NCBI RefSeq assembly: GCF_001592125.1
Contig: NZ_BCWI01000006.1
Location: 1 to 64,000, forward strand
Length of the DNA stretch: 64,000 bases
DNA from: Microbacterium hominis NBRC 15708
GTDB lineage: Bacteria > Actinomycetota > Actinomycetes > Actinomycetales > Microbacteriaceae
Direction: 5' to 3'
A model generated the notes under the pieces. That model was not told the DNA's origin. It made no database searches and saw nothing but the letters and a program-made list of their open reading frames with translations. A program made the position numbers and the translations under genes. Shown here piece after piece: positions 1 to 64,000 of the stretch. The first letter of the stretch is position 1, and each line of letters opens with the position of its first letter.

Positions 1-837
1 CAGGGCATGAACGTGTCGATGCAGGACGGGTTCAACCTCGGCTGGAAGCTCGGCTCGGTGCTCACCGGGCTGAGCCCGGCATCCCTGCTGTCGACGTACG
101 GCGCCGAACGGCGTCCGGTCGCGCAGCAGCTCATCGACTTCGACAAGGAGTGGTCGTCGTTGATGGCGAGGAAGCCGGAGGAGATCTCCGACCCCACCGA
201 CCTCGCGACCTACTACCTGGCGACGGCCGAGTTCCCGTCCGGATTCATGACGACCTACACCGTCGGTGCGGGCGTCGTGGCGAGCGACGCGTACCAGCAC
301 CTCGCGACGGGCTTCCCCGTCGGCAAGCGGTTCAAGAGCGCACCCGTGACGCTCGCGGCGGACGGCAACGTGGTGCACCTCGGTCATCACGCGAAGGCCG
401 ACGGCCGCTGGCGCCTGTACGCCTTCGCCGACGCCGCCGGCACGCGGGCCGACTCCGCCGTCGCCGGCTTCGCGCGGTGGCTGGCCGAGGCGCCGGACTC
501 GCCCGTGCGCCGCTACACCCCGCACGGGAGCGACGTCGACGCGATCTTCGACGCCAAGGTGATCTATCAGGAGGGGTTCGAGGAGATCGACGTCACCCGG
601 GCCCCCGCGATCTTCCGGCCCCGATCCGGTGCCCTCGCCCTCACCGACTGGGAGAAGGTGTTCGCCGCAGCACCGAACCGCTGGAACGACGTGGACATCT
701 TCGACGCGCGCGGACTGTCGCGGGACGGTGTGCTGGTCGTCGTGCGCCCCGACCAGTACGTCGCGGCCGTCCTGCCCCTGGAAGCGACGGACGAGCTGGC
801 ATCGTTCTTCGCGGAGTGGATGCTGCCCGTGGCGTGA
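1..837 (+). CDS. FAD-dependent aromatic hydroxylase, C-terminal part (cut by window start)
   Basis: The frame is open from base 1, so the N-terminal Rossmann and substrate-binding parts lie outside the window. The first residues read QGMNVSMQDGFNLGWKL, the conserved FAD-contact segment (GQG-N-G-QDA-NL-WKL) of p-hydroxybenzoate/phenol hydroxylase-type flavoprotein monooxygenases. The C-terminal ~180 residues look like the thioredoxin-fold dimerisation domain of phenol 2-monooxygenase and 3-hydroxybenzoate 4-monooxygenase. Matching signatures are FPVGKRF-SAPV, HLGHHAKADGRWRLYAFAD and VVVRPDQYVAAVLPL. The inferred reaction is NAD(P)H-dependent ring hydroxylation of a phenolic acid. The internal ATG at base 7 is not the true start. 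A copy of the short intergenic repeat follows the stop. Confidence 0.85.
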   Translation, partial: QGMNVSMQDGFNLGWKLGSVLTGLSPASLLSTYGAERRPVAQQLIDFDKEWSSLMARKPEEISDPTDLATYYLATAEFPSGFMTTYTVGAGVVASDAYQHLATGFPVGKRFKSAPVTLAADGNVVHLGHHAKADGRWRLYAFADAAGTRADSAVAGFARWLAEAPDSPVRRYTPHGSDVDAIFDAKVIYQEGFEEIDVTRAPAIFRPRSGALALTDWEKVFAAAPNRWNDVDIFDARGLSRDGVLVVVRPDQYVAAVLPLEATDELASFFAEWMLPVA

Positions 838-884
838 CCGGCCCCGTGGGGTCGGTGGGGCCGGTGGTGTCGGCCGGCGTGGGG

Positions 885-915
885 CGTCTCGACTCGCTGC
901 GCTCGCTCAACGGCC
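885..915. repeat. Intergenic SERSES-type repeat copy
   Basis: This is a variant of the short element repeated at 47.4-48.0 kb. It reads CGTCTCGACTCGCTGCGCTC and continues GCTCAACGGCC. It fills most of the gap between the hydroxylase and the antiporter, which are convergent. Read in one frame it gives the SERSES peptide signature common in intergenic repeats of this family. Confidence 0.7.
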
Positions 916-934
916 GGGGCGCTCTCCCGGCCCG

Positions 935-2698
935 TCAGTCGAGGTCGTCGAAACCGCTCAGGCGCAGCTCCTCCGCATCGAGGTGGGCCTCGAGCCGCCG
1001 GGCGAGCAGGTCGTCCACCGTGCCCTCGCGACGCAGGCGCAGCAGCACCTCCCGCTTGCGGTCGAGCAGCGCGAGCTTGAGCCGGGTCATCTCCTCGAAC
1101 CGGGTCAGCGGCGAGCGCTGCGTGAGATCGATCCCCGTCGACGCGGCCAGCATCGTCAGGGCCGTCACGCTCTCGGAGGCCGCCTCGGCGGGGGATGCCG
1201 CGGCATCCACGACGGCCTGCGCGCCCGTGTCGGGAGCCGACGGGGCGGCGACCATACCCTCGAGCTGGGCGATCTGATCGGCATCCGAGGCGGCCTGCGC
1301 CCGGGCGAAGGCACGGGCGTTGGCCAGCTCGAGCATGTCGTAGCCGTCGCGGCGCGCGCGTTCGCGGACCTCGTCGCTGATGCCGTGCTCGGCGGCGATG
1401 TCGTCGAGGGCCGCGATGGCGGCGCCCGTGATCGTGCGCTGAGCGAGCTCCAGCTCGTCGGCCGCCCACTCGTCGCTCGGCAGCTGCGCCCACCGCACGA
1501 CCGCGGGCAGCAGCGGACCCTGCACGAGCAGGCTCAGCACGATCACCCCGGCGGTCACGAACACGACGGCATCCCGCCCGGCGAGGGGGTCGCCGGCCGA
1601 CGTCGTGAGGGGGACGGACAGCGCGATCGCGAGCGAGACGGCGCCGCGGAAGCCCGCGACGGTGCTGACGATGCGGGCGCGGTTGAGCGAGCCCGGGCCG
1701 GTCCGGGCGGACAGACCGGGCGTGCGCGGTCGCGAGAACGGGGAGACCAGCAGCTGGAAGACGTACCGGACCACCAGCAGCGCCGCCCACGCGGCGATCG
1801 TGAGCAGGACGAGCCCCCACAGCTCGCCGGGGGAGATCTCGTGGAGGACGAGCTGCACCTCGAGCCCGATCAGCACGAAGAGCGCCCCGTTGAGCAGATA
1901 CACCCCGAACGGCCACGCCGCCGTCGCCGTGCGGCGCGAGGCCGCCGTCGTGATGCGCGGGGAGGCCCAGGCGATGATGAGGCCCGCGAAGACGACGGCG
2001 AGCACCCCCGAGGCGTTGACGAGCTCGGCGAGCAGGAAGGCCGTGAACGGGACCAGCAGCAGGGTGACGTTGATCGACAGCGCGTTGCGCATCCGCCGCA
2101 GCGACACGTAGGCGAGCGCCGCCACCGCGATGCCCGCCGCCGCGCCGCCCAGATACGACATCAGCACCGTCGCGGTGATCGACCAGCCGGTGACGGTGTC
2201 GCCGAGGGCGACCGAGATCGCGATCGCGTAGAGCACGAGGGCCGTGCCGTCGTTGGTCAGGCTCTCGGCCTTGAGCTTCATGAAGGTGCGCTGCGGCAGC
2301 AGGCGTCCGAGGGCCGCGACGGCGGTCGCGTCGGGCGGGGCCACCGCCGCGCCGAGGATCATCGCGGCGGGCCAGGGCAGGCCGAACATCGTCGCGACCC
2401 AGGCGACGGCGAACGCCGAGGCGACCACCAGCAGCGTGCTCATCGGGATGATGTACCGCAGCGACCGGCGCACGCCGCGCAGCGATGTCGTCAGGCTCTC
2501 CCAGAACAGCATGACCGGAAGGAACAGCAGCAGGACGGTCTCGGGCGGCAGCTCGATCTGCCGCAGCGCCGGGACGAAGCCGAGCAGCAGCCCGATGACG
2601 AGCAGCACCAGCGGTGTCGCCACGCGCAGCCGCGGCGCGAGGATCGTCCCCGCCAGCACCGCGAGCCCCAGCAGGACCGTGACTTCCAGGCCTTCCAT
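935..2698 (-). CDS. CPA1-family Na+/H+ antiporter
   Basis: A 587-residue protein. About the first 400 residues are strongly hydrophobic (roughly 12-13 membrane segments) and about 170 hydrophilic, Arg/Glu-rich residues form a cytoplasmic tail. The ESLTNDGTALVL motif carries the paired Asn149-Asp150 that bind cation and proton in CPA1 exchangers, preceded by the conserved APPDATA segment near residue 120. It should exchange cytoplasmic Na+ (or K+) for protons in the plasma membrane, for pH and salt homeostasis. I chose the ATG at 2698 (MEGLEVTVLL), which begins directly with the first membrane helix. An upstream ATG would only add an Arg-rich stretch. A GGGGTG sequence just upstream can serve as ribosome binding site. 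Confidence 0.9.
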   Translation of the reverse strand: MEGLEVTVLLGLAVLAGTILAPRLRVATPLVLLVIGLLLGFVPALRQIELPPETVLLLFLPVMLFWESLTTSLRGVRRSLRYIIPMSTLLVVASAFAVAWVATMFGLPWPAAMILGAAVAPPDATAVAALGRLLPQRTFMKLKAESLTNDGTALVLYAIAISVALGDTVTGWSITATVLMSYLGGAAAGIAVAALAYVSLRRMRNALSINVTLLLVPFTAFLLAELVNASGVLAVVFAGLIIAWASPRITTAASRRTATAAWPFGVYLLNGALFVLIGLEVQLVLHEISPGELWGLVLLTIAAWAALLVVRYVFQLLVSPFSRPRTPGLSARTGPGSLNRARIVSTVAGFRGAVSLAIALSVPLTTSAGDPLAGRDAVVFVTAGVIVLSLLVQGPLLPAVVRWAQLPSDEWAADELELAQRTITGAAIAALDDIAAEHGISDEVRERARRDGYDMLELANARAFARAQAASDADQIAQLEGMVAAPSAPDTGAQAVVDAAASPAEAASESVTALTMLAASTGIDLTQRSPLTRFEEMTRLKLALLDRKREVLLRLRREGTVDDLLARRLEAHLDAEELRLSGFDDLD

Positions 2699-2856
2699 GG
2701 CACCCCGTTTCCGCGCGCGCGTTCGCCGACGGCTTTCCCGTCGAACCCCAGTGTGCGCCACAGACACAGCGTTCCGACAGGCCCCGGCATTCCCGCCCGC
2801 GTCCTCGCCCCGTCCCTTCCGTATTCAGTCTCGACGCCGGGCTCGGCTCGGGTCGG

Positions 2857-2872
2857 CCGCGGGATTCCGCGG
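2857..2872. terminator. Short perfect hairpin downstream of the ThDP gene
   Basis: CCGCGG-GATT-CCGCGG forms a perfect 6-bp GC stem with a 4-base loop in the 245-base gap between the ThDP enzyme gene and the antiporter gene, both read leftwards. There is no T-run. It could end ThDP transcription or be incidental in such GC-rich DNA. Confidence 0.3.
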
Positions 2873-2943
2873 TCGCGGTCGCGGCTGGTGCGTACGCAGA
2901 CGGAGTACGGCACGCGCCGACGGATGGGAGCCCAGGGGCGGGG

Positions 2944-4608
2944 TCAGGAGTTCACGCGGATGATCTCCTGCTGGTAGGGGGCGATGACCGCGCCGGAGAT
3001 GCGGCAGTCGAGCAGCAGGAACGGCCGGTCGGATGCCGGGGCCGCGGCCCATTCCGCGAGCACGTCCAGATCGTCGAGCGTGCGCACGACGACGCCGCGG
3101 GCTCCGACCGCGGCGGCGAGGCCGGCGAAGTCCACCTCGGGGATGAGCATCGGTCCGCGCGCCAGCCCCTGCAGGCCGTAGAGGTTGACCTCGGCGCCGT
3201 AGGCGGCGTCGTTCCACACGACGGCCAGCCCGCGGCCCGCGGCGACGCGCACGGCGGATTCTAGGTCGGCGAGCGCCATCAGCCCGCCGCCGTCTCCCGT
3301 GCACAGCACGACGGTGGCATCCGGCTTCGCCATCGCGGCGCCCGGCACCGAGGGGAAGCCGAGCCCGATCGACTGGTACGCCGTCCCGACCATCATCATC
3401 CGGTCGGGGGATGCCACGGGCCAGTACATGTTGGGCCACCCGAGGAAGTGGCCGCCGTCGGTGACGACGACCCGGTCGCGCGTCGACGGCGCGCTCTCCA
3501 GCAGCTCGCCGATGCGCGCGGCGACGGCGCGCGGGTCGAGGCGTCCGTCGGGAGCGAGGCGGTCGCCGTCCTCGCGCCACCGCAGGGCCGCGAGATCGAT
3601 GCTCTCGCGCCAGCCGCTCGGCGTCCCGCCGAGGGCGTCGAGCTCCGCGCACAGCGCCTCGGCGACCAGCCGCGCGTCGGCGCGGATGTACCCGCCGACG
3701 TGCGGATGCGTCGCCGCGGGGGCGATGTCGACCTGGACGACGCGCGTGCCGGGCGCGAACAGCGCGCCGAAGCGCATCGTGAACTGGTTGAGTCCCGCGC
3801 CGAAGACGACGGCGACGTCCGCGGTGGAGAGGAGCTCCATCGCTCCTTCGGCGCCGAAGCCGCCCGTGACGCCCAGGTCGAACTCGCCGCGCGGGAAGAT
3901 GCCTCGCCCGAGGGCCGTGGTCGCCGTGACGGCGCCGGTCGCGTCCGCGAGGCGGCCGAGGGCCGCGCCCGCACCCGCGATCCATGCGCCGCGACCGGCG
4001 AGGAGGACGGGACGCTCGGCGGCGGCCAGGGCCCGGCCCAGGTCGGCGATGGCCGCGCGGGCGAACGGCGAAGGCGCGAGAGGGGCGGGGAGCACCGGCT
4101 GGGGCGCCGCGGGCACCGGTCCCGCGTCGAGCTTCGCGACGTCGTAGGGGATCGCGAGCACGGTCGGCACCCGATAGGTCAAGGCGTGCTCGATCGCGAT
4201 GACGGTGGTGGCCGCGGCATCCGTGCGACCCACCGTGTACGTGCGGGCGCCGACGGCCGACGCGAGCGCGATCTGGTCGACGCCCCAGGGCCGCGGCCCG
4301 GAGGTGGGCTCGTCGCCGACGACCAGCACGAGCGGTACGTGCGCCTGCACGGACTCCGCGAGAGCCGTGAGCGTGTTGGTGAAGCCGGCGCCGTAGGTGG
4401 CGGTCGCGGCGGCGAGCCGCCCGCTCGCGCGGTGATAGGCGTCGGCGGCGACGACGCCGCCCGCCTCGTGGCGGACCGCCGTGTAGTGCACGTCGGTGGA
4501 GCGCTCCAGCGCGTCGAGGACGTGGGCGTTGCCGTTTCCCATCACCCCGAAGACGTGGTCGATGTGGGCGGCGAGGGTCTGGGCGACGTGCGCGGACACG
4601 GTGGGCAT
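2944..4608 (-). CDS. Thiamine diphosphate-dependent enzyme (acetolactate synthase/decarboxylase-like)
   Basis: A 554-residue protein with the usual PYR, central TH3 and PP domain order of the acetolactate synthase/benzoylformate decarboxylase superfamily. Glu48 in AVRHEAGG is the expected cofactor-activating glutamate. GDG at 438-440 followed by Asn466 (GDG-x25-N) is the Mg-ThDP binding motif. The substrate cannot be read from sequence. No regulatory small subunit gene is adjacent, so it is probably not the biosynthetic IlvB. It is divergent from an aldehyde dehydrogenase, so a decarboxylase that makes an aldehyde for that enzyme is a reasonable guess. The ATG at 4608 has a strong GGAGGA ribosome site. 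Longer forms would start inside the promoter region. Confidence 0.8.
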   Translation of the reverse strand: MPTVSAHVAQTLAAHIDHVFGVMGNGNAHVLDALERSTDVHYTAVRHEAGGVVAADAYHRASGRLAAATATYGAGFTNTLTALAESVQAHVPLVLVVGDEPTSGPRPWGVDQIALASAVGARTYTVGRTDAAATTVIAIEHALTYRVPTVLAIPYDVAKLDAGPVPAAPQPVLPAPLAPSPFARAAIADLGRALAAAERPVLLAGRGAWIAGAGAALGRLADATGAVTATTALGRGIFPRGEFDLGVTGGFGAEGAMELLSTADVAVVFGAGLNQFTMRFGALFAPGTRVVQVDIAPAATHPHVGGYIRADARLVAEALCAELDALGGTPSGWRESIDLAALRWREDGDRLAPDGRLDPRAVAARIGELLESAPSTRDRVVVTDGGHFLGWPNMYWPVASPDRMMMVGTAYQSIGLGFPSVPGAAMAKPDATVVLCTGDGGGLMALADLESAVRVAAGRGLAVVWNDAAYGAEVNLYGLQGLARGPMLIPEVDFAGLAAAVGARGVVVRTLDDLDVLAEWAAAPASDRPFLLLDCRISGAVIAPYQQEIIRVNS

Positions 4609-4704
4609 GGGTCCTCCGGGAGACGGGACGGTGAATGGATGCCGTATGTGTCTCGCGTGCCCCTTTTTCGAGCACCGGATGCCGCGTCGCGTCCGGACGT
4701 GTCG

Positions 4705-4710
4705 ATTATA
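4705..4710 (-). promoter_or_regulatory. Candidate -10 box for the ThDP enzyme gene
   Basis: On the minus strand this reads TATAAT, a perfect -10 hexamer and rare in such GC-rich DNA. It lies 97 bases upstream of the ATG at 4608. The -35 position (around 4728-4733) reads GCACTC, a poor match, so activator dependence is possible. It sits in the 263-base divergent gap shared with the aldehyde dehydrogenase. Confidence 0.4.
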
Positions 4711-4871
4711 GGGGCGGGGATGCCGGGGAGTGCGGCCCGGGACCGCGTCGCCGATCCCCTCTCGCACGGGCAACCCCCGCGCACCCGGCGACAATCCGCG
4801 CGGGGCGCCGCCGCCGACAATGAGAGTCATCGCGCCGCACCGCCGCGCTCGGATCCACGAAGGAGACATCG

Positions 4872-6314
4872 ATGTCCGACTCACCGACCATGCTCGACGA
4901 GGCCGCGCTGCTCGCGCGCGTCCAGGCCCCCGAAGGGGAGGGGCGCGAGATCCTCGACGCCGCCACCCGTGAGGTCATCGGGCGCGCCCCCGTCCAGTCG
5001 GAGGAGGAGCTCGACGCGGCGGTCGCACGGGCCAAGGCCGCCCAGCCCGCGTGGGACGCCCTCGGCCACGCGGAGCGCTCCGCCCTGCTGAACGCCGCCG
5101 CCGACGCGATCGACGCCAACGCGGAAGCGCTCGCGCGGCTCCTCTCGCGCGAGCAGGGCAAGCCGCTCAACGGTCCGAACGCGCGGTTCGAGGTGGGGGC
5201 GTGCTCCGCCTGGCTGCGCACGAACGCGGCCACCGTCCTGGAGCCCCAGGTGCTCGTCGACGACGCGAACCTGCACGCCGAGCTGGTCTACAAGGCGGCC
5301 GGCGTCGTCGGTGCGATCAGCCCCTGGAACTGGCCGATGATGATCTCGATCTGGCAGATCGGCCCGTCGCTGCGGATGGGCAACACGGTCGTGATCAAGC
5401 CCAGCAGCAACACGCCGCTCAGCGTGCTCGCGCTGGTCTCGGTGATGAACGAGGTGCTCCCCGCCGACGTGCTCATCGCCGTGTCGGGCCCCGGCGCGGT
5501 GGGCGGGCGCCTGGCCGCCCACCCCGACGTCGCGAAGGTGATGTTCACCGGCTCGACGGAGGTCGGGCGCCAGATCATCGAGAGCTCGGCGGGCAACTTC
5601 GCGCGCCTGACGCTCGAGCTCGGCGGCAACGACGCCGGCATCGTGCTGCCGGACACCGACGTCAGCGCGATCGCCGACGACCTCTTCTGGGGCGCGTTCA
5701 TCAACACGGGGCAGACGTGCGCCGCGATGAAACGACTGTACGTGCACGACTCCGTCTACGACGAGGTCGTCGACGCGCTCGCCGAGATCGCGGCGCGCAC
5801 ACCCATGGGCCCCGGCCTCGACGAGCGCAACGTCCTCGGCCCGGTGCAGAACAAGGCCCAGTTCGACCTGGTCGCCCAGCTCGTCGACGACGCCCGCGCC
5901 CACGGCGGCCGGGTCGTCACCGGCGGCGAGGCGGCCCCCGAGCTCGGCGAGCTGTTCTACCGCCCGACGATCGTCGCCGATGTGACCGACGGCATCGCGC
6001 TCGTCGACGAGGAGCAGTTCGGTCCCGTGCTCCCCGTCATCCGCTACAGCGACATCGACGACGCCTTCGCGCGCGCCAACGCGGCCGAGGTGGGACTGGG
6101 CGCGTCGGTGTGGTCGAGCGACCCGGCCGAGGCCGCCTCCTACGCGACGCGCATGCAGTCGGGCACCGTCTGGGTCAACTCGCACGGCGGGCTGCACCCG
6201 ATGGTCCCGTTCGGCGGCGTGAAGGCCTCCGGCTACGGCCTCGAGTTCGGCGTCGAGGGCCTGAAGTCGGTCGCCGTGCCGCAGGTCGTGAGCACCCCCG
6301 GCCGCACCTCCTGA
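4872..6314 (+). CDS. NAD(P)-dependent aldehyde dehydrogenase
   Basis: A 480-residue protein, normal for the ALDH superfamily, with all catalytic elements visible. These are Asn153 in PWNWP, FTGSTEVGR (cofactor binding, ~226-233), Glu249 in LELGGND, and the nucleophile Cys283 in NTGQTCAA. It oxidises an aldehyde to the acid. The substrate is not readable, but amine-derived aldehydes from the copper amine oxidase in this region, or aldehydes made by the divergent ThDP enzyme, are plausible. The ATG at 4872 follows AAGGAG. A very stable bidirectional terminator lies right after the stop. Confidence 0.92.
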   Translation: MSDSPTMLDEAALLARVQAPEGEGREILDAATREVIGRAPVQSEEELDAAVARAKAAQPAWDALGHAERSALLNAAADAIDANAEALARLLSREQGKPLNGPNARFEVGACSAWLRTNAATVLEPQVLVDDANLHAELVYKAAGVVGAISPWNWPMMISIWQIGPSLRMGNTVVIKPSSNTPLSVLALVSVMNEVLPADVLIAVSGPGAVGGRLAAHPDVAKVMFTGSTEVGRQIIESSAGNFARLTLELGGNDAGIVLPDTDVSAIADDLFWGAFINTGQTCAAMKRLYVHDSVYDEVVDALAEIAARTPMGPGLDERNVLGPVQNKAQFDLVAQLVDDARAHGGRVVTGGEAAPELGELFYRPTIVADVTDGIALVDEEQFGPVLPVIRYSDIDDAFARANAAEVGLGASVWSSDPAEAASYATRMQSGTVWVNSHGGLHPMVPFGGVKASGYGLEFGVEGLKSVAVPQVVSTPGRTS

Positions 6315-6316
6315 CC

Positions 6317-6366
6317 GCGCACGAAGAAGGGGCGGATGCCGTGGCATCCGCCCCTTCTTCGTGCGC
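6317..6366. terminator. Bidirectional terminator with a perfect 24-bp stem
   Basis: Two perfectly complementary 24-base arms (6317-6340 and 6343-6366) flank a 2-base centre between convergent genes. The outer part of each arm contains GAAGAAGGGG / CCCCTTCTTC, which gives an A-tract before and a T-rich run after the GC core in both directions. This is the expected layout for a two-way intrinsic terminator serving the aldehyde dehydrogenase and the amidohydrolase. Confidence 0.85.
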
Positions 6367-6386
6367 GCCCCGGGAGCCGACGCCGC

Positions 6387-8030
6387 TCAGGCCGCGAAGA
6401 CGCGCCGACCGGCGAACCAGGTCTCCACGACCCGGGCGTCGATCATGGCGTCGGGGTCGCCGCCGACGGCGTCGCGGTCGAGGATGACGAAGTCCGCCGA
6501 CTTGCCGGGCGTGAGGCTGCCGGTCTCGTGGTCGATCCCCATCGCCCGCGCGGCGCTGATCGTGAAGGCCTCGAGCGCCTCGTCGGGGGTGATCGCCTGC
6601 TCCGGCCAGAGGACGCCGGGCGCGCGGCGCAGCGGGTCGGCGCGGGTGACGAGGCCCTGCATGCCCTCGAGCGGGTTCGGCGACTCGCTGACGGGCCAAT
6701 CGGAGCCGCCGGCGACCAGCGCCCCGGCATCCAGCAGGGCGCGGTTGGGCTGCAGCTGCGCGGCGCGATCCTCGCCGAGCACCGCCGCGAGCGCCTGCGG
6801 GATGACCCCGGGGAACCAGATGAACGGGGAGATGTCGGCGACGACCCGCAGCGACGCCATCCGGCCGATGTCGTCGTCGGCGAGGTACTGGCCGTGCGCG
6901 ATCTGGAAGCGGGTGTCGGTGAACCCCTCGGCCCGCAGCCGCGCGACGGTGTCGAGGAACAGCCGCGCCGAGCCGTCGCCGGTGCAGTGGACCTTCGCGC
7001 CGAGGCCGCGGTCGGCGACCAGTCGCAGCCATCCGTACAGCTCGTCGCCGGTCATCGTCGTGGTGCCGGTGAAGCCGTCGCCGTGCTCGGTGTCGGGCAG
7101 GTACGGATGGAGGAAGCAGGCGGTGCGCGCGGGCGGCACGCCGTCGAGGAAGATCTTCACGAAGTCGGGGCGATGGTGCCGCGTGCGGAAGCGCTCGCCG
7201 GCGTCGATCAGCGCCCGTCCCACGGGATCGAACCCGAAGATGTCGTCGTTGATCGTCAGGCTCGACACCACCCAGGCATCCAGCTCGCCCGCCTCGTCCA
7301 GGGAGCGCAGCGCCTCGAGGATCTCCAGCGAGACGGCCGCGTCCTGGAAGGCCGTGATGCCGTAGCTCGCGAGCAGCTCGATCCCACGGCGCGACGCGCT
7401 CCGGTGCTGCGCCGCGGTGAGCGCCCCGTCGCGCGCGTGGGCCTGCGCGACGGGGATGCCCGCCGCCTCCAGGAGCACCCCGGTGGGATGCCCGTCGCCG
7501 GGGTCGAGCACCGTCACGCCGCCGTCGGGCAGGTGCACGGCGTCGATGCCCGCCAGCTCCAGGGCGCGGGTGTTGGCCCAGCGGTTGTGCCGGCTGTCGT
7601 CGGAGAGCATGACGGGATGCCCGTCCGACGCCTCGTCGAGACGCGCGCGCGTGGCCGACGACGACAGCTCGTCCATGAGCGTGCTGGCCCACGAGCCGCC
7701 CGTGATCCACGCCCCGGCGGGCAGGGTGCGGGCGCGCTCGCGGACGAGCGCCAGGATCTCGTCGAGGCCGAGCGCGGAGCCGAACGACAGCTCGAACAGG
7801 TCGGTGATGCCGGCGATCGCGTGGTGGTTGTGCACGTCGATGAATCCGGGGTAGAGCGCCGCCCCCGCGAGGTCCCGCACGAGCGTGTCGGGACCGCGAT
7901 GGGCCTCGATCTCGGCGGCCGATCCGACCGCCAGGATGCGGCCGCCCGCGACGGCCACGGCCTCGGCGCGGGGGCGCTCGGCGTCGGCGGTGCGGACGGT
8001 CGCTCCGGTCAGGATGAGTTCGGCGCTCAC
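6387..8030 (-). CDS. YtcJ-type metal-dependent amidohydrolase
   Basis: A 547-residue amidohydrolase-fold protein. The N-terminal beta-sandwich ends in PGFIDVHNHH, whose His67 and His69/70 are the first metal ligands. Later HCTGDGSA and ISDWPVSE-like segments (here GGSDWPVSESPNPLEG near the C-terminus) complete the YtcJ/AepA-like family pattern. The family hydrolyses C-N bonds of uncharacterised substrates in the cytoplasm. The GTG at 8030 was chosen because MSAELILTGATV begins like family members and sits one base after the stop of the MoaF-like gene, which makes the two translationally coupled. A paralogue is encoded at 24.4-26.1 kb beside the amine oxidase. Confidence 0.85.
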   Translation of the reverse strand: MSAELILTGATVRTADAERPRAEAVAVAGGRILAVGSAAEIEAHRGPDTLVRDLAGAALYPGFIDVHNHHAIAGITDLFELSFGSALGLDEILALVRERARTLPAGAWITGGSWASTLMDELSSSATRARLDEASDGHPVMLSDDSRHNRWANTRALELAGIDAVHLPDGGVTVLDPGDGHPTGVLLEAAGIPVAQAHARDGALTAAQHRSASRRGIELLASYGITAFQDAAVSLEILEALRSLDEAGELDAWVVSSLTINDDIFGFDPVGRALIDAGERFRTRHHRPDFVKIFLDGVPPARTACFLHPYLPDTEHGDGFTGTTTMTGDELYGWLRLVADRGLGAKVHCTGDGSARLFLDTVARLRAEGFTDTRFQIAHGQYLADDDIGRMASLRVVADISPFIWFPGVIPQALAAVLGEDRAAQLQPNRALLDAGALVAGGSDWPVSESPNPLEGMQGLVTRADPLRRAPGVLWPEQAITPDEALEAFTISAARAMGIDHETGSLTPGKSADFVILDRDAVGGDPDAMIDARVVETWFAGRRVFAA

Positions 8031-8031
8031 C

Positions 8032-8871
8032 TCAGCGCTCCAGCGGACGCGAAGGGTCGTACTCGGCGGGGTGCACGGTGTTGGACAGCAGGCGTCCGTG
8101 GGCACCGAAGGTGAAGTGGGTCTGTCCCGCGCCCGACTCGTCGGTGCCGAAGAGCACGCCGTGGGCGCGCAGCGCCTTCGCATCGCGGTGGTCGGCGACG
8201 GTGACCGACCCGCAGGGGATGACCTTCTCGCGCCACGTGAAGACGTAGATGCCGGGACGCAGCCGCCACACGGTGTTCTCGTCGGTGTCGGCGAGGCCCT
8301 GCTCGGGGCCGGCGAGGCACTGCCAGGTGTACCAGTGCGGCGACAGGTAGACGTGCTCGTACGCGTGCACGCTGGAGTACACCCAGAGGACGCGGCGGCC
8401 GATCAGCTCGCTGGTCGGGGCGGGGGCGTCGCCGACGGTGTCCACCTCGACGATCGTGCCCGGGGCGAACAGGTGGCGCACGGCCGTCGTGCCGGTCGCC
8501 GCCGTCCCCAGCAGGGAGATGACCGACAGGGCCCGACCCGAGCGGAGGTCGAGGAAGAGCGAGACCGCCTCCTCGGGGAGGTGGGTGTGGTGGAACTGCG
8601 CGTAGTAGAGGTCCTCGTCGACGCGGATCACCTCGCACGCGTCGGTCTGCGCCGACGGCGCCGTCTCGTCGCCCTCCCCGGGTCGGTAGTCCCACGACAC
8701 GGTGCCCTCGCCGAAGGTGTGGCGGATGCGGGTGCCGCGCTCGTCCACGATCGTGAAGGTGCGGCCCGCGAGGTCGGAGGTGGGCTCGGCCTTGCCCGCG
8801 TCGAACCCGGGGGCGAGGCCGTCCAGGGGGAGCCAGGTCGACGTGTCGGACAGGTTGATCGTTTCGCTCAT
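8032..8871 (-). CDS. MoaF-like protein
   Basis: A 279-residue protein resembling MoaF of the Klebsiella monoamine (moa) regulon, a two-lobe lipocalin-like beta-barrel family. I see no signal peptide or membrane segment. The sequence has alternating beta-strand patterns such as LAGRTFTIVDERGTRIRHTFGEG and IYVFTWREKVIPCGSVTV, and is rich in aromatic residues that could line a ligand pocket. Despite the name, a direct role in molybdenum cofactor synthesis is not established. It is the first gene of a two-gene unit with an amidohydrolase, with GAGAGGAC as ribosome site. The amine oxidase in the same region supports a link to amine use, which is inference. Confidence 0.7.
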   Translation of the reverse strand: MSETINLSDTSTWLPLDGLAPGFDAGKAEPTSDLAGRTFTIVDERGTRIRHTFGEGTVSWDYRPGEGDETAPSAQTDACEVIRVDEDLYYAQFHHTHLPEEAVSLFLDLRSGRALSVISLLGTAATGTTAVRHLFAPGTIVEVDTVGDAPAPTSELIGRRVLWVYSSVHAYEHVYLSPHWYTWQCLAGPEQGLADTDENTVWRLRPGIYVFTWREKVIPCGSVTVADHRDAKALRAHGVLFGTDESGAGQTHFTFGAHGRLLSNTVHPAEYDPSRPLER

Positions 8872-9081
8872 CGGGCGAGGTCCTCTCGGTGGTCGCGGCG
8901 GGCAGGGGTCGGCCCGGCCCGACGGGGCGTCGCGCGCCGTCTCTGCGATTGTGCGGCGTGCGCGCGCGGGATGGTTGACGGCGAGTGCGCGGCGGTGTGT
9001 CCTGCGTGCAGAGCCCCGCTCGCCCGCCGCGCGCTCCGGCAGGATGCCAGTGGCGGCAACGGATCGCCGGGGGAGGGCGTC

Positions 9082-9804
9082 GTGGATCTGCACATCGGAG
9101 GGCTTCGCGCCGTCGTCTCCGGCGGGGCCGGTGGGATCGGTGCGGCCGTGGTCCGCACCCTCGAGGCCGAGGGCGCGGTCGTCGCCGTGATCGATCGCGT
9201 CGCCGTGCCCGGTCGCCTGTCGGTCGTCGCCGACATCCGCGACGAGGCTGCGGTCGCGGCGGCCGTCGACACCGCCGCGGCGCGGCTCGGCGGCATCGAT
9301 CTGCTCGTGTGCGCCGCAGGGATCTCCGGCCCCGTCGGCACGCCGCTGGGGCGCACCTCCCTCGCCGACTGGGACGCGGTCATGGCGGTCAACGTCACGG
9401 GCACCTTCCTCACGTTGCGCAGCGCCCTGCCGTGGCTCGCAGCGTCCGCGCAGGCGGCGGTCGTGATCGTCGCGAGCGACTCGGCCTTCGTCGCCACGGG
9501 AGGCATGGTCCCCTACGGCGCCTCGAAAGCGGCCGTGCTGCAGCTGGCGCGCGCCGCCGCGGTGGAACTGCAGCCGGACGGCATCCGCGTCGCCGCCGTC
9601 TGCCCGTCGATCGTGGACACCCCGATGAGTCGGGGCGATCTCGACCTCGCGACCGGTTTCGCCGATGTCGCGTATCCCGTGCAGAGCGCCGACGAGCTCG
9701 CGGGGACGATCGTCTACCTCCTCTCGCCGGCGGCGCGGGCCATCGCCGGCACCGGCATCGTCTCCGACTTCGGGTTCAGCGCCCGATCGGCCTTCCCCGC
9801 CTGA
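9082..9804 (+). CDS. SDR-family oxidoreductase
   Basis: A 240-residue classical short-chain dehydrogenase. The cofactor motif SGGAGGIG lies at 13-20, Asp38 ends beta-2 (VIDR, suggesting NAD preference), CAAG at 77-80 replaces the usual NNAG, and the catalytic residues are Ser132 and Tyr145-x3-Lys149 (YGASK). The C-terminal part is slightly short of the common GG-x-V-DGG ending; it reads GTGIVSDFGFSA, so the substrate loop and tail differ from the tandem SDR that follows. Substrate unknown. The GTG at 9082 is preceded by GGGGGAGGG. It is followed 38 bases later by a second SDR, so the pair is probably one transcript. Confidence 0.85.
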   Translation: MDLHIGGLRAVVSGGAGGIGAAVVRTLEAEGAVVAVIDRVAVPGRLSVVADIRDEAAVAAAVDTAAARLGGIDLLVCAAGISGPVGTPLGRTSLADWDAVMAVNVTGTFLTLRSALPWLAASAQAAVVIVASDSAFVATGGMVPYGASKAAVLQLARAAAVELQPDGIRVAAVCPSIVDTPMSRGDLDLATGFADVAYPVQSADELAGTIVYLLSPAARAIAGTGIVSDFGFSARSAFPA

Positions 9805-9842
9805 GTCGCCGGCGCGTCCGGCCCGCCCGAAAGGACACCGTC

Positions 9843-10652
9843 ATGACCGAGCACGAGCAGCCCCCCACCCCGGTGGTCGTCATCACCGGCGGCGGCACCG
9901 GCATCGGCGCCGCGATCGCACGCCGCTACGCCGACGACGGCGCGCACGTCGTGGTCGTCGGCCGTCGCCCCGAGCCGCTCGCCGCGGTCGCCGCCGCCAC
10001 GGGAGCCGTCGCGGTCGTCGCGGACGCCGCCGACGCGGACGCGGCGGCAGCGGCGGTCGCCGAGACCCTGGCCCGGTTCGGGCGGATCGACGTGCTCGTG
10101 GCCAACGCCGGGGGCCACGGCTTCTCCACGGTCCTCGACACCGGAGACGTCGCGTGGCACGACGCGCTGCGCGCGAACCTCGACACGGCGTTCGTCATGG
10201 CGCGCGCCGCCCTTCCCGCGCTCCTCGACAGTCGCGGGCAGATCGTGGTGGTCTCCTCGATCGCGGGGCTGTTCGCGGGTCCGTCGGTGGCGGGCTACAC
10301 GGTCGGCAAGCACGCGCTGATCGGTCTCACGCGGTCGATGGCGCGCGACTACGGGCGCCGCGGTGTGCGGGTCAACGCGGTGTGCCCCGGGTGGGTGCGC
10401 ACGCCGATGGCGGATGCCGAGATGGACGAGTTCGCCGCACACGCCGGTCTCGCCTCGCGGGAGGAGGCGTACGGTGTCGTGACGCGCGACGTTCCGCTGG
10501 GGCGGGCGGCGGAGCCCGCGGAGATCGCCGCGGTCGTGCGGTTCCTCGGTTCGGCCGAGTCGTCGTTCCTCACGGGCGCCGTGCTCGTCGCCGACGGCGG
10601 CGCCCACATCGTGGATGTGCCGACGATCGCGTTCGATCACGCGGGCATGTGA
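9843..10652 (+). CDS. SDR-family oxidoreductase, second of a tandem
   Basis: A 269-residue classical SDR. TGGGTGIG (15-22) binds the cofactor, and the paired arginines RRP after beta-2 (41-43) suggest NADP(H). NAGG is at 88-91, Ser139 in VVSSIAG, and Tyr152-x3-Lys156 (YTVGK). The segment NAVCPGWVRTPM and the ending LTGAVLVADGGAH are typical of FabG-like reductases. The substrate is unknown. Its neighbour is an NAD-type SDR, so the pair could catalyse linked oxidation and reduction steps. It ends 19 bases before the convergent AraC regulator. Confidence 0.88.
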   Translation: MTEHEQPPTPVVVITGGGTGIGAAIARRYADDGAHVVVVGRRPEPLAAVAAATGAVAVVADAADADAAAAAVAETLARFGRIDVLVANAGGHGFSTVLDTGDVAWHDALRANLDTAFVMARAALPALLDSRGQIVVVSSIAGLFAGPSVAGYTVGKHALIGLTRSMARDYGRRGVRVNAVCPGWVRTPMADAEMDEFAAHAGLASREEAYGVVTRDVPLGRAAEPAEIAAVVRFLGSAESSFLTGAVLVADGGAHIVDVPTIAFDHAGM

Positions 10653-10671
10653 CGGCCCCGGGGCGGCGGGC

Positions 10672-11619
10672 TCAGTTGGCGCGGCGGTAGGCGTTCGGGG
10701 AGACGTCGAAGGCCGCTTTGAACGCGCGGCTGAAGTGGGCCGCGTCGGGGAACCCCCACCGCGCGCCGACGGCCGCGACGGGCCGCTCCGCGAGCATCGG
10801 GTCGAGCAGGTCGCGCCGGCAGCGTTCGAGGCGGCGCTGTCGCACGACGGCGGACACCGTCGTGCCCGACTCCTGGAACAGCGTGTGCAGGTGTCGCACG
10901 GAGATGTAGTGCGCCGCGGCGATGGTCCCCGGAGACAGCTCGGGGGAGTCGAGGTTCTCGTCGATGTAGAGGTGGATGCGGTTCAGGAGGGCGCGGTGCG
11001 GGTCGGATGCCGTGGTGTCCAGACCGAGCTCGCGCACGACGGCCGTCGTGATCAGGTCGACGCCGCAGCGGGCCAGACGCACGCCCGTCGCCCCGGCGAA
11101 CTCGCTCATGCGGCCGCCGAGGCGGGCGAGGAACGGAGCGACGACCGAGCCGATGCCGCCGTCTCCCGCGATGCGGGTCGCGGTGATCTGACGCATGACC
11201 TCGGGCGGCAGGCTCACGGCGTCGTGCCCGAACATGAGGACGAGGTTGCGGAAGTCGTCGTCGAAGCTCAGCGTGTAGGGGCGGCTGGTGTCATAGATGG
11301 CGAAGTCGCCCTCGCGGAGCACGGCGTGCCGGCCGTCCTGCACGAGGATGCCGGTGCCCGAGAGCATGAGGCTCACCTTGAAGGCGGCGCGCGGCGAGCG
11401 GGCGATGAGATCGTCGGTGCGCTCGACGCGGTGGGCGGTGGCGCCCACCTCGGTGAGGTGGATGCCGTCGGACGCGCAGCCGCGGATGTAGGCGCGCAGG
11501 CCGGGGCGGGCCGATTCGACCCGCAGCGGCACGAAGGAGTCGTTCACGGCGGTGCGGAACCGATCGATGCTGTCGAAACGATGGAGTGTGGCGCTGGGCG
11601 CCGCCGGGCTCGCTGACAT
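10672..11619 (-). CDS. AraC-family transcriptional regulator (FeaR/NphR-like layout)
   Basis: A 315-residue protein. The N-terminal ~190 residues match the AraC_binding_2 sensor type (LMLSGTGILVQDGRHAVLREGDFAIYDTSRPY), found in FeaR, the activator of phenylethylamine oxidation, and in NphR. The C-terminal ~100 residues carry two helix-turn-helix motifs, ending in AAVGARWGFPDAAHFSRAFKAAFDVSPNAYRR. It most likely activates a nearby catabolic operon in response to an aromatic compound; the target is not shown by sequence. I chose the ATG at 11619 (MSASPAAP), which has GAGG upstream. An ATG 45 bases upstream is also possible. Confidence 0.85.
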   Translation of the reverse strand: MSASPAAPSATLHRFDSIDRFRTAVNDSFVPLRVESARPGLRAYIRGCASDGIHLTEVGATAHRVERTDDLIARSPRAAFKVSLMLSGTGILVQDGRHAVLREGDFAIYDTSRPYTLSFDDDFRNLVLMFGHDAVSLPPEVMRQITATRIAGDGGIGSVVAPFLARLGGRMSEFAGATGVRLARCGVDLITTAVVRELGLDTTASDPHRALLNRIHLYIDENLDSPELSPGTIAAAHYISVRHLHTLFQESGTTVSAVVRQRRLERCRRDLLDPMLAERPVAAVGARWGFPDAAHFSRAFKAAFDVSPNAYRRAN

Positions 11620-11704
11620 GGATGACCTCGCCTCGTTGCGGTGGTGCTGTCGGGTGATTGCCATGATCCTTTTTATCCGACGCTTGGAGGACCATAATGT
11701 CGGG

Positions 11705-11726
11705 ATTGTTACCGTGCTGTGACAAT
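11705..11726. promoter_or_regulatory. Inverted repeat upstream of the AraC-type gene
   Basis: ATTGTTAC and GTGACAAT are separated by 6 bases and are complementary except for one position. The element sits 86-107 bases upstream of the AraC-type ATG, in an AT-richer patch of an otherwise GC-rich gap (11620-11796). It is a candidate operator, or it could act as a hairpin ending TetR/ABC operon transcription. Confidence 0.4.
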
Positions 11727-11796
11727 GCGCCGTGAAAAATCGGGGTGACGCGCGCCGCCGTGTCGCCGCCGCGCCCCCGTCGTGCCGGACGGGGCG

Positions 11797-12390
11797 TCAG
11801 CGGAGCATCTGCAGGGCGGTGTCGAGCATGGCCTCCATGCGCGCCGGCTCGCGCGAGTCGGGCAGGAGGATCCCGGTGCCCTGGACGCCGGTGAGCAGGG
11901 CCAGCAGGGCATCGCCGGCGGCGCGGGGATCGAGTCCCGGCCGCAGCTCGCCGGACGCCGCGGCCTCGGCGAGGAGCGCGTCGAAGTGCGCGCGCCACTG
12001 CGTCATCATCGCCCGGAACAGCTCCGCCATCTCGTCGTCGGCGGCGGCGTGCTCGAGGAAGGGGATGACGATCCGCGCCTCGAGCAGTCGCTCCTCGTCG
12101 ACCGGCAGGGTCTGCACGAGAAACTGCCGCAGCGCCGCGACGCCGGTCGCGTGGGTCTGCGCGATCGCGGCGAGGTAGCGCGTGTTGGTGGCCTCGTACA
12201 CGAGCTCGAACGCCGCCGTGAGGATCGCCGACTTGTTGGGGAAGTAGTGCGTGATGCTGCCGTTGGCGAACCCGAGCTCACGCGCGAGCTCGCGCATCGT
12301 CATGGCGGCGATCCCGCGCTCGGCGATGAGGCGCCAGGTCGCGCGGATGATCTCGGTGCGCATCGCCTCGTGGTCGACGAGTCGAGGCAC
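11797..12390 (-). CDS. TetR-family regulator
   Basis: A 197-residue protein with an N-terminal TetR helix-turn-helix (TMRELARELGFANGSITHYFPNKSAILTAAF) and a BetI-like C-terminal ligand domain. It begins VPRLVDH; the TetR at 23.8 kb begins VPKIVDH, and the two DNA-binding domains are clearly similar. It lies 47 bases downstream of the sugar-type ABC permease gene on the same strand, so it probably belongs to and controls that operon. The GTG at 12390 was chosen because GGGGAGACC precedes it and it matches the start of the paralogue. Confidence 0.87.
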   Translation of the reverse strand: MPRLVDHEAMRTEIIRATWRLIAERGIAAMTMRELARELGFANGSITHYFPNKSAILTAAFELVYEATNTRYLAAIAQTHATGVAALRQFLVQTLPVDEERLLEARIVIPFLEHAAADDEMAELFRAMMTQWRAHFDALLAEAAASGELRPGLDPRAAGDALLALLTGVQGTGILLPDSREPARMEAMLDTALQMLR

Positions 12391-12437
12391 GGTCTCCCCT
12401 TCGGATCTGGGCGGTGGCGGGCGGCGTTGTGCCCACT

Positions 12438-13460
12438 CTAGGCGCTCGTCTGGCTGAGCTCCTGCTGGTAGCGGCGCTGGCGGCGTCGCGCGCTCGACGC
12501 GATCGAGCGCGCGACCGCCTGCTGGATCCCCCGGTCGAGGCCGACCGCGATCACGAGCGTCAGGCCGACGAGGATCGTCTGGATGTACGGGGAGATGCCG
12601 AGGATGACGAGCCCGTTCTTGAGCACGCCGACGAAGGCGAGGCCGTAGAGGACACTGCGGATGCGCCCGGATCCTCCCTCGAACGCGACGCCGCCGAGCA
12701 GGACCACCGTCAGTGCGTCCAGCTCCATCCCCTGTCCGACGATCGGGCTGACGGCGCCGAGCTTCGCGGCGAGCAGCAGCCCGACGAACCCGGCGACGGC
12801 ACCCGTCACGACGTAGGTGCTGACGCGGATGCGGTTGATCCTCAGACCCATCAGCTGCGACGCGCGCAGGTTGCCGCCGACGGCCAGGATCTCGCGGCCG
12901 CGTGTCGTGTGGTTGAGCACCCACCAGGCCACCACGATCGCGGCGACCAGCAGGATGATCTGGATCCGCACCCCGAACGGGGCGAACGAACCGAGGGACG
13001 TGAACGAGGACGGCAGGCCGCTCACCGTCTTGCCGTTGGTGAGGAACAGTGCGAGCCCGCTCCACGCGCTCATGAACCCGAGGGTCACGACGAAGGAGTT
13101 CAGCCCGAGCACCGAGACCAGGGTGCCGTTGACGAGCCCGGCGCACGCGCCGACCGCCACCCCGACGACGATGCCGGCCACCGGGCTGCCGGTGCCCACC
13201 ATGGTCAGCCCGCCCACGACGGCCGACAGGGTCGCCACGGAGCCGACCGAGAGGTCGACGTTCGCCTGCATGATGAGGAAGGCCACCGGCAGGGCGATCA
13301 GGCCGAGTTCGGCGATCTGGAGCACGATGGTCTGCAGGTTGCCGACGGAGATGAAGCGCGGATTGAGGATCGCGAACAGCGCGATCAGCAGGACGAGGGC
13401 GATGAGCACCCCGTTCTGCACGAGCAGGAGACGGATTCTCTCGGCGGTGATGCGGGGCAT
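12438..13460 (-). CDS. Sugar-type ABC transporter permease (RbsC-like)
   Basis: A 340-residue, very hydrophobic protein of the ribose/xylose/autoinducer-2 permease family, with about 9-10 membrane helices. FLIMQANVDLSVGSVATLSAVVGG and GLNSFVVTLGFMSAWSGLALFLTNG match the family's conserved regions, and the tail is Arg-rich and cytoplasmic. It should form the membrane channel for the adjacent ATPase and lipoprotein. I chose the ATG at 13460. An alternative GTG at 13469 overlaps the ATPase stop (GTGA), and the same GTGA lies five bases before the ATG, where it can pair with the 16S rRNA end. Confidence 0.88.
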   Translation of the reverse strand: MPRITAERIRLLLVQNGVLIALVLLIALFAILNPRFISVGNLQTIVLQIAELGLIALPVAFLIMQANVDLSVGSVATLSAVVGGLTMVGTGSPVAGIVVGVAVGACAGLVNGTLVSVLGLNSFVVTLGFMSAWSGLALFLTNGKTVSGLPSSFTSLGSFAPFGVRIQIILLVAAIVVAWWVLNHTTRGREILAVGGNLRASQLMGLRINRIRVSTYVVTGAVAGFVGLLLAAKLGAVSPIVGQGMELDALTVVLLGGVAFEGGSGRIRSVLYGLAFVGVLKNGLVILGISPYIQTILVGLTLVIAVGLDRGIQQAVARSIASSARRRQRRYQQELSQTSA

Positions 13461-13465
13461 AGTCG

Positions 13466-14926
13466 TCACGCTGCGGCGAGCTCGAGCAACGAGCGCAGCA
13501 GCTCCTCCTCCATGTGTGGGCCGTGGGCGATCTCCGCGGCGCGGTCGGAATAGATGGTGTAGGCGCGGTCGCACATGCGGGCGATCTCGTCGGACTCGGA
13601 TGACGCGACCACGACGGTCACGCCGCTCGCCGCGAGTGCGCGCAGCGCGCGCACGATGTCGTTCTTCGCGCCGATGTCGACGCCCTGGGTGGGTTGGTTG
13701 AGCAGGAGCACGCGCGGCGTCCGGGGGAACATCCACCGCGCGAGCAGGTGCTTCTGCTTGTTGCCGCCGGAGAACGCTCCGATCGGTGCGCCGCCGCCGG
13801 GTCCGATCATCTTCAGCGACTCGCGTGCCGCCCGATACGGTGCCTCACCGGTGCGCGCGCCGATCCAGCCGAAGCGCGACAGGCCGCGCAGCCACGGCAG
13901 CAGGGTGTTCTCGCGCGCCGTGAGGTTCTTCACCAGGCCGTCCGACTCGCGGTCGGCGGGGGACATGAACACGCCCGCGGCGATGGCCGCCGCCGGATGC
14001 CGGGGCGCGAACCGCCTGCCGTCGAGCGTGTACGACAGCTCTCCCGCCACCGCGTCGTGCCGCCAGCCGAAGACGCTCTCGAGGACGGCGAACTGCCCGC
14101 CCGCGGCCATGCCGAACAGCCCGACGATCTCGCCCTCGTGGAACGACAGCTCCATGGCCCCGGCGACCCGCAGCACCTCCGCCCCGCGCGCGGCGGGCGT
14201 GTGCTCCTCCAGGTCGTGGAAGTCGGGGGCGAGCGCGACGGCCAGATCGCGGATGCCGAGGGTCGCCGCGGGCTCGTCGCGCACGAGCCGCCCGGCATTG
14301 AACACCACGACCCGGGTGCACACGTCGAGGATGTCGGGCAGGCGATGCGAGACGTACACGACGGTGGTCCCCTCCGCCGCGAAGCGACGGATGAGCGCGT
14401 GCAGCGTCGCCGTCTCGGCGGCTCCGAGCGCGGCCGTCGGCTCGTCGAGGAACAGCACCTTCATGTCGCCGCGCACCAGGCCGCGGGCGAGGTCGACGAG
14501 CTGGCGCTGACCCACGGGCAGCACGCCGACGAGCGTCGCCGTGTCGAGGTCGGCCAGGCCGACGCGGCCGAGCGCCGCACGGGCGAGCTCGCGCCGGTCC
14601 CCGTGGGCGACGTGGCTCTGCCCGAGGAAGAGGTTGTCGAGCACCGAGAGGGTGCCCACGAGCGCGGGCTCCTGGCTGACCACCGTGACGCCGCGGGCCG
14701 CGACGGCGGCGGGCGTGGGGGCGGCCACCACCTCGTCGTCCAGCTCGTAGTGGCCGGCCGTCGGCTTCACGACGCCGGCCGCGACGTTGATGACGGTCGA
14801 CTTGCCGGCGCCGTTGTGGCCGAGCAGGCCCACGATCTCCCCGGCATCCATCGCGACCGTGATGTCGTCGAGGGCGCGGGTGGCGCCGAAGTCGACGGTG
14901 ACGCCGCGGAAGGCGATGCGGGACAT
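13466..14926 (-). CDS. Sugar-type ABC importer ATPase with two nucleotide-binding domains
   Basis: A 486-residue RbsA/MglA-type fusion of two NBDs. NBD1 has Walker A GHNGAGKST (~36-44), a Q-loop, Walker B VLFLDEPTAA and a signature region VGQRQLVDLARG that lacks the usual Ser. NBD2 has a degenerate Walker A (GLFGMAAGGQ), as usual in this family, and a good signature FSGGNKQKHLLARW. Unusually its Walker B reads LLLNQPTQGVD: Asn410 and Gln411 replace the Asp-Glu pair, so the catalytic glutamate appears lost. It should energise the neighbouring permease. The ATG at 14926 follows GAGGAG. The substrate is unknown. Confidence 0.87.
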   Translation of the reverse strand: MSRIAFRGVTVDFGATRALDDITVAMDAGEIVGLLGHNGAGKSTVINVAAGVVKPTAGHYELDDEVVAAPTPAAVAARGVTVVSQEPALVGTLSVLDNLFLGQSHVAHGDRRELARAALGRVGLADLDTATLVGVLPVGQRQLVDLARGLVRGDMKVLFLDEPTAALGAAETATLHALIRRFAAEGTTVVYVSHRLPDILDVCTRVVVFNAGRLVRDEPAATLGIRDLAVALAPDFHDLEEHTPAARGAEVLRVAGAMELSFHEGEIVGLFGMAAGGQFAVLESVFGWRHDAVAGELSYTLDGRRFAPRHPAAAIAAGVFMSPADRESDGLVKNLTARENTLLPWLRGLSRFGWIGARTGEAPYRAARESLKMIGPGGGAPIGAFSGGNKQKHLLARWMFPRTPRVLLLNQPTQGVDIGAKNDIVRALRALAASGVTVVVASSESDEIARMCDRAYTIYSDRAAEIAHGPHMEEELLRSLLELAAA

Positions 14927-15008
14927 GAGTCTCCTCGGAGGGGGATACGACGGGGAAGGGGGAAGAGGACGCCGGGACGGAGCGGATCCCCGTCCCGGCG
15001 CCCCGCGC

Positions 15009-16007
15009 TCAGCCGTTCGCGGCGAAGTCGGCCACGTTGTCGGCCGTCACCTGCGTCACGCCGACCTCGATGTTCTGCGGCTTCTCGCCCTTCGCGGCGG
15101 CGAGCAGCAGGTCGACGTTCGCCTTGGCGAGGTCCTGCGCCTTCCACGCGAACGACGTGCGCCAGATGTCGGTGCCGCTCTCGATGAGCCCGAGCACCTC
15201 CTTGTTCGCGTCGGTCGCCGACACGTAGTACCCGGCATCCGTCGCCGAGACGCCGGAGTCGAGCAGGGCCTGACGGGCGCCGAGCACCATGTCGGCGCCG
15301 ATGCCCAGCCAGACCTTCGTGTCGGGGTCGGCGGTGAGCTGGCTCTGGGCGACGCTGTAGCCGACGTCGCGCGTGGTGGCCTCCAGGGGGTACAGCTTCA
15401 CGGAAGCCTTCGTGGACTGCACGCCCTCGGTGAGACCCTTGAGCTGATCGATCCCGAGGCCCGTCTGCGTGTCGGCGAGGAGGGCCACCGACACGGTCGT
15501 CGAGCCGTACTCCTTCGCGATCCACTCGCCCGCGGCCTTGCCGACGGCGAAGCCCGCGTCGTAGTTGGAGATCTCGGTCGTCGCCGTCACCCCGTCCCAG
15601 GTCACCGCATAGCTGACCACGGGGATGCCGGCGGCCGTCGCATCGCTCGTGACGGACACCATCGACGCGGGGTCCACGGGGAACCCGCCGATCGCCTTGA
15701 CGTCACCGCGCGTGATCCACGACTGCCAGTCGCCGACCTGGGTCTGCACGTCGAAGGACGGGTTGTCGGTCAGGAACTCGTAGCCGGCGTCCTCGATCAT
15801 CGGCTTCATCAGCTCCAGCTGCGAGGCCCAGATCGCCACGTCCTGCGAGGCGAAGCTCCACGCGATGGCGCCCTGGGAAGCGCCGGCGGTGGAGCCTCCC
15901 GCGGCGTCGGACGAGGCGGAGCAGCCGGCCATCGTCACGGCGAGGCCGGTGGCCGCGAGGAGGGCGGCGGTGCGGCCGAGCCCCTTCATCAGCGCGGTGT
16001 TCATCAT
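15009..16007 (-). CDS. Sugar-type ABC transporter substrate-binding lipoprotein
   Basis: A 332-residue protein. The N-terminal lipoprotein signal peptide ends in TMAGC, with Cys29 as the lipidated residue, followed by a Ser/Gly-rich linker. The rest is a type I periplasmic-binding fold (peripla_BP_4 type), with VKAIGGFPVDPASMVSVTSDATAAGIPVVSYAV typical of the ribose/AI-2 binding group. Anchored outside the membrane, it captures the substrate and hands it to the permease encoded downstream. It is probably the first gene of the importer operon, 82 bases before the ATPase gene. Of two adjacent ATGs, 16007 has the better spacing to GAGAGGAC. Ligand not identifiable. Confidence 0.87.
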   Translation of the reverse strand: MMNTALMKGLGRTAALLAATGLAVTMAGCSASSDAAGGSTAGASQGAIAWSFASQDVAIWASQLELMKPMIEDAGYEFLTDNPSFDVQTQVGDWQSWITRGDVKAIGGFPVDPASMVSVTSDATAAGIPVVSYAVTWDGVTATTEISNYDAGFAVGKAAGEWIAKEYGSTTVSVALLADTQTGLGIDQLKGLTEGVQSTKASVKLYPLEATTRDVGYSVAQSQLTADPDTKVWLGIGADMVLGARQALLDSGVSATDAGYYVSATDANKEVLGLIESGTDIWRTSFAWKAQDLAKANVDLLLAAAKGEKPQNIEVGVTQVTADNVADFAANG

Positions 16008-16340
16008 GAGTGCTGTCCTCTCGGAGGTCGCGTCGCATCGGGCATCGGTCTGCCCGTTCCGCCCGGTCGGGCGTGCGACGTCGGGAACGTGCGGCCACTT
16101 TCGCCCGCCGACGGGGCGGGCTCAACGAGGGGCGCCGCATCGGGCGCCCGAAGTCAACGCACGTGCCCGTCCAGGCAAGAGCGCCGGCCGGATGCCGTAC
16201 GGCGTGCGCGCGTCGTCAACTCACCCGCATCGCCCGGCAACCCGGCGCGGGCGCGGGTCCGTCATACTCGCTCGCAACCCGTGGCGGGCCGCGTTCCCCG
16301 AGACGCGGCGGCCACGTCCACCCGTTCGACAGGAGTCCGC
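16008..16340. promoter_or_regulatory. Divergent promoter region between ABC importer and APC permease
   Basis: These 333 bases contain no gene I can support. They must hold the promoters for both neighbours. I see small perfect palindromes CGGGCGCCCG (16141-16150) and GCCGTACGGC (16194-16203) but no convincing -35/-10 pair. The TetR at the end of the importer operon is the obvious candidate to bind here. Confidence 0.4.
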
Positions 16341-17828
16341 ATGTCCGCATCCGACACCGGCACCGGCACGCTGAAGGCGAATCAGCTGGGCGTGCCCGCG
16401 ATCGTCTTCCTCGTGCTCGCCGCCGTCGCCCCGCTCACCGTCGCGATCGTCGTGATGCCGCTCGCGATCGGCTTCGGCAACGGCGGCGGCATCCCCGTCG
16501 CCGTCCTGATCGTCGCGGTCGCGCTGCTGCTGTTCGCCGTGGGCTACGCCCAGATGACCCGCGACCTCGTCAACGCCGGCGGCTTCTACGCCATCGCCGT
16601 GAAGGGTCTGGGCCGCACGGCGGGGCTCGTGACGGGGATGATCGCGACCCTCGGCTACAACTTCTTCGTCGCGGGGGCGCTCGGCACGATCGGCTTCTTC
16701 ACGGGAGCGGTGGTGCTGCCGGCGCTGTTCGGCATCGAGCTGAACTGGTTCCTGTGCGCCGTCGTGCTGTTCGTCGTGGTCTTCCTCCTGGCGCGCGCCG
16801 GCATCCACGTCAGCGCGGCCGTGCTGGGGGTCGCGCTCGTCCTGGAGACCCTGATCCTGCTCGCCTTCGCGGTGTCGGTGCTGGTCAACACCGGTTTCAG
16901 CCTGGACGCCTTCACCCAGGCCTTCAGCCCCGAGATCCTCGTCGGCGGCTCGATCTGGATCGGCCTGCTGCTCGTCGCGACGGCGTTCATCGGCTTCGAG
17001 GCGACGGCGCTGTTCGGTGAGGAGGCGCGCGAGCCGCGCACGACGATCCCGCGGGCCACCTACGCCGCGATCGTGATCATCGGCGTCCTGCACGCGATCG
17101 TCGGCTGGGCGATCGTCAGCGCCGTGGGCGTCCCCCAGGCGCAGGCGGACGCCCTCGACCACCTCGCCGCCGGCGACATGACCCTCGTCCTCATCGACCG
17201 CTACCTGGGTCCGGTCGTCGGCGCGATCACGCTCGTCCTGCTGGTGGTGAGCCTCTTCGCCGCGCAGCTCGCGTTCCACAACTCGGCGGCGCGCTACCTC
17301 TACGCCCTGGGGCGGGCGCGGGTGCTGCCCGCCTGGCTCGCGCAGACCAACCGCAACGGGGCGCCCCAGCGCGCGCTGCTGGTGAACCTCGTCTTCGCGA
17401 TCCTCGTGGCCGCCGTCTTCGCGGTCGTCGTCCAGCCCGACGCGGACGGCAACCCGCTGCCGCCCGTGCTCACGCTCGTGCCGGTCGGACTCGGCTTCGG
17501 CACCCTCGCGGTCATGATCGTGCAGGCCATCGCCGCGCTGGCGGTCGTCGTCCACTTCCGCCGCAAGCGCGACCCGCGGCTGTGGAGCACCTTCATCGCG
17601 CCGGGCCTGGGTTTCGTCGCCCTGTTCACCTTCAGCATCATGGCGCTGCTGAACTTCACCCTCGTCGCCGGCTCGGACGCCCTGTACGTCCAGCTCATGC
17701 CGTGGCTGCTCGTGCTGGCGCTCGTCGGCGGCGTCGCCTACGCCGCGTACCTCAAGGCGAAGAAGCCCGAGGTGTACGCCGGGCTGTCGGCGGACCTCGA
17801 GAACTTCGAGGAGCTCGCGGAGCTCTGA
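16341..17828 (+). CDS. APC-superfamily amino acid/amine permease
   Basis: A 495-residue membrane protein with about 12 hydrophobic segments. The N-terminal block LGVPAIVFLVLAAVAPLTV is the first helix of the amino acid/polyamine/organocation family. FIGFEATALFGEEAREPRTTIPRA is the conserved loop after helix 6, and FHNSAARYLYALGRARVLP the loop after helix 8. It should import an amino acid or amine by proton symport. Its position in a region with an amine oxidase makes an amine substrate attractive. The ATG at 16341 has AGGAG nine bases upstream. A hairpin terminator follows the stop. Confidence 0.9.
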   Translation: MSASDTGTGTLKANQLGVPAIVFLVLAAVAPLTVAIVVMPLAIGFGNGGGIPVAVLIVAVALLLFAVGYAQMTRDLVNAGGFYAIAVKGLGRTAGLVTGMIATLGYNFFVAGALGTIGFFTGAVVLPALFGIELNWFLCAVVLFVVVFLLARAGIHVSAAVLGVALVLETLILLAFAVSVLVNTGFSLDAFTQAFSPEILVGGSIWIGLLLVATAFIGFEATALFGEEAREPRTTIPRATYAAIVIIGVLHAIVGWAIVSAVGVPQAQADALDHLAAGDMTLVLIDRYLGPVVGAITLVLLVVSLFAAQLAFHNSAARYLYALGRARVLPAWLAQTNRNGAPQRALLVNLVFAILVAAVFAVVVQPDADGNPLPPVLTLVPVGLGFGTLAVMIVQAIAALAVVVHFRRKRDPRLWSTFIAPGLGFVALFTFSIMALLNFTLVAGSDALYVQLMPWLLVLALVGGVAYAAYLKAKKPEVYAGLSADLENFEELAEL

Positions 17829-17835
17829 GTGCCGG

Positions 17836-17878
17836 GCGGTGGCCGTCATCGTCGTCAATCCCCGATGACGGCCACCGC
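17836..17878. terminator. Terminator between APC permease and sulfatase
   Basis: Arms GCGGTGGCCGTCATCG (17836-17851) and CGATGACGGCCACCGC (17863-17878) are perfectly complementary over 16 bp with an 11-base loop. The hairpin sits between the convergent permease and sulfatase genes and overlaps the last codons of the sulfatase, so it could act in both directions. Confidence 0.75.
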
Positions 17879-20170
17879 CGCCTCGATCGCGCGCAGCACG
17901 GTCGTGTCGTGCGCCGAGCGCGGGCCCGGGACGTAGCGGGCGCCGCTCAGGCCGCCGCCCTCCCAGCGGCCGGGCCCGGAGCGCTCGTAGCGCTCCCAGT
18001 CGACGGGGCTGCCGTAGTCGTAGCCGACGCTGATCCCCGTGAACGGCGCCATCCCGAACAGCAGCGGCACCTCGGCGATGCTCCCGGCCGGCTCCCCGTC
18101 GACGGTCACGGCGAGGCGGCAGCGCAGTCCGGGCAGTTCGGTCACGTCCAGACGGATGCGGCGGCGTCCCGGTCGCAGCGGCGCGGACGGGCACCGGTGC
18201 ATCGCGCCGTAGGCGTTGTAGGCGAGGTGCAGGCCCTCGTCGTCGACGAAGATCGTGTACCCGCCGCCCTGATCGCCGTGCGCGAGGAGCACGCCGCGCG
18301 AGGCGGCGGTCACGGTGACGTCGATCTCGACGTGGAACGAGCGCAGCACCGTCAGCCGCGCCGACCGGTAGCGTTCCAGCGGCGGACGGAACGCGGGCAC
18401 GACGACGGGCTCGGACAGTGCGCCCTCCGACGCGGGGCGCACGCTGTAGAGCGTGCCGTCGTCGTCGAGGGGGAACACGGTGTTGCGCCAGGCCTCGTCG
18501 CGCCAGCGCTGCGCCAGGCGACGGACGACGTGCGGGTGGTCGCCGGCGATGTCGCGCGTCTCCGTGGGATCGCGGTCGAGGTCGTACAGCTCCCAGACGC
18601 CGCCCGCGGCGCCCTCGGCGCGCGTCGGTGCGGCCGGCGCGACCGCTTTGAGCCCGGTGTCGTACAGCGCGCGGCGACCGACGCACTCGAAGTACTGGCG
18701 CTGCCGACCGGCGGCATCGGCGTCGTACAGCGTCGCCGCGAACGACGATCCGTCGATCTCGACCGTCGGTGCGCCCTGACGGTGCGCGAGTGCGGGCGTG
18801 CCGGTCAGCTGCAGGACGGTGGGCGCCAGGTCCGACACGAACACGAACTGCCGACGGATGCCGGTGGTCGCCCCCTCGGGGGCATGGGGCCACGACAGGA
18901 TCAGCGGGGCGTGGACGCCGCCTTCGTACGTCGACGACTTGAACGCCCGAAACGGCGTGTTCGAGACCCGGGCCCAGCCCGCGGGGTACTGGCTGAACAG
19001 GCGGGGGCCGCCGATCAGATCGGGATCCCGCGGCACGTCGCGCACCCAGTCGGGCGGCAGAGCGAGGTCGGCGCCGAACTGTGCGAAGTAGCTGCGGGTG
19101 CCGTGCGGGCCGCCCTCCGCGGTGCCGCCGTTGTCGCTCGTGACGATGATGATCGTGTCCTCGCGCTCGCCGAGCTCCTCCAGCCGTGCCACGAGCCGTC
19201 CGACGCTCTGATCGATCTCGTCGACCGCCGCCGCGTACACCTCCATGTGGCGCGCGAACAGCGCCCGGTCCTCGGCCGTCAGCTCCTCCCACGCGGGGAT
19301 GCCCGCGGCATCCGGCAGGTCGTCGCCGGGCAGTGCGGCGTCGGCGCCGACGATCCCCTCGGCGCGCTGGCGGGCGAACCGCTCCTCGCGCACGCGCTGC
19401 CAGCCGGCCTCGTAGCGGCCGCGGTACTTCTCGATGTCGACCGCCTTGGCCTGGATCGGCCCGTGCACCGACGTGTGGGCGAAGTAGAGGAAGAACGGCT
19501 TGGTCGCGTCGTTGGCGCGCAGATCGTCGATCATCCCGAGGGCGCGGTCGGTGAGGTCGTCGGTGAGGAAGTAGCCCTCCGGGAAGGCGGGGACGTCGAC
19601 GGGCGAGTTGTCCGCCACCAGGCGATGCGGGTGGTGCAGCGACGTGAAGCCGTCCATGCTGCCGAAGTACCGGTCGAAGCCGCGCTGGAGCGGCCACGAC
19701 GACTTGTCCGCGCCGTCGTGCAGACGCGACTCCACCGTCAGGTGCCACTTGCCGACCATGAACGTCGCGTAGCCGCCCGCCCGGAGGGACTCGGCGAGCG
19801 TCGCGGCATCCGCCGGCAGCTCGCCCGCGAATCCCGGATAGCCCGGATCGATGTGGGCGACGTAGCCGAAGCCGGCCCGGTGCGGGCTGAGCCCCGTCAG
19901 CAGCGCGGCGCGCGACGGTGAGCACATGGGGGCGGTGTGGTAGTTCGTGAACACCCAGCCGTCCCGTGCCAGTCGGTCGATGTGCGGGGTGTCGATCTCG
20001 CTGCCGAACGGTCCCAGATCGCTGAAGCCGAGGTCGTCGATGAGCATGACGATCACGTTCGGCGCCCCGGTGCGCGCCGACGCCGGAGCGTTCCACGACG
20101 GGGTCGACTGCGACGTGAACTCCGCGGCCCGGCCGCGGAAGCGTTCGTACCCGCGGGCGTGCGCGGTCAT
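17855..20170 (-). CDS. Arylsulfatase (type I, formylglycine-dependent), cytoplasmic
   Basis: A 771-residue sulfatase. NVIVMLIDDLGFSDLGPFG near 38-56 gives the paired Asp metal ligands. CSPSRAALLTG (83-93) is the C-x-P-S-R sulfatase signature, in which Cys83 would be converted to formylglycine. GKWHL and TSDNGG complete the active site. The ~200-residue C-terminal extension is like the ~780-residue mycobacterial arylsulfatases. There is no signal peptide, so substrates must be imported first, which fits the four ABC genes just upstream. The start ATG abuts the ATPase stop with no gap. The inferred role is release of sulfate from organic sulfate esters. Confidence 0.92.
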   Translation of the reverse strand: MTAHARGYERFRGRAAEFTSQSTPSWNAPASARTGAPNVIVMLIDDLGFSDLGPFGSEIDTPHIDRLARDGWVFTNYHTAPMCSPSRAALLTGLSPHRAGFGYVAHIDPGYPGFAGELPADAATLAESLRAGGYATFMVGKWHLTVESRLHDGADKSSWPLQRGFDRYFGSMDGFTSLHHPHRLVADNSPVDVPAFPEGYFLTDDLTDRALGMIDDLRANDATKPFFLYFAHTSVHGPIQAKAVDIEKYRGRYEAGWQRVREERFARQRAEGIVGADAALPGDDLPDAAGIPAWEELTAEDRALFARHMEVYAAAVDEIDQSVGRLVARLEELGEREDTIIIVTSDNGGTAEGGPHGTRSYFAQFGADLALPPDWVRDVPRDPDLIGGPRLFSQYPAGWARVSNTPFRAFKSSTYEGGVHAPLILSWPHAPEGATTGIRRQFVFVSDLAPTVLQLTGTPALAHRQGAPTVEIDGSSFAATLYDADAAGRQRQYFECVGRRALYDTGLKAVAPAAPTRAEGAAGGVWELYDLDRDPTETRDIAGDHPHVVRRLAQRWRDEAWRNTVFPLDDDGTLYSVRPASEGALSEPVVVPAFRPPLERYRSARLTVLRSFHVEIDVTVTAASRGVLLAHGDQGGGYTIFVDDEGLHLAYNAYGAMHRCPSAPLRPGRRRIRLDVTELPGLRCRLAVTVDGEPAGSIAEVPLLFGMAPFTGISVGYDYGSPVDWERYERSGPGRWEGGGLSGARYVPGPRSAHDTTVLRAIEAAVAVIGD

Positions 20171-20974
20171 TCAGCGCGCCCCGCGGATGAGAGCGAGGAT
20201 CTCTCCGCGCAGCTCGGCGAACGCCGGCTGGGCGCGGGTGGAGATCTGGTCCCGCGGTTCGGGGAAGCGCACCTCGAGGATCCGGGAGACCGTGGCGGGC
20301 TTGCTGCCCAGGACGATGACGCGGTCGGAGAGGTAGACGGCCTCGTCGATGTCGTGGGTCACGACGACGATCGTCATCCCGAACTCGTCGCGGATCCGCA
20401 GGCACAGATCCTCCAGCTCGAACCGGGTCTGGGCGTCGACCGAGGCGAAGGGCTCGTCCATCACGAGCACCTCCGGACGGTAGGCGACCGCGCGGGCGAT
20501 GGCGACGCGCTGCTGCATGCCGCCCGAGAGCTGCCACGGGTACTTGTCCTCGGCGCCCGACAGGCCCACCGCGCGCACGGCCGCGGCGATACGCGCGGCC
20601 CGTTCGGCCCGCGACAGGCCCAGGTGCGCGAGCGGCATGGCGATGTTGCGCGTCACCGTCAGCCAGGGCATGAGCGAGCGGGTGTACTCCTGGAACACGA
20701 GCGCCATCTCGCGCGGAGGGCCGTCGATCTCGGCGCCGTCGACGAAGGCGGCGCCCGAGCTCGGATGCTGCAGGCCGGCCAGACACGTCAGCAGCGTCGT
20801 CTTGCCGACTCCCGAGGGGCCGACGATGCAGGCGATCTCGCCCGCGCCGACGTCGAAGCTCAGATCGTCGATGACGAGGACCTCGCCCCGCTTGGTCGGG
20901 TACGACTTCGAGAGGCTCCGGACGGACAGACGCGCGGTGTCGGCGCGGCGGGAGCCGGCGTTGAGGGTGTTCAC
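20171..20974 (-). CDS. Nitrate/sulfonate/taurine-type ABC importer ATPase
   Basis: A 267-residue single NBD of the SsuB/TauB/AtsC type. It has Walker [11 protein letters not shown]-loop [11 protein letters not shown], signature [14 protein letters not shown], Walker [13 protein letters not shown] and H-loop VVTHDIDEA. The [12 protein letters not shown] wording is typical of this family. It powers the two permeases encoded upstream. The GTG at 20974 overlaps the permease stop as GTGA and is preceded by GGGAAGAG; no later ATG leaves an intact domain. The sulfatase follows directly, so sulfate esters are the likely cargo. Confidence 0.9.
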
Positions 20975-21810
20975 AGTTCTCTTCCCATCTGCTGAGCGGC
21001 GATGTACCAGCGCAGGACGCCCCTGCGCAGGAGGCCGAAGAGCGCGGAGGTGGCGTATCCGATGACGCCGAGCAGGAGGATGCCGGCCCACATGTCGGCG
21101 ATGGCGAACGACTGCTGGGCCAGCAGCGTCGCGGCGCCGAGCCCGCTCGACGAGCCGAGCATCTCGCTCGCGATCATGACGATGAAGGCGGTGACGAGGC
21201 TGACCTGCATCCCGGAGAGGATGCGGGGGCTCGCCGCCGGCAGGGTGACCAGCGCGACGCGCGTGGGCAGCGGCATTCGGTAGGCGCGCACGACCATCTT
21301 CAGCACCGGGTCCACCGCGCGCACGCCGTCGATCGTGGCGATCAGCGTGGGGAACAGGGCGGCCAGGGTGATGGACACGATGCGGGTCTCGTTACCGAAG
21401 CCAATCAGTGACACGAAGATCGGCACGAGCGCCACGGGCGGGATCGCGCGGAAGAAGTGCAGGACCGGATCGACGAACCAGGAGACCGGGCGGACGAGCC
21501 CGAACACCGTGCCGAGCACGATGCCGAGCACCGAGGCCAGCGCGAACGACAGGAACAGGTTGCCGAGGGAGGATCCGACGTCCAGCCAGAACCGGGGCGC
21601 GGCGGACATCTCCACGAGGCGGCGGAGGATGGTCTGCAGCGGCGGGAAGAACGCGTTCGTGGAGGATGCCGAGGCCACCCACCACGCCGCGACGAGCAGG
21701 ATCGGGACGGCGGCTTCGACCGCGACCAGGATGCCGCGCGGCACGCGGCGGGCCCGGGTGCGTCGCAGGCGCGCCGTGCTGATGTGCCCGGTGGGCACCG
21801 AGGCCGCCAT
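20971..21810 (-). CDS. Sulfonate/sulfate-ester-type ABC permease 2
   Basis: A 279-residue permease of the SsuC/TauC type with about 6 membrane helices. The EAA loop reads [29 protein letters not shown], and the end has the usual [21 protein letters not shown]. The Arg-rich N-terminus is cytoplasmic. It probably pairs with the permease encoded just upstream as a heterodimer. The ATG shares its A with the upstream TGA (TGATG), a coupling signal. Confidence 0.9.
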
Positions 21811-22583
21811 CAGCGCGCCCCCTCGCGGTATTGCGGGTGCCAGTGCAGGAGCCGGCGTTCGGCCCACTGGCTGACCCCGGCGACGACGAGGCCCAGTGCA
21901 CCGAGGATCAGCACATAGGCGAACAACGCCGTCCGGCTGCCGGAGAGCTGCGCGAGCAGCAGGCTCTGGCCGAGCCCCGGACCGCCGCCGAGGAGGCCCG
22001 CGACCACCGCGACGATCAGCGCGGTCGGCGCGGCGACCCGCATCGCGGTGCCCACGTAGGGCAGGGCGCTGGGCAGCACGACCCGCACGAGGATCTCGCC
22101 GCGACCCATGCCGTAGGAGCGCGACGTCGCCAGGGCGACGGGATCGGTGTCGAACACACCCGCCGAGGTCTGCATCGCGATCGCGAAGACGCAGCCGAAG
22201 AAGACGAGGAAGATCCCCATGCTCGCCGTGGGGCCGAGCACCAGCACCACGACCGGCAGGATCACGATCGGCGGGATCGGCTTGAGGAACTCGAGCGGCA
22301 CGCGGGTGGCGTGCAGCGCGAGCGGCGAGGTGCCGATGCCGATGCCGACGGCGATGCCGACGACCGCGGCCAGGGCCAGCCCCCCGAGGGCCATCGCCAG
22401 GGTGCTGGCGACGGCCGACCAGAGATCGGCCGTCCCCAGCAGCCCCACGGCCGCGGCGATCGTGTCCGTGGCGGGCGGCAGCGGCGACCCGGCGAGCGGC
22501 CCGACGGCGGCGTACTGCCACGCGCCGAGGGCGGTGATCACGCCCGCCGCGCCGACGGCGGCCTGCTTGGCGAGGGTGCTCAT
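21810..22583 (-). CDS. Sulfonate/sulfate-ester-type ABC permease 1
   Basis: A 257-residue BPD_transp_1 permease with about 6 helices. The EAA loop is SRSYGMGRGEILVRVVLPSALPYVGTAMRV. Having two distinct permease genes is unusual for Ssu/Tau systems, which normally use one gene. A heterodimeric channel, like two halves of the fused AtsB arrangement, is the natural reading. The ATG overlaps the upstream stop by one base (TGATG). Confidence 0.88.
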   Translation of the reverse strand: MSTLAKQAAVGAAGVITALGAWQYAAVGPLAGSPLPPATDTIAAAVGLLGTADLWSAVASTLAMALGGLALAAVVGIAVGIGIGTSPLALHATRVPLEFLKPIPPIVILPVVVLVLGPTASMGIFLVFFGCVFAIAMQTSAGVFDTDPVALATSRSYGMGRGEILVRVVLPSALPYVGTAMRVAAPTALIVAVVAGLLGGGPGLGQSLLLAQLSGSRTALFAYVLILGALGLVVAGVSQWAERRLLHWHPQYREGAR

Positions 22584-23596
22584 CACGGTGCGGGGACGAT
22601 GACGCCCGACAGCGAGACCGGCGCGGGAAGGAAGCCGAGGGTGACGAGCGTGTCGTCGACGCGCTGGATGTCGGCCTCGCGCACCTCGGTGGGCCAGTAC
22701 GGCACGGTCGCGTCGGCGACGGACACGGACGACTTCACGGCGTCGATGCCGGCCTGGACCGCTTCTTCGGGGTGCTCGTTCGCGTAGGCGTTCGCCTTGG
22801 CGATCGCGCGCTGGAAGGCTGCGATCGCGTCGGCCTTGCCCGACACGGTGGACGCGCCCGCCGTCCACAGTCCGACGGCGCCCGCGCGGAAGAACTGGAT
22901 GCCGGGGGAGGCCACCAGGTGCGCCCCCGCGGCCGCGGCCTGGTCGGTGAACGGCGTCACGAGTCCCGCGGCATCCACACTGCCCGCCGCGAGCGCCGCC
23001 GCGGCCGAGGTGAAGTCGAGCACGACCCAGTTGATCGACGCGGGATCGACCCCCGCATCCTCGAGGGCCGCCGAGATCGTGACCTCCAGCTGCGCCTTGC
23101 GGGCCGGGACGGCGATGGTCTTGCCGGCCAGCTGGTCGAGGCTCGTGATGCCGCTCTGCGCGCTCGCGTAGAGCCCGCTGTCGTCGAGGCTGGCGGCGTC
23201 CGCTTCGTCGGCGGCGCCGTCGCGGTAACCGTCCGCGGCGGCGACGATCTTGAGCGGAACGCCCTGGCTGAGGGCGTTGAGCACCGGGATGCTCGGGGCG
23301 TAGGCGAGGTCGACCTGCCCGCCCTGCGCGGCGGCGAGACCGGCCGGAGGATTCGCGACGACCGAGGTCTCGATCTCCAGACCCTCCTCGGCGAAGAAGC
23401 CCTTCTCGACCCCGAGGTGGAGGGCGCCGTCGGCGAGCAGGCCGATCGTGGCGACCTTCAGCGTGGTGGACGCGCCTCCTCCGGAGGTCGCGCCGGTGTC
23501 GGCGGGGGAGGAGCCGCAGGCGCTCAGGGCGATCGCGAGCGCGGCGGCGGTGGTGGCGGCGAGGAGCGTGCGGCCGCGGCGGGAGAGCAAGGTCAT
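22583..23596 (-). CDS. ABC substrate-binding lipoprotein (SsuA/AtsR/THI5-like)
   Basis: A 337-residue protein whose signal peptide ends LSACG, with Cys27 lipidated, followed by a Gly/Ser/Thr linker. The mature part is the NMT1/THI5-like type II binding fold. Signatures are IGLLADGALHLGVEKGFFAEEGLEIE, AAQGGQVDLAYAPSIPVLNAL and LAGKTIAVPARKA. It should bind the ligand of the two permeases and ATPase that follow in an overlapping operon ending in the sulfatase, hence probably a sulfate ester or sulfonate. The promoter must lie in the 230-base gap shared with the divergent TetR. Confidence 0.88.
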   Translation of the reverse strand: MTLLSRRGRTLLAATTAAALAIALSACGSSPADTGATSGGGASTTLKVATIGLLADGALHLGVEKGFFAEEGLEIETSVVANPPAGLAAAQGGQVDLAYAPSIPVLNALSQGVPLKIVAAADGYRDGAADEADAASLDDSGLYASAQSGITSLDQLAGKTIAVPARKAQLEVTISAALEDAGVDPASINWVVLDFTSAAAALAAGSVDAAGLVTPFTDQAAAAGAHLVASPGIQFFRAGAVGLWTAGASTVSGKADAIAAFQRAIAKANAYANEHPEEAVQAGIDAVKSSVSVADATVPYWPTEVREADIQRVDDTLVTLGFLPAPVSLSGVIVPAP

Positions 23597-23698
23597 GGGG
23601 ATCTCCTTCGAGGGTGCGGATGGTGCGGGTCGGGCGTCGGCATCGCGAGGATGCGTCGTGACGGCGGACAGCGGTGGGGACGAGGCTTCCTTGCTTTC

Positions 23699-23714
23699 GT
23701 CACCATGTGGTGAC
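23699..23714. promoter_or_regulatory. Palindrome in the sulfatase-operon/TetR divergent promoter
   Basis: GTCACCA and TGGTGAC are perfect 7-bp arms around a 2-base centre, about 100 bases upstream of both divergent starts (23596 and 23827). The surrounding 23.70-23.79 kb is clearly AT-richer than the genes. It also holds a smaller repeat, GGTT-TGT-AACC (23762-23772). Both are candidate operators for the divergent TetR. Confidence 0.5.
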
Positions 23715-23826
23715 TAAAAGCTAGTCCCGATTCTGTCGGGGTGGTATTACGTTCGGGTAACGGTTTGTAACCAATTGGAGACGAAAAAGCGGGCGCCGTA
23801 GGATGCGGGGAGAACGGAGGGCTTCT

Positions 23827-24441
23827 GTGCCGAAGATCGTCGATCATGACCAGCGTCGCGAGCTCATCGTCGATGCGACGTGGCGTCTCATCGAGCGGGG
23901 CGGATTCGAACGCGCCACCATGCGGGAGATCGCGGCGGAGGCGGGCTTCGCCCACGGGGCCCTGCAGCGGTACTTCCCGAACAAGGAGAGCCTCCTGGCC
24001 GCGGCCTTCGTCCGCGCGCACACCCGCACGAACGAGCGTTCCCGGGAGGCGCTCGCCCGTCAGCGCGGGCTGACGGCCCTGCGCACCCTGTGTCACGAGA
24101 TCATGCCGCTCGGTGTCGAGCGCACCCTCGAGGCGCGCGTGGTCGTCGCCTTCTGGGATCGCGCCGTGCAGGACGAGGAGCTCTGGGACGCGCACCGCGC
24201 GAACGCGCTGGCCTGGCGACGGCAGATGGCCGCCTCGCTCGCCGAGGCCCGTGAGGACGGGGAGATCCGTGACGACGTCGACATCGACGTCGTCATCGAC
24301 CAGATCACGAGCTTCAACGCCGGCCTGCAGATCATGTGCCTGCTCATGCCCGACACCACCACGCCCGAGCGCCAGGTCGCGGCGCTGGACGATCTGCTGG
24401 ACGGCCTGCGTCCGCACCGGGCGGTGCCTCAGCCCTCGTAG
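23827..24441 (+). CDS. TetR-family regulator divergent from the sulfatase operon
   Basis: A 204-residue TetR protein. The HTH is TMREIAAEAGFAHGALQRYFPNKESLLAAAF, and the C-terminal domain is of the BetI-like TetR_C_6 type. It resembles the TetR at 11.8-12.4 kb from its first residues on. The divergent position suggests it represses the ABC-sulfatase operon and itself through the palindrome between them. The GTG at 23827 is preceded by GGAGGG at the right distance. An ATG 24 bases upstream would start before that ribosome site. Its last 13 bases overlap the tail of the convergent amidohydrolase gene. Confidence 0.88.
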   Translation: MPKIVDHDQRRELIVDATWRLIERGGFERATMREIAAEAGFAHGALQRYFPNKESLLAAAFVRAHTRTNERSREALARQRGLTALRTLCHEIMPLGVERTLEARVVVAFWDRAVQDEELWDAHRANALAWRRQMAASLAEAREDGEIRDDVDIDVVIDQITSFNAGLQIMCLLMPDTTTPERQVAALDDLLDGLRPHRAVPQPS

Positions 24442-26111
24442 ACGACCCGTCCACCGACCATCGTCAGATCCGTGCGCAGGTCGGCGAGCGCGCCGATCTC
24501 CTCATCCGGGGGCCATTCGCCGGAGAGCACCACCAGATCCGCCGCGAACCCCGGCGCCAGCCGCCCCTTCCAGCTCTCGGCACCGTCCAGTCGCGCCGCG
24601 TTCACGGTCATCATGGCCAGCGCGTCCATCCCGGTGACCGCCTCCGGATCGCCCGCGCGGCGGGCGCCGTCGATCTGGGTGCGCTCGACGGCGGCGATGA
24701 TCGCCGGGCGCCAGTCGGGATCCACGACGGGGGCGTCCGAGGACAGCGTGACGGCGACGCCGGCCCGCAGGGCGCTCGCCAGCGGCTGGCGCTGCTCCTG
24801 GCGCTCCCGCCCGAACAGCCGATGGCCGAGATGGCACACCGCCGTGGAGATGACGGGGTTGGCCGTCCACCCGATCCCGGCGGCGGCGAGCGCGTCCATC
24901 CCGTCCGCCGGGAGGAAGTCGCCGTGGATCAGGTACGGACGGGTCGCCCTCGTCGCCGGGCGGTTCGCGAGGCTCGACACGACGGCATCCGACGCGGCGT
25001 CTCCCGTGGCGTGCACACCCGCCTGCAGTCCCGCCTCGGCGATGACGCCCAGGATGTCGTCGAGCTCGCGCAGGCGGGCCTGGTCCGTGTCGCCCGCGAC
25101 GGCCAGGCGGCCCCGCGTGTGCGGGTCGCCGTACGGCTCCCGGTGCCAGGCGGTTGCGCTGCGGGGGATGCCGTCGGCGAAGACCTTCACCCCGGCGATG
25201 CGCAGGCGACGCTCCTCTCCCGCGGCGAGGCGCGGTGCGCCGGCGATCCCCTCGCGGACCGTGCGCGCGGTCTCGCCGCCCGTACCGGAGAAGAGCAGCA
25301 GCACCTGGGTGCGGACGGTGAGCCGGTCCTGCGCGGACAGCCGCCGCAGCGCCTCCAGCGCCTCGTAGGAGGCCGACCCGTCGAACAGCGTCGCGTGACC
25401 CGGCCCGATCGCCGGGTCGGTGACCGACGTGATGCCGAGCCGTGCGAGATCCTGCAGCGCCGTCCGCAGCACCGCGGTCAGGGCATCGCGTCCGATGACG
25501 GGCAGGGCGGAGAGCACCAGTCTGGTGGCGGCGTCGGAGAAGACGCCGGTCGGGGTGTCGTCGGCCGCGCGGGAGACGGCACCGCCGTCGGGGGTGGGCG
25601 TGCGCGCATCGATTCCGCACCGCTCGAGTGCGGCCGAGCCGACGAGCAGTTCGTGACCGGTCGCGTCGAAGAGCACCGCGGGCGTGCCGGACAGCGCGTT
25701 CGCCGCCAGGGCCGCGTCGACGTCCGTGCGGGTCGGTGCACGGCCCATGCGCGCGCTGTCCCAGCCGCGCGCCCGGATCCAGCCGTCCGGACCGATCGCG
25801 TCGCGCGTGAGCACCTCGGACAGCCCGCTCCACGATCCGATGCGCTCGGGCGACGCGTCGCGCAGGCCGTGGCGTCCCATCGCGTAACAGGCGAGGTGGA
25901 GGTGGGTGTCGTTGAGTCCGGGGACGACCGTGCGCCCGTCCAGTTCGATCACCCGCGTGCCGGGACCGATCATCTCGCGGGCCGCCGCGCCGAGCGCGCA
26001 GACGACCCCGTCGCGGATCGCGACGGCATCCGCGACGCGACCGGTCCGGCCCGGTGCCCACCCGTCCAGCGTGAGCACCGTCCCGCCGCGCAGGACGACG
26101 TCGGCCGTCAT
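24429..26111 (-). CDS. YtcJ-type amidohydrolase coupled to amine oxidase
   Basis: A 560-residue amidohydrolase-fold protein, paralogous to the one at 6.4-8.0 kb. VVPGLNDTHLH gives His70 and His72 as metal ligands; later come GIKVFADG-like (AGVKVFADGIPRSATAW), VHATGDAASDAV and TLSSDAPVVDPDW. It probably hydrolyses an amide or cyclic C-N bond; substrate unknown. It follows the copper amine oxidase with the two reading frames touching. I chose the ATG at 26111. The upstream TGA is part of GGTGA, which sits five bases before this ATG and can pair with 16S rRNA. A GTG at 26120 is an alternative. Confidence 0.85.
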   Translation of the reverse strand: MTADVVLRGGTVLTLDGWAPGRTGRVADAVAIRDGVVCALGAAAREMIGPGTRVIELDGRTVVPGLNDTHLHLACYAMGRHGLRDASPERIGSWSGLSEVLTRDAIGPDGWIRARGWDSARMGRAPTRTDVDAALAANALSGTPAVLFDATGHELLVGSAALERCGIDARTPTPDGGAVSRAADDTPTGVFSDAATRLVLSALPVIGRDALTAVLRTALQDLARLGITSVTDPAIGPGHATLFDGSASYEALEALRRLSAQDRLTVRTQVLLLFSGTGGETARTVREGIAGAPRLAAGEERRLRIAGVKVFADGIPRSATAWHREPYGDPHTRGRLAVAGDTDQARLRELDDILGVIAEAGLQAGVHATGDAASDAVVSSLANRPATRATRPYLIHGDFLPADGMDALAAAGIGWTANPVISTAVCHLGHRLFGRERQEQRQPLASALRAGVAVTLSSDAPVVDPDWRPAIIAAVERTQIDGARRAGDPEAVTGMDALAMMTVNAARLDGAESWKGRLAPGFAADLVVLSGEWPPDEEIGALADLRTDLTMVGGRVVYEG

Positions 26112-26116
26112 GTCGT

Positions 26117-28147
26117 TCACCGACCGCAGGTGCAGTCTTCGCCGCGGCCGCAGCCGCCGTCTCCGGTCGTCGCCGTGCCGACCGCGTGCGCCTGACTCGA
26201 CTCCGGCACGTCCATCGCCGGATTGACGTCGAGGAACCCGTACGGCTTGAACCAGAACCCGGCGTAGTCCACCGGCATGATGGGCCAGTCCTCGGGGCGC
26301 GGGATGTGGGTGAGGCCGAACGTGTGCCAGAGCACCAGGTCGGTGCCGTCGATCGAGCGGTCGTCGGCCGTGTAGGCCGGAAGACCCGCGCCGCCCTGAT
26401 GGGCGTTCGGGTACCGGCCGGCCGGCCACCGCTCGTCGCGGTCGTAGGCGCTCGCCCACAGGTGTCTCGTCGCGAACGCGGCGCGCGCGGCCACCGAGGA
26501 GGCGGGGTCGGCCATCAGCAGCGCCGTCGGCTGGGGGATGAGGTGGTACGCGGTCGGTTTGCCGACGTAGTTCGTCCGGGATGCCGAGCGCACCTCCCAG
26601 ACGCGCGCGACCGAGGTGTCGGCGAGGCGCTGCGCCTCCCGCTCGGTGCGCAGCGGCGTCTCGGTCCAGGTGAACGCGTTGCCGAAGGGGTTGTCCGCTC
26701 CCATGGGGATGCGCGCCGCGTCGATCTCGACCAGACGGTTGTCGACGCCGTCGACGGCCACGTCGAGCCGCGCCGAGAACAGGTGCTGGTGGACGGGCGC
26801 GAAGACGCCCGGGGCGATCTCGGCCGCGTGCGGATTGGTCGAGCCCGGGATGCCGGCGCCGACGAAGACGATGCCCGTCGCCTTCGCCTCCACCTGGATC
26901 GAGCCGTCGAGGTAGAAGTACCAGAAGAACCCGTAGTCGTAGTTGCCGATCGTCGAGAAGTACGACACGACCAGCCGGCGGGAGCGGCGCACGTGCGCGC
27001 CGATGGGACCGGGCTCGGTGTGCTTCCAGAGCACGCCGTAGTCCTCCTCGTGCATGCACACGACGTTCGGGATCTGCACCGCGTGGCCGTGGTCGTCGGC
27101 GACGTAGCCGTCGAAGTAGCGGATGACCCCGAGGCAGTCGCAGCCGAGCTCGAGGTGGTTCGCGTTCTTGCCGAGCAGGTACTCGCCGGCGTCGAAGTAG
27201 CTGATCCAGAAACGCGTCGGCGTCGTGTCGCCGTAGGGGACCACCATCTCCGGCACGCTCGCCCGCGCGAGGACGGGGCGGTCGTCGAAGCGCACATCGT
27301 GCAGGACGAGACCTTCGCGGGCGTTGAAGTCGACGCGCAGCGTCCAGTTCTCCCACTGCACGTGGTGGCCGTCCACGTGGAAGCTCGGCCCCTCCGGCTG
27401 GACGATCTCGATCGGCTTCAGGCTCCGGCGTGCGGGGCCCACGGCATCCGGGGTGTAGTTGCCGCTGCCGGCGGGAACGGGGATGTCGCCGTCGTCCTCG
27501 ATGCCGATCACCTCGTCGCTCACGAGGTCGACGTGCACGATCAGGCCTTCGACGGGGTGGGCCCAGGGGCTGTCGTCCTCGCTGTCGCGCAGGAACGTGA
27601 GCGAGCGGATCACGCGGCGCCCGACCTCGTTCGCCCGTCCGACGAAACCGGGGGCGAGCGGGCCGCAGAACGCGAGCTCCATGCGGTCGGCGAGACCGCG
27701 CCGGGTCATCGCGGCACGCCATTCGGGGGAGGCCTTGACGATCTCCGCGGCGCGCTCGTACTCCTCGAAGAGATACTGCGGCTGACCGTACGGCGCCGCC
27801 GACGGGTCGTGCGCGCGCTGCGAGACGACCGCGCCGCGGGTGATCGAGACGATCGCCTCCGTGACCGCGCCCGTCGCGGCATCCAGCAGTGTGACGTCCA
27901 CCCGCCGATCGATCTCGTCGCCGGGCGACCACGCAGCCAGCTCCGCCCGGTCGTACTCGTCGGGCAGCAGCATCGGCACGCGCACCGTCTCGGTGAGCAG
28001 TCCGGCGTCGACCAGGATCTCGCGGGCGCGCTCGATCTCGGCGGCGGTGAGCGGGTCGAGCGGATGGCGCGGCGTCGCATCGGCGACCCGGATCGGGATC
28101 AGGTCCGGGTTGCCGCCCGCGGCGTCGTGGTGTTCGTGGTGGGACAT
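26117..28147 (-). CDS. Copper amine oxidase (TPQ-dependent primary amine oxidase)
   Basis: A 676-residue protein that closely follows Arthrobacter globiformis phenylethylamine/histamine oxidases. The catalytic base is Asp319 (SYFDAGEY), and Tyr403 in TIGNYDYG is the residue converted to topaquinone. The copper ligands are His453 and His455 (PVHQHLF) and His614 (FGLTHIPR). It oxidises primary amines to aldehydes with release of ammonia and hydrogen peroxide. There is no signal peptide, so it acts in the cytoplasm. The last ~12 residues are a Cys/Gly-rich tail (GCGRGEDCTCGR). The ATG at 28147 follows GAGGAGA. The amidohydrolase gene is coupled downstream. Confidence 0.95.
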   Translation of the reverse strand: MSHHEHHDAAGGNPDLIPIRVADATPRHPLDPLTAAEIERAREILVDAGLLTETVRVPMLLPDEYDRAELAAWSPGDEIDRRVDVTLLDAATGAVTEAIVSITRGAVVSQRAHDPSAAPYGQPQYLFEEYERAAEIVKASPEWRAAMTRRGLADRMELAFCGPLAPGFVGRANEVGRRVIRSLTFLRDSEDDSPWAHPVEGLIVHVDLVSDEVIGIEDDGDIPVPAGSGNYTPDAVGPARRSLKPIEIVQPEGPSFHVDGHHVQWENWTLRVDFNAREGLVLHDVRFDDRPVLARASVPEMVVPYGDTTPTRFWISYFDAGEYLLGKNANHLELGCDCLGVIRYFDGYVADDHGHAVQIPNVVCMHEEDYGVLWKHTEPGPIGAHVRRSRRLVVSYFSTIGNYDYGFFWYFYLDGSIQVEAKATGIVFVGAGIPGSTNPHAAEIAPGVFAPVHQHLFSARLDVAVDGVDNRLVEIDAARIPMGADNPFGNAFTWTETPLRTEREAQRLADTSVARVWEVRSASRTNYVGKPTAYHLIPQPTALLMADPASSVAARAAFATRHLWASAYDRDERWPAGRYPNAHQGGAGLPAYTADDRSIDGTDLVLWHTFGLTHIPRPEDWPIMPVDYAGFWFKPYGFLDVNPAMDVPESSQAHAVGTATTGDGGCGRGEDCTCGR

Positions 28148-28270
28148 GGCGGTCTCCTCGATCGTCCTCACTCCAGTGTGCGGCGTCGGCGCCGGTCGGT
28201 CTTGACGCGGTGCGCAGACTCCGTGACCGTCGATGCGCACCGTGTCGGCGGAGCGGGGCAGGATGAGCAC

Positions 28271-29347
28271 ATGCACCCGCACCCGCTGCGCGCCGCTCGA
28301 CTGGCCGCGCACGCCCTGCCCGCCGCGCAGCCCGACCCCGCCGCCGCCGCGCGGCGGCTGGCGGCGACCCAGGCCCAGGAGTTCTGGGCGGGACGCTGGG
28401 CCCTCGGCATCCGCACGGCCGGCTCGCCGACGCTCGCCGACGTCGACGACGCGTTCGCGCGCGGCGCGCTCGTGCGTTCCTGGACGCAGCGGGGGACGCT
28501 CCACATCGTCGCCGCCGAAGACCTCGCGTGGATCCTGTCCGTCACCCGCGAGCGCCAGCAGCGCCAGTCCGCGGCGATGCACCGCCGCCTCGGCATCGAC
28601 GCCGACGTGATCGACCGCGCCGAGCGGGCCGCGCGCGCCGCGCTGGCGGGCGGCAACCGGCTGACCCGCGCCGAGTTCGCCGACCTGGTCTCCGCGTCCG
28701 GCGGCGACGTCAGCGCCTCGCGCGGCAACCACCTGCTGTCCGCGCTCGCCGTCCGCGGGGTCGTGGTGCTCGGGCCCGTCGTCCCGCGCGCGGGCGCGCC
28801 CACGCGCGAGCAGTACCTCGTCGCGGCCGAGGACTGGCTCCCGGATGCTGCGCCCCCGGCCGATCCGCTCGCGGAGCTCCTCGTGCGCTACCTGGCCGGG
28901 CACGGCCCCGCCGGTCGCGCCGACTTCGGCTGGTGGGCGGGTCTGCCCATCGGCCTGGCGCGTGCGGCGCGGGAGGGGGCGGGGGAGCGGGTGGTCGAGC
29001 TCGACGACGATCTTCTCGACGCGGCGCACCGTCCGCCGTCCCCGTCGTCCGTGCCGCCGCCGCCCGGCGCCGCGCTGGCGCTTCCCCCGTTCGACGAGTA
29101 CTACCTGTCGTACGCCGACCGCTCGCTCGTCTGCCCGCCGGGCCACCTGGCCGCCGTGGGGCCCACGCTGAACGGCCTGGTGCGCCCCGTCCTCGTCGTC
29201 GACGGCGAGGTCGTCGGCACCTGGCGTCACTCGACGGCCGTCGGCCGCCACCATCTCGACCCCGTGCCCGAGCCGTTCGCCGACGGGGTGGACGCGGCAT
29301 CCGTCGACGACGCGCTCGCGCGGTTCGCGCGCTTCCTGCGCGCCTGA
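28271..29347 (+). CDS. Winged-helix DNA-binding protein, AlkZ/YcaQ-like (HTH_42)
   Basis: A 358-residue protein of the HTH_42 family, which includes the DNA glycosylases AlkZ and YcaQ. Near the N-terminus ATQAQEFWAGRWALGIRT carries Gln34-Ala-Gln36. This matches the Q-x-Q catalytic motif known for AlkZ, which unhooks interstrand crosslinks made by bulky alkylators, rather than the Q-x-D form of YcaQ. RGTLHIVAAEDLAW and FDEYYLSYADRS are typical family blocks. Glycosylase activity is inference from that motif and position. The start is the ATG at 28271. It is divergent from the amine oxidase and convergent with efeB. Confidence 0.75.
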   Translation: MHPHPLRAARLAAHALPAAQPDPAAAARRLAATQAQEFWAGRWALGIRTAGSPTLADVDDAFARGALVRSWTQRGTLHIVAAEDLAWILSVTRERQQRQSAAMHRRLGIDADVIDRAERAARAALAGGNRLTRAEFADLVSASGGDVSASRGNHLLSALAVRGVVVLGPVVPRAGAPTREQYLVAAEDWLPDAAPPADPLAELLVRYLAGHGPAGRADFGWWAGLPIGLARAAREGAGERVVELDDDLLDAAHRPPSPSSVPPPPGAALALPPFDEYYLSYADRSLVCPPGHLAAVGPTLNGLVRPVLVVDGEVVGTWRHSTAVGRHHLDPVPEPFADGVDAASVDDALARFARFLRA

Positions 29348-29360
29348 GCGGCGCCCGACG

Positions 29361-30662
29361 CTAGGCGAAGAGGCCGGCGCCCACGTACGAGCCCGCGACG
29401 GCTCCCGGAGGAACGGCCCAGAGGCCGGAGCCGATGTGGCGGATGTACTCGTTGAGCAGGTCCGTCGACAGCGCTCGCTGCAGCGTGACGAACTGCTCGG
29501 GTGAGCGCTGGTACGCGAGGAAGAACAGGCCCGCGTCGAGCCGGCCGAGCTCGGTGTTGCCGTCGACGTAGTTGTACCCGCGCCGCAGGATGCGGATGCC
29601 GCCGTTGAGGTCGGGGTGCGCGAGCCGCACGTGGCTGCGCGCGTCGATCGCCGGCCGGCCGGTCGCGCCGACCGCGGAGAAGTCCGGAGCGCTCTGCTCC
29701 TCGCCGCCCGACAGGGGAGCGCCGTGGGCCTTGTCCCGACCGGTGATGCGCTCCTGCTCGCTCAGCCGCACGCGATCCCAGGTCTCGATGAGCATGGCGA
29801 TCTTGCGCGCCACCAGGTAGGAGCCGCCCGTCAGCCAGGCGGGCCCGTCGCCGTCGCCGACCCACACATGGGCGTCGAGGGCGGCCTGGTCGTCGGCGAG
29901 GATGTTGGCGGTGCCGTCCTTGAACCCGAAGAGGTTCCGCGGCGTCGCCTGGTCGGCGGTCGTCTTCGAGGTCTTGCCGAACCCCAGCTGCGACCAGCGC
30001 AGCCGGGCGCGGCCGAAGGCGATGCGGCTGAGGTTGCGGATCGCGTGCACCGCCACCTGCGGATCGTCCGCGCACGCCTGGATGCAGAGGTCGCCGCCCG
30101 TGTGGTCGGGGGAGAGGTCCTCGCCGAGGAACGGCGGCAGCGTCGTCAGCAGGGCCGGCGCGCGGTCGGCGATGCCGTAGCGGTCGGTGCCGTCCGCGGC
30201 GGTGAACAGCGTCGGGCCGAAGCCGAACGTGATCGTGAGCCCGTTCGCGGCGAGCCCCAGCGCCTCGCCGGTGTCGTCCGGCGGCGCTTCGGGGGAGCCT
30301 CCGACGGCCCCGCTCGCCGAGACGTCGAGCCCCTGGGTCATCCGGGATGCCGCGTACGACCAGTCCTGCAGCAGCTCGATGAGGTCCGCGCGCGTGGTGC
30401 GGTCCATCATGTCGAACGAGGCGAAGTGCAGGTGGTCCTGCACGGGCGTCGTGATGCCCGCCTGGTGCGCGCCGTAGAACGCGTAGGGCGAGGCGGTGCC
30501 GGCCGCGCCGCGCGCCCGGCCGACCGCGACACCGGCGGCGGCGCCCGCCCCGGCGCCGACGGCGAGACCGGCGGCGCCGACGCCCGCGGCGAGGCCCAGG
30601 AGGCCCCGACGGCTCAGGCCTGTGCGCGGCGACGCGGCGTCGTCGGGGAGCTCCCCGCTCAC
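29361..30662 (-). CDS. efeB: Dyp-type peroxidase EfeB
   Basis: A 433-residue heme peroxidase of the EfeB branch. SRRGLLGLAAGVG (17-29) is a Tat signal with the twin Arg18-Arg19. GFKDGTAN carries the distal Asp249 of the GxxDG motif. SHVRLAHP contains the likely proximal heme His344, followed by the conserved Arg in ILRRGYNY. It is exported folded and works with EfeO and EfeU in acid or low-iron ferrous uptake. The GTG at 30662 overlaps the efeO stop (GTGA). It ends 13 bases from the convergent AlkZ-like gene with no clear terminator. Confidence 0.92.
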   Translation of the reverse strand: MSGELPDDAASPRTGLSRRGLLGLAAGVGAAGLAVGAGAGAAAGVAVGRARGAAGTASPYAFYGAHQAGITTPVQDHLHFASFDMMDRTTRADLIELLQDWSYAASRMTQGLDVSASGAVGGSPEAPPDDTGEALGLAANGLTITFGFGPTLFTAADGTDRYGIADRAPALLTTLPPFLGEDLSPDHTGGDLCIQACADDPQVAVHAIRNLSRIAFGRARLRWSQLGFGKTSKTTADQATPRNLFGFKDGTANILADDQAALDAHVWVGDGDGPAWLTGGSYLVARKIAMLIETWDRVRLSEQERITGRDKAHGAPLSGGEEQSAPDFSAVGATGRPAIDARSHVRLAHPDLNGGIRILRRGYNYVDGNTELGRLDAGLFFLAYQRSPEQFVTLQRALSTDLLNEYIRHIGSGLWAVPPGAVAGSYVGAGLFA

Positions 30663-31888
30663 TGAAGGATGGCGGACGTGAGCTTGGACAGCGGCTCCGC
30701 CAGCGCGTTGATGAGATCGGTGAGCTGACGCTTGTCGCTCTCGCTGAGCTCGCGGTAGTTCACGAAGCCGGCGCTGAGCGAGCCGTGCGTCGCGAGCGCC
30801 GCCTCGAGGTCGGCGTATCCGGCCTCGATCCGCCCCGCGAGCTGCGTGCCCTCGTCGCCGGAGGAGACGGCGAAGTCCTTGACGAGCGAGAACGCCATCT
30901 TCGAGCCTTCGACGTTGGCCGCGAAGTCGGCGAGGTCGGTGCCGCTCCACCAGTCCTCCTCGCCGCTGATCTTGCCCGTCGCGACCTCGTCGAGCAGGGC
31001 GATCGCCCCGTTGGAGATGCCGGCGACACCCTGCTCGTCCAGTGCCGTCTGGAAGGCGTCGGAGTGCACGTACGCGTTCAGCTCGGCGACGTCGGCGATC
31101 AGCTTGTCGCCGTGAGTCGCGCGCTCGGCGGCGGTGGACGGAGCCCAGTCCTTCCACGCGGACGTGGCGCCGTCGGAGTTGAGCGCGTCCTGCGCCGGCA
31201 CCCAGAGGTCCTTCTCGATGCGGTGGAAGCCCGTCCACTCGAGACCCTCCGCGACGGCATCCACCTCGCGGTAGTCGATGCGCGGGTCGAGGTCGCCGAG
31301 CGATTCCGCGACCGGCTCGATGCGCTCGTAGAACGCGCGCGTGCTCGCGAACAGCGACCGCGCCTTCTCGTCGTCGCCCGCGACGTAGGCCGCCACGAAT
31401 GCGTCGACGGCGGGCACGAGCTGCTCGACCTGGTCCTTCACGAACGCCGCGTAGAGACCGACGGCCTTCTGCTTCTGCTCCGCGTCGTCACCGGCCGCCG
31501 TCACGGCGTCGCCCGTGACCGAGAAGCCGGCCCGGCCGACGCCCTCGCCCACCATCCCCGGCTTGCAGAGCGTGAAGTAGTCCCCCGGCTGCGCGACGAG
31601 CGTCAGGGTGCGCGACGCGCCGGGCGCGATGTTCTCGACCTCTCCCACGATGCGCAGCCCGTCGTCGGCGAGCAGGTAGAACTCCGTCACCTGCGAGCTC
31701 GCGTTGCTCACCGAGAACGTCAGGGTCCCGCTCGTCGCGGTCGCCGTGGACACCTCGCACGACGTGTCGGTCGAGGTGACGGTGAGTGCGTCGGAGGCCG
31801 TGACGTCGCTCTTCGCGACGCAGCCGGCCAGCACGAGGGAGACGGCGCCGAGTGCGGCGACGGCGCCCCAGGTACGCATGCGGGTCAT
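30659..31888 (-). CDS. efeO: Iron-uptake lipoprotein EfeO
   Basis: A 409-residue protein. The signal peptide ends LVLAGC, with Cys23 lipidated. The N-terminal cupredoxin-like domain carries a late Cys...Met pair (YFTLCKPGM). The C-terminal M75 imelysin-like domain has HRIEKDLW, the HxxE metal motif. It should bind iron outside the membrane and deliver it to EfeU. It overlaps efeU by four bases (ATGA), with AAGGAGC before the ATG at 31888, and overlaps efeB downstream. Confidence 0.93.
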   Translation of the reverse strand: MTRMRTWGAVAALGAVSLVLAGCVAKSDVTASDALTVTSTDTSCEVSTATATSGTLTFSVSNASSQVTEFYLLADDGLRIVGEVENIAPGASRTLTLVAQPGDYFTLCKPGMVGEGVGRAGFSVTGDAVTAAGDDAEQKQKAVGLYAAFVKDQVEQLVPAVDAFVAAYVAGDDEKARSLFASTRAFYERIEPVAESLGDLDPRIDYREVDAVAEGLEWTGFHRIEKDLWVPAQDALNSDGATSAWKDWAPSTAAERATHGDKLIADVAELNAYVHSDAFQTALDEQGVAGISNGAIALLDEVATGKISGEEDWWSGTDLADFAANVEGSKMAFSLVKDFAVSSGDEGTQLAGRIEAGYADLEAALATHGSLSAGFVNYRELSESDKRQLTDLINALAEPLSKLTSAILQ

Positions 31889-32814
31889 GATGCTCCTTGG
31901 TGGTGCGGAACGGGCGGGATCACGGGGGATGCCGCGGAACGGGCGGGTCGGCGGCGCAGGCCGCGGACGAAGAGGGTGCCGACGACGGCGAGGTAGAGGA
32001 CCCAGGCGACGACCTGCAGCCAGGACATCTGCGGCATGAAGCCGACGGTCGCCTGGAGCAGGACGGCGAGCGGGCCGCTCGGCGTGATGGCCGCGCTGAC
32101 GTCGAACGCCCAGCCGAAGGGGAAGGCCGACAGGCCGACGGCGACGTTGCCGGCCGCGTCGACCGGGGCGAGGGCGGAGAACGGCCCGGGAAGGGCGCCC
32201 GCCTCCTGCAGATCGTGGACTGCGTAGGCGAGCACCCCGGCGGCGACGATGACGAGGAACGCCCCCGTCCAGCCGAAGAACACGCGCAGGTCGAGCCGCA
32301 CCATGCCGCGCGCGAGCAGCCACCCCAGCAGCACGGCGACCGCGAGTCCGAGCAGGGCGCCCGCGAGCGCCGTCGGGGTGTCGCCGAAGGACTGCACCAT
32401 CGACCACAGCAGGAGGGTCGTCTCGATGCCCTCGCGCGCGACCGACACGAACCCGATCAGCACGATGCCCCACAGCCCGCCCGTGGCGAGCGCGCGGTCG
32501 ATGCCGCCCTCCAGCGTGGCCTTCATGGTGCGCGCGGTGCGCTGCATCCAGAAGATCATCCAGGTGACCATCCCGACGGCGACCAGCGAGAGCAGGCCGC
32601 CGATCAGCTCCTGCGCCGTGAAGGTCAGGGCGTACGCGCCGAAGGTGAGGACGGCGCCGATGCCGACGGCGAGGGCGATGGCCAGCCCGACGCCGATCCA
32701 CAGTCGCGGCAGCACGTCGCGTCGGCCGATACGGCCCAGGTAGGCGACGAGGATGCCGACGACCAGCGCGGCTTCGAGGCCCTCGCGGAGGCCGATGAGG
32801 AAGGTGGCGAGCAC
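31885..32814 (-). CDS. efeU: High-affinity iron permease EfeU
   Basis: A 309-residue FTR1-family permease with about 7 membrane helices and both iron-binding REGxE motifs: LREGLEA in helix 1 and AREGIETTLL in helix 4. It is the first gene of efeUOB. The GTG at 32814 was chosen because VLATFLIGLREGLEAAL is the family's N-terminus; the extension upstream runs through the promoter. A DtxR/IdeR-type box lies 87-105 bases upstream, so the operon should be iron-repressed. Confidence 0.93.
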   Translation of the reverse strand: MLATFLIGLREGLEAALVVGILVAYLGRIGRRDVLPRLWIGVGLAIALAVGIGAVLTFGAYALTFTAQELIGGLLSLVAVGMVTWMIFWMQRTARTMKATLEGGIDRALATGGLWGIVLIGFVSVAREGIETTLLLWSMVQSFGDTPTALAGALLGLAVAVLLGWLLARGMVRLDLRVFFGWTGAFLVIVAAGVLAYAVHDLQEAGALPGPFSALAPVDAAGNVAVGLSAFPFGWAFDVSAAITPSGPLAVLLQATVGFMPQMSWLQVVAWVLYLAVVGTLFVRGLRRRPARSAASPVIPPVPHHQGAS

Positions 32815-32900
32815 AGATGCTTCTTCGGGTGAGGAGAAGAGAGGCCGGTGCCCGCTGCCCCATCGCAGTCCCACCGGGCCCCCGTTGACGGAGGAGCCGG

Positions 32901-32919
32901 TGAGGTTAGGCGAACCTCA
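32901..32919. promoter_or_regulatory. DtxR/IdeR-type iron box upstream of efeUOB
   Basis: TGAGGTTAGGCGAACCTCA matches the actinobacterial iron box TTAGGTTAGSCTAACCTAA at 16 of 19 positions by my alignment and is itself an imperfect palindrome. Its place between efeU and the upstream regulator gene, both read leftwards, makes it the operator for efeUOB. Iron-loaded DtxR/IdeR would repress transcription here. Confidence 0.8.
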
Positions 32920-32983
32920 CAAGATGCGAGGGTACACCGCCCGCGCGGCGACGCTCAACCCGCGCCCGTCGCGCGGCCGAGCC

Positions 32984-34426
32984 TCAGCCCTGCGCGTGCC
33001 GGTCGAGGAAGGCGTACACCTCTCCGTCGTCGACGCCGGGGAAGGCTCCCCGCGGCAGCGGCGAGAACATCTGCATGTGCACCCGCGCGCTCGGCCAGGC
33101 GCGGCCGGCCCAGCGCTCGGTGAGCGCGGCATCCGGCCGGCGGCAGCACGACTCGTCGGGGCACGTGGAGCTCGCGCGCTTCTGCGTCTCGCGTCCGCGG
33201 AACCAGCGGGCGTCGTCGAACGGGACGCCCACGGTGATCGAATACTCGCCGTCGGCCGTGCGGCCCGTCTGGCTCGAGCACCAGAACGTCCCCGCCGGGG
33301 TGTCGGTGTACTGGTAGTGCTCGACGGTGCGGTTCTGCTCCGCGAAGGCGGACCGCGCGGCGAAGCGGCGGCAGACGACCTGGCCCTCGACCGACCCCGT
33401 GACATCCAGCGGCAGCGGCAGCCCGTCGTTCTCGTACGCGCGGCTGATCGCCCCCGACCCGTCGACGCGCAGGAAGTGCAGGCGGATGCCGATGTGCTGC
33501 GTCAGAAGGTTCGTCAGCCGCATCCCGGCCGCCTCGTGGGTGACGCCGAACGCGTCGCGGAAGTCTTCGACGGCGAGGTTGCGGTCCTTCTTGGCCTGGG
33601 CCAGGAAGGCGACCGAGGCCGTCTCGGGCATCAGGCAGCAGGCCGCGAAGTAGTTGATCTCGAGCCGCTGCTGCAGGAAGTCGGCGTAGTCGGTGGGCGG
33701 CGTGTGCCCCAGGAGGCGGTGCGCCATCGCCTGGAGCGCCATCGAGCGCAGTCCGTGGCCGCCGGGGATCGAGGCGGGCGGCAGGTAGATGCGTCCGTTC
33801 TCGAGATCGGTCACCGAGCGCGCCGAATGCGGCAGGTCGTCGACGTAGATGAGCTCGAAGCCCAGCTGGGAGGCCATGATGCTCACCGTGCGGTGGGTCA
33901 GGGCCCCCGTGACGTGGCCGGCCGCCTTCAGCTGCTTCTCCGCGAGCTTCTCGACATCGGGCAGGTAGTTGTCCTTCGCCCGCATGCGCAGGCGCAGCTC
34001 GGTGTTGGCGCGGCGCGCCTCCTCGGGCGTCGCGATGGCGGCACGCTCGCGACGCTGCAGTTCGCGGTGCAGGCCGAGCACCGACTCGATCGTCTCGTCG
34101 GTGGTCGCCTTCGTCACCCGGATCGACGGGATGCCGAGGGCCCGGAACACCGGCGAGGCCTGAGCGCGTTCCAGTTCCAGCTCGAGGGCCGCCCGGCGGT
34201 TCGGCGGCTCCGGGGAGAGCAGATCGGTGACGTCGGTGCCGGTCGCGCCGGCGATCGCCTGCAGCAGCGAGAGCTTGGGCTCGCGCTTGCCGTTCTCGAT
34301 CAGGCTGAGCTGGCTGCCGGCGACACCGACCAGGCCGCCCAGCTCGTCGAGGGTCAGGCCGTGCGAGACGCGCTGGTGACGGATGCGGTGTCCGAGGGTC
34401 GACAGCTCGAGGGGGGTGGGCGCCAT
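32984..34426 (-). CDS. XRE-family regulator with IrrE-like and ScfR domains (RamB-like)
   Basis: A 480-residue protein. The N-terminal Cro/C1 helix-turn-helix (LGHRIRHQRVSHGLTLDELGGLVGVAGSQLSLIENGKREP) is followed by a degenerate ImmA/IrrE-like segment (INYFAACCLMPETA, without the HExxH zinc motif). The C-terminal ScfR-type domain has a Cys cluster near CPDESCCRR. This is the layout of RamB, the acetate-metabolism regulator of Corynebacterium, and of short-chain acyl-CoA sensing regulators. The gene is divergent from pckG across 121 bases, so control of gluconeogenesis by acyl-CoA supply is a good hypothesis. The ATG at 34426 starts the HTH domain. Confidence 0.85.
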   Translation of the reverse strand: MAPTPLELSTLGHRIRHQRVSHGLTLDELGGLVGVAGSQLSLIENGKREPKLSLLQAIAGATGTDVTDLLSPEPPNRRAALELELERAQASPVFRALGIPSIRVTKATTDETIESVLGLHRELQRRERAAIATPEEARRANTELRLRMRAKDNYLPDVEKLAEKQLKAAGHVTGALTHRTVSIMASQLGFELIYVDDLPHSARSVTDLENGRIYLPPASIPGGHGLRSMALQAMAHRLLGHTPPTDYADFLQQRLEINYFAACCLMPETASVAFLAQAKKDRNLAVEDFRDAFGVTHEAAGMRLTNLLTQHIGIRLHFLRVDGSGAISRAYENDGLPLPLDVTGSVEGQVVCRRFAARSAFAEQNRTVEHYQYTDTPAGTFWCSSQTGRTADGEYSITVGVPFDDARWFRGRETQKRASSTCPDESCCRRPDAALTERWAGRAWPSARVHMQMFSPLPRGAFPGVDDGEVYAFLDRHAQG

Positions 34427-34440
34427 TCCTTGAGCATAGC

Positions 34441-34479
34441 GAAAGAAAAGCGATTCTTGACGCCGAGGTGGCTGATAAT
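34441..34479. promoter_or_regulatory. AT-rich divergent control region of the ScfR gene and pckG
   Basis: This AT-rich patch is in the 121-base gap. It has a near mirror-symmetric purine tract GCGAAAGAAAAGCG straddling 34440/34441 and a GATAAT -10-like hexamer (34474-34479) for pckG. TTGACG (34457-34462) is only 11 bases from that hexamer, too close for a normal -35. The regulator probably binds the purine tract. Confidence 0.35.
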
Positions 34480-34547
34480 CGGGCGCATTCAGCCCGCACA
34501 GTGGAAGGGACGCACCAGACATCCGCTGCCACGCCGAAGGAGCTGAC

Positions 34548-36440
34548 ATGGCCATCGCCGACCTGTTCACCCGCCCCACCGCCGTTCTTCCCGCGGGCGG
34601 GAGCGCACCCGCTGCGCCCGCCCGGTTCGGACGGCGCCCCACGGCCGCCGGCGCGGGTCTCGAGGAGCTCTTCGCCTGGGTCGACGAGATCGCCGCTCTC
34701 ACGCAACCGGCCCGCATCCACTGGGTCGACGGCTCGCGCGCCGAGAACGAGGCGCTGCTGCGCGAGCAGGTGGAGGAGGGCAAGCTCATCAAGCTCAACC
34801 CCGAGTGGCGCCCCGGCTCGTACCTCGCCCGCTCGCACCCGAGCGACGTCGCCCGCACCGAGGCGCGCACCTTCATCGCGTCGGCGCGGGAGGAGGATGC
34901 CGGCCCCACGAACAACTGGGTCGCCCCGGAGGAGATCCGCGCGACGATCACGCCGCTGTTCGAGGGATCGATGCGCGGGCGCACGATGTACGTCGTCCCC
35001 TTCTCGATGGGAGCCGTCGGCGGGCCGCTCTCGCACATCGGCGTCCAGATCACCGACAGCGCCTACGCGGTCACCTCGATCGGGATCATGACCCGCGTCG
35101 GCACCGCCGTGCTGGAGCAGATCGCCGACGGCAAGCCGTGGGTGAAGACGGTCCACTCGGTCGGAGCCCCGCTGGCCCCGGGCCAGCAGGACGTGCCGTG
35201 GCCGTGCAACGACGAGAAGTACATCGTGCACTTCCCCGACACGCTCGAGGTGTGGTCGTTCGGCTCCGGCTACGGCGGGAACGCGATCCTGGCCAAGAAG
35301 TGCTTCGCCCTGCGCATCGCCTCCGTCATCGGACGCGACGAGGGCTGGCTCGCCGAGCACATGCTCCTCATCCGCGTCATCAGCCCGGAGGGGCGCAGCT
35401 TCCACCTCGCGGCGGCCTTCCCCTCGGCGTGCGGCAAGACGAACCTCGCGATGCTGCGTCCGACCATCCCGGGCTGGCGCGTGGAGACCCTGGGCGACGA
35501 CATCGCGTGGCTGCGCCCCGGCGAGGACGGCCGGCTCTGGGCGATCAACCCCGAGGCGGGCTTCTTCGGGGTCGCGCCCGGCACGGGACAGTCGACGAAC
35601 GTCGCGGCCGTGGAGACGCTCTGGGGCAACACGATCTTCACGAACGTCGCGCTGCGCCCCGACGGCGACGTGTGGTGGGAGGGCCTCACCGACGAGGTGC
35701 CGGACGAGCTCACCGACTGGGAGGGCAACCCCTGGACGCCCGCATCCGGGCGGCCCGCGGCGCACCCGAACTCGCGCTTCACGGTGAGCGCGGGTCAGTG
35801 CCCGCAGATCGCTCCCGACTGGGAGGCCCCCGAGGGCGTGCCGCTGGACGGCATCCTCTTCGGCGGACGCCGGGCCACCAACGTGCCGCTGGTGGTCGAG
35901 GCCACCGACTGGACGCACGGCGTCTTCCTCGGCTCCAACATCTCCTCCGAGCGCACCGCCGCCGCCGAGGGGACCGTCGGCGAGCTGCGCCGCGATCCCT
36001 TCGCGATGCTGCCGTTCTGCGGCTACAACATGGCGGACTACTTCGGCCACTGGCTCGCGGTCGGCCAGCAGCTGCGGTTCGACCGCGCGCCGCGCATCTT
36101 CCAGGTGAACTGGTTCCGCAAGGGCGACGACGGCCGCTTCCTCTGGCCCGGCTTCGGCGACAACGCGCGCGTCATCGACTGGATCATCCGCCGCATCGAG
36201 GGCCGGGTGTCCGCCGTGGACAGCCCCATCGGGCGGCTGCCGCTCACGGACGACCTCAACCTCGCCGGCATCGAGGTGCCGCAGCGCGATCTGGACGCCC
36301 TCTTCGAGATCGACCGCGACCTGTGGCTGCAGGAGACCGACCTCACCGAGGAGTTCTACCGCACCTTCGAGGGCCGCGTCCCGGCCGCGCTCTACGCCGA
36401 GCTCGCGGCCCTGCGCTACCGCCTCCGGCGGGAGGCGTGA
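34548..36440 (+). CDS. pckG: Phosphoenolpyruvate carboxykinase (GTP)
   Basis: A 630-residue protein, close to the normal GTP-type length. [12 protein letters not shown] (291-302) combines the P-loop with the hyper-reactive Cys295 seen only in GTP-dependent enzymes. Also present are the R-loop region [32 protein letters not shown], and the omega-loop lid near [11 protein letters not shown]. It converts oxaloacetate and GTP to PEP, GDP and CO2, the first step of gluconeogenesis. The ATG at 34548 follows AAGGAG. It is divergent from a ScfR/RamB-like regulator and ends 6 bases from the convergent Asp23-like gene, with no separate terminator visible. Confidence 0.97.
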
Positions 36441-36446
36441 GCGGGC

Positions 36447-36779
36447 TCAGCCGGGGGTGATCCGGCTGACGCGCACCGTGACCCGGGCATCGGGGTCGCC
36501 GATCGCGTCGCGAACGCGTGCGGCGACCTCGCGGGACACCTCGGCGACGCGCCCCCCGGTCACGCCGATGCTCACCGTCGCCTCGACGGCGTCGGCACGA
36601 CGCACGACGACGCTGTAGGCGCCGTCCGGCGCGACGGTCGCCCGCCACAGGCGTGCGGGCAGGGGCGCGGCGTAGTACAGCTCCGCGACGCCGGCGACGG
36701 CGCGCGCGGCGGCATCCACGGTCGCCGCCAGGTCGGAAGGGCGCAGGCCGTCCGCCGCGGGGATCGACAGGTCGCTCAT
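36447..36779 (-). CDS. Small Asp23-like protein of the sigma-factor operon
   Basis: A 110-residue soluble protein. I do not recognise a named family, but the pattern follows the Asp23/Gls24 fold: a helix (DLAATVDAAARAVAGVAELY), then strands (YSVVVRRA, VEATVSIGV), a helix (REVAARVRDAI) and a final strand (ARVTVRVSRI). It is the third gene of an operon with an ECF sigma factor and another Asp23-like protein, overlapping the latter by four bases (ATGA). Its job is probably in the same envelope-stress assembly or in controlling the sigma factor. Confidence 0.65.
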   Translation of the reverse strand: MSDLSIPAADGLRPSDLAATVDAAARAVAGVAELYYAAPLPARLWRATVAPDGAYSVVVRRADAVEATVSIGVTGGRVAEVSREVAARVRDAIGDPDARVTVRVSRITPG

Positions 36780-37348
36780 CGCTCGTCCTCCCGCACCCGC
36801 AGCGAGTCGACGACCACGTCGATCTCGCCCACCGTCCACTCGGCGTACTCCTCCAGCGCGTGCCGCACGCGCGTGCGCACCCGGTCGGCGACGCCCGGCA
36901 GCCCGTCGCCGCGCAGGACGACGGCGTGCAGCACGCTGATCGTCATCCTCACGTCGACCCGCGCGGCGGTGTCGACGTCCACGTCGACGCGCTCCACGAG
37001 CACGCCCTCCACGTCGTCTCCCGCGTCGCGGACGAGTCCGCGCACCGCGCCCTCGGTGACGACGATGCGAACGGGCTCGTCGTCGATCAGCGGCAGGTCG
37101 CGTCCGGCCCGCGACTCGCGAGCCACCTCGCCGAGGATCTGCTGGAACCATGACTCCGACACGTCGGTGCGGGCGTCGTGCTCGACCAGCTCGCGCGACA
37201 GCGCCCCGAGCCGATCCATCGAGTCGAGGACGGCGCGGCACTGCGGATCGCCCTCGATGGCGGCGATCGCCGGGGTGCGCCCACGGTCGTGGTACGCGGC
37301 GAGCTCCTCGAGGGTGTGGCCCGACTCTCCGATCTCCTCGCGTGTCAT
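36776..37348 (-). CDS. Asp23-like protein with an N-terminal helical, anti-sigma-like segment
   Basis: A 190-residue soluble protein. Residues ~10-65 are helical (HTLEELAAYHDRGRTP, CRAVLDSMDRLGALSRELVEHDA) and are placed like an anti-sigma domain, but have no HxxxCxxC zinc motif. Residues ~85-185 fit an Asp23-like fold (VRIVVTEGAVRGLVRDAGDDVEG, VDVRMTISVLHAVVLRGDG, ADRVRTRVRHAL, VGEIDVVVDSLRV). No membrane segment is seen. It directly follows the ECF sigma gene. The ATG at 37348 was chosen because GGAGGTGA, which contains the sigma gene's stop, lies five bases upstream. Anti-sigma function is inference from position. Confidence 0.65.
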   Translation of the reverse strand: MTREEIGESGHTLEELAAYHDRGRTPAIAAIEGDPQCRAVLDSMDRLGALSRELVEHDARTDVSESWFQQILGEVARESRAGRDLPLIDDEPVRIVVTEGAVRGLVRDAGDDVEGVLVERVDVDVDTAARVDVRMTISVLHAVVLRGDGLPGVADRVRTRVRHALEEYAEWTVGEIDVVVDSLRVREDER

Positions 37349-37353
37349 CTCGT

Positions 37354-37899
37354 TCACCTCCAGTCCTGCATGCGGTCGTAGATGGTCGCGCGTGCGCGCG
37401 CCAGGCGGCCGCGGACGGCCGTGGCCGAGACGCCGAGCTCGCGGGCGATCTCGTCGTAGCCGTACCCGCTGACCTCGCGCAACAGCCACACGGTGCGCTG
37501 CTCGACCGGCAGGTCGTCCAGCACGCGCCGCAGCGTGTCCAATTGAGAGGATGCCACGGCGGACTCGTCGGGCGTCGGCTGCAGCGCTTCGGGCTCGGCA
37601 TCCTCGATGGGCGTCGAGGGGCGCGCCGAGCGCAGCCGGTCGGTGGCCTTGCGGGCCACGATCGTCGACAGCCAGGAGCGCACGCGTGCGGGCTCGCGCA
37701 GTTCGGGCAGTCGCCGCCAGGCGACGATGAGCGCCTCCTGCACGCAGTCGTCGGCGTCGGCGCGCGAGCCGAGCAGGCGCGTCGCGAAGCCGATCAGGTA
37801 CCCGCTGTGGCGACGCACGAGCACGGCGAAGGCGCGCTCGTCCCCGTCGGCGGCGCGCGCCGCGAGCACGCCGTCCTCGACGAGCGTCAGCGTCTCCAC
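37354..37899 (-). CDS. ECF-type RNA polymerase sigma factor
   Basis: A 181-residue sigma-70 family protein with only regions 2 and 4. Region 2 includes LGSRADADDCVQEALIVAWRRL and RSWLSTIVARKATDRLRS. Region 4 includes LPVEQRTVWLLREVSGYGYDEIARELGVSATAVRGRLARAR. It directs polymerase to a stress regulon, probably including the divergent Asp23 operon 260 bases away and its own operon. The GTG at 37899 follows AAGGAG. Upstream in-frame codons lie in the promoter region. Confidence 0.92.
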   Translation of the reverse strand: METLTLVEDGVLAARAADGDERAFAVLVRRHSGYLIGFATRLLGSRADADDCVQEALIVAWRRLPELREPARVRSWLSTIVARKATDRLRSARPSTPIEDAEPEALQPTPDESAVASSQLDTLRRVLDDLPVEQRTVWLLREVSGYGYDEIARELGVSATAVRGRLARARATIYDRMQDWR

Positions 37900-37990
37900 A
37901 CGCGCTCCTTCCCCTGTGCTCCCTCGTGCCGCAGCGGCACGGTCCCCCCGGTCTACGACGACCGTGCCACGAACGCGGCGGCGCGCCAAG

Positions 37991-38020
37991 GGGTTGCGCG
38001 CGGCCTCCCGCAGCGTCTAT
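37991..38020 (+). promoter_or_regulatory. Candidate ECF-type promoter for the Asp23 operon
   Basis: GGGTTG (37991-37996) and CGTCTAT (38014-38020) are 17 bases apart and resemble the -35 / CGTC -10 layout used by ECF sigma factors. They point at the Asp23 gene with a ~135-base leader. The -35 is not a classical GGAAC, so this is only a candidate. Confidence 0.3.
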
Positions 38021-38160
38021 GCGGACGGTGTCGGGGTCACGTCCGGCACCGGCGTCACCGCACTCAGCGAACTGCCAGGGAATCGACCGTGACGATCGGG
38101 CCGCGGCGCCCGTCACACTCGTGAACGCCCTCACCCGAGGGTGCGGAAAGGACACAGATC

Positions 38161-38580
38161 ATGGCCACCACGACCACCCCCACCCCGAACGCCGCTCCCG
38201 TCGCCGGCGGCGGCAAGACCGTCATCGTCGACCCCGTGATCGCGAAGATCGCCGGCATCGCGGCATCCTCCGTCCCCGGCGTGCACGCCCTCGGCGGCGG
38301 CGCCGCCCGCGTGATCGGCAGCATCCGCGAGGCCGTCGGCGCGAAGGACCTCGGCCAGGGCGTGAACGTCGAGGTCGGCGAGAAGCAGGTCGCCGCCGAC
38401 ATCACGATCGTCGCCGAGTACCCCGAGCAGCTGCAGCGCGTGGCCTCCGACGTCCGCGCGGCCGTCGCCGACGCCATCACGGAGCTGGCCGGCATGGAGG
38501 TCACCGAGGTCAACGTGACCGTCGTGGACGTCCACATCCCGGGTGACGACGACGCGCCCGCCCCGGAGCGCGTCCAGTGA
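38161..38580 (+). CDS. Asp23/Gls24 family envelope stress protein
   Basis: A 139-residue canonical Asp23 protein. TVIVDPVIAKIAGIAASSVPGVHAL is the family's opening, followed by VNVEVGEKQVAADITIVAEYPEQLQRVASDVRAAVADAITELAGMEVTEVNVTVVDV. In Firmicutes this protein forms a membrane-proximal layer held by AmaP. The first ~18 residues are a flexible Thr/Pro/Ala stretch. It is the first gene of a tightly packed operon; GGAAAGGA precedes the ATG at 38161, and the stop overlaps the next start (GTGA). Confidence 0.92.
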   Translation: MATTTTPTPNAAPVAGGGKTVIVDPVIAKIAGIAASSVPGVHALGGGAARVIGSIREAVGAKDLGQGVNVEVGEKQVAADITIVAEYPEQLQRVASDVRAAVADAITELAGMEVTEVNVTVVDVHIPGDDDAPAPERVQ

Positions 38581-38774
38581 CCGGCGCGAGCCCCACGGTG
38601 TGGGGCGCCGTCGCGGGCGCCGTCCTGGCCTTCGCCGTCCTGGCGTTCGGGTTCTGGGGCATGGTGCTCGTGGCGGTGCTCGCCGCCCTCGGCGGTCTCA
38701 TCGGCGCCGCGGTGTCGGGTCGCATCGACCTGCGCGCGGCGATCGACGCGGCCCGCGGACGGCGGGTGGGCTGA
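38577..38774 (+). CDS. Small DUF2273-like membrane protein
   Basis: A 65-residue protein that is essentially one hydrophobic hairpin (VWGAVAGAVLAFAVLAFGFWGMVLVAVLAALGGLIGAAVSG) with a short basic tail, RIDLRAAIDAARGRR. This is the look of DUF2273 proteins that accompany Asp23 genes and may help anchor the layer to the membrane. It starts with a GTG that overlaps the Asp23 stop as GTGA. Confidence 0.8.
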   Translation: MTGASPTVWGAVAGAVLAFAVLAFGFWGMVLVAVLAALGGLIGAAVSGRIDLRAAIDAARGRRVG

Positions 38775-38776
38775 TC

Positions 38777-39088
38777 ATGGATGCCGCACGGATCCCCGGT
38801 CGGGTCACCATCGCCACACGGGCCTACGAGCGCGTCGCGGCGGCGGTGCTCGCCGATGAGCTGGGGGTCCCCGCCCGCGCGGCCCGCGCGAGCGTGCGCG
38901 ACGCGGGCGGGGCGCTCGCCCTGGATCTCACCAGCGGCATCCGCGGCGACGCCGAGCCCATCGCCACCGGCGCCGCATCGGCGCGCACCCGCACCGGCGA
39001 GCGCGTGACCGAGCTCACCGGTGCCCGCGTCGGCGAGATCCGACTGCGCATCACACATCTCGTGACCGAAGAAAGGAGCGGCTCGTGA
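38777..39088 (+). CDS. Small Asp23-like protein
   Basis: A 103-residue soluble protein. I do not know a named family, but GRVTIATRAYERVAAAVLADELGVPARAARASVRDAGGALALDLTSGI, followed by RVGEIRLRITHLV, follows the helix-strand-strand plan of Asp23 domains. The ATG at 38777 lies two bases after the DUF2273-like stop. The gene overlaps its downstream neighbour by four bases. It probably co-assembles with the Asp23 protein. Confidence 0.65.
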   Translation: MDAARIPGRVTIATRAYERVAAAVLADELGVPARAARASVRDAGGALALDLTSGIRGDAEPIATGAASARTRTGERVTELTGARVGEIRLRITHLVTEERSGS

Positions 39089-39687
39089 ACACGACACCGA
39101 CGACGGCGGACGCCGTCCCGGCGGAACGTCCCGACCGCGTCGAGCGGGCCGCTGCGAAGCGTCTGCAGGGGCGCTCGCGCGCCGTCTGGGTGGCCGTCGC
39201 GCTGCTGGTCGCCGCCGCGGTCGCGGTCCTGCTCGCCGTGGAGGCGGTGCTCGCCGCGCTCGGGCAGCCGCCCGCGCTCGTCGCCCCGGACGCCATCGGC
39301 GCCGCGCTGACCGGCGGCGGGACGACGGGGACGATCGTCGCCGCGACCGCCGCGGTGTTCGGCCTCCTGTGCCTCTGGGGCGCACTCGCCCCCGGGCGCA
39401 CGCACCGCCGGGCCCTCGCCGCCGGGCGGGTGCCCCTGGTCGTCGACGACGCCGTCATGGCGGGCGCCCTGTCCCGCACGGCCGGCAGCGCCGCGGCGGT
39501 GGCCGCCTCCCACGTGACCACCCGGCTCGGCGGTCGCCGCGCCCGGGTCTCGCTCACCCCGTCCACCGGCTTCCCGGTCGACCGTGAGCGGGTGTCGCGC
39601 GCGGCCGACGACCTGCTCACCGAACTCGGCGCCGCGCCGCGTCTGACGGCGCGGATCGACGTCGCCGCGGAAGGACGACTCTCATGA
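39085..39687 (+). CDS. DUF6286-like membrane protein with Asp23-like tail
   Basis: A 200-residue protein. The cytoplasmic N-terminus is basic (RVERAAAKRLQGRSR), with two membrane helices at ~34-60 and ~78-102. The ~90-residue soluble domain (VPLVVDDAVMAGALSRTAGSAAAV, ARVSLTPSTGFPVDRERVSRAADDLLTEL, LTARIDVAAEG) resembles an Asp23 module. It is probably a second membrane anchor of the system. The GTG start overlaps the previous stop as GTGA, and AAAGGAGC provides the ribosome site. Confidence 0.7.
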   Translation: MNTTPTTADAVPAERPDRVERAAAKRLQGRSRAVWVAVALLVAAAVAVLLAVEAVLAALGQPPALVAPDAIGAALTGGGTTGTIVAATAAVFGLLCLWGALAPGRTHRRALAAGRVPLVVDDAVMAGALSRTAGSAAAVAASHVTTRLGGRRARVSLTPSTGFPVDRERVSRAADDLLTELGAAPRLTARIDVAAEGRLS

Positions 39688-40244
39688 CTCTCGGGGCCCG
39701 CGTCCTCAATCGCGCGATCCTGCTCCTGCTCGCACTCGTCGCCGGCGCGGTCGCCGTCACCGCCGCCTGGCCCGTCCTGGCGGGCGGGCAGCCGATGCCG
39801 CTGCTGGCACCGATCGCCGACGCCGTCCGCAGCACGGGGCTCGCTCCCCGGGCACAGGCCGGGATCGCCGCCGGCATCCTGGCCCTGGGCGTCGTGATCG
39901 CTCTCGCGATCGTCCTCACCCGTGGCGAGCGCCACGTGCGTGCGGCCGTCGACGACGGGAAGATCGCCATCGACGACGGCGTCGTCGCCGACCTGCTGCG
40001 GCGCTCGCTGGCCGACGTGCCCGATGTGCTGACGGTGTCGGCGGTCACCCTCCGTCGTCGTCGCGGCCGTCTCGTGCGCGTCCGCGTGCAGGTGCGCCCC
40101 CGCGCCGACCTGCCACTCGTCCAGCGTCGCGTGTCCGCCGCCGTGGCCGACACCGATCGGCGCCTGGGGCTCGCCCTCCCGCTGGTCGTCCAGCTCACGG
40201 GCGGGCTGCGGTCCGCCTTCGCCCACGAGCGCCGCGTCGCCTGA
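39684..40244 (+). CDS. AmaP-like membrane anchor protein
   Basis: A 186-residue protein with membrane helices at ~9-29 and ~58-80. A soluble part follows: GKIAIDDGVVADLLRRSLADVPDVL, RLVRVRVQVRPRADLPLVQRRVSAAVADTDRRLGLALPLVVQL. Two helices followed by an Asp23-like module is the AmaP layout. In Staphylococcus AmaP tethers Asp23 to the membrane, so the same role is inferred. The ATG overlaps the previous stop (ATGA). Confidence 0.7.
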   Translation: MTLGARVLNRAILLLLALVAGAVAVTAAWPVLAGGQPMPLLAPIADAVRSTGLAPRAQAGIAAGILALGVVIALAIVLTRGERHVRAAVDDGKIAIDDGVVADLLRRSLADVPDVLTVSAVTLRRRRGRLVRVRVQVRPRADLPLVQRRVSAAVADTDRRLGLALPLVVQLTGGLRSAFAHERRVA

Positions 40245-40319
40245 CGCCGTCGAACGTCCCCGCCTGCCGGGGATCCCTGAGAAGAACACCCAGAACCACC
40301 ACAGAGAAAGGAGACCCCC

Positions 40320-40517
40320 ATGGGCCTCGCAGACGACATCAAGAACACCGCCGAGAACCTGACCGGCAAGGCCAAGGAGGCCATCGGCAACCTCACCGAC
40401 AACGACAAGCTCGTCGCCGAGGGCAAGGCCGACCAGGTCAAGGCCCACGCGAAGGACGCGGCCGCCGACGTCAAGGACGCGGCGAAGGACGCGAAGGACG
40501 CGCTCGGCGGCAAGTGA
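40320..40517 (+). CDS. CsbD-family stress protein
   Basis: A 65-residue, highly charged helical protein. GLADDIKNTAENLTGKAKEAIGNLTDNDKLVAEGKADQ is the CsbD signature, followed by Lys/Asp/Ala repeats. CsbD is a general-stress (SigB-dependent) protein in Bacillus of unknown function. It has its own AAAGGAG site and lies 75 bases after the AmaP-like gene, so it is probably the last gene of the stress operon. A strong hairpin follows. Confidence 0.92.
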   Translation: MGLADDIKNTAENLTGKAKEAIGNLTDNDKLVAEGKADQVKAHAKDAAADVKDAAKDAKDALGGK

Positions 40518-40532
40518 GCCGACCGTGACACG

Positions 40533-40564
40533 CGAAGGGCCCGCCGGCGTCGGCGGGCCCTTCG
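40533..40564. terminator. Terminator after csbD, convergent with ABC exporter
   Basis: CGAAGGGCCCGCCG (40533-40546) and CGGCGGGCCCTTCG (40551-40564) form a perfect 14-bp stem around GCGT. It sits between convergent genes and can serve both. The run of T is short, as usual in GC-rich actinobacteria. Confidence 0.8.
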
Positions 40565-40577
40565 TCGTGTCGGCGGA

Positions 40578-42494
40578 TCAGACCAGCAGCTGGTGCTTCG
40601 CCAGGTCGCGATACAGCGGCACGGTCTCCACGAGCTCGGAGTGCGTGCCCTGGCCCACGACGCGGCCGTGGTCCATCACCACGATCAGGTCGCTGTCGAC
40701 GACGGTCGACAGACGGTGGGCGATGACCACGAGCGTGCGGCCGGTCGCGACGGCGTCGATCGCCTCGCGCATGCGCTGCTCGTTCAGCCCGTCCAGCGAC
40801 GAGGTCGACTCGTCCAGCAGCAGCACCGGGGGAGCGGCCAGCAGCGCCCGCGCGATCGCGAGGCGCTGGCGCTCGCCGCCGGAGAGCATGACGCCCGCCT
40901 CGCCGACGGGGGCCTCGAGTCCGAGGGGGGAGCGCTCCAGCACGTCGCCGAGGTTGACGGCGCGCAGCACCCGCTCGCAGTCCTCGTCGGAGGCCGTCGG
41001 CGACGCCAGCCGGAGGTTGTCGGCGATGGTGCCGGCGAGGGTCGGCGCATCCTGCTCGACGTAGCCGAGCTGGGCGCGCAGTCGCGTGCGGTCGATGCCG
41101 CGGAGGTCGACGCCGTCGAGCAGGATCGCCCCGCCGGTGGGGTCGTAGAAGCGTTCGATGAGGGCCAGGGTGGTCGACTTGCCGGCTCCGGACGGCCCGA
41201 CGAGGGCGACGCGGGCGCCGCGCGGGACGCGGAAGGACACGCCCCGCAGCACTTCGCCCGGGGTGTCCGACACCTCGACGGTGGCGTCGGCGTGCGCCTC
41301 GGCGAGCAGGGCCGCGGCTTCCGCCTCCGAGCGGCGGCGCGCGCTGACCACGGCATCCGGGTAGGAGAACCGGACGTCGCGGAACTCGATCGTCGCCGGC
41401 GGCGTCTGGTCCTCGTGCGCGGCGGCGGTCGAGATCGGCGAGGTGCCGACGGCGACGGATGCTGCGACCTCCGCGTCGCACGCGGTCTCGGTGCGCAGAT
41501 CCAGCACCTCCTGGATGCGCCCCAGCGCGCCGAGGGCCTGTCCGACGGAGGTGATCGCCCCGAAGAACGAGCCCAGGGGCTGGACGAGGAAGAAGAGGAA
41601 CATCACGAACGTGACCAGCCCGGCGATCGTGATGGCGCCCGAGGCGACGCGGAACCCGCCGACGCCCAGGACCACCAGCAGCGACAGCTGCAGCGCGACA
41701 CCGGCGACCGGCACGACGAACGCCGACGCCTTCGCGACCTGCACGCCGGCCTCGTACGCGCCCCGCGCGGTGTGCTCGATGCTCTCGCGCTCGCGCTCCG
41801 AGGCCCCCGAAGCACGGATCGTGCGAATCGATCCGACCGCGCGCTCGACGCCCGAGGCCAGCTCGCCGACCTTCTCCTGCTGCACGGCTGTCGCGCGACG
41901 GATGCGCCCGCTGAGGGCCACCACGACCGCGACCGACGCCCCCACGACGACGAGGATTAGCGCCAGCAGCACCGGATCGATGATGAGCATCGCGACGATC
42001 GCGCCGACGAAGATGAGCGCATTGCCGATCGAGTCGGCGAGGCCCTGGGTGAGCACGGCGTACAGCAGCGTCGTGTCGGTGCCGACGCGCGAGACGAGGT
42101 CTCCCGTGCGACGCGCGTCGTACTCCTGCACCGGCAGGTGCAGCAGCTGGGCGATGAGGCGGCGGCGGCTCGAGTAGACGACCGCGGTGCCCGTGCGCTG
42201 CAGCAGGAAGTGCTGGATGCCGCTGATCACCGACGACGCGACGACGAGGCCCACCAGCACCCAGACGAGCACCCCGAGCGGATCCTCCTTCTGCACCCGG
42301 TCGATGACCTGGCCGACGACGAGCGGCTGGGCGAGCGTCGCGACCGCGGCGAGCACGCTGAGCACGGCCACGACGACGAGCACACCCTTCTGCTCGAAGA
42401 CGAAGGGGAGGAGCTGTCGCAGGCTCGCGCGGGGCCCATCGTCGGCGGGACGGCGGCGGCTGCGGGACGGGCGGGTGGTGCTGGCAGAAGACAT
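40578..42494 (-). CDS. ABC exporter half-transporter (fused membrane and ATPase domains)
   Basis: A 638-residue type IV ABC exporter subunit with six membrane helices (~35-310) and one NBD. FSYPD (376-380) holds the A-loop Tyr; Walker A is GPSGAGKST (433-441), signature LSGGERQRLAIARALL, Walker B VLLLDESTSSLD, H-loop VIAHRLSTV. About 31 residues (382-412, Ala/Glu-rich helix) are inserted between the A-loop and Walker A, which is unusual. It probably works as a homodimer exporting a lipid, drug or peptide. The Ser/Arg-rich N-terminus is cytoplasmic. Confidence 0.9.
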   Translation of the reverse strand: MSSASTTRPSRSRRRPADDGPRASLRQLLPFVFEQKGVLVVVAVLSVLAAVATLAQPLVVGQVIDRVQKEDPLGVLVWVLVGLVVASSVISGIQHFLLQRTGTAVVYSSRRRLIAQLLHLPVQEYDARRTGDLVSRVGTDTTLLYAVLTQGLADSIGNALIFVGAIVAMLIIDPVLLALILVVVGASVAVVVALSGRIRRATAVQQEKVGELASGVERAVGSIRTIRASGASERERESIEHTARGAYEAGVQVAKASAFVVPVAGVALQLSLLVVLGVGGFRVASGAITIAGLVTFVMFLFFLVQPLGSFFGAITSVGQALGALGRIQEVLDLRTETACDAEVAASVAVGTSPISTAAAHEDQTPPATIEFRDVRFSYPDAVVSARRRSEAEAAALLAEAHADATVEVSDTPGEVLRGVSFRVPRGARVALVGPSGAGKSTTLALIERFYDPTGGAILLDGVDLRGIDRTRLRAQLGYVEQDAPTLAGTIADNLRLASPTASDEDCERVLRAVNLGDVLERSPLGLEAPVGEAGVMLSGGERQRLAIARALLAAPPVLLLDESTSSLDGLNEQRMREAIDAVATGRTLVVIAHRLSTVVDSDLIVVMDHGRVVGQGTHSELVETVPLYRDLAKHQLLV

Positions 42495-42693
42495 GGGAGC
42501 TTTCGGGCGGTGTTCGGGTGCCTCTATCTTCTCTCTCGGCGGCGCCGCGCGGGGTCACCCTCCCGCTTCCCGCACATCCGGATGCCGAGTGACGCCCATC
42601 CGTCCCCCGGTGTCGCCACCCGCCGCCGCTCGCGACATCGCGGGACGGATGAACGGTGCGTGCCCTGTCGGAGGCCGCGGATAGGGTGGACCG

Positions 42694-43635
42694 GTGCCCG
42701 CTCCTGTCATCTCCGCTCGTCACCTCGTGAAGTCCTACAAGGTCAAGGGGAAGCCCGACTTCGTCGCCGTCGACGGTCTCAGCTTCGAGGTCGCGCCGGG
42801 GGAGTCGTTCGGTCTGCTGGGCCCGAACGGCGCCGGCAAGTCGACGACCATGAAGATGATCGGTGCCGTCTCCACCCGCACCGCGGGCGAGCTGCAGATC
42901 CTCGGACTCGACCCCGACCGGTACGGCCCCGAGATCCGCTCGCGGCTCGGCGTCGTCCCGCAGCAGGACAACCTCGACGGGGAGCTCAACGCCCGCGAGA
43001 ACCTCTACATCTACGGGCGGTACTTCGGTCTTCCCGGCAAGGTCTGCCACGAGAAGGCCGATGAGCTGCTCGCCTTCGCGCAGCTCGAGGACAAGGCGAA
43101 GAACAAGGTCGACCAGCTCTCCGGCGGTATGAAGCGCCGCCTCACGATCGCCCGCGGACTCATCAACGACCCTCGCATCCTCCTGCTGGACGAGCCGACG
43201 ACGGGCCTCGACCCGCAGGCGCGCCACGTGCTGTGGGACCGCCTGTTCCGTCTCAAGGAGCGCGGCACGACGCTCGTGCTGACCACGCACTACATGGACG
43301 AGGCCGAGCAGCTGTGCGACCGGCTCATCGTCGTCGACAAGGGACGCATCATGGCCGAGGGCACCCCGGCATCCCTCATCCGCGCGCACTCGAGCCGCGA
43401 GGTGCTGGAGGTGCGCTTCGGCTCCGATCGCAACGCCGTCGTCGCCGAGAGCCTCGCCGGCATCGGCGACCGCGTCGAGGTGCTCCCCGACCGCATCCTG
43501 ATCTACGCCGACGACGGCGAAGCGGCCCTCGAGCGCGTCACCGCCCAGGGCCTGGAGCCGATCACCTCGCTCGTTCGTCGTTCGTCGCTGGAGGACGTGT
43601 TCCTGCGGCTCACGGGAAGGTCGCTGATCGAATGA
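42694..43635 (+). CDS. ABC-2 exporter ATPase (NodI/DrrA-like)
   Basis: A 313-residue ATPase with Walker A GPNGAGKST, Q-loop VVPQQDNLDGELNARENL, signature LSGGMKRRLTIARG, Walker B ILLLDEPTTGLD and H-loop TTHYMDEAEQL. The C-terminal ~80 residues are the regulatory domain of DrrA/NodI-type ATPases. It forms an export complex with the two ABC-2 permeases encoded next, in overlapping frames. The start is a GTG. Likely cargos are drugs or glycolipids; none is evident from neighbours. Confidence 0.92.
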   Translation: MPAPVISARHLVKSYKVKGKPDFVAVDGLSFEVAPGESFGLLGPNGAGKSTTMKMIGAVSTRTAGELQILGLDPDRYGPEIRSRLGVVPQQDNLDGELNARENLYIYGRYFGLPGKVCHEKADELLAFAQLEDKAKNKVDQLSGGMKRRLTIARGLINDPRILLLDEPTTGLDPQARHVLWDRLFRLKERGTTLVLTTHYMDEAEQLCDRLIVVDKGRIMAEGTPASLIRAHSSREVLEVRFGSDRNAVVAESLAGIGDRVEVLPDRILIYADDGEAALERVTAQGLEPITSLVRRSSLEDVFLRLTGRSLIE

Positions 43636-44504
43636 GCGCGCCGCAGACGGATGCCGGGACGCATCCGAGCCTCGACGAGCTGCGTGCCGAGGCGATGGCG
43701 TGGGGACGCAAGCCCCGCCGGCGCGGCAGCTGGTACGTCACGGAGCACATGGTGCGCGCGATGCGCGCGTACGGCTGGACGATCATCGTCGGCGCCGTCG
43801 GGCAGCCGATCCTGTACCTCCTCGGCCTCGCGGTGGGCCTGGCCGCGCTCATCCGCGTGCCGATCGTCGACCACGGTCAGGAGGTCAGCTACCTGATGTT
43901 CGTCGCGCCGGCGCTGCTGGCGACGGCGACGATCTCGGTGGCCAGCGAGGAGCTGACGTATCCGGTCATGGCCGGTTTCAAGTGGCGGCGCTACTTCTAC
44001 GGCTTCAACGCGTCGCCGCTGTCGAGCCCGCAGATCGCGAACGGGGTGGTCGCGGGGGCGACGGCGCGCATGGTCGTCGCCTCGGCCGCGTACTACCTGA
44101 TCGTCTGGCTGCTGCCGTTCGGGGCGGTGCCGCATCCCGCGACGGGGTGGCTCGCGGTGTTCGCCGGTGTGCTGGCGGGGCTCGCCTTCGGCATCCCGCT
44201 CATGGCGTACGCGGGGTCGATCGAAGACGACAAGGGGCAGTTCGCCCTCGTGCAGCGCTTCCTCTTCATGCCGATGTTCCTGTTCTCCGGCACGTTCTAC
44301 CCGCTGGACTCGCTGCCGCTGTGGTTGCAGTGGATCGGGTGGGTCTCGCCGCTGTGGCACGGCGCCGAACTCGGTCGCGTCGCCACCTACGGTGCGGCGG
44401 TGGACCCGGTGATGGTCGCGGTCCACCTCGTCTACCTGCTCGCCCTCGCGGTGGTCGGCTACCTGTTCGCCCGCCGCGTCTTCACCGAGAGGCTCGCGAA
44501 ATGA
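43632..44504 (+). CDS. ABC-2 type permease 1 (NodJ/DrrB-like)
   Basis: A 290-residue membrane protein with about six helices after a ~45-residue cytoplasmic basic N-terminus. FLFMPMFLFSGTFYPLDSLPLWLQWIGWVSPLWHGAELGR is the ABC-2 permease signature near the last helices. It should pair with the next permease to form the export channel. The ATG overlaps the ATPase stop (ATGA). Confidence 0.9.
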   Translation: MSAPQTDAGTHPSLDELRAEAMAWGRKPRRRGSWYVTEHMVRAMRAYGWTIIVGAVGQPILYLLGLAVGLAALIRVPIVDHGQEVSYLMFVAPALLATATISVASEELTYPVMAGFKWRRYFYGFNASPLSSPQIANGVVAGATARMVVASAAYYLIVWLLPFGAVPHPATGWLAVFAGVLAGLAFGIPLMAYAGSIEDDKGQFALVQRFLFMPMFLFSGTFYPLDSLPLWLQWIGWVSPLWHGAELGRVATYGAAVDPVMVAVHLVYLLALAVVGYLFARRVFTERLAK

Positions 44505-45328
44505 GCGCCGTCGTCGAGGTGCCCTCCACCGCGGCCCGCCGCGGCGGCGTCCGCGCGCTGTGGGCGGGCAACCCGGGCGCCGTCGTGCAACGCGGGCTCA
44601 TCGCGGCCCGGTCGTCGAGTTGGGCGGTCGTGCTCTCCGGCTTCTTCGAGCCGGTGTTCTACCTGGCCTCGATGGGCATCGGCCTCGGCGCGCTCATCGG
44701 TGACGTCGAGACCACCCAGGGCGCGAGCGTCAGCTACGCCGCCTTCATCGCCCCGGCGCTGCTGGCGGTGTCGGCGATGAACGGCGCCATCTACGACTCC
44801 ACCTGGAACGTCTTCTTCAAGCTCAACTACGGCAAGCTCTACGAGGGGATGCTCGCGACGTCGCTCGGACCGCTCGACGTCGCCCTGGGCGAGATCCTCT
44901 ACGCGCTGCTGCGCGGACTCGCCTACGCGACCGGGTTCATGATCATCATGCAGGTCCTCGGGCTCAACCTCGCCTGGACGGCGGTGCTCGCCCTGCCCGC
45001 GGTCGTGCTGATCGCTTTCGGTTTCGCGAGCCTCGGCATGGCCGTCACGAGCTACATGAAGACGTTCCAGCAGATGGACTGGATCAACTTCGTGCTCCTG
45101 CCGATGTTCCTGTTCTCCGCCACGTTCTACCCGATCACGGTCTACCCCGGCTGGGTGCAGCAGATCGTCATGGCCCTGCCGCTGTGGCACGGGGTGGAGC
45201 TGATCCGCGGGCTCACGACCGGCATCCTGAGCGTCGACATGCTCTGGCACGTGCTCTACTACCTCGTCATGATCGCGATCGGGCTCGTGTTCACGACCAA
45301 ACGGCTGCGCGCGCTGTTCCTCGACTGA
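44501..45328 (+). CDS. ABC-2 type permease 2 (NodJ/DrrB-like)
   Basis: A 275-residue membrane protein, homologous to the preceding one. It has about six helices and the signature LPMFLFSATFYPITVYPGWVQQIVMALPLWHGVELIRGL. Two separate permease genes imply a heterodimeric channel. The ATG overlaps the previous stop by four bases. The operon ends at a hairpin shared with the convergent MFS gene. Confidence 0.9.
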   Translation: MSAVVEVPSTAARRGGVRALWAGNPGAVVQRGLIAARSSSWAVVLSGFFEPVFYLASMGIGLGALIGDVETTQGASVSYAAFIAPALLAVSAMNGAIYDSTWNVFFKLNYGKLYEGMLATSLGPLDVALGEILYALLRGLAYATGFMIIMQVLGLNLAWTAVLALPAVVLIAFGFASLGMAVTSYMKTFQQMDWINFVLLPMFLFSATFYPITVYPGWVQQIVMALPLWHGVELIRGLTTGILSVDMLWHVLYYLVMIAIGLVFTTKRLRALFLD

Positions 45329-45358
45329 GCTCGCCGCGGCGCGCACGACGTGAGACGA

Positions 45359-45391
45359 CGGATGTCGCGGTCCCCCGGGCCGCGGCATCCG
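45359..45391. terminator. Terminator between ABC-2 exporter and MHS transporter
   Basis: CGGATGTCGCGG (45359-45370) and CCGCGGCATCCG (45380-45391) pair over 12 positions with one T-G pair and a 9-base loop. Partial pairing extends outward (GACGA / TCGTC). It lies between convergent genes. Confidence 0.65.
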
Positions 45392-45409
45392 CCGGTCGTC
45401 GCCGAAGGC

Positions 45410-46804
45410 TCAGAGCGAGCCGGTCTCGCCCAGGCCGATGTTCGTCTCGTAGTCGACGTCCTTGGTCTCACGGGACAGCACCAGGGCGATGAGGGTGAGT
45501 ACCGCCGAGCCCGACAGATACAGGCCGACCAGCCACGGCTCGCCGCCGGCCACGGCCCAGAGGCCGAGAGCGATCGAGGGGGCGATGGCCGCGCCGAGGA
45601 TCGACGAGACGTTGTACGCGATCGCCGAGCCGGTGTAGCGGACATTGGTCGGGAAGAGCTCCGGCAGCACGGCGCCCATCGGCCCGAAGGTGGCCCCCAT
45701 CAGCATGAAGCCGAACACGAGGAAGGCCTGCACGAGCGCGCCGGTGAACTTCGGGTCGACGGCCGGGAGGAGGAACACGTTGAAGGTGAGTCCGAGCACA
45801 CCGATCAGCGCGGTCACCCAGATGAGGAGTTTCCGCCGCCCCAAGGCATCCGCGATGGGACCCGACAGCAGCGTGAAGACGCCGAAGAACACGACACCGA
45901 TGATCTGCATGATCACGAAGTCGGTGTAGCCGAAGCCGAGCCCGGGGACGGGGGCGTCGGCGGCCGTCGTGCCGTAGGCGAGGGTGAAGCTCGTCATCAG
46001 ATAGAAGAGCACGTAGGTGGCGAGCATGATGAACGTGCCGAGGACCAGGTTCTTCCCGTGCCCGCGGACGACCTCGCCCAGCGGGAACCGGCGGATCGCG
46101 CCCTTCTTCTCGGCCGCGGTGAACGTCGTCGACTCCACGAGCTTCAGACGCACCCAGAGACCGATGATCACCATCACGGCAGAGAACAGGAACGGCACGC
46201 GCCAGCCCCAGGAGAGGAAGGCGTCCGAGCGCTGCAGGGGGCCGTCGGGGTGGGGGAGGGCGAAGTTGATCACGAGGAACAGGGTGTTGGCGATGATGAA
46301 GCCGATGGGGGCGCCCAGCTGCGGGAACGTGCCGTACCACGCGCGCTTGCCCTTCGGGGCGTTCTCGGTGGCCACGAGGGCGGCGCCCGACCACTCGCCG
46401 CCGAGGGCGAAGCCCTGGAAGAGGCGCAGGATCAGCAGCAGGAAGGCCGCCCACCAACCGATGCCGGCGTAGGTGGGCAGGCATCCGATGAGGAAGGTCG
46501 CGATGCCCATCGTGAGCAGAGACGCGACGAGCGTGGCCTTGCGGCCGAAGCGGTCGCCGAAGTGACCGAAGACGACGGCGCCGATCGGGCGGGCGATCAT
46601 CGCGGCGCCGAAGACGGCGAACGACGACAGCAGGGCGGTGGTCTCGTCGCCGGTCGGGAAGAAGAGCACCGGGAACACGAGAACCGCGGCGGTCGCGTAG
46701 ACGTAGAAGTCGTAGAACTCGATGGTGGTGCCGACGAGGCTCGCGGTGATGACGCGGGCGCGGGAGTTGGCGGGTGCGGCGGGGGCCGCGGTGGCTGCGG
46801 ACAT
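45410..46804 (-). CDS. MFS transporter, metabolite:H+ symporter (MHS) family
   Basis: A 464-residue, 12-helix transporter. VGTTIEFYDFYVYATAAVLVFP is the MHS family's first helix, GHFGDRFGRKATL the loop 2-3 motif, and RLFQGFALGGEWSGAALVATENAP the family's best-known block (shared with ProP, ShiA, KgtP). It should import a carboxylate, betaine or similar metabolite with protons. The substrate is not identifiable. No clear ribosome site precedes the ATG at 46804, so the mRNA may be leaderless or nearly so. Confidence 0.9.
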   Translation of the reverse strand: MSAATAAPAAPANSRARVITASLVGTTIEFYDFYVYATAAVLVFPVLFFPTGDETTALLSSFAVFGAAMIARPIGAVVFGHFGDRFGRKATLVASLLTMGIATFLIGCLPTYAGIGWWAAFLLLILRLFQGFALGGEWSGAALVATENAPKGKRAWYGTFPQLGAPIGFIIANTLFLVINFALPHPDGPLQRSDAFLSWGWRVPFLFSAVMVIIGLWVRLKLVESTTFTAAEKKGAIRRFPLGEVVRGHGKNLVLGTFIMLATYVLFYLMTSFTLAYGTTAADAPVPGLGFGYTDFVIMQIIGVVFFGVFTLLSGPIADALGRRKLLIWVTALIGVLGLTFNVFLLPAVDPKFTGALVQAFLVFGFMLMGATFGPMGAVLPELFPTNVRYTGSAIAYNVSSILGAAIAPSIALGLWAVAGGEPWLVGLYLSGSAVLTLIALVLSRETKDVDYETNIGLGETGSL

Positions 46805-46961
46805 GCGGAGTGAGCTACCTATCGATGGGGTGTCGAAGGTCCTCGTGGGACGCGCCGGTGGTGGGCGTCCGGGGCAGGGGTGTGTGCGGCGGGCGCCGCG
46901 ACGATGGGGGCACCGGGGCGCCGGCAGGTTCCCGGCGCACGGCCATCGAGTCTACGCCGGG

Positions 46962-47312
46962 TCAGCGCCAGAGCACGGCCAGGGCCGCGTTGAGGAAGGT
47001 GAGGATGCCGACGAGCCAGAACAGGGCCGCCGGCGCCGCGCCCGCCTTGCGCTGGCGCGCGGTGCCGATGCCCAGGACGGCGCCGATCGCGAGCAGCACG
47101 ATGAGCTTCACGCCGAGCTTGGTGTAGTTCAGCGGGTGGTCGATGCCCCACGGGGCGGCGAGGGCGAGCCCCGCGACGGCGGCGATGACCATGCCCCAGG
47201 TCATCAGTCGCGTGATGCGCCGCTGGCCCACCGCCTCCACGACCCAGGCGCCGAAGAGGATCGCGAAACCGGTGAGGTGGACGAGGACGACGGCGTGACG
47301 CAGGATCTCCAT
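46962..47312 (-). CDS. Small four-helix membrane protein, unknown function
   Basis: A 116-residue protein with four hydrophobic segments (~6-28, 36-54, 66-83, 94-114). His6 and His12 lie in the first helix and a short basic loop (RQRKAG) in the third. I do not recognise the family. The gene stands alone between an MHS transporter and the repeat cluster. The ATG at 47312 is the only start that includes the first helix. Confidence 0.7.
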   Translation of the reverse strand: MEILRHAVVLVHLTGFAILFGAWVVEAVGQRRITRLMTWGMVIAAVAGLALAAPWGIDHPLNYTKLGVKLIVLLAIGAVLGIGTARQRKAGAAPAALFWLVGILTFLNAALAVLWR

Positions 47313-47360
47313 GCCTTCAGCCTAACTGATGGCGGGCGGATCCGCGCCCCCCCGCCCGCC

Positions 47361-47386
47361 GCGCGAGCACAGCGAGTCGAAACGCG
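47361..47386 (+). repeat. Degenerate SERSES-type repeat copy
   Basis: GCGCGAGCACAGCGAGTCGA followed by AACGCG is a partial, diverged copy of the element at 47401, lacking its GGTCGTTGA head. It marks the left edge of the repeat cluster. Confidence 0.6.
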
Positions 47387-47400
47387 TGCAACCTCTCTCC

Positions 47401-47431
47401 GGTCGTTGAGCGAGCGCAGCGAGTCGAAACG
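47401..47431 (+). repeat. SERSES-type intergenic repeat, single copy
   Basis: A 31-base element, GGTCGTTGAGCGAGCGCAGC then GAGTCGAAACG. It is identical to the copies at 47515 and, except one base, 47951, and inverted relative to those at 47453 and 47892. Confidence 0.9.
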
Positions 47432-47452
47432 TGTCGGCGTGTGTGCGTGCGG

Positions 47453-47545
47453 CGTTTCGACTCGGCCCTGCGGGCCTCGCTCAACGACCGGGTGGTGAGG
47501 TCCGCTCTCTCCCCGGTCGTTGAGCGAGCGCAGCGAGTCGAAACG
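47453..47545. repeat. Inverted-repeat unit A, left of the GIY-YIG gene
   Basis: An inverted arm (47453-47489, CGTTTCGACTCG ... CTCAACGACC) and a direct arm (47515-47545, GGTCGTTGAGCG ... TCGAAACG) flank a 25-base centre starting GGGTGGTGAGGTCCGC. The whole unit is almost identical to unit B at 47892-47981. RNA from it could fold into a long hairpin. Confidence 0.88.
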
Positions 47546-47603
47546 CGTTCCCGGGCTGTGGACAACGCCCCCGGCATCCGCACGGCCCCGGTACCGTCGC
47601 GGG

Positions 47604-47888
47604 ATGCCGTTCGTCTACATGCTGCGGTGCGCCGACGGCACGCTCTACGTGGGCAGCACGATCGATCTCGATCGGCGCGTCGCGCAGCATGCGGCGGGAG
47701 AGGGAGCCGTGTACACGCGCCGGCGTCTGCCCGTGGAGCTGATCTGGAGCGAGGAGATGGCGCGCGTCGCGGACGCGTTCGCCTGGGAGAAGCGGCTGCA
47801 GGGGTGGAGTCACGCGAAACGTCTCGCCTACGCCGAGGGCGGTATCGAGGCGGTGCGGCGGTGGAGTGCCCGCCGTCGCGGCGACTGA
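47604..47888 (+). CDS. GIY-YIG nuclease family protein (YhbQ/UPF0213-like)
   Basis: A 94-residue single-domain GIY-YIG protein. FVYMLRCADGTLYVGST contains the VYM...YVG form of the GIY-YIG strands, followed by the catalytic Arg region DLDRRVAQH. WEKRLQGWSHAKRLAYAEG holds the conserved Glu, which binds the metal. Such stand-alone proteins are common and probably act on DNA damage or branched DNA; the function is not firmly known. The ATG at 47604 starts exactly with the domain. The gene is bracketed by two near-identical inverted-repeat units. Confidence 0.88.
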   Translation: MPFVYMLRCADGTLYVGSTIDLDRRVAQHAAGEGAVYTRRRLPVELIWSEEMARVADAFAWEKRLQGWSHAKRLAYAEGGIEAVRRWSARRRGD

Positions 47889-47891
47889 GGG

Positions 47892-47981
47892 CGTTTCGAC
47901 TCGGCCCTGCGGGCCTCGCTCAACGACCGGGTGGTGAGGTCCGCACCCCCGGTCGTTGAGCGAGCGGAGCGAGTCGAAACG
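47892..47981. repeat. Inverted-repeat unit B, right of the GIY-YIG gene
   Basis: The same architecture as unit A: inverted arm 47892-47928, centre starting GGGTGGTGAGGTCCGCA, direct arm 47951-47981. The centre is three bases shorter than in unit A and one base in the direct arm differs. The similarity continues for a few bases on each side (GG before, CGTTCCC after), so A and B are ~100-bp direct copies. Confidence 0.88.
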
Positions 47982-48000
47982 CGTTCCCCCGCGAAGCGCG

Positions 48001-48474
48001 TCAGCCGCGCAGGCGCCGCAGCAGCAGGGCCGTCCGCAGCGCGGCATCCGCCGCCTCGGCGCCCTTGTCCTCCTTCGACGCGGGAAGACCCGCGCGGTCG
48101 AGGCCCTGCTGCTCGTCGTCCAGGGTGAGCACCCCGAACCCGACCGGCTTGCCGGTGTCGAGGGCGACGCGGGTGAGCCCGTCGGTGGCCGCGGACGAGA
48201 CGAACTCGAAGTGCGGCGTGCCGCCACGGATGATCACGCCGAGCGCCACCACCGCGTCGGCACCGGCATCCAGCGCCGCCTTCGCCGCGACGGGCAGCTC
48301 GAACGAGCCGGGGACGCGTTCGAGGCTCCACGACGCGCCGGATGCCGAGAGCACGCGCTCCGCGCCGGCGATGAGGCCGTCGGTGATGACGTCGTGCCAG
48401 AGGCCCGCGATGACGACGACCCGCAGTCCCGTGGCGTCGATCGGGGCGGTCTGGGGGGCTCCGTGGCCGCTCAT
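48001..48474 (-). CDS. ribH: 6,7-dimethyl-8-ribityllumazine synthase
   Basis: A 157-residue lumazine synthase. [15 protein letters not shown] and [26 protein letters not shown] are the substrate-binding blocks, with the catalytic His in [29 protein letters not shown] completes the site, although the usual T-x-x-Q-A region reads DDEQQGLDR. It joins ArP and dihydroxybutanone phosphate to make lumazine, forming hollow capsids. It is the last gene of the rib operon and overlaps ribBA by four bases. Confidence 0.97.
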
Positions 48475-49751
48475 GCGTGCTCCTCCGTGCTGTGCGCGAG
48501 AGCCGCGTCGAGCTCGTCCGCGCTGATGATGTGGCCCATGCGATCGCGCTTGGTGGCCAGGTACTGGTGGTTGTTGGCGCCGACGCCGACCAGCAGCGGC
48601 ACCTGCTCGACGATATCCAGTCCGAGCTCGCGCAGCTGCTTGACCTTGTCGGAGTTGTTCGTCAGCAGGCGGATGCGGTCCACGCCCAGATCGGCGAGGA
48701 TGCCGCCGGCCGCCGCGTAGTCGCGCGCATCGGCGGGAAGTCCCAGAGCCAGGTTCGCGTCGACGGTGTCGAGCCCCCGCTCCTGCAGGCTGTACGCGCG
48801 CAGCTTGTTGATGAGACCGATGCCCCGGCCCTCGTGTCCGCGCATGTAGACGACGACCCCGCCGTCCTTCTCGATGCGATCCAGCGCCGCGTCCAGCTGC
48901 GGTCCGCACTCGCACTTGAGCGAGCCGAAGGCCTCGCCCGTCAGGCACTCCGAGTGCACGCGCACGAGCGGGGCGTCCTCGGTGAGGTCGCCGGAGACGA
49001 CGGCGATGTGGTCGGTGCCGGTGACGCGATCCTTGTAGGCGAGGAAGCGGAACGTGCCGTGCGAGGTGGGAACGGTCGCCTCGGCGCGCAGGCTCACCCG
49101 GCGCTTCTGCGCCGCGGGAGAGGGCGCCGCGACGGCCGCGGGCTCGACCTCGTCGAGGTAGCCGATGAGCTGCTCGATCGTGATGACGGGCACGCCTTCG
49201 CGAGCGCCCATCTCGATCAGACCCGGAAGCCGCATCATCGACCCGTCCTCAGCGACCACCTCGCCGATCGCGGCGACCGGCTGCAGGCCCGCGAGGCGCA
49301 TGAGCTCGACCCCGGCCTCGGTGTGGCCGGCCCGCTCGCGCACGCCGCCGTCGACGGCGCGCAGCGGCAGGATGTGCCCCGGTCGGATCACCGACGACGG
49401 CACGGATGCCGGGTCGGCGAGCACGTTGAGGGTGTGCGAGCGGTCGGTGGCGCTGATCCCGGTCGAGACACGGTCGGCGGCGTCGACGCTGACCGTGTAG
49501 GCGGTCCCACGGGCGTCCTCGTTGACCGCGACCATCGGCGGCAGGTCGAGACGGTCCGCCCACTCGGCGGGCATCGGCGCGCAGATGAACCCGCTCGACC
49601 AGCGGATGGTCCATGCCAGCCATTCGGGCGTCGCGAGCTGCGCCGACAGGATGATGTCGCCCTCGTTCTCGCGGTTCTCGTCATCGGCGACGATGACCGG
49701 CCGCCCCGCGCGGAGGGCATCGAGGGCTTCGGGGATGGTCGACAGGCTCAT
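48471..49751 (-). CDS. ribBA: Bifunctional DHBP synthase / GTP cyclohydrolase II
   Basis: A 426-residue fusion. Residues ~1-200 are the RibB domain ([27 protein letters not shown]), which makes dihydroxybutanone phosphate from ribulose 5-phosphate. Residues ~215-420 are GTP cyclohydrolase II, with zinc cysteines in [17 protein letters not shown] and the catalytic block [11 protein letters not shown]. The usual VICE motif of RibB reads [14 protein letters not shown] here: the metal-binding Glu is kept but the Cys is Gly. The ATG at 49751 has an AAGGGGG ribosome site and overlaps the ribE stop. Confidence 0.96.
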
Positions 49752-50392
49752 CGTGAGCCCCCTTCGTTCGTGTTCTCGGGAGAGGTCGGGGTGAAAGCGA
49801 GGAGGCGCTGGACGTGACGCGCCAGGATGTCGGTCTCGAGGTTGACGCGGTCGCCGGCCACCCGGTCGCCGAGCGTCGTCGCCTCGAGCGTCTCGGGGAT
49901 GAGCGACACTTCGAACCACGCCTCGGAGGCCGCGGCATCCGCGGCGTTCGACACCGTGAGCGAGACGCCGTCGACCGCGATCGACCCCTTGTCGACGACG
50001 AGGGGGGCGAGCTCCGCGGGCAGCGAGATGCGGATGACGCGCCACTCGGCACCCGGCCGCACCTCGAGCACGGTCCCGGTGCCGTCGACGTGCCCCTGCA
50101 CGATGTGTCCGCCGAGGCGCCCGTGCGCGGCCATCGCGCGTTCGAGGTTGACACGGGTTCCCGGGCCGAAAGCGCCCAGCGTCGCCATGTCGAGGCTCTG
50201 GCGCATGACATCGGCCGTGAACCAGTCGTCGCCCTGGTCGACGACGGTCAGGCACACGCCGCTGACCGCGATCGAGTCGCCGTGGCCGGCGTCGGACACC
50301 GACAGCGGCGCTCGCACGGTCATCCGCACGCCGTCGCCCGACGGTTCCACCGCGACGATCTCGCCGCGCTCTTCGATGATTCCGGTGAACAT
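49748..50392 (-). CDS. ribE: Riboflavin synthase, alpha subunit
   Basis: A 214-residue protein starting MFTGIIEERG, the family's invariant N-terminus. It has two internally repeated lumazine-binding domains: SIAVSGVCLTV in the first and SIAVDGVSLTV in the second, joined near LGGHIVQGHVDGTG. It dismutates two lumazines to riboflavin plus ArP. The start shares one base with the ribD stop (TGATG); the end overlaps ribBA by four. Confidence 0.97.
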   Translation of the reverse strand: MFTGIIEERGEIVAVEPSGDGVRMTVRAPLSVSDAGHGDSIAVSGVCLTVVDQGDDWFTADVMRQSLDMATLGAFGPGTRVNLERAMAAHGRLGGHIVQGHVDGTGTVLEVRPGAEWRVIRISLPAELAPLVVDKGSIAVDGVSLTVSNAADAAASEAWFEVSLIPETLEATTLGDRVAGDRVNLETDILARHVQRLLAFTPTSPENTNEGGSR

Positions 50393-51471
50393 CAGTCCTC
50401 TTCCTCCGTGGTCGCGGTGTGGGCCTCGTGCGCGGAGCGCAGATGCCCGACGATGAGCAGGTCGTCGCCGAGCCGTTCGACGGATGCCGTGGCCAGCCGG
50501 CGCTGCCCCGTGATCGTCGCGACGCCGATGTCGCCGACCGCGAGCCGCGGTCCGCCGATCAGCGTGGGCGCGATGTAGACGAGCAGCTCGTCGACGAGCC
50601 CCTCACGGACGAACGACGACGCCAGGGTCGGTCCGCCCTCGACGAAAACGCGGTGCGCGCCCAGTTCGCGGAGCCGGTCGAGCAGGTCGGCGAGGTCATC
50701 GCCCTCGTCCTGCATGAACGGGCGCGGATGCCGCCGGACGCGGGCATCCAGGGGCGTGGCGCGCGTGCCGACGACCACGGGTCGCGGCTGGTCGTCGTAG
50801 AGCGTGCCGTCGGGCCGGCGTGCCGTCAGCGCGGGGTCGTCGGCGAGCAGCGTGCCCGTGCCGACGAGGATCGCATCGGCGACGCTCCGGCGGCGGTGCA
50901 CGTCGGCCCGCGCCTGCGCACCGGTGATCCACTGGCTCGTGCCGTCGGCGGCCGCCGCGCGCCCGTCGAGGGACTGTGCCCACTTGAGCGTCACGTGCGG
51001 TCGGCCGAGGCGCTGCACCGTCAACCACGAGTCGAGCAGCGCTTCGCCCTCGTCCCCCCCGACGCCGCGGATCACCTCGACGCCCGCGGCGCGCAGCCGC
51101 TGCGCACCCCCCGAGGACTGCTCGCCGGGATCGTCGACGGCATAGACCACGCGGGCCACACCGGCAGCGATGAGCGCCTCGCTGCACGGGCCCGTGCGGC
51201 CCGTGTGATTGCAGGGCTCGAGGGTGACCACGGCGGTGGTGCCGCGCGCGGCATCCGCGCCGGAGCGTGCGGTCAGTCGGGTGAGCGCGTCCACCTCGGC
51301 GTGAGCCGTGCCCGCCCCGCGATGCCAGCCCTCGGCGAGCACCTGTCCGTCGGGAGAGAGGATGACGGCCCCCACCTGGGGATTGACCCCTCGCGGGCCC
51401 CGCCGTGCGATCTCCAGGGCGCGCCGCATGGCACGGTCGATCACCGTGTCGTCGCGGTCTGTCGCTGCCAT
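50392..51471 (-). CDS. ribD: Bifunctional pyrimidine deaminase / reductase
   Basis: A 359-residue fusion. The N-terminal deaminase has zinc ligands in HAEVDAL and PCNHTGRTGPC. The C-terminal reductase has LKWAQSLDGRAAAADGTSQWITG and FVEGGPTLASSFVREGLVDEL. It performs the second and third steps from GTP cyclohydrolase product to ArP. It is the first gene of the rib operon, 85 bases downstream of the FMN riboswitch. Confidence 0.97.
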   Translation of the reverse strand: MAATDRDDTVIDRAMRRALEIARRGPRGVNPQVGAVILSPDGQVLAEGWHRGAGTAHAEVDALTRLTARSGADAARGTTAVVTLEPCNHTGRTGPCSEALIAAGVARVVYAVDDPGEQSSGGAQRLRAAGVEVIRGVGGDEGEALLDSWLTVQRLGRPHVTLKWAQSLDGRAAAADGTSQWITGAQARADVHRRRSVADAILVGTGTLLADDPALTARRPDGTLYDDQPRPVVVGTRATPLDARVRRHPRPFMQDEGDDLADLLDRLRELGAHRVFVEGGPTLASSFVREGLVDELLVYIAPTLIGGPRLAVGDIGVATITGQRRLATASVERLGDDLLIVGHLRSAHEAHTATTEEED

Positions 51472-51556
51472 CCGTCGTCCTCCACCTGAGGCTCCGGGGG
51501 CGCGTTCGACACCGCAGACGACGCGTCCGCGTACGGATCGTCGTCCGTGCTGCCTC

Positions 51557-51696
51557 CCATCCGGACTAGCGCTCGGGCCCCGCAGGGCCTTCGCACATCA
51601 CCGTCGGTTCCGGAATCCCACCGGATCAACCCCCTGGTGAGAGGGGGCTCGCGGACTGTCACCGCCGGTTCGGATTCACACCGACCCCGGAGCACG
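51557..51696 (-). ncRNA. FMN riboswitch (RFN element) controlling the rib operon
   Basis: On the minus strand the conserved blocks appear in order: CTCCGGGGTCGGTG, AATCCGAACCGGCGG, ACAGTCCGCGAGC, then a variable CCCCCTC/GAGGGGG-type arm. GGTTGATCCGGTGG, TTCCGGAACCGACGG and the closing CTAGTCCGGATGG follow. A GC hairpin arm replaces the usual short P6 region near the 3' end. FMN binding should shut down ribD-ribE-ribBA-ribH, most likely by hiding the ribD start or by termination. A TAGGAT -10-like hexamer lies just upstream (about 51711-51716). Confidence 0.95.
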
Positions 51697-51830
51697 TTTC
51701 TTGCACTTGATCCTAGTCAACGCGCGGATGCGGATTTCATTCCGTGTCGGTCGGAGGATTCCGCGCGGCCGCCCAGCGATCTCCCCGCCCCGCGGCCTAG
51801 CCTGGAGGCACACACGACGGGGAGGCGACG

Positions 51831-53582
51831 ATGGCTCACGACACCAGCGGCACGCAGAGCAGCGACGATGTGCGCGGGGCGGCTCGTCTTCGTGAGCGCC
51901 CCTTCGCCGACGTGCTCATCATCGGCGGCGGCATCAACGGGCTCGCGACCTTCCGCGACCTCGCACTGCAGGGCGTCGACGTGGCTCTCGTCGAGCGCGG
52001 CGACGTCGTCTCGGGAGCATCGGCGGCCTCGAGTCACATGATCCACGGCGGCATCCGCTACCTCGAGAACGGCGAGTTCCGCCTCGTCCACGAGGCCGTC
52101 ACCGAGCGCAACGCGCTGCTGCGGACCGCGGCGCACTACGTCCGGCCGCTGCAGACGACCATCCCGATCGGCTCGACCTTCTCCGGAGTCCTGTCGGCTC
52201 CGTTGCGGTTCCTCCGGCACGGCGCCGGGAAGCGCCGTGAGCGGGGAGCGGTGCTCATCAAGATCGGCCTCGTAATCTACGACTCGTTCTCCCGCGGCGG
52301 CGGACTCTTCGGGGGAGGCGCGGTGCCGCGCCACGCGTTCCACGGCCGGTCCGCCTCGCTTCGGCAGCTGCCGCGGCTCAACCCCGCCACCCGCTACACC
52401 GCGACGTATTGGGACGCCTCCCTCCACGACCCGGAGCGGCTCGCGGTCGACGTCCTGCGCGACGGGCTGCGCGCCGGAGCGGCGGACGACCGGGCGCGCG
52501 TCGCGACCTACACGGCCGCCGTCGGACACGACGACGGCAAGGTGGTGCTCCGCGACGCCGATTCCGGAGCGGAGTTCGTGTTCTCGGCATCCGTCGTCGT
52601 GAACGCGTCGGGACCGTGGACCGACCTCACCAACCGCGCCCTCGGCGACGACACGCATGACATGGGTGGGACCAAGGGCTCGCACATCGTGCTGGACAAC
52701 GAGGAACTGCTCGAGGCGACCGCCGGCCGCGAACTGTTCTTCGAGCACTCCGACGGCCGCATCGTGCTCATCTACCCGTTGAAGGGACGCGTGCTCGTGG
52801 GCACGACCGACCTCGAGCACGACATGGGCGCGCCGATCGTCTGCACCGAGGACGAGATCGACTACTTCTTCGAGTTGATCGGCCACGTCTTCCCCACGAT
52901 CGCCGTCGATCGCTCGCAGATCGTGCACCGCTTCGCCGGCGTGCGCCCGTTGCCCGGACACGGCGACGTGGCCCCCGGTTTCGTGTCGCGCGACTACCGG
53001 ATCGAGGCCGAGCGGATGCCCGGCACCGACGCGCCGACCGTCCTCAGTCTCGTGGGCGGCAAATGGACCACCTTCCGCGCCTCGGCCGCCCACCTCACCG
53101 ACCGGGTGCTGGAGGTGCTCGCCCGCCCGCGGACACGGACGACGAAGGGGCTCGCCATCGGCGGCGGCGTCGGCTATCCGACGTCCGAGCGCGCCCGCCG
53201 ACAGTGGGTGCTGGCGCACGCCGGCGCGGTGGACCCGGCGCGCGTCGCCGTCCTCCTCGATCGCTACGGCACGACCGCCGCGGAGGTCATCGCCGCGACG
53301 GGCGCCGACGACGTCCCCCTGCGGACGGCGCCGGACTACACGCGCGACGAGCTGCGCCACCTCGCCCGCACCGAACTGGTCGTGCACCTCGAGGACGTGC
53401 TCCTGCGTCGCACCGATCTCGCCTTCCGGGGCCGCGCCGACCGGACCGTCGCCGTCGAGATCGCCGACGCGATCGCACCGGTCATGGGGTGGGATGCCGC
53501 CGCGCAGGCGGCCGAGGTCGATCGCGCGCTCGCCGCGGTGCACGCCGCCGATCCGGCCTGGCAGCCGGCGGTGGCGCGCTGA
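51831..53582 (+). CDS. glpD: Glycerol-3-phosphate dehydrogenase (FAD, aerobic type)
   Basis: A 583-residue flavoprotein. VLIIGGGINGLATFRDLALQG (28-48) is the FAD Rossmann motif; SSHMIHGGIRYLENGEFRLVHEA, FAGVRPLPG and LVGGKWTTFR are GlpD blocks. The C-terminal ~110 residues are the helical cap domain. It oxidises glycerol 3-phosphate to DHAP at the membrane and passes electrons to quinone. The ATG at 51831 follows GGGGAGG. It is transcribed away from the rib operon across a 359-base gap whose left part is the riboswitch; I see no clear operator in the rest. Confidence 0.94.
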   Translation: MAHDTSGTQSSDDVRGAARLRERPFADVLIIGGGINGLATFRDLALQGVDVALVERGDVVSGASAASSHMIHGGIRYLENGEFRLVHEAVTERNALLRTAAHYVRPLQTTIPIGSTFSGVLSAPLRFLRHGAGKRRERGAVLIKIGLVIYDSFSRGGGLFGGGAVPRHAFHGRSASLRQLPRLNPATRYTATYWDASLHDPERLAVDVLRDGLRAGAADDRARVATYTAAVGHDDGKVVLRDADSGAEFVFSASVVVNASGPWTDLTNRALGDDTHDMGGTKGSHIVLDNEELLEATAGRELFFEHSDGRIVLIYPLKGRVLVGTTDLEHDMGAPIVCTEDEIDYFFELIGHVFPTIAVDRSQIVHRFAGVRPLPGHGDVAPGFVSRDYRIEAERMPGTDAPTVLSLVGGKWTTFRASAAHLTDRVLEVLARPRTRTTKGLAIGGGVGYPTSERARRQWVLAHAGAVDPARVAVLLDRYGTTAAEVIAATGADDVPLRTAPDYTRDELRHLARTELVVHLEDVLLRRTDLAFRGRADRTVAVEIADAIAPVMGWDAAAQAAEVDRALAAVHAADPAWQPAVAR

Positions 53583-53639
53583 GCGCGCGGCGACCGCACC
53601 GGCTCCGCCGCTACGCCGCTCGCGTTCCCGGACGTCGCG

Positions 53640-54503
53640 TCACTTCAGCAGTCGCGACAGCCGCCGATCGGCCAGCAGCTTGCCACCCGTCTGGCACGTG
53701 GGGCAGTACTCGAGGGAGTTGTCGGCGAAGAAGACGCTGCGCACCTCGTCACCGCACACCGGGCAGGCCTCGCCGCGGCGGCCGTGCACGGCCATGCCGC
53801 GTCGCTTCGCATCCTTGAGGTCGGCGGGAGGCTTGCCGGATGCGGTGGCCACGGCATCCGTCAATGTCGTGCGCATCGCGTCGTAGAGGCGGTCCACATC
53901 CGTGTCGGTGAGACTCGCCGCCAGCGCGTACGGCGACATGCGCGCGGCGTGGAGGATCTCGTCCGAGTAGGCGTTGCCGATACCCGCGACGATCGACTGG
54001 TCGCGCAGCACCCCTTTGATCTGGGTGCGCCGGCCCGCCAGCAGGGAGGCGAGCGTGTCGCGCGTGAAGTCGGGGGCGAGCGGGTCCGGTCCGAGGCGCG
54101 CGATGCCGGGGACGTCGGCGGGCTCGCGCGCCGCGTAGACCGCGAGGGACTTCTTGGTGCCGGCTTCGGTGAGGTCGAAGCCCGACCCGTCGTCGAGGCG
54201 GACGCGCAGCGCGATGGGCGTCTTGCCGGGGCGGATCACCGTGTCGGGCACGGCGTCGTACCAGCGCAGCCAGCCCGCTTTCGCGAGGTGGAAGATGAGA
54301 TGGCTGCCGGCATCCGTCGCGAGATCGACGAACTTCCCGCGCCGTGTCGCGCCGGAGATCGTCGTTCCCACGAGGGCGTCGATCGGCGGATCGTAGGTCT
54401 TCAGGGCCGCGATGTTCGCGACCGTGATCTTGACGACGGTGCGCCCGGACGCGCGGGTGCCGAGGAAGTCGACGAGACCTTGCACCTCCGGCATCTCGGG
54501 CAT
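53640..54503 (-). CDS. Fpg/Nei-family DNA glycosylase
   Basis: A 287-residue DNA glycosylase/AP lyase. It starts MPEMPEVQ, so the catalytic Pro2-Glu3 pair is exposed after Met removal. RRGKFV holds the beta-sandwich Lys, GIGNAYSDEIL is the helix-two-turn-helix, and CPVCGDEVRSVFF...YCPTC is the C-terminal zinc finger. It should excise oxidised bases such as 8-oxoguanine or oxidised pyrimidines. It differs from the main MutM type in sequence, so it is probably an Nei-like or accessory Fpg. It is convergent with glpD. Confidence 0.92.
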   Translation of the reverse strand: MPEMPEVQGLVDFLGTRASGRTVVKITVANIAALKTYDPPIDALVGTTISGATRRGKFVDLATDAGSHLIFHLAKAGWLRWYDAVPDTVIRPGKTPIALRVRLDDGSGFDLTEAGTKKSLAVYAAREPADVPGIARLGPDPLAPDFTRDTLASLLAGRRTQIKGVLRDQSIVAGIGNAYSDEILHAARMSPYALAASLTDTDVDRLYDAMRTTLTDAVATASGKPPADLKDAKRRGMAVHGRRGEACPVCGDEVRSVFFADNSLEYCPTCQTGGKLLADRRLSRLLK

Positions 54504-54536
54504 GACCTCATCCTGCCACGGCCCCCGGACGCGGCG

Positions 54537-55100
54537 TCAGGGGGATGCCGGCCAGGCCTGGGGCGCCCGATCGTCGCCGGCGAGCAGACCCGCCAGGAGG
54601 CCGTCGCTGCGCATCCCCGCGCCGTTGACCAGCGCCGAGCGCTGACGTCCTTCGTACCGGAACCCGAGACGTTGCGCGACGCGGTGCGATGCGGGGTTCT
54701 CCGCCACGGCGCGCCACTCGATGCGGACGAGTCCGAGGCCGTCGGGAGAGAAAGCCCAGTCGAGCACCGCGCGGGCGGCCTCGACCACGAGCCCCCGTCC
54801 ACGCGCGTCCGCGGTCATCCAGTAGCCCAGCTCGCCGGAGCCCGCGGCCAGACGGTGCAGCCCGATCATGCCGACCAGTCGTCCGTCATGGCGCACGGCC
54901 CAGGTCGCCTCCGTCCCGGCATCCCACCACCCCGCGGCCTTGCGGACGAACCCCTCGGCGTGCGAGCGCTCGTACGGCGAGGGGACGGTGGTGAACCGCT
55001 GGATCAGCTCGTCCTGGCAGGCCGCGAAGATCGCGTCGACATCGCCGTCCGTCGGGATCGAGAGCTCGAGCCGCTGCGTCCTCAGCGTCACCGGTTGCAT
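54537..55100 (-). CDS. GNAT-family acetyltransferase (RimJ/RimL-like)
   Basis: A 187-residue GNAT protein. TLRTQRLELSIPTDGDVDAIFAAC is the typical N-terminus, LGYWMTADARGRGLVVEAARAVLDWAF holds the acetyl-CoA-binding R-G-x-G-like motif (RGRGLV), and ENPASHRVAQRLGFRYEGRQR closes the fold. It transfers acetyl groups from acetyl-CoA to an N-terminus or small amine; the substrate is unknown. It lies just upstream of the Fpg-like gene on the same strand, 33 bases apart, and may be cotranscribed. Confidence 0.88.
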   Translation of the reverse strand: MQPVTLRTQRLELSIPTDGDVDAIFAACQDELIQRFTTVPSPYERSHAEGFVRKAAGWWDAGTEATWAVRHDGRLVGMIGLHRLAAGSGELGYWMTADARGRGLVVEAARAVLDWAFSPDGLGLVRIEWRAVAENPASHRVAQRLGFRYEGRQRSALVNGAGMRSDGLLAGLLAGDDRAPQAWPASP

Positions 55101-55324
55101 GCAGCGAGCCTATCCCGCCCCCTCCCCGGACCCCGCCCCGGGCCCCCGCCCTGCATGACTCCGCCCGAGTCGCCCGTTGGGCTGCTCAGGGGTCACCCGC
55201 CGCCGGTTCCGATGGAGTCATGCGGATGAGTGCCGCATCCTCCACAGCGCGGCCCTGTCGCCCGGATGTCCAGGAGTTCTTCCGCAGCGGGCGCGAGCCG
55301 CCGGAGGCTGGTCAGCATTGCGGC

Positions 55325-56203
55325 ATGGATCAGGTCGTCTGTCTCTCCGCACGCGAGCTCCTGGAGAGGGGAATGACCCGACACCGCATCGCTGAAGCCG
55401 TGCGACGCGGCCAGATCGTCCGTGCCCGCCGTGATCACTATCTCCCGGCAACGGCTCCGGCGGCCGCCGTCGAGGCGGTGCGCGTCGGTGGACGTCTCAC
55501 CTGTCTCAGCGCGCTGGCGACGCGCGGCGTCTTCGTGTTCGCCAACGACGCGCTCCATGTGCACGTCACCCGCGGAGCCAGCCGACTGCGAGCCCCCGAC
55601 GATCGTCGGCGCCCGCTGCCGCAGCGGGCCGACCGCCGTGGGTTGCGTCTTCACTGGATGCCGCTGGCACGTCCGGAGGACGCCGACACCGTGTGCGTGG
55701 GTGTCTTCGACGCGCTGGTCCACGCCGTGCTCTGCCAGCCTCCGCGCTATGCCGTCGCGACCCTGGACTCCGCCCTCAACAAAGGACTGATCCGTCCCAG
55801 TGACCTCGATGCGCTGTTCTCGCACCTGCCGAGGCGGTATCGCACGCTGCGCCGGCGTCTCGACGGTCGCGCGCAGGCGGGCACCGAGAGTCTGGTCCGC
55901 GTGATGCTCTGGAAGATGGGTGCGCGCGCCGTCCCGCAGGTCTACTTCCGCGGGGTGGGCTTCGTGGATCTCCTCGTCGACGGATGGCTCGTCATAGAGT
56001 GCGACAGCAGGGAGTTCCACTCGGACTGGCGTCAGCAGGTCAAGGACCGCGAACGGGATCTCGCGCTCGCCGCCCGCGGCTACCTCACCCTCCGCCTGAC
56101 GGCAGCGCAGATCCTGTACCGTCCCGACGAGGTGTACACCGCGCTGCGCGCCCTCGTGCAGGGTGGACGACCAGCGGCCGCGTCCCGGCGCAACTCCGCC
56201 TGA
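55325..56203 (+). CDS. AbiEi-like N-terminus plus DUF559/Vsr-like nuclease-fold protein
   Basis: A 292-residue protein. Residues ~1-75 resemble the type IV antitoxin (AbiEi) winged helix (SARELLERGMTRHRIAEAVRRGQIVRARRDHYL). The C-terminal ~100 residues show the DUF559/Vsr-like restriction fold: GVGFVDLLVDGWLVIECDSREFHSDWRQQVKDRERDLALAARGYLTLRLTAAQIL, including Asp, Glu-x-Asp and His candidates. The family is common in actinobacteria; no function is established. The ATG at 55325 matches family length. An ATG at 55226 has a better GGAG spacing but would add ~33 residues that look like noise. Confidence 0.72.
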   Translation: MDQVVCLSARELLERGMTRHRIAEAVRRGQIVRARRDHYLPATAPAAAVEAVRVGGRLTCLSALATRGVFVFANDALHVHVTRGASRLRAPDDRRRPLPQRADRRGLRLHWMPLARPEDADTVCVGVFDALVHAVLCQPPRYAVATLDSALNKGLIRPSDLDALFSHLPRRYRTLRRRLDGRAQAGTESLVRVMLWKMGARAVPQVYFRGVGFVDLLVDGWLVIECDSREFHSDWRQQVKDRERDLALAARGYLTLRLTAAQILYRPDEVYTALRALVQGGRPAAASRRNSA

Positions 56204-56258
56204 GCGGGGCGCCGGAAGGGGTCGAGCCCTCACGGTGACCGCGCAGGCGGAGTTGTGC
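56188..56258. repeat. Long inverted repeat at the 3' end of the DUF559-type gene
   Basis: GCGCAACTCCGCCTG (56188-56202, last codons of the gene) and CAGGCGGAGTTGTGC (56244-56258) match as an inverted repeat at 14 of 15 positions, with a 41-base loop. It may work as a terminator or be a repeat remnant. The rest of the 110-base gap shows nothing else. Confidence 0.5.
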
Positions 56259-56313
56259 AGATCACACCGGCACCCAGCCCGCGACGCCCGCTCGCGGTCG
56301 GGGGGAGGGGGGC

Positions 56314-57327
<1,014 letters not shown>

Positions 57328-57384
57328 CTAGAGAACGGATGCCGGGTCCCCGCCCGCGACGGCCGCCGCCCCGCCGCGCCCCCG

Positions 57385-58218
57385 TCAGAAGGTGTAGTCG
57401 GCGATGACGGGCGCGTGATCGCTCCACCGGGTGTCCCAGGAGGGGGCGCGCACCACGCGGTAGTCGACCACCCGCTCCGCGAGCGCCGGGCTGGCGAGGT
57501 GGTAGTCGATGCGCCATCCGGTGTCGGTGTCGAACGCCTTCCCCCGGTTCGACCACCAGGAGTACGGTCCGTCGACCTCGCCCGCCCAGCGGCGGCCGAC
57601 GTCGACCCAGCCCAGGCCGGTGCCGGTGGTCCCGTCGATGCAGGCGACCTCGGCACCGGCCGGGCCGAGGAACCGGTCGAAGTACGCGCGCTCCCGCGGC
57701 AGGAAGCCCGCCTTCTTCACGTTGCCGCGCCAATTGCGGATGTCGAGCTCGCGGTGACCGACGTTGAGATCGCCGGTGATCAGCGCGAGCGCGCCGAGCT
57801 GCGGCATCCGCGCCTCCATCGCGTCGAGGAAGGCGTACTTGGCGAGCTGCTTCGCGGTGTCGGCCTCGCCGGTGTGGACGTATGCGCTCACGACCGTGAG
57901 GCGCTCGCCGTCCACGTCGATGTCGGCCTCCACCCAGCGGCCCCGCGAGTCGAGCGCCTCGTCTCCGAGCTCGACGCGCCAGACGTCGATGGGCTCGCGC
58001 GCCGCGATCGCGACCCCGGCGCGGCCCTTCGCCAGCGCCTCGTCGTTGACGACGTGCCAGCCCGGCAGCGCCTCGGCCAGATGTGCGGCCTCACCGCGCA
58101 CCTCCTGCAGGGTGAGCACGTCGACGCCGGCGGACTCGAGCCAGGGACGCATCCCCTTGCGGGCGGCGGCACGGATGCCGTTGACGTTGACCGAGGCGAC
58201 GCGGAGGTTTCGAGGCAC
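57385..58218 (-). CDS. xth: Exodeoxyribonuclease III
   Basis: A 277-residue AP endonuclease/exonuclease. VASVNVNGIRAA gives the first metal-site Asn; LTLQEVRGE the Glu; VSAYVHTGE the Tyr; LITGDLNVGH the Asp-Leu-Asn; WRIDYHLASPAL and WSDHAPVIADYTF the final Asp-His. It cleaves DNA at abasic sites and trims 3' ends, complementing the Fpg-like glycosylase nearby. The start is a GTG at 58218. Confidence 0.95.
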   Translation of the reverse strand: MPRNLRVASVNVNGIRAAARKGMRPWLESAGVDVLTLQEVRGEAAHLAEALPGWHVVNDEALAKGRAGVAIAAREPIDVWRVELGDEALDSRGRWVEADIDVDGERLTVVSAYVHTGEADTAKQLAKYAFLDAMEARMPQLGALALITGDLNVGHRELDIRNWRGNVKKAGFLPRERAYFDRFLGPAGAEVACIDGTTGTGLGWVDVGRRWAGEVDGPYSWWSNRGKAFDTDTGWRIDYHLASPALAERVVDYRVVRAPSWDTRWSDHAPVIADYTF

Positions 58219-58270
58219 CAGACCACCCTAACCAGCGTCTCCGACACGGCCGGCTCGGGCGACGCCGAGG

Positions 58271-59461
58271 TCAGTCCAGCAGCAGCCCGCGGCGCGGCGG
58301 CGGTGTGTCCGCCTCGATGCGGGCGAGGTCGTCCTCGGCGCGCCGCAGCTCGCGGGTGGCGCTCCACCGGCCCCACCAGGGCGCTTCGCCGCGCGCCAGA
58401 TGCGCGTCGCGCACGCGGATGCGGGCCGCGAGGAGGAGTGCGGCGTGCTCGCGGCGGCGCTGCTCGTCCTCGCTGAGCTGCTCGATCGGGACGTCGGCGT
58501 CCTGGGCCGTGAGGGCCACCCACGAGGCGGCGACGAGGATCACGATCCCCACGAGGCGGAACCACAGCAGGAAGCCGACGAACACGGAGAACGTGGCCAG
58601 CAGCGGGTTGGAGGGGGAGTACGACAGGAGGATGCCGGCGCCGTACTGCAGCACGACCATCGCGGCGCCGCCGAGCGCGGCGCCGGGGGCGATGAGCCGC
58701 CACCGCAGCGACGTCCCGGTCAGGAAGCGGATGAGGGCGGCGATCGCCGCGGTGTTGATCGCGAAGGCGACCGCCGCCGAGGCGACCCGGCCGGTGCCCC
58801 ACACCCACCCCGAGTAGTCGGGCCAGTCGAACAGCCGGAAGAGCAGTTCGATCGCCCCGGCCGCGATGGTGGCCAGCACCGCGCCGACGACGAGGGCCAG
58901 ACCGAACAGGGCGGCGGCCAGGAAGTCGCGCGCCTTGAGCAGCACGTAGCTGCGGGTGTCGAACGGGAGGCCGAAGATGTCGCGCACCGCGCGGCGGGTG
59001 AAGGTGACGAACCCGATCGCCGTCCACAGGGCGGCGACGAAGGCGACCGCACCGGTGATGGCGAGCACGCTCGCCGACTCCTGGGCGATCTGCGCGACGT
59101 CCGCCTCGCTGACCAGGCCCTGCCCGTCCTGCGCGCCGATGAGTCCGGGGATGTACAGGTTGACGATCTGGATGAGGCCGTCGATCGCCTGCTCGCTGCC
59201 GCCGAGCCAGATGCCGACGATCGCGAAGCCGAAGTAGATCACCGCGAAGATCGCGAACAGCGACTGGTAGCTGATCGCCGCCGCCAGCAGGAACCCGTTC
59301 GCCCTCAGGAAGTGGCGCCACACGCGGATCGGGAACCACGCGAGGGTCTTGCGCGTGATCTTCGTCGCGCGCTCGATCGGCTCGTCCAGCCGCTCGCGCA
59401 GCGGCGACTGCTCCCAGCGCGCGCGCCACACGGCGTCCGCGCGTTCCGACGAATCCGTCAC
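58271..59461 (-). CDS. YihY/BrkB-family membrane protein
   Basis: A 396-residue inner-membrane protein with about six helices. A ~45-residue basic N-terminus ends in RVWRHFLRANGFLLAAAISYQSLFAIFAVI, the family's first conserved block. PGAALGGAAMVVLQYGAGILLSYSPSNPLLATFSVFVGFLLWF is the second. A ~75-residue charged C-terminal helix follows. The family was once called RNase BN, wrongly; its role is unknown, possibly transport or envelope integrity. The start is a GTG at 59461. Confidence 0.88.
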   Translation of the reverse strand: MTDSSERADAVWRARWEQSPLRERLDEPIERATKITRKTLAWFPIRVWRHFLRANGFLLAAAISYQSLFAIFAVIYFGFAIVGIWLGGSEQAIDGLIQIVNLYIPGLIGAQDGQGLVSEADVAQIAQESASVLAITGAVAFVAALWTAIGFVTFTRRAVRDIFGLPFDTRSYVLLKARDFLAAALFGLALVVGAVLATIAAGAIELLFRLFDWPDYSGWVWGTGRVASAAVAFAINTAAIAALIRFLTGTSLRWRLIAPGAALGGAAMVVLQYGAGILLSYSPSNPLLATFSVFVGFLLWFRLVGIVILVAASWVALTAQDADVPIEQLSEDEQRRREHAALLLAARIRVRDAHLARGEAPWWGRWSATRELRRAEDDLARIEADTPPPRRGLLLD

Positions 59462-59530
59462 CCGTTCAGAGTAGCGATCGTGGATGCCGTGGCCCCCGCC
59501 GAGGCGCGGGACCCGGCATCCGTGGTCGTC

Positions 59531-60304
59531 TCAGCGTCCGCCGCGCAGCACGGCCTGCTTGACCTCGGCGATGGCCTTTGTGACCTCGATGCCGCGGGGG
59601 CACGCCTCGGTACAGTTGAAGGTCGTACGGCAGCGCCAGACGCCTTCCTTGTCGTTGAGGATGTCCAGGCGCACATCGGCCGCGTCGTCGCGCGAGTCGA
59701 AGATGAAGCGGTGCGCGTTGACGATCGCGGCCGGGCCGAAGTATTGCCCGTCGGTCCAGAACACGGGACACGACGACGTGCACGCGGCGCAGAGGATGCA
59801 CTTGGTGGTGTCGTCGAAGATCTCGCGGTCGACGATCGACTGGATGCGCTCCTTGCCGGCCTCGGGCTTGCTGTTGGCGATGAGGAACGGCTGCACCTCG
59901 CGGTACGACGCGAAGAACGGCTCCATGTCGACGACGAGGTCCTTCTCCAGCGGCAGGCCCTTGATCGCCTCGACGTAGATCGGCTTCGAGATGTCGAGGT
60001 CCTTGATCAGCGTCTTGCAGGCCAGACGGTTGCGGCCGTTGATGCGCATGGCGTCGGAGCCGCAGATGCCGTGCGCGCACGAGCGGCGGAAGGTGAGCGA
60101 GCCGTCGACCTCCCACTTGATCTTGTGCAGCGCGTCGAGCACCCGGTCGGTGGGGTACATCTCGACGTCGTAGTCGACCCAGCGCGGCTCGCTGTCGGTC
60201 TCGGGGTCGAAGCGACGGATGATGAAGGTGACGAGGTACGACTGGATCGGAGCCTCACCGGTCGTCTCGGCGACGACGTCCTGTTCGACGATGGCGGTCG
60301 TCAT
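59531..60304 (-). CDS. sdhB: Succinate dehydrogenase iron-sulfur subunit
   Basis: A 257-residue protein with a plant-type [2Fe-2S] domain (SCAHGICGSDAMRINGRNRLAC). The C-terminal [4Fe-4S]/[3Fe-4S] domain has CILCAACTSSCPVFW and CRTTFNCTEACPRGIEV. It carries electrons from the flavin in SdhA to quinone at the SdhC/SdhD interface. The start shares one base with the sdhA stop (TGATG). Confidence 0.97.
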   Translation of the reverse strand: MTTAIVEQDVVAETTGEAPIQSYLVTFIIRRFDPETDSEPRWVDYDVEMYPTDRVLDALHKIKWEVDGSLTFRRSCAHGICGSDAMRINGRNRLACKTLIKDLDISKPIYVEAIKGLPLEKDLVVDMEPFFASYREVQPFLIANSKPEAGKERIQSIVDREIFDDTTKCILCAACTSSCPVFWTDGQYFGPAAIVNAHRFIFDSRDDAADVRLDILNDKEGVWRCRTTFNCTEACPRGIEVTKAIAEVKQAVLRGGR

Positions 60305-62130
60305 CAGTACTTCCTCTCCATCGGGGGGTAGTTCAACTCGCCCTTGTCGTTCTTCGTGAACACGACGGGCTTCCAGTCGAGCTTGATGTGGTCCTCGGGG
60401 TCGGGGGAGTGCGGGTCGCCCGTGAGGTAGGCCATCGTGTGCTGCATGTACTGCTCGTCGTTGCGGTCGGGGTAGTCCTCGCGCATGTGGCCGCCGCGGC
60501 TCTCGCGGCGGTTGCGGGCGGCGTACGCGACGATCTCGGCGAGGTCGAGCAGGAAGCCGAGCTCGACGGCCTCGAGCAGGTCGGTGTTGAAGCGCTTGCC
60601 CTTGTCGTCGATGTGCACGTTCTTGAAGCGCTGGCGCAGGTCGTGGATGGTGCCCATCACGTTGGTGAGGGTCTCCTCGGTGCGGAAGACCTGGGCGTTG
60701 GCGTCCATCTCCTCCTGCAGCTTCTTGCGCAGCACCGCGACGCGCTCGGTGCCCGCGTTCGCGCGCAGGCCCTCGAGCATCTCGCGGACCTCCTTGGCCG
60801 GGTCCTCGGGCAGCGGCACGAAGTCGGCCGTCTGCACGTACTCGACGGCGTTGCGGCCGCTGCGCTTGCCGAAGACGTTGATGTCGAGCAGCGAGTTGGT
60901 GCCCAGGCGGTTGGCGCCGTGCACCGACACGCACGCGCACTCGCCGGCGGCGTAGAGGCCGGGCACGACGGTGTCGTTGTCCTGCAGCACCTCGCCGTTG
61001 TTGTTGGTCGGGATGCCGCCCATCGCGTAGTGGGCCGTCGGCATGACCGGCACCGGCTCGGTGACGGGGTCGACGCCCAGGTAGGTGCGCGCGAACTCGG
61101 TGATGTCGGGGAGCTTGGTCTCCAGCACCTCGGCCCCGAGGTGGGTGCAGTCCAGGTACACGTAGTCCTTGTGGGGACCGGCGCCGCGGCCTTCGAGCAC
61201 CTCCTTGACCATGCAGCGGGCGACGATGTCACGCGGGGCGAGGTCCTTGATGGTCGGCGCGTAGCGCTCCATGAACCGCTCGCCGGAGGCGTTGCGCAGG
61301 ATCGCGCCCTCGCCGCGGGCGCCCTCGGTGAGCAGGATGCCGAGACCCGCGAGACCGGTCGGGTGGAACTGGAAGAACTCGATGTCCTCCAGCGGCAGGC
61401 CCTTGCGCCACACGATGCCCACGCCGTCGCCGGTGAGGGTGTGCGCGTTGGAGGTCGTCTTGTAGATCTTGCCGAAACCGCCCGTGGCGAAGATGACGGC
61501 CTTGGAGTGGAAGACGTGCAGGTCGCCCGTGGCCAGCTCGTAGGCGACGACGCCGGCGACCTGGGTGTTGCCGTCGGCATCCTTCACCGTGATCAGGTCG
61601 AGCGCGTAGTACTCGTTGAAGAAGTTGATGCCGAGCCGCACGCAGTTCTGGAACAGCGTCTGCAGGATCATGTGTCCGGTGCGGTCGGCGGCGTAGCACG
61701 CGCGGCGGACCGGGGTCTTGCCGTGGTCGGCCGTGTGCCCGCCGAAGCGGCGCTGGTCGATCTTGCCCTCGGGGGTGCGGTTGAACGGCAGGCCCATGTT
61801 CTCGAGGTCGATGACGGCGTCGATGGCCTCGCGGGCGAGGATCTCCGCGGCATCCTGGTCGACGAGGTAGTCGCCGCCCTTGACGGTGTCGAAGGTGTGC
61901 CACTCCCAGGAGTCCTCTTCGACGTTCGCGAGCGCCGCCGCCATGCCGCCCTGCGCCGCACCGGTGTGCGAGCGGGTCGGGTACAGCTTGGTGATGACGG
62001 CGGTGCGGGCGCCGGGCCCGGCCTCGATCGCGGCGCGCATGCCGGCGCCGCCGGCGCCCACGATGACGATGTCGAACTCGTGGTAGTACACGCCGTCCTT
62101 CAGGACGGCCTCGGGATGCTGGGTAGTCAC
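60304..62130 (-). CDS. sdhA: Succinate dehydrogenase flavoprotein subunit
   Basis: A 608-residue flavoprotein. [16 protein letters not shown] binds [18 protein letters not shown] holds the His that carries covalent [26 protein letters not shown] and the catalytic Arg region YLDCTHLG...[13 protein letters not shown] follow. The C-terminal domain ends in [22 protein letters not shown]. It oxidises succinate to fumarate. The start is a GTG at 62130, 39 bases after sdhD, with AAGG upstream. Confidence 0.98.
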
Positions 62131-62169
62131 GTCAGGGATGCCTTGTCTTCTGCGTCGTCTTGTGCGGTG

Positions 62170-62640
62170 TCAGCGTGCGGCGCACATCTGGATGAGCCAG
62201 TCCGTCGTCGAGTTCTCCACACCCAGGCACGGGTCGAAGGTGAACACGACGAGGGTGCCGAGCAGGATCAGGAACCCTGCGGCGACCCACAGCGCCCAGA
62301 CGAGCACCTTGCGGGTGGTGGCGCCGACGACGTAGTCGTTGACGATCGTGCGCATGCCGTTCGCGCCATGGATGAGGGCGAGCCACAGCATCAACACGTC
62401 CCAGACCTGCCAGAACGGGCTCGCGAACTTGCCCGCCACGAACGCGAAGTCGATGCCGTGGATGCCTTCGCCCAGCATCAGGTTGACGAAGAGGTGGCCG
62501 AAGATGAGCACGACCAGCAGCACGCCGGACACGCGCATGTAGATCCAGCCGGCCTTCTCCAGGTTCGCGCCCTTCTTGCGCACCTGAGGGGTGCGCGGCG
62601 CCGGGATGGCCTGCTCGTCGCTCGGGGTGAGGGTGGACAT
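62170..62640 (-). CDS. sdhD: Succinate dehydrogenase membrane anchor SdhD
   Basis: A 156-residue protein with three membrane helices (~37-60, ~80-102, ~112-134) after a 30-residue cytoplasmic N-terminus. LIHGANGMRTIVNDYV holds the conserved His for heme or quinone contact. With SdhC it anchors SdhAB and binds quinone. The ATG shares a base with the sdhC stop. Confidence 0.93.
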   Translation of the reverse strand: MSTLTPSDEQAIPAPRTPQVRKKGANLEKAGWIYMRVSGVLLVVLIFGHLFVNLMLGEGIHGIDFAFVAGKFASPFWQVWDVLMLWLALIHGANGMRTIVNDYVVGATTRKVLVWALWVAAGFLILLGTLVVFTFDPCLGVENSTTDWLIQMCAAR

Positions 62641-63074
62641 CAGTGACCGCCTCCGATGTTCGAGAGCACGATGGGGATGTGGCGTGCGGCGAAGCCGCCC
62701 ACGGTCACGACCCACAGGCCCAGCACGCCCCACCACAGCTGACGCTGGTGACGGGTCGCCCACGGCCACAGGTCGACCGCGATGATGCGCAGGCCGTTGA
62801 AGGCGTGGTAGACGATCGCCGCGACGAGGGCGACCTCGCCGAAGCCCATGATCGGGTTCTTGTACGTGCCGATGACCGCGTCGTACGCCTCGGGGGAGAG
62901 GCGGATCAGCGCGGTGTCGAGCACGTGCACGAGCAGGAAGAAGAAGATGGCGACGCCGGTGATGCGGTGCAGAACCCAGGACCACATGCCCTCGTTGCCG
63001 CGGTAGAGCGTTCCGCGCGGCGTCTTGGACGTGGTCTGTGCTACCGACGGTGTGACGCGTGCTGGTGCAGACAC
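62640..63074 (-). CDS. sdhC: Succinate dehydrogenase cytochrome b556 subunit SdhC
   Basis: A 144-residue protein. RGNEGMWSWVLHRITGVAIFFFLLVHVLDTALI has the family's S/W-x-x-HR-x-TG motif and the heme His in LLVHVLDT. Three membrane helices are visible. The GTG at 63074 was chosen because GGGAGGAC precedes it; longer frames run through the promoter. It is the first gene of sdhCDAB. Confidence 0.94.
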   Translation of the reverse strand: MSAPARVTPSVAQTTSKTPRGTLYRGNEGMWSWVLHRITGVAIFFFLLVHVLDTALIRLSPEAYDAVIGTYKNPIMGFGEVALVAAIVYHAFNGLRIIAVDLWPWATRHQRQLWWGVLGLWVVTVGGFAARHIPIVLSNIGGGH

Positions 63075-63229
63075 GGTCGTCCTCCCTTGGTGTGAACGGA
63101 CACCTCGGTACGGCGGGGGCAGGACTTCGGCCCCGGGGTTCACAACGGCACTGGACCCTCGGCGTCGCACACGGGCGCACTCATATCCTAGGTCGGCGTT
63201 CGAGACATGGGCGAGGAAGGCGACCCTAA

Positions 63230-63251
63230 GTTCTCTCGATATCGAGAGAAC
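63230..63251. promoter_or_regulatory. Perfect 22-bp palindrome between sdhC and the ManC-type gene
   Basis: Arms GTTCTCTCGAT and ATCGAGAGAAC are perfectly complementary with no spacer. The element lies 156 bases upstream of the sdhC start and 63 bases upstream of the guanylyltransferase start, where an operator or overlapping -35/-10 region would be. I do not recognise the cognate regulator. Confidence 0.6.
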
Positions 63252-63313
63252 CGGAATGAAACCGCCTTCTTTCGGAAACGGGTGCGTCACCCGCCGACGG
63301 CTAGCCTGTCTGC

Positions 63314-64000
63314 ATGGCCGATCCGATCGACGACTTCTACGCCGTGATCCCCGCGGGGGGTGTCGGCAGCCGCCTGTGGCCCCTCTCCCGCGCGGATGCG
63401 CCCAAGTTCCTGCACGACCTCACCGGGTCGGGCCACTCGCTGCTGCGCGACACGTGGGACCGCCTCGCGCCGCTGTCCGGCGCCGACCGCATCGCGGTCG
63501 TCACGGGGCGCGCGCATCGCGCCGCGGTGGAGGAGCAGCTTCCCGGCATCCCCGACCACAACGTCTTCCTCGAGTCCGAGCCGCGCGACTCGGCGGCCGC
63601 GATCGGCCTGGCCGCGGCGATCCTCCACCGCCGCGAGCCCGACGTGATCATCGGCTCGTTCGCCGCCGACCACGTGATCCGCGGCACGCGCGTGTTCGAG
63701 TTCGCGGTCCGCGACGCCGTCGAGGTCGCGCGCGAGGGCTACATCTGCACCGTCGGAATCGCCCCCTCGGAGCCCGCCGTGGGGTTCGGCTACATCAAGC
63801 GCGGCGGTGAGCTGATCGTCGACGGGGCGCGGGACGCGTCGCTGGTCGAGCGCTTCGTGGAGAAGCCCGACCTCGAGACGGCGAAGAAGTACCTCGCCGA
63901 CCGCGACTACCTCTGGAACGCGGGCATGTTCATCTCGCGCGCCGATGTGCTGCTCGCCGAGATCGCGGCCAACAACCCCGAGCTGCACGCGGGACTGCTC
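63314..64000 (+). CDS. Mannose-1-phosphate guanylyltransferase, N-terminal part (cut by window end)
   Basis: 229 residues are visible and the frame runs off the window. VIPAGGVGSRLWPLSRADAPKF is the nucleotidyltransferase signature (GGxGxRLWPLS-x-PK), FAADHVI the metal-binding region, and GFGYIKRGGEL and VEKPDLETAKKYL are GDP-mannose pyrophosphorylase blocks. It makes GDP-mannose from GTP and mannose 1-phosphate, for glycans and glycolipids. The start is the ATG at 63314. It is divergent from sdhCDAB. Confidence 0.93.
   Translation, partial: MADPIDDFYAVIPAGGVGSRLWPLSRADAPKFLHDLTGSGHSLLRDTWDRLAPLSGADRIAVVTGRAHRAAVEEQLPGIPDHNVFLESEPRDSAAAIGLAAAILHRREPDVIIGSFAADHVIRGTRVFEFAVRDAVEVAREGYICTVGIAPSEPAVGFGYIKRGGELIVDGARDASLVERFVEKPDLETAKKYLADRDYLWNAGMFISRADVLLAEIAANNPELHAGLL

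What the first reader, a model, noticed from the sequence alone, without database searches (positions are those of the whole stretch)
36447..40517. ECF sigma factor divergent from an array of Asp23-like proteins
One divergon holds an ECF sigma factor, canonical Asp23, a DUF2273-like hairpin protein and CsbD. By my reading it also holds five further proteins carrying Asp23-like modules: 36447, 36776 C-terminus, 38777, 39085 C-terminus and 39684 C-terminus. Two of those have membrane helices and could be AmaP-type anchors. In Firmicutes Asp23, AmaP and DUF2273 proteins form a membrane-proximal layer under SigB. Here the same parts seem expanded and put under a dedicated ECF sigma factor, which could be a distinct actinobacterial envelope-stress machine.
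Basis: partly seen in the sequence, partly recalled or inferred. Interest (0 to 1): 0.7.

Follow-up and report, generated by a model that had tools for sequence, protein, structure and literature searches.

The report
Sigma factor controlling Asp23 membrane-layer operon
An actinobacterium carries a conserved gene set in which a dedicated transcription factor, probably held in check by a protein built partly like a subunit of the cell's under-membrane protein layer, appears to switch on the genes for that layer.

Summary
The divergon 36447-40517 contains an ECF sigma factor, canonical Asp23, a DUF2273 protein, CsbD and five further proteins with Asp23-like modules (evidence graded from strong to modest), two of them membrane proteins (AmaP-like, DUF6286-like). 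In 80 related loci the sigma gene is followed by the same two Asp23-like genes every time; 54 of 81 loci (window included) hold the full Asp23-DUF2273-P3-DUF6286-AmaP set. First, the protein next to sigma (36776-37348) is the likely anti-sigma factor: its helical N-terminal half tracks sigma's evolution better than its own Asp23-like half does. Second, a promoter-like motif, GTGACG-N16-CGTC (small variants allowed), precedes Asp23 in 73 of 73 loci (shuffles: at most 3), is concentrated in genomes that hold the anti-sigma gene, and recurs before second Asp23 operons and CsbD genes. So a dedicated ECF sigma very probably drives the Asp23 layer. A review already reports Asp23-family anti-sigma factors as a prediction, untested, for groups ECF286 and ECF292; I read this as a new variant of that kind. 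What is sensed, and whether the anti-sigma docks on the layer, is inference.

The parts
36447..36779 (-). P2: small soluble protein, Asp23-like throughout; third gene of the sigma operon, overlapping the anti-sigma gene by 4 bases
   Evidence: ORF; hhalign 80 to the Asp23 family; present beside sigma in 81 of 81 loci
36776..37348 (-). ASF: probable anti-sigma factor, helical N-terminus (about 1-80) plus Asp23-like C-terminus (about 90-190)
   Evidence: ORF; AlphaFold2 mean pLDDT 85.9, lower (57-77) for residues 51-100; hhalign 96 of the C-terminus to Asp23; N-terminus co-varies with sigma
37354..37899 (-). ECF sigma factor; start GTG at 37897-37899 chosen from an upstream AAGGAG and the length of relatives (the open frame reaches 37989)
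   Evidence: Pfam regions 2 and 4 over cut-off; sequence read
38089..38114 (+). Predicted ECF promoter GTGACG-N16-CGTC, 46 bases before the Asp23 start codon
   Evidence: motif in 73 of 73 Asp23 upstream regions with small variants, shuffles mean 0.73 and maximum 3; position checked
38161..38580 (+). Canonical Asp23
   Evidence: Pfam 88.4 bits; the one Asp23 match at E<=0.001 in the whole genome
38577..38774 (+). DUF2273 small membrane protein
   Evidence: Pfam 29.3 bits, over cut-off; hydrophobic stretch
38777..39088 (+). P3: small soluble Asp23-like protein
   Evidence: hhalign 67-88 to Asp23; present in 55 of 81 loci
39085..39687 (+). DUF6286-like protein: two membrane helices plus a C-terminal domain of Asp23-type topology
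   Evidence: 36 of 50 relatives hit DUF6286 at E<=0.1, the window protein itself does not; AlphaFold2; two hydrophobic stretches
39684..40244 (+). AmaP-like anchor protein
   Evidence: NCBIfam AmaP E 9.8e-12, 45 bits, below the cut-off of 55; 27 of 29 relatives match at E<=0.01; two hydrophobic stretches
40320..40517 (+). CsbD stress protein
   Evidence: Pfam 66.5 bits; in 46 of 81 loci

Best explanation
A dedicated ECF sigma / soluble anti-sigma switch for an Asp23-type layer under the membrane. The leftward operon makes the sigma factor, an anti-sigma factor (ASF: sigma-binding helical N-terminus plus Asp23-like C-terminus) and a second Asp23-like protein (P2). Free sigma transcribes the rightward operon Asp23-DUF2273-P3-DUF6286-AmaP-CsbD from GTGACG-N16-CGTC, and in relatives also second Asp23 operons and CsbD genes. 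The AmaP-like, DUF6286-like and DUF2273 proteins anchor the layer to the membrane. Most likely the Asp23-like half of ASF (perhaps with P2) reads the state of the layer through the contacts that Asp23 subunits use, so that loss or disturbance of the layer frees sigma and restores it. Shown by computation: the parts, their conservation, the motif and its link to ASF-bearing genomes, and the co-variation of the ASF N-terminus with sigma. Inferred: binding of sigma by ASF, use of the motif by this sigma, anchoring. Speculative (about 0.3): docking of ASF on the layer as the signal, and its direction. The confidence below is for the switch without that last step.
For: Sigma and P2 lie beside ASF in 81 of 81 loci, Asp23 in 73 of 81; in 20 stretches from more distant genomes of the class, chosen for ASF or Asp23 hits, 17 have ASF beside ECF, 15 of these with Asp23. 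Motif before Asp23 in 73 of 73 loci (shuffles mean 0.73, maximum 3); with a weight matrix over all loci, 73 sites before Asp23 and 5 elsewhere. A strict form occurs in 38 of 54 ASF-bearing genomes and 10 of 96 others (Fisher p 5e-14). Of 29 strict sites in ASF-bearing genomes away from ASF, 9 precede a further Asp23 gene (7 with DUF2273 behind it) and 6 a CsbD gene, against 0 of 10 sites in genomes without ASF. Distances of the ASF N-terminus follow sigma at r 0.89, against 0.77 for the ASF C-terminus and 0.75 between the two ASF halves (taxon bootstrap of the difference 0.09 to 0.16). Published: soluble Asp23-family proteins next to ECF286/ECF292 are predicted anti-sigma factors (PMC8999054, passages); in S. 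aureus AmaP tethers Asp23 to the membrane and Asp23 forms filaments in vitro (PMC6954212, passages).
Against: No binding, expression or phenotype data. The N-terminus of ASF lacks the HxxxCxxC motif of zinc anti-sigma factors and resembles them only weakly (hhalign probability 22, controls below 1); its fold was not compared on its own. The sigma operon itself lacks the motif (4 of 81, shuffle mean 1.2), so there is no sign of the autoregulation common for ECF sigma factors, unless by read-through in the 41 co-directional loci. The exact motif is absent before Asp23 in 18 of 18 stretches outside the family, though some carry near forms. 16 of 54 ASF-bearing genomes lack the strict motif, the window's Asp23 promoter among those the stricter pattern misses. 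An Asp23/Gls24 gene of Streptomyces venezuelae went down, not up, after ethanol shock (PMC9769785, passages).
Confidence: 0.62

Rival explanations
1. ASF and P2 are only further structural subunits of the layer; the sigma factor has no protein anti-sigma and is set by its own transcription or an unlinked factor. It still drives the Asp23 operon.
For: Asp23-like domains are shared by the layer proteins; no known anti-sigma domain is recognised in ASF by Pfam; the review lists ECF groups that lack anti-sigma factors and are set by transcription (table passage).
Against: ASF stays beside sigma in loci where the layer operon is partial or absent from the stretch (27 of 81 loci), and its N-terminus follows sigma far more closely than Asp23 does (0.89 against 0.65 for sigma with Asp23).
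Confidence: 0.2
2. GTGACG-N16-CGTC is the operator or promoter of another regulator, and the neighbouring ECF sigma has other targets.
For: In the window the site reads nearly as a palindrome (GTGACG ... CGTCAC), as an operator might; -35 GTGACG differs from the GGAAC recalled for many ECF promoters.
Against: The consensus is not a palindrome across loci (CGTC is followed by tTA); the motif faces the gene; it goes with the presence of ASF (38 of 54 against 10 of 96).
Confidence: 0.1
3. The switch senses a small molecule or metal, not the layer: the Asp23-like half of ASF is a ligand-binding domain.
For: The modelled C-terminal half of ASF matches the cytoplasmic metal-binding domain of cation transporters (MamM CTD 6h9q, Z 12.2, rmsd 2.1, 79 residues aligned); a His and a Cys are frequent in the N-terminus (63 and 71 of about 80 rows).
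Against: A shared fold shows no function, and metal ligands were not tested in that domain; the predicted targets are the layer itself, which favours a homeostatic signal.
Confidence: 0.08

Closest known systems
ECF sigma groups ECF286 and ECF292 (classification of Casas-Pastor et al. 2021, seen only through the review PMC8999054, passages)
   Same: ECF sigma encoded next to a soluble Asp23-family protein predicted to be its anti-sigma factor; actinobacterial examples.
   Different: Group membership of this sigma was not testable. The passages mention no promoter motif, layer operon, second Asp23-like gene (P2) or regulon; the original classification paper is not held, so these may be described there.
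Asp23-AmaP system of Staphylococcus aureus (PMC6954212, passages)
   Same: Asp23, AmaP anchor and (recalled) DUF2273 protein in one operon; Asp23 under the membrane; CsbD and Asp23 as stress outputs (SigB-dependent, recalled).
   Different: Here an adjacent ECF sigma with an Asp23-like partner replaces SigB as the likely controller, and P3, P2 and a DUF6286-like protein are added.
Zinc-binding anti-sigma factors (ZAS, RsrA type)
   Same: Small soluble protein encoded right after an ECF sigma with a helical N-terminus; weak profile similarity.
   Different: No HxxxCxxC; an Asp23-like C-terminal domain instead.

Membership tests
ECF sigma factor | Sigma-70 regions 2 and 4 over curated cut-off | tested here: met
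   62.7 against 24 bits and 52.9 against 25.7 bits
ECF286 / ECF292 | Assignment by the group's sigma profile | not testable with these tools
   Group profiles not at hand; classification paper not held
ECF286 / ECF292 | Encoded next to a soluble Asp23-family protein | tested here: met
   ASF beside sigma, no hydrophobic stretch; Asp23-like by profile comparison
ECF286 / ECF292 | Neighbour acts as anti-sigma factor | not testable with these tools
   Predicted in print; only co-variation here
Asp23 (PF03780) | 38161-38580 over the gathering cut-off | tested here: met
   88.4 against 28 bits
Asp23 (PF03780) | ASF (36776-37348) over the gathering cut-off | tested here: not met
   20.3 against 28 bits; I call it Asp23-like on profile and model evidence, not a Pfam member
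Asp23 (PF03780) | P2 (36447-36779) and P3 (38777-39088) over the gathering cut-off | tested here: not met
   P2 14 against 28 bits, P3 no match; Asp23-like by hhalign
AmaP (NF033218) | 39684-40244 over the curated cut-off | tested here: not met
   45 against 55 bits; hence 'AmaP-like'
AmaP (NF033218) | N-terminal membrane helices | tested here: met
   hydrophobic stretches 11-29 and 60-78 by a simple hydropathy scan
DUF6286 (PF19803) | 39085-39687 over the gathering cut-off | tested here: not met
   No match for the window protein at E<=0.1; 36 of 50 relatives match at E<=0.1, best 1.1e-11
DUF2273 and CsbD | 38577-38774 and 40320-40517 over their cut-offs | tested here: met
   29.3 against 25.4 and 66.5 against 40 bits
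Zinc anti-sigma (ZAS) | HxxxCxxC zinc motif in the N-terminal domain | tested here: not met
   Only single His (position 11) and Cys (position 37) columns are common
Zinc anti-sigma (ZAS) | Anti-sigma domain fold of the ASF N-terminus | tested here: inconclusive
   Four helices; hhalign to ZAS probability 22 against 0.1-0.2 for five control families; the fold searches barely covered this part

The most novel reading that the evidence does not exclude
The anti-sigma factor is a decoy subunit of the Asp23 layer: its Asp23-like domain docks into the same contacts as Asp23, so sigma is held or released according to how complete or strained the under-membrane layer is. The cell would gauge a cytoplasmic scaffold by a competing subunit and rebuild it through a small regulon, with no transmembrane sensor.
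Probability: 0.3. Interest if true: 0.78.

Novelty: new variant of a known kind. Interest (0 to 1): 0.56.

Why it matters
What Asp23 layers do is called unclear even for S. aureus (PMC6954212, passages). Here the layer genes, their predicted promoter and their predicted regulator sit together in a unit conserved across many actinobacteria, which makes the question testable: delete ASF or change the promoter boxes and read Asp23. It also turns a published but untested idea, Asp23-family anti-sigma factors, into specific predictions: which half binds sigma, which promoter is used, which genes respond.

Tried and rejected
Autoregulation of the sigma operon by the same motif: not supported (own-strand motif in 4 of 81 upstream regions, shuffle mean 1.2, maximum 4). 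The window's own-strand hit is the same site read backwards. Read-through in the 41 co-directional loci remains possible.

A wide regulon in the window's own genome: not found. The strict pattern gives three sites: the Asp23 promoter, one in window 9370-9399 that lies inside a reading frame that looks coding, and one about 500 bases before a secreted-protein-like ORF. The looser pattern gives 89 hits against 12 for the reversed control; I did not read these one by one.

The exact motif outside the family: absent in 18 of 18 Asp23 upstream regions. By eye, L189 and L191 have GTGAGG-N16-CGTC (one letter changed), and L172 and L177 a GTGACG followed by CGTGTCC; this was not tested statistically. 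L190, which has the layer operon with no sigma or ASF in the stretch, has no motif that I could see.

No family match to a solved Asp23 relative by sequence (ASF profile; Asp23). The DUF6286-like model: no Foldseek E below 0.001, top Z 7.5.

ASF profile over the class: 107 of 296 genomes match, but many matches cover only the C-terminal 60 residues and are Asp23 cross-hits, so I do not use this as a count of ASF.

Rows left out: the loci are the best 80 of 138. Analyses that need Asp23 use the 73 loci (window included) where it lies in the stretch held. Alignments A3, A4, A5, A6, A7 hold 70 of 81, 50 of 55, 29 of 57, 28 of 55 and 29 of 81 rows. Layer-protein correlations use the 54 loci with all families. 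The variants allowed in the 73 of 73 count were chosen after seeing the ten loci that the first pattern missed.
Full report
WHAT IS THERE. The window lies in a 3.5 Mb genome; by its nearest relatives it is a Microbacterium. Leftward from 37899 run an ECF sigma gene, ASF (36776-37348) and P2 (36447-36779). Five bases separate sigma and ASF, and ASF and P2 overlap by four. Rightward from 38161 run Asp23, DUF2273, P3, a DUF6286-like gene, an AmaP-like gene and CsbD, closely packed or overlapping up to the AmaP-like gene. The many other long ORFs are what a GC-rich sequence gives; I did not pursue them.

ASP23-LIKE MODULES. Families were built from 80 loci of named records and compared as profiles. 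The ASF C-terminus, P3 and P2 link to Asp23 with probabilities 96, 67-88 and 80; sigma, DUF2273 and CsbD stay at 8 or below in every pair. The DUF6286-like and AmaP-like families link to each other (92-93), and the DUF6286-like C-terminus weakly to P3 (26-41). Their direct link to Asp23 is weak (0-5). The AmaP model hits canonical Asp23 (E 2.6e-4). AlphaFold2 gives beta-alpha-beta-beta-alpha-beta for the ASF C-terminus and for the DUF6286-like C-terminus. The nearest solved fold to the ASF C-terminus is the cytoplasmic domain of the cation transporter MamM (6h9q, Z 12.2, rmsd 2.1, 79 aligned); the DUF6286-like model has none above background (top Z 7.5).

CONSERVATION. A relative of ASF is found in 54 of 150 genomes of the family. 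In the 80 loci plus the window, sigma and P2 lie beside ASF in 81 of 81 (ASF was the query, so only sigma and P2 inform), Asp23 is present in 73, AmaP-like in 57, DUF2273 in 56, P3 in 55, DUF6286-like in 55 and CsbD in 46 (some stretches end at contig ends). Two layouts exist: 32 divergent, as in the window, and 41 with the Asp23 gene running towards sigma; 54 hold the complete layer set. Named records include Microbacterium, Agreia, Rathayibacter, Leucobacter, Cryobacterium, Promicromonospora, Tessaracoccus and Arachnia. One (L190) has the layer operon without sigma or ASF in the stretch, and one (L191) has sigma and Asp23 without an ASF match.

PROMOTER AND REGULON. Counting word pairs upstream of Asp23 found GTGA-N18-CGTC in 63 of 73 loci; the best pair in shuffled sequence reached 10. 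The ten others carry small variants; with these allowed it is 73 of 73, against a mean of 0.73 and a maximum of 3 in 100 shuffles. In the window the site is 38089-38114, 46 bases before the Asp23 start. A strict form occurs in 48 of 150 family genomes: 38 of 54 with ASF and 10 of 96 without; the reversed control pattern gives ten hits in all. Of its 73 sites, 34 lie within 6 kb of an ASF gene, roughly 0.2% of the sequence. The other 39 were read. Of 29 in ASF-bearing genomes, 9 precede an Asp23 gene and 6 a CsbD gene (confirmed with the session's profiles; 7 of the 9 have DUF2273 and 6 have a DUF6286-like gene behind), 2 a DUF7882-type gene (one checked by Pfam, the other by eye), 2 a membrane protein, and 10 are small, unclear or inside coding-like sequence, the two sites of the window's own genome included. 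Of 10 in genomes without ASF, none precedes Asp23 or CsbD. CsbD and Asp23 are SigB targets in Firmicutes (recalled), so the output resembles a SigB branch put under an ECF sigma.

ANTI-SIGMA CASE. The ASF N-terminus is modelled as helices at 13-21, 29-32, 35-60 and 65-80 (confidence falls to 57-77 between 51 and 100). Its distance matrix follows sigma at 0.89, against 0.77 for the ASF C-terminus and 0.75 between the two halves (73 loci); the difference holds under resampling of taxa (0.09 to 0.16) and without the window's close clade (0.88 against 0.72). P3, DUF6286-like and AmaP-like follow each other at 0.77 to 0.88 (54 loci). Likeness to zinc anti-sigma factors is only suggestive. Correlated distances are not proof of contact.

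HOW IT MAY WORK. Sigma is held by the ASF N-terminus; the Asp23-like half of ASF, perhaps with P2, reads the layer; freed sigma makes the layer proteins. Binding, promoter use and the signal are inferences.

KNOWN OR NEW. Nine searches of the held papers (Asp23 with ECF sigma factor; with AmaP; with Streptomyces and sigma factor; ECF286; ECF292; Asp23 with Actinobacteria and anti-sigma; DUF6286; DUF2273 with Asp23; [quoted passage not shown] I judged most other hits from the listings alone. A Streptomyces venezuelae study reports an Asp23/Gls24 gene lower at three times after ethanol shock (PMC9769785, passages), which does not favour simple induction by membrane stress there; whether that gene belongs to this layout I did not test. 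In these searches I saw no description of the operon, motif or regulon, but the library lacks most subscription journals and the classification paper is not held.

Noticed in passing
   Followed up: partly
   Followed up: partly
window 36776-37348, C-terminal half of the protein: The modelled Asp23-like domain matches the cytoplasmic domain of cation transporters (MamM, MamB, YiiP) at Z 10-12. Whether Asp23 and these domains are related is not known to me.
   Followed up: no
   Followed up: no
L255 around 2710 (own genome, contig C16:27709-27738): A strict motif about 500 bases before a secreted-protein-like ORF; unclear whether real.
   Followed up: partly
window 34548-36440 and 40578-42494: A gene that I read as phosphoenolpyruvate carboxykinase (by eye) flanks the cluster in 7 of 81 loci, window included, and relatives of the ABC transporter occur in 16 of 81: the flanks are local, the cluster is not.
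   Followed up: partly
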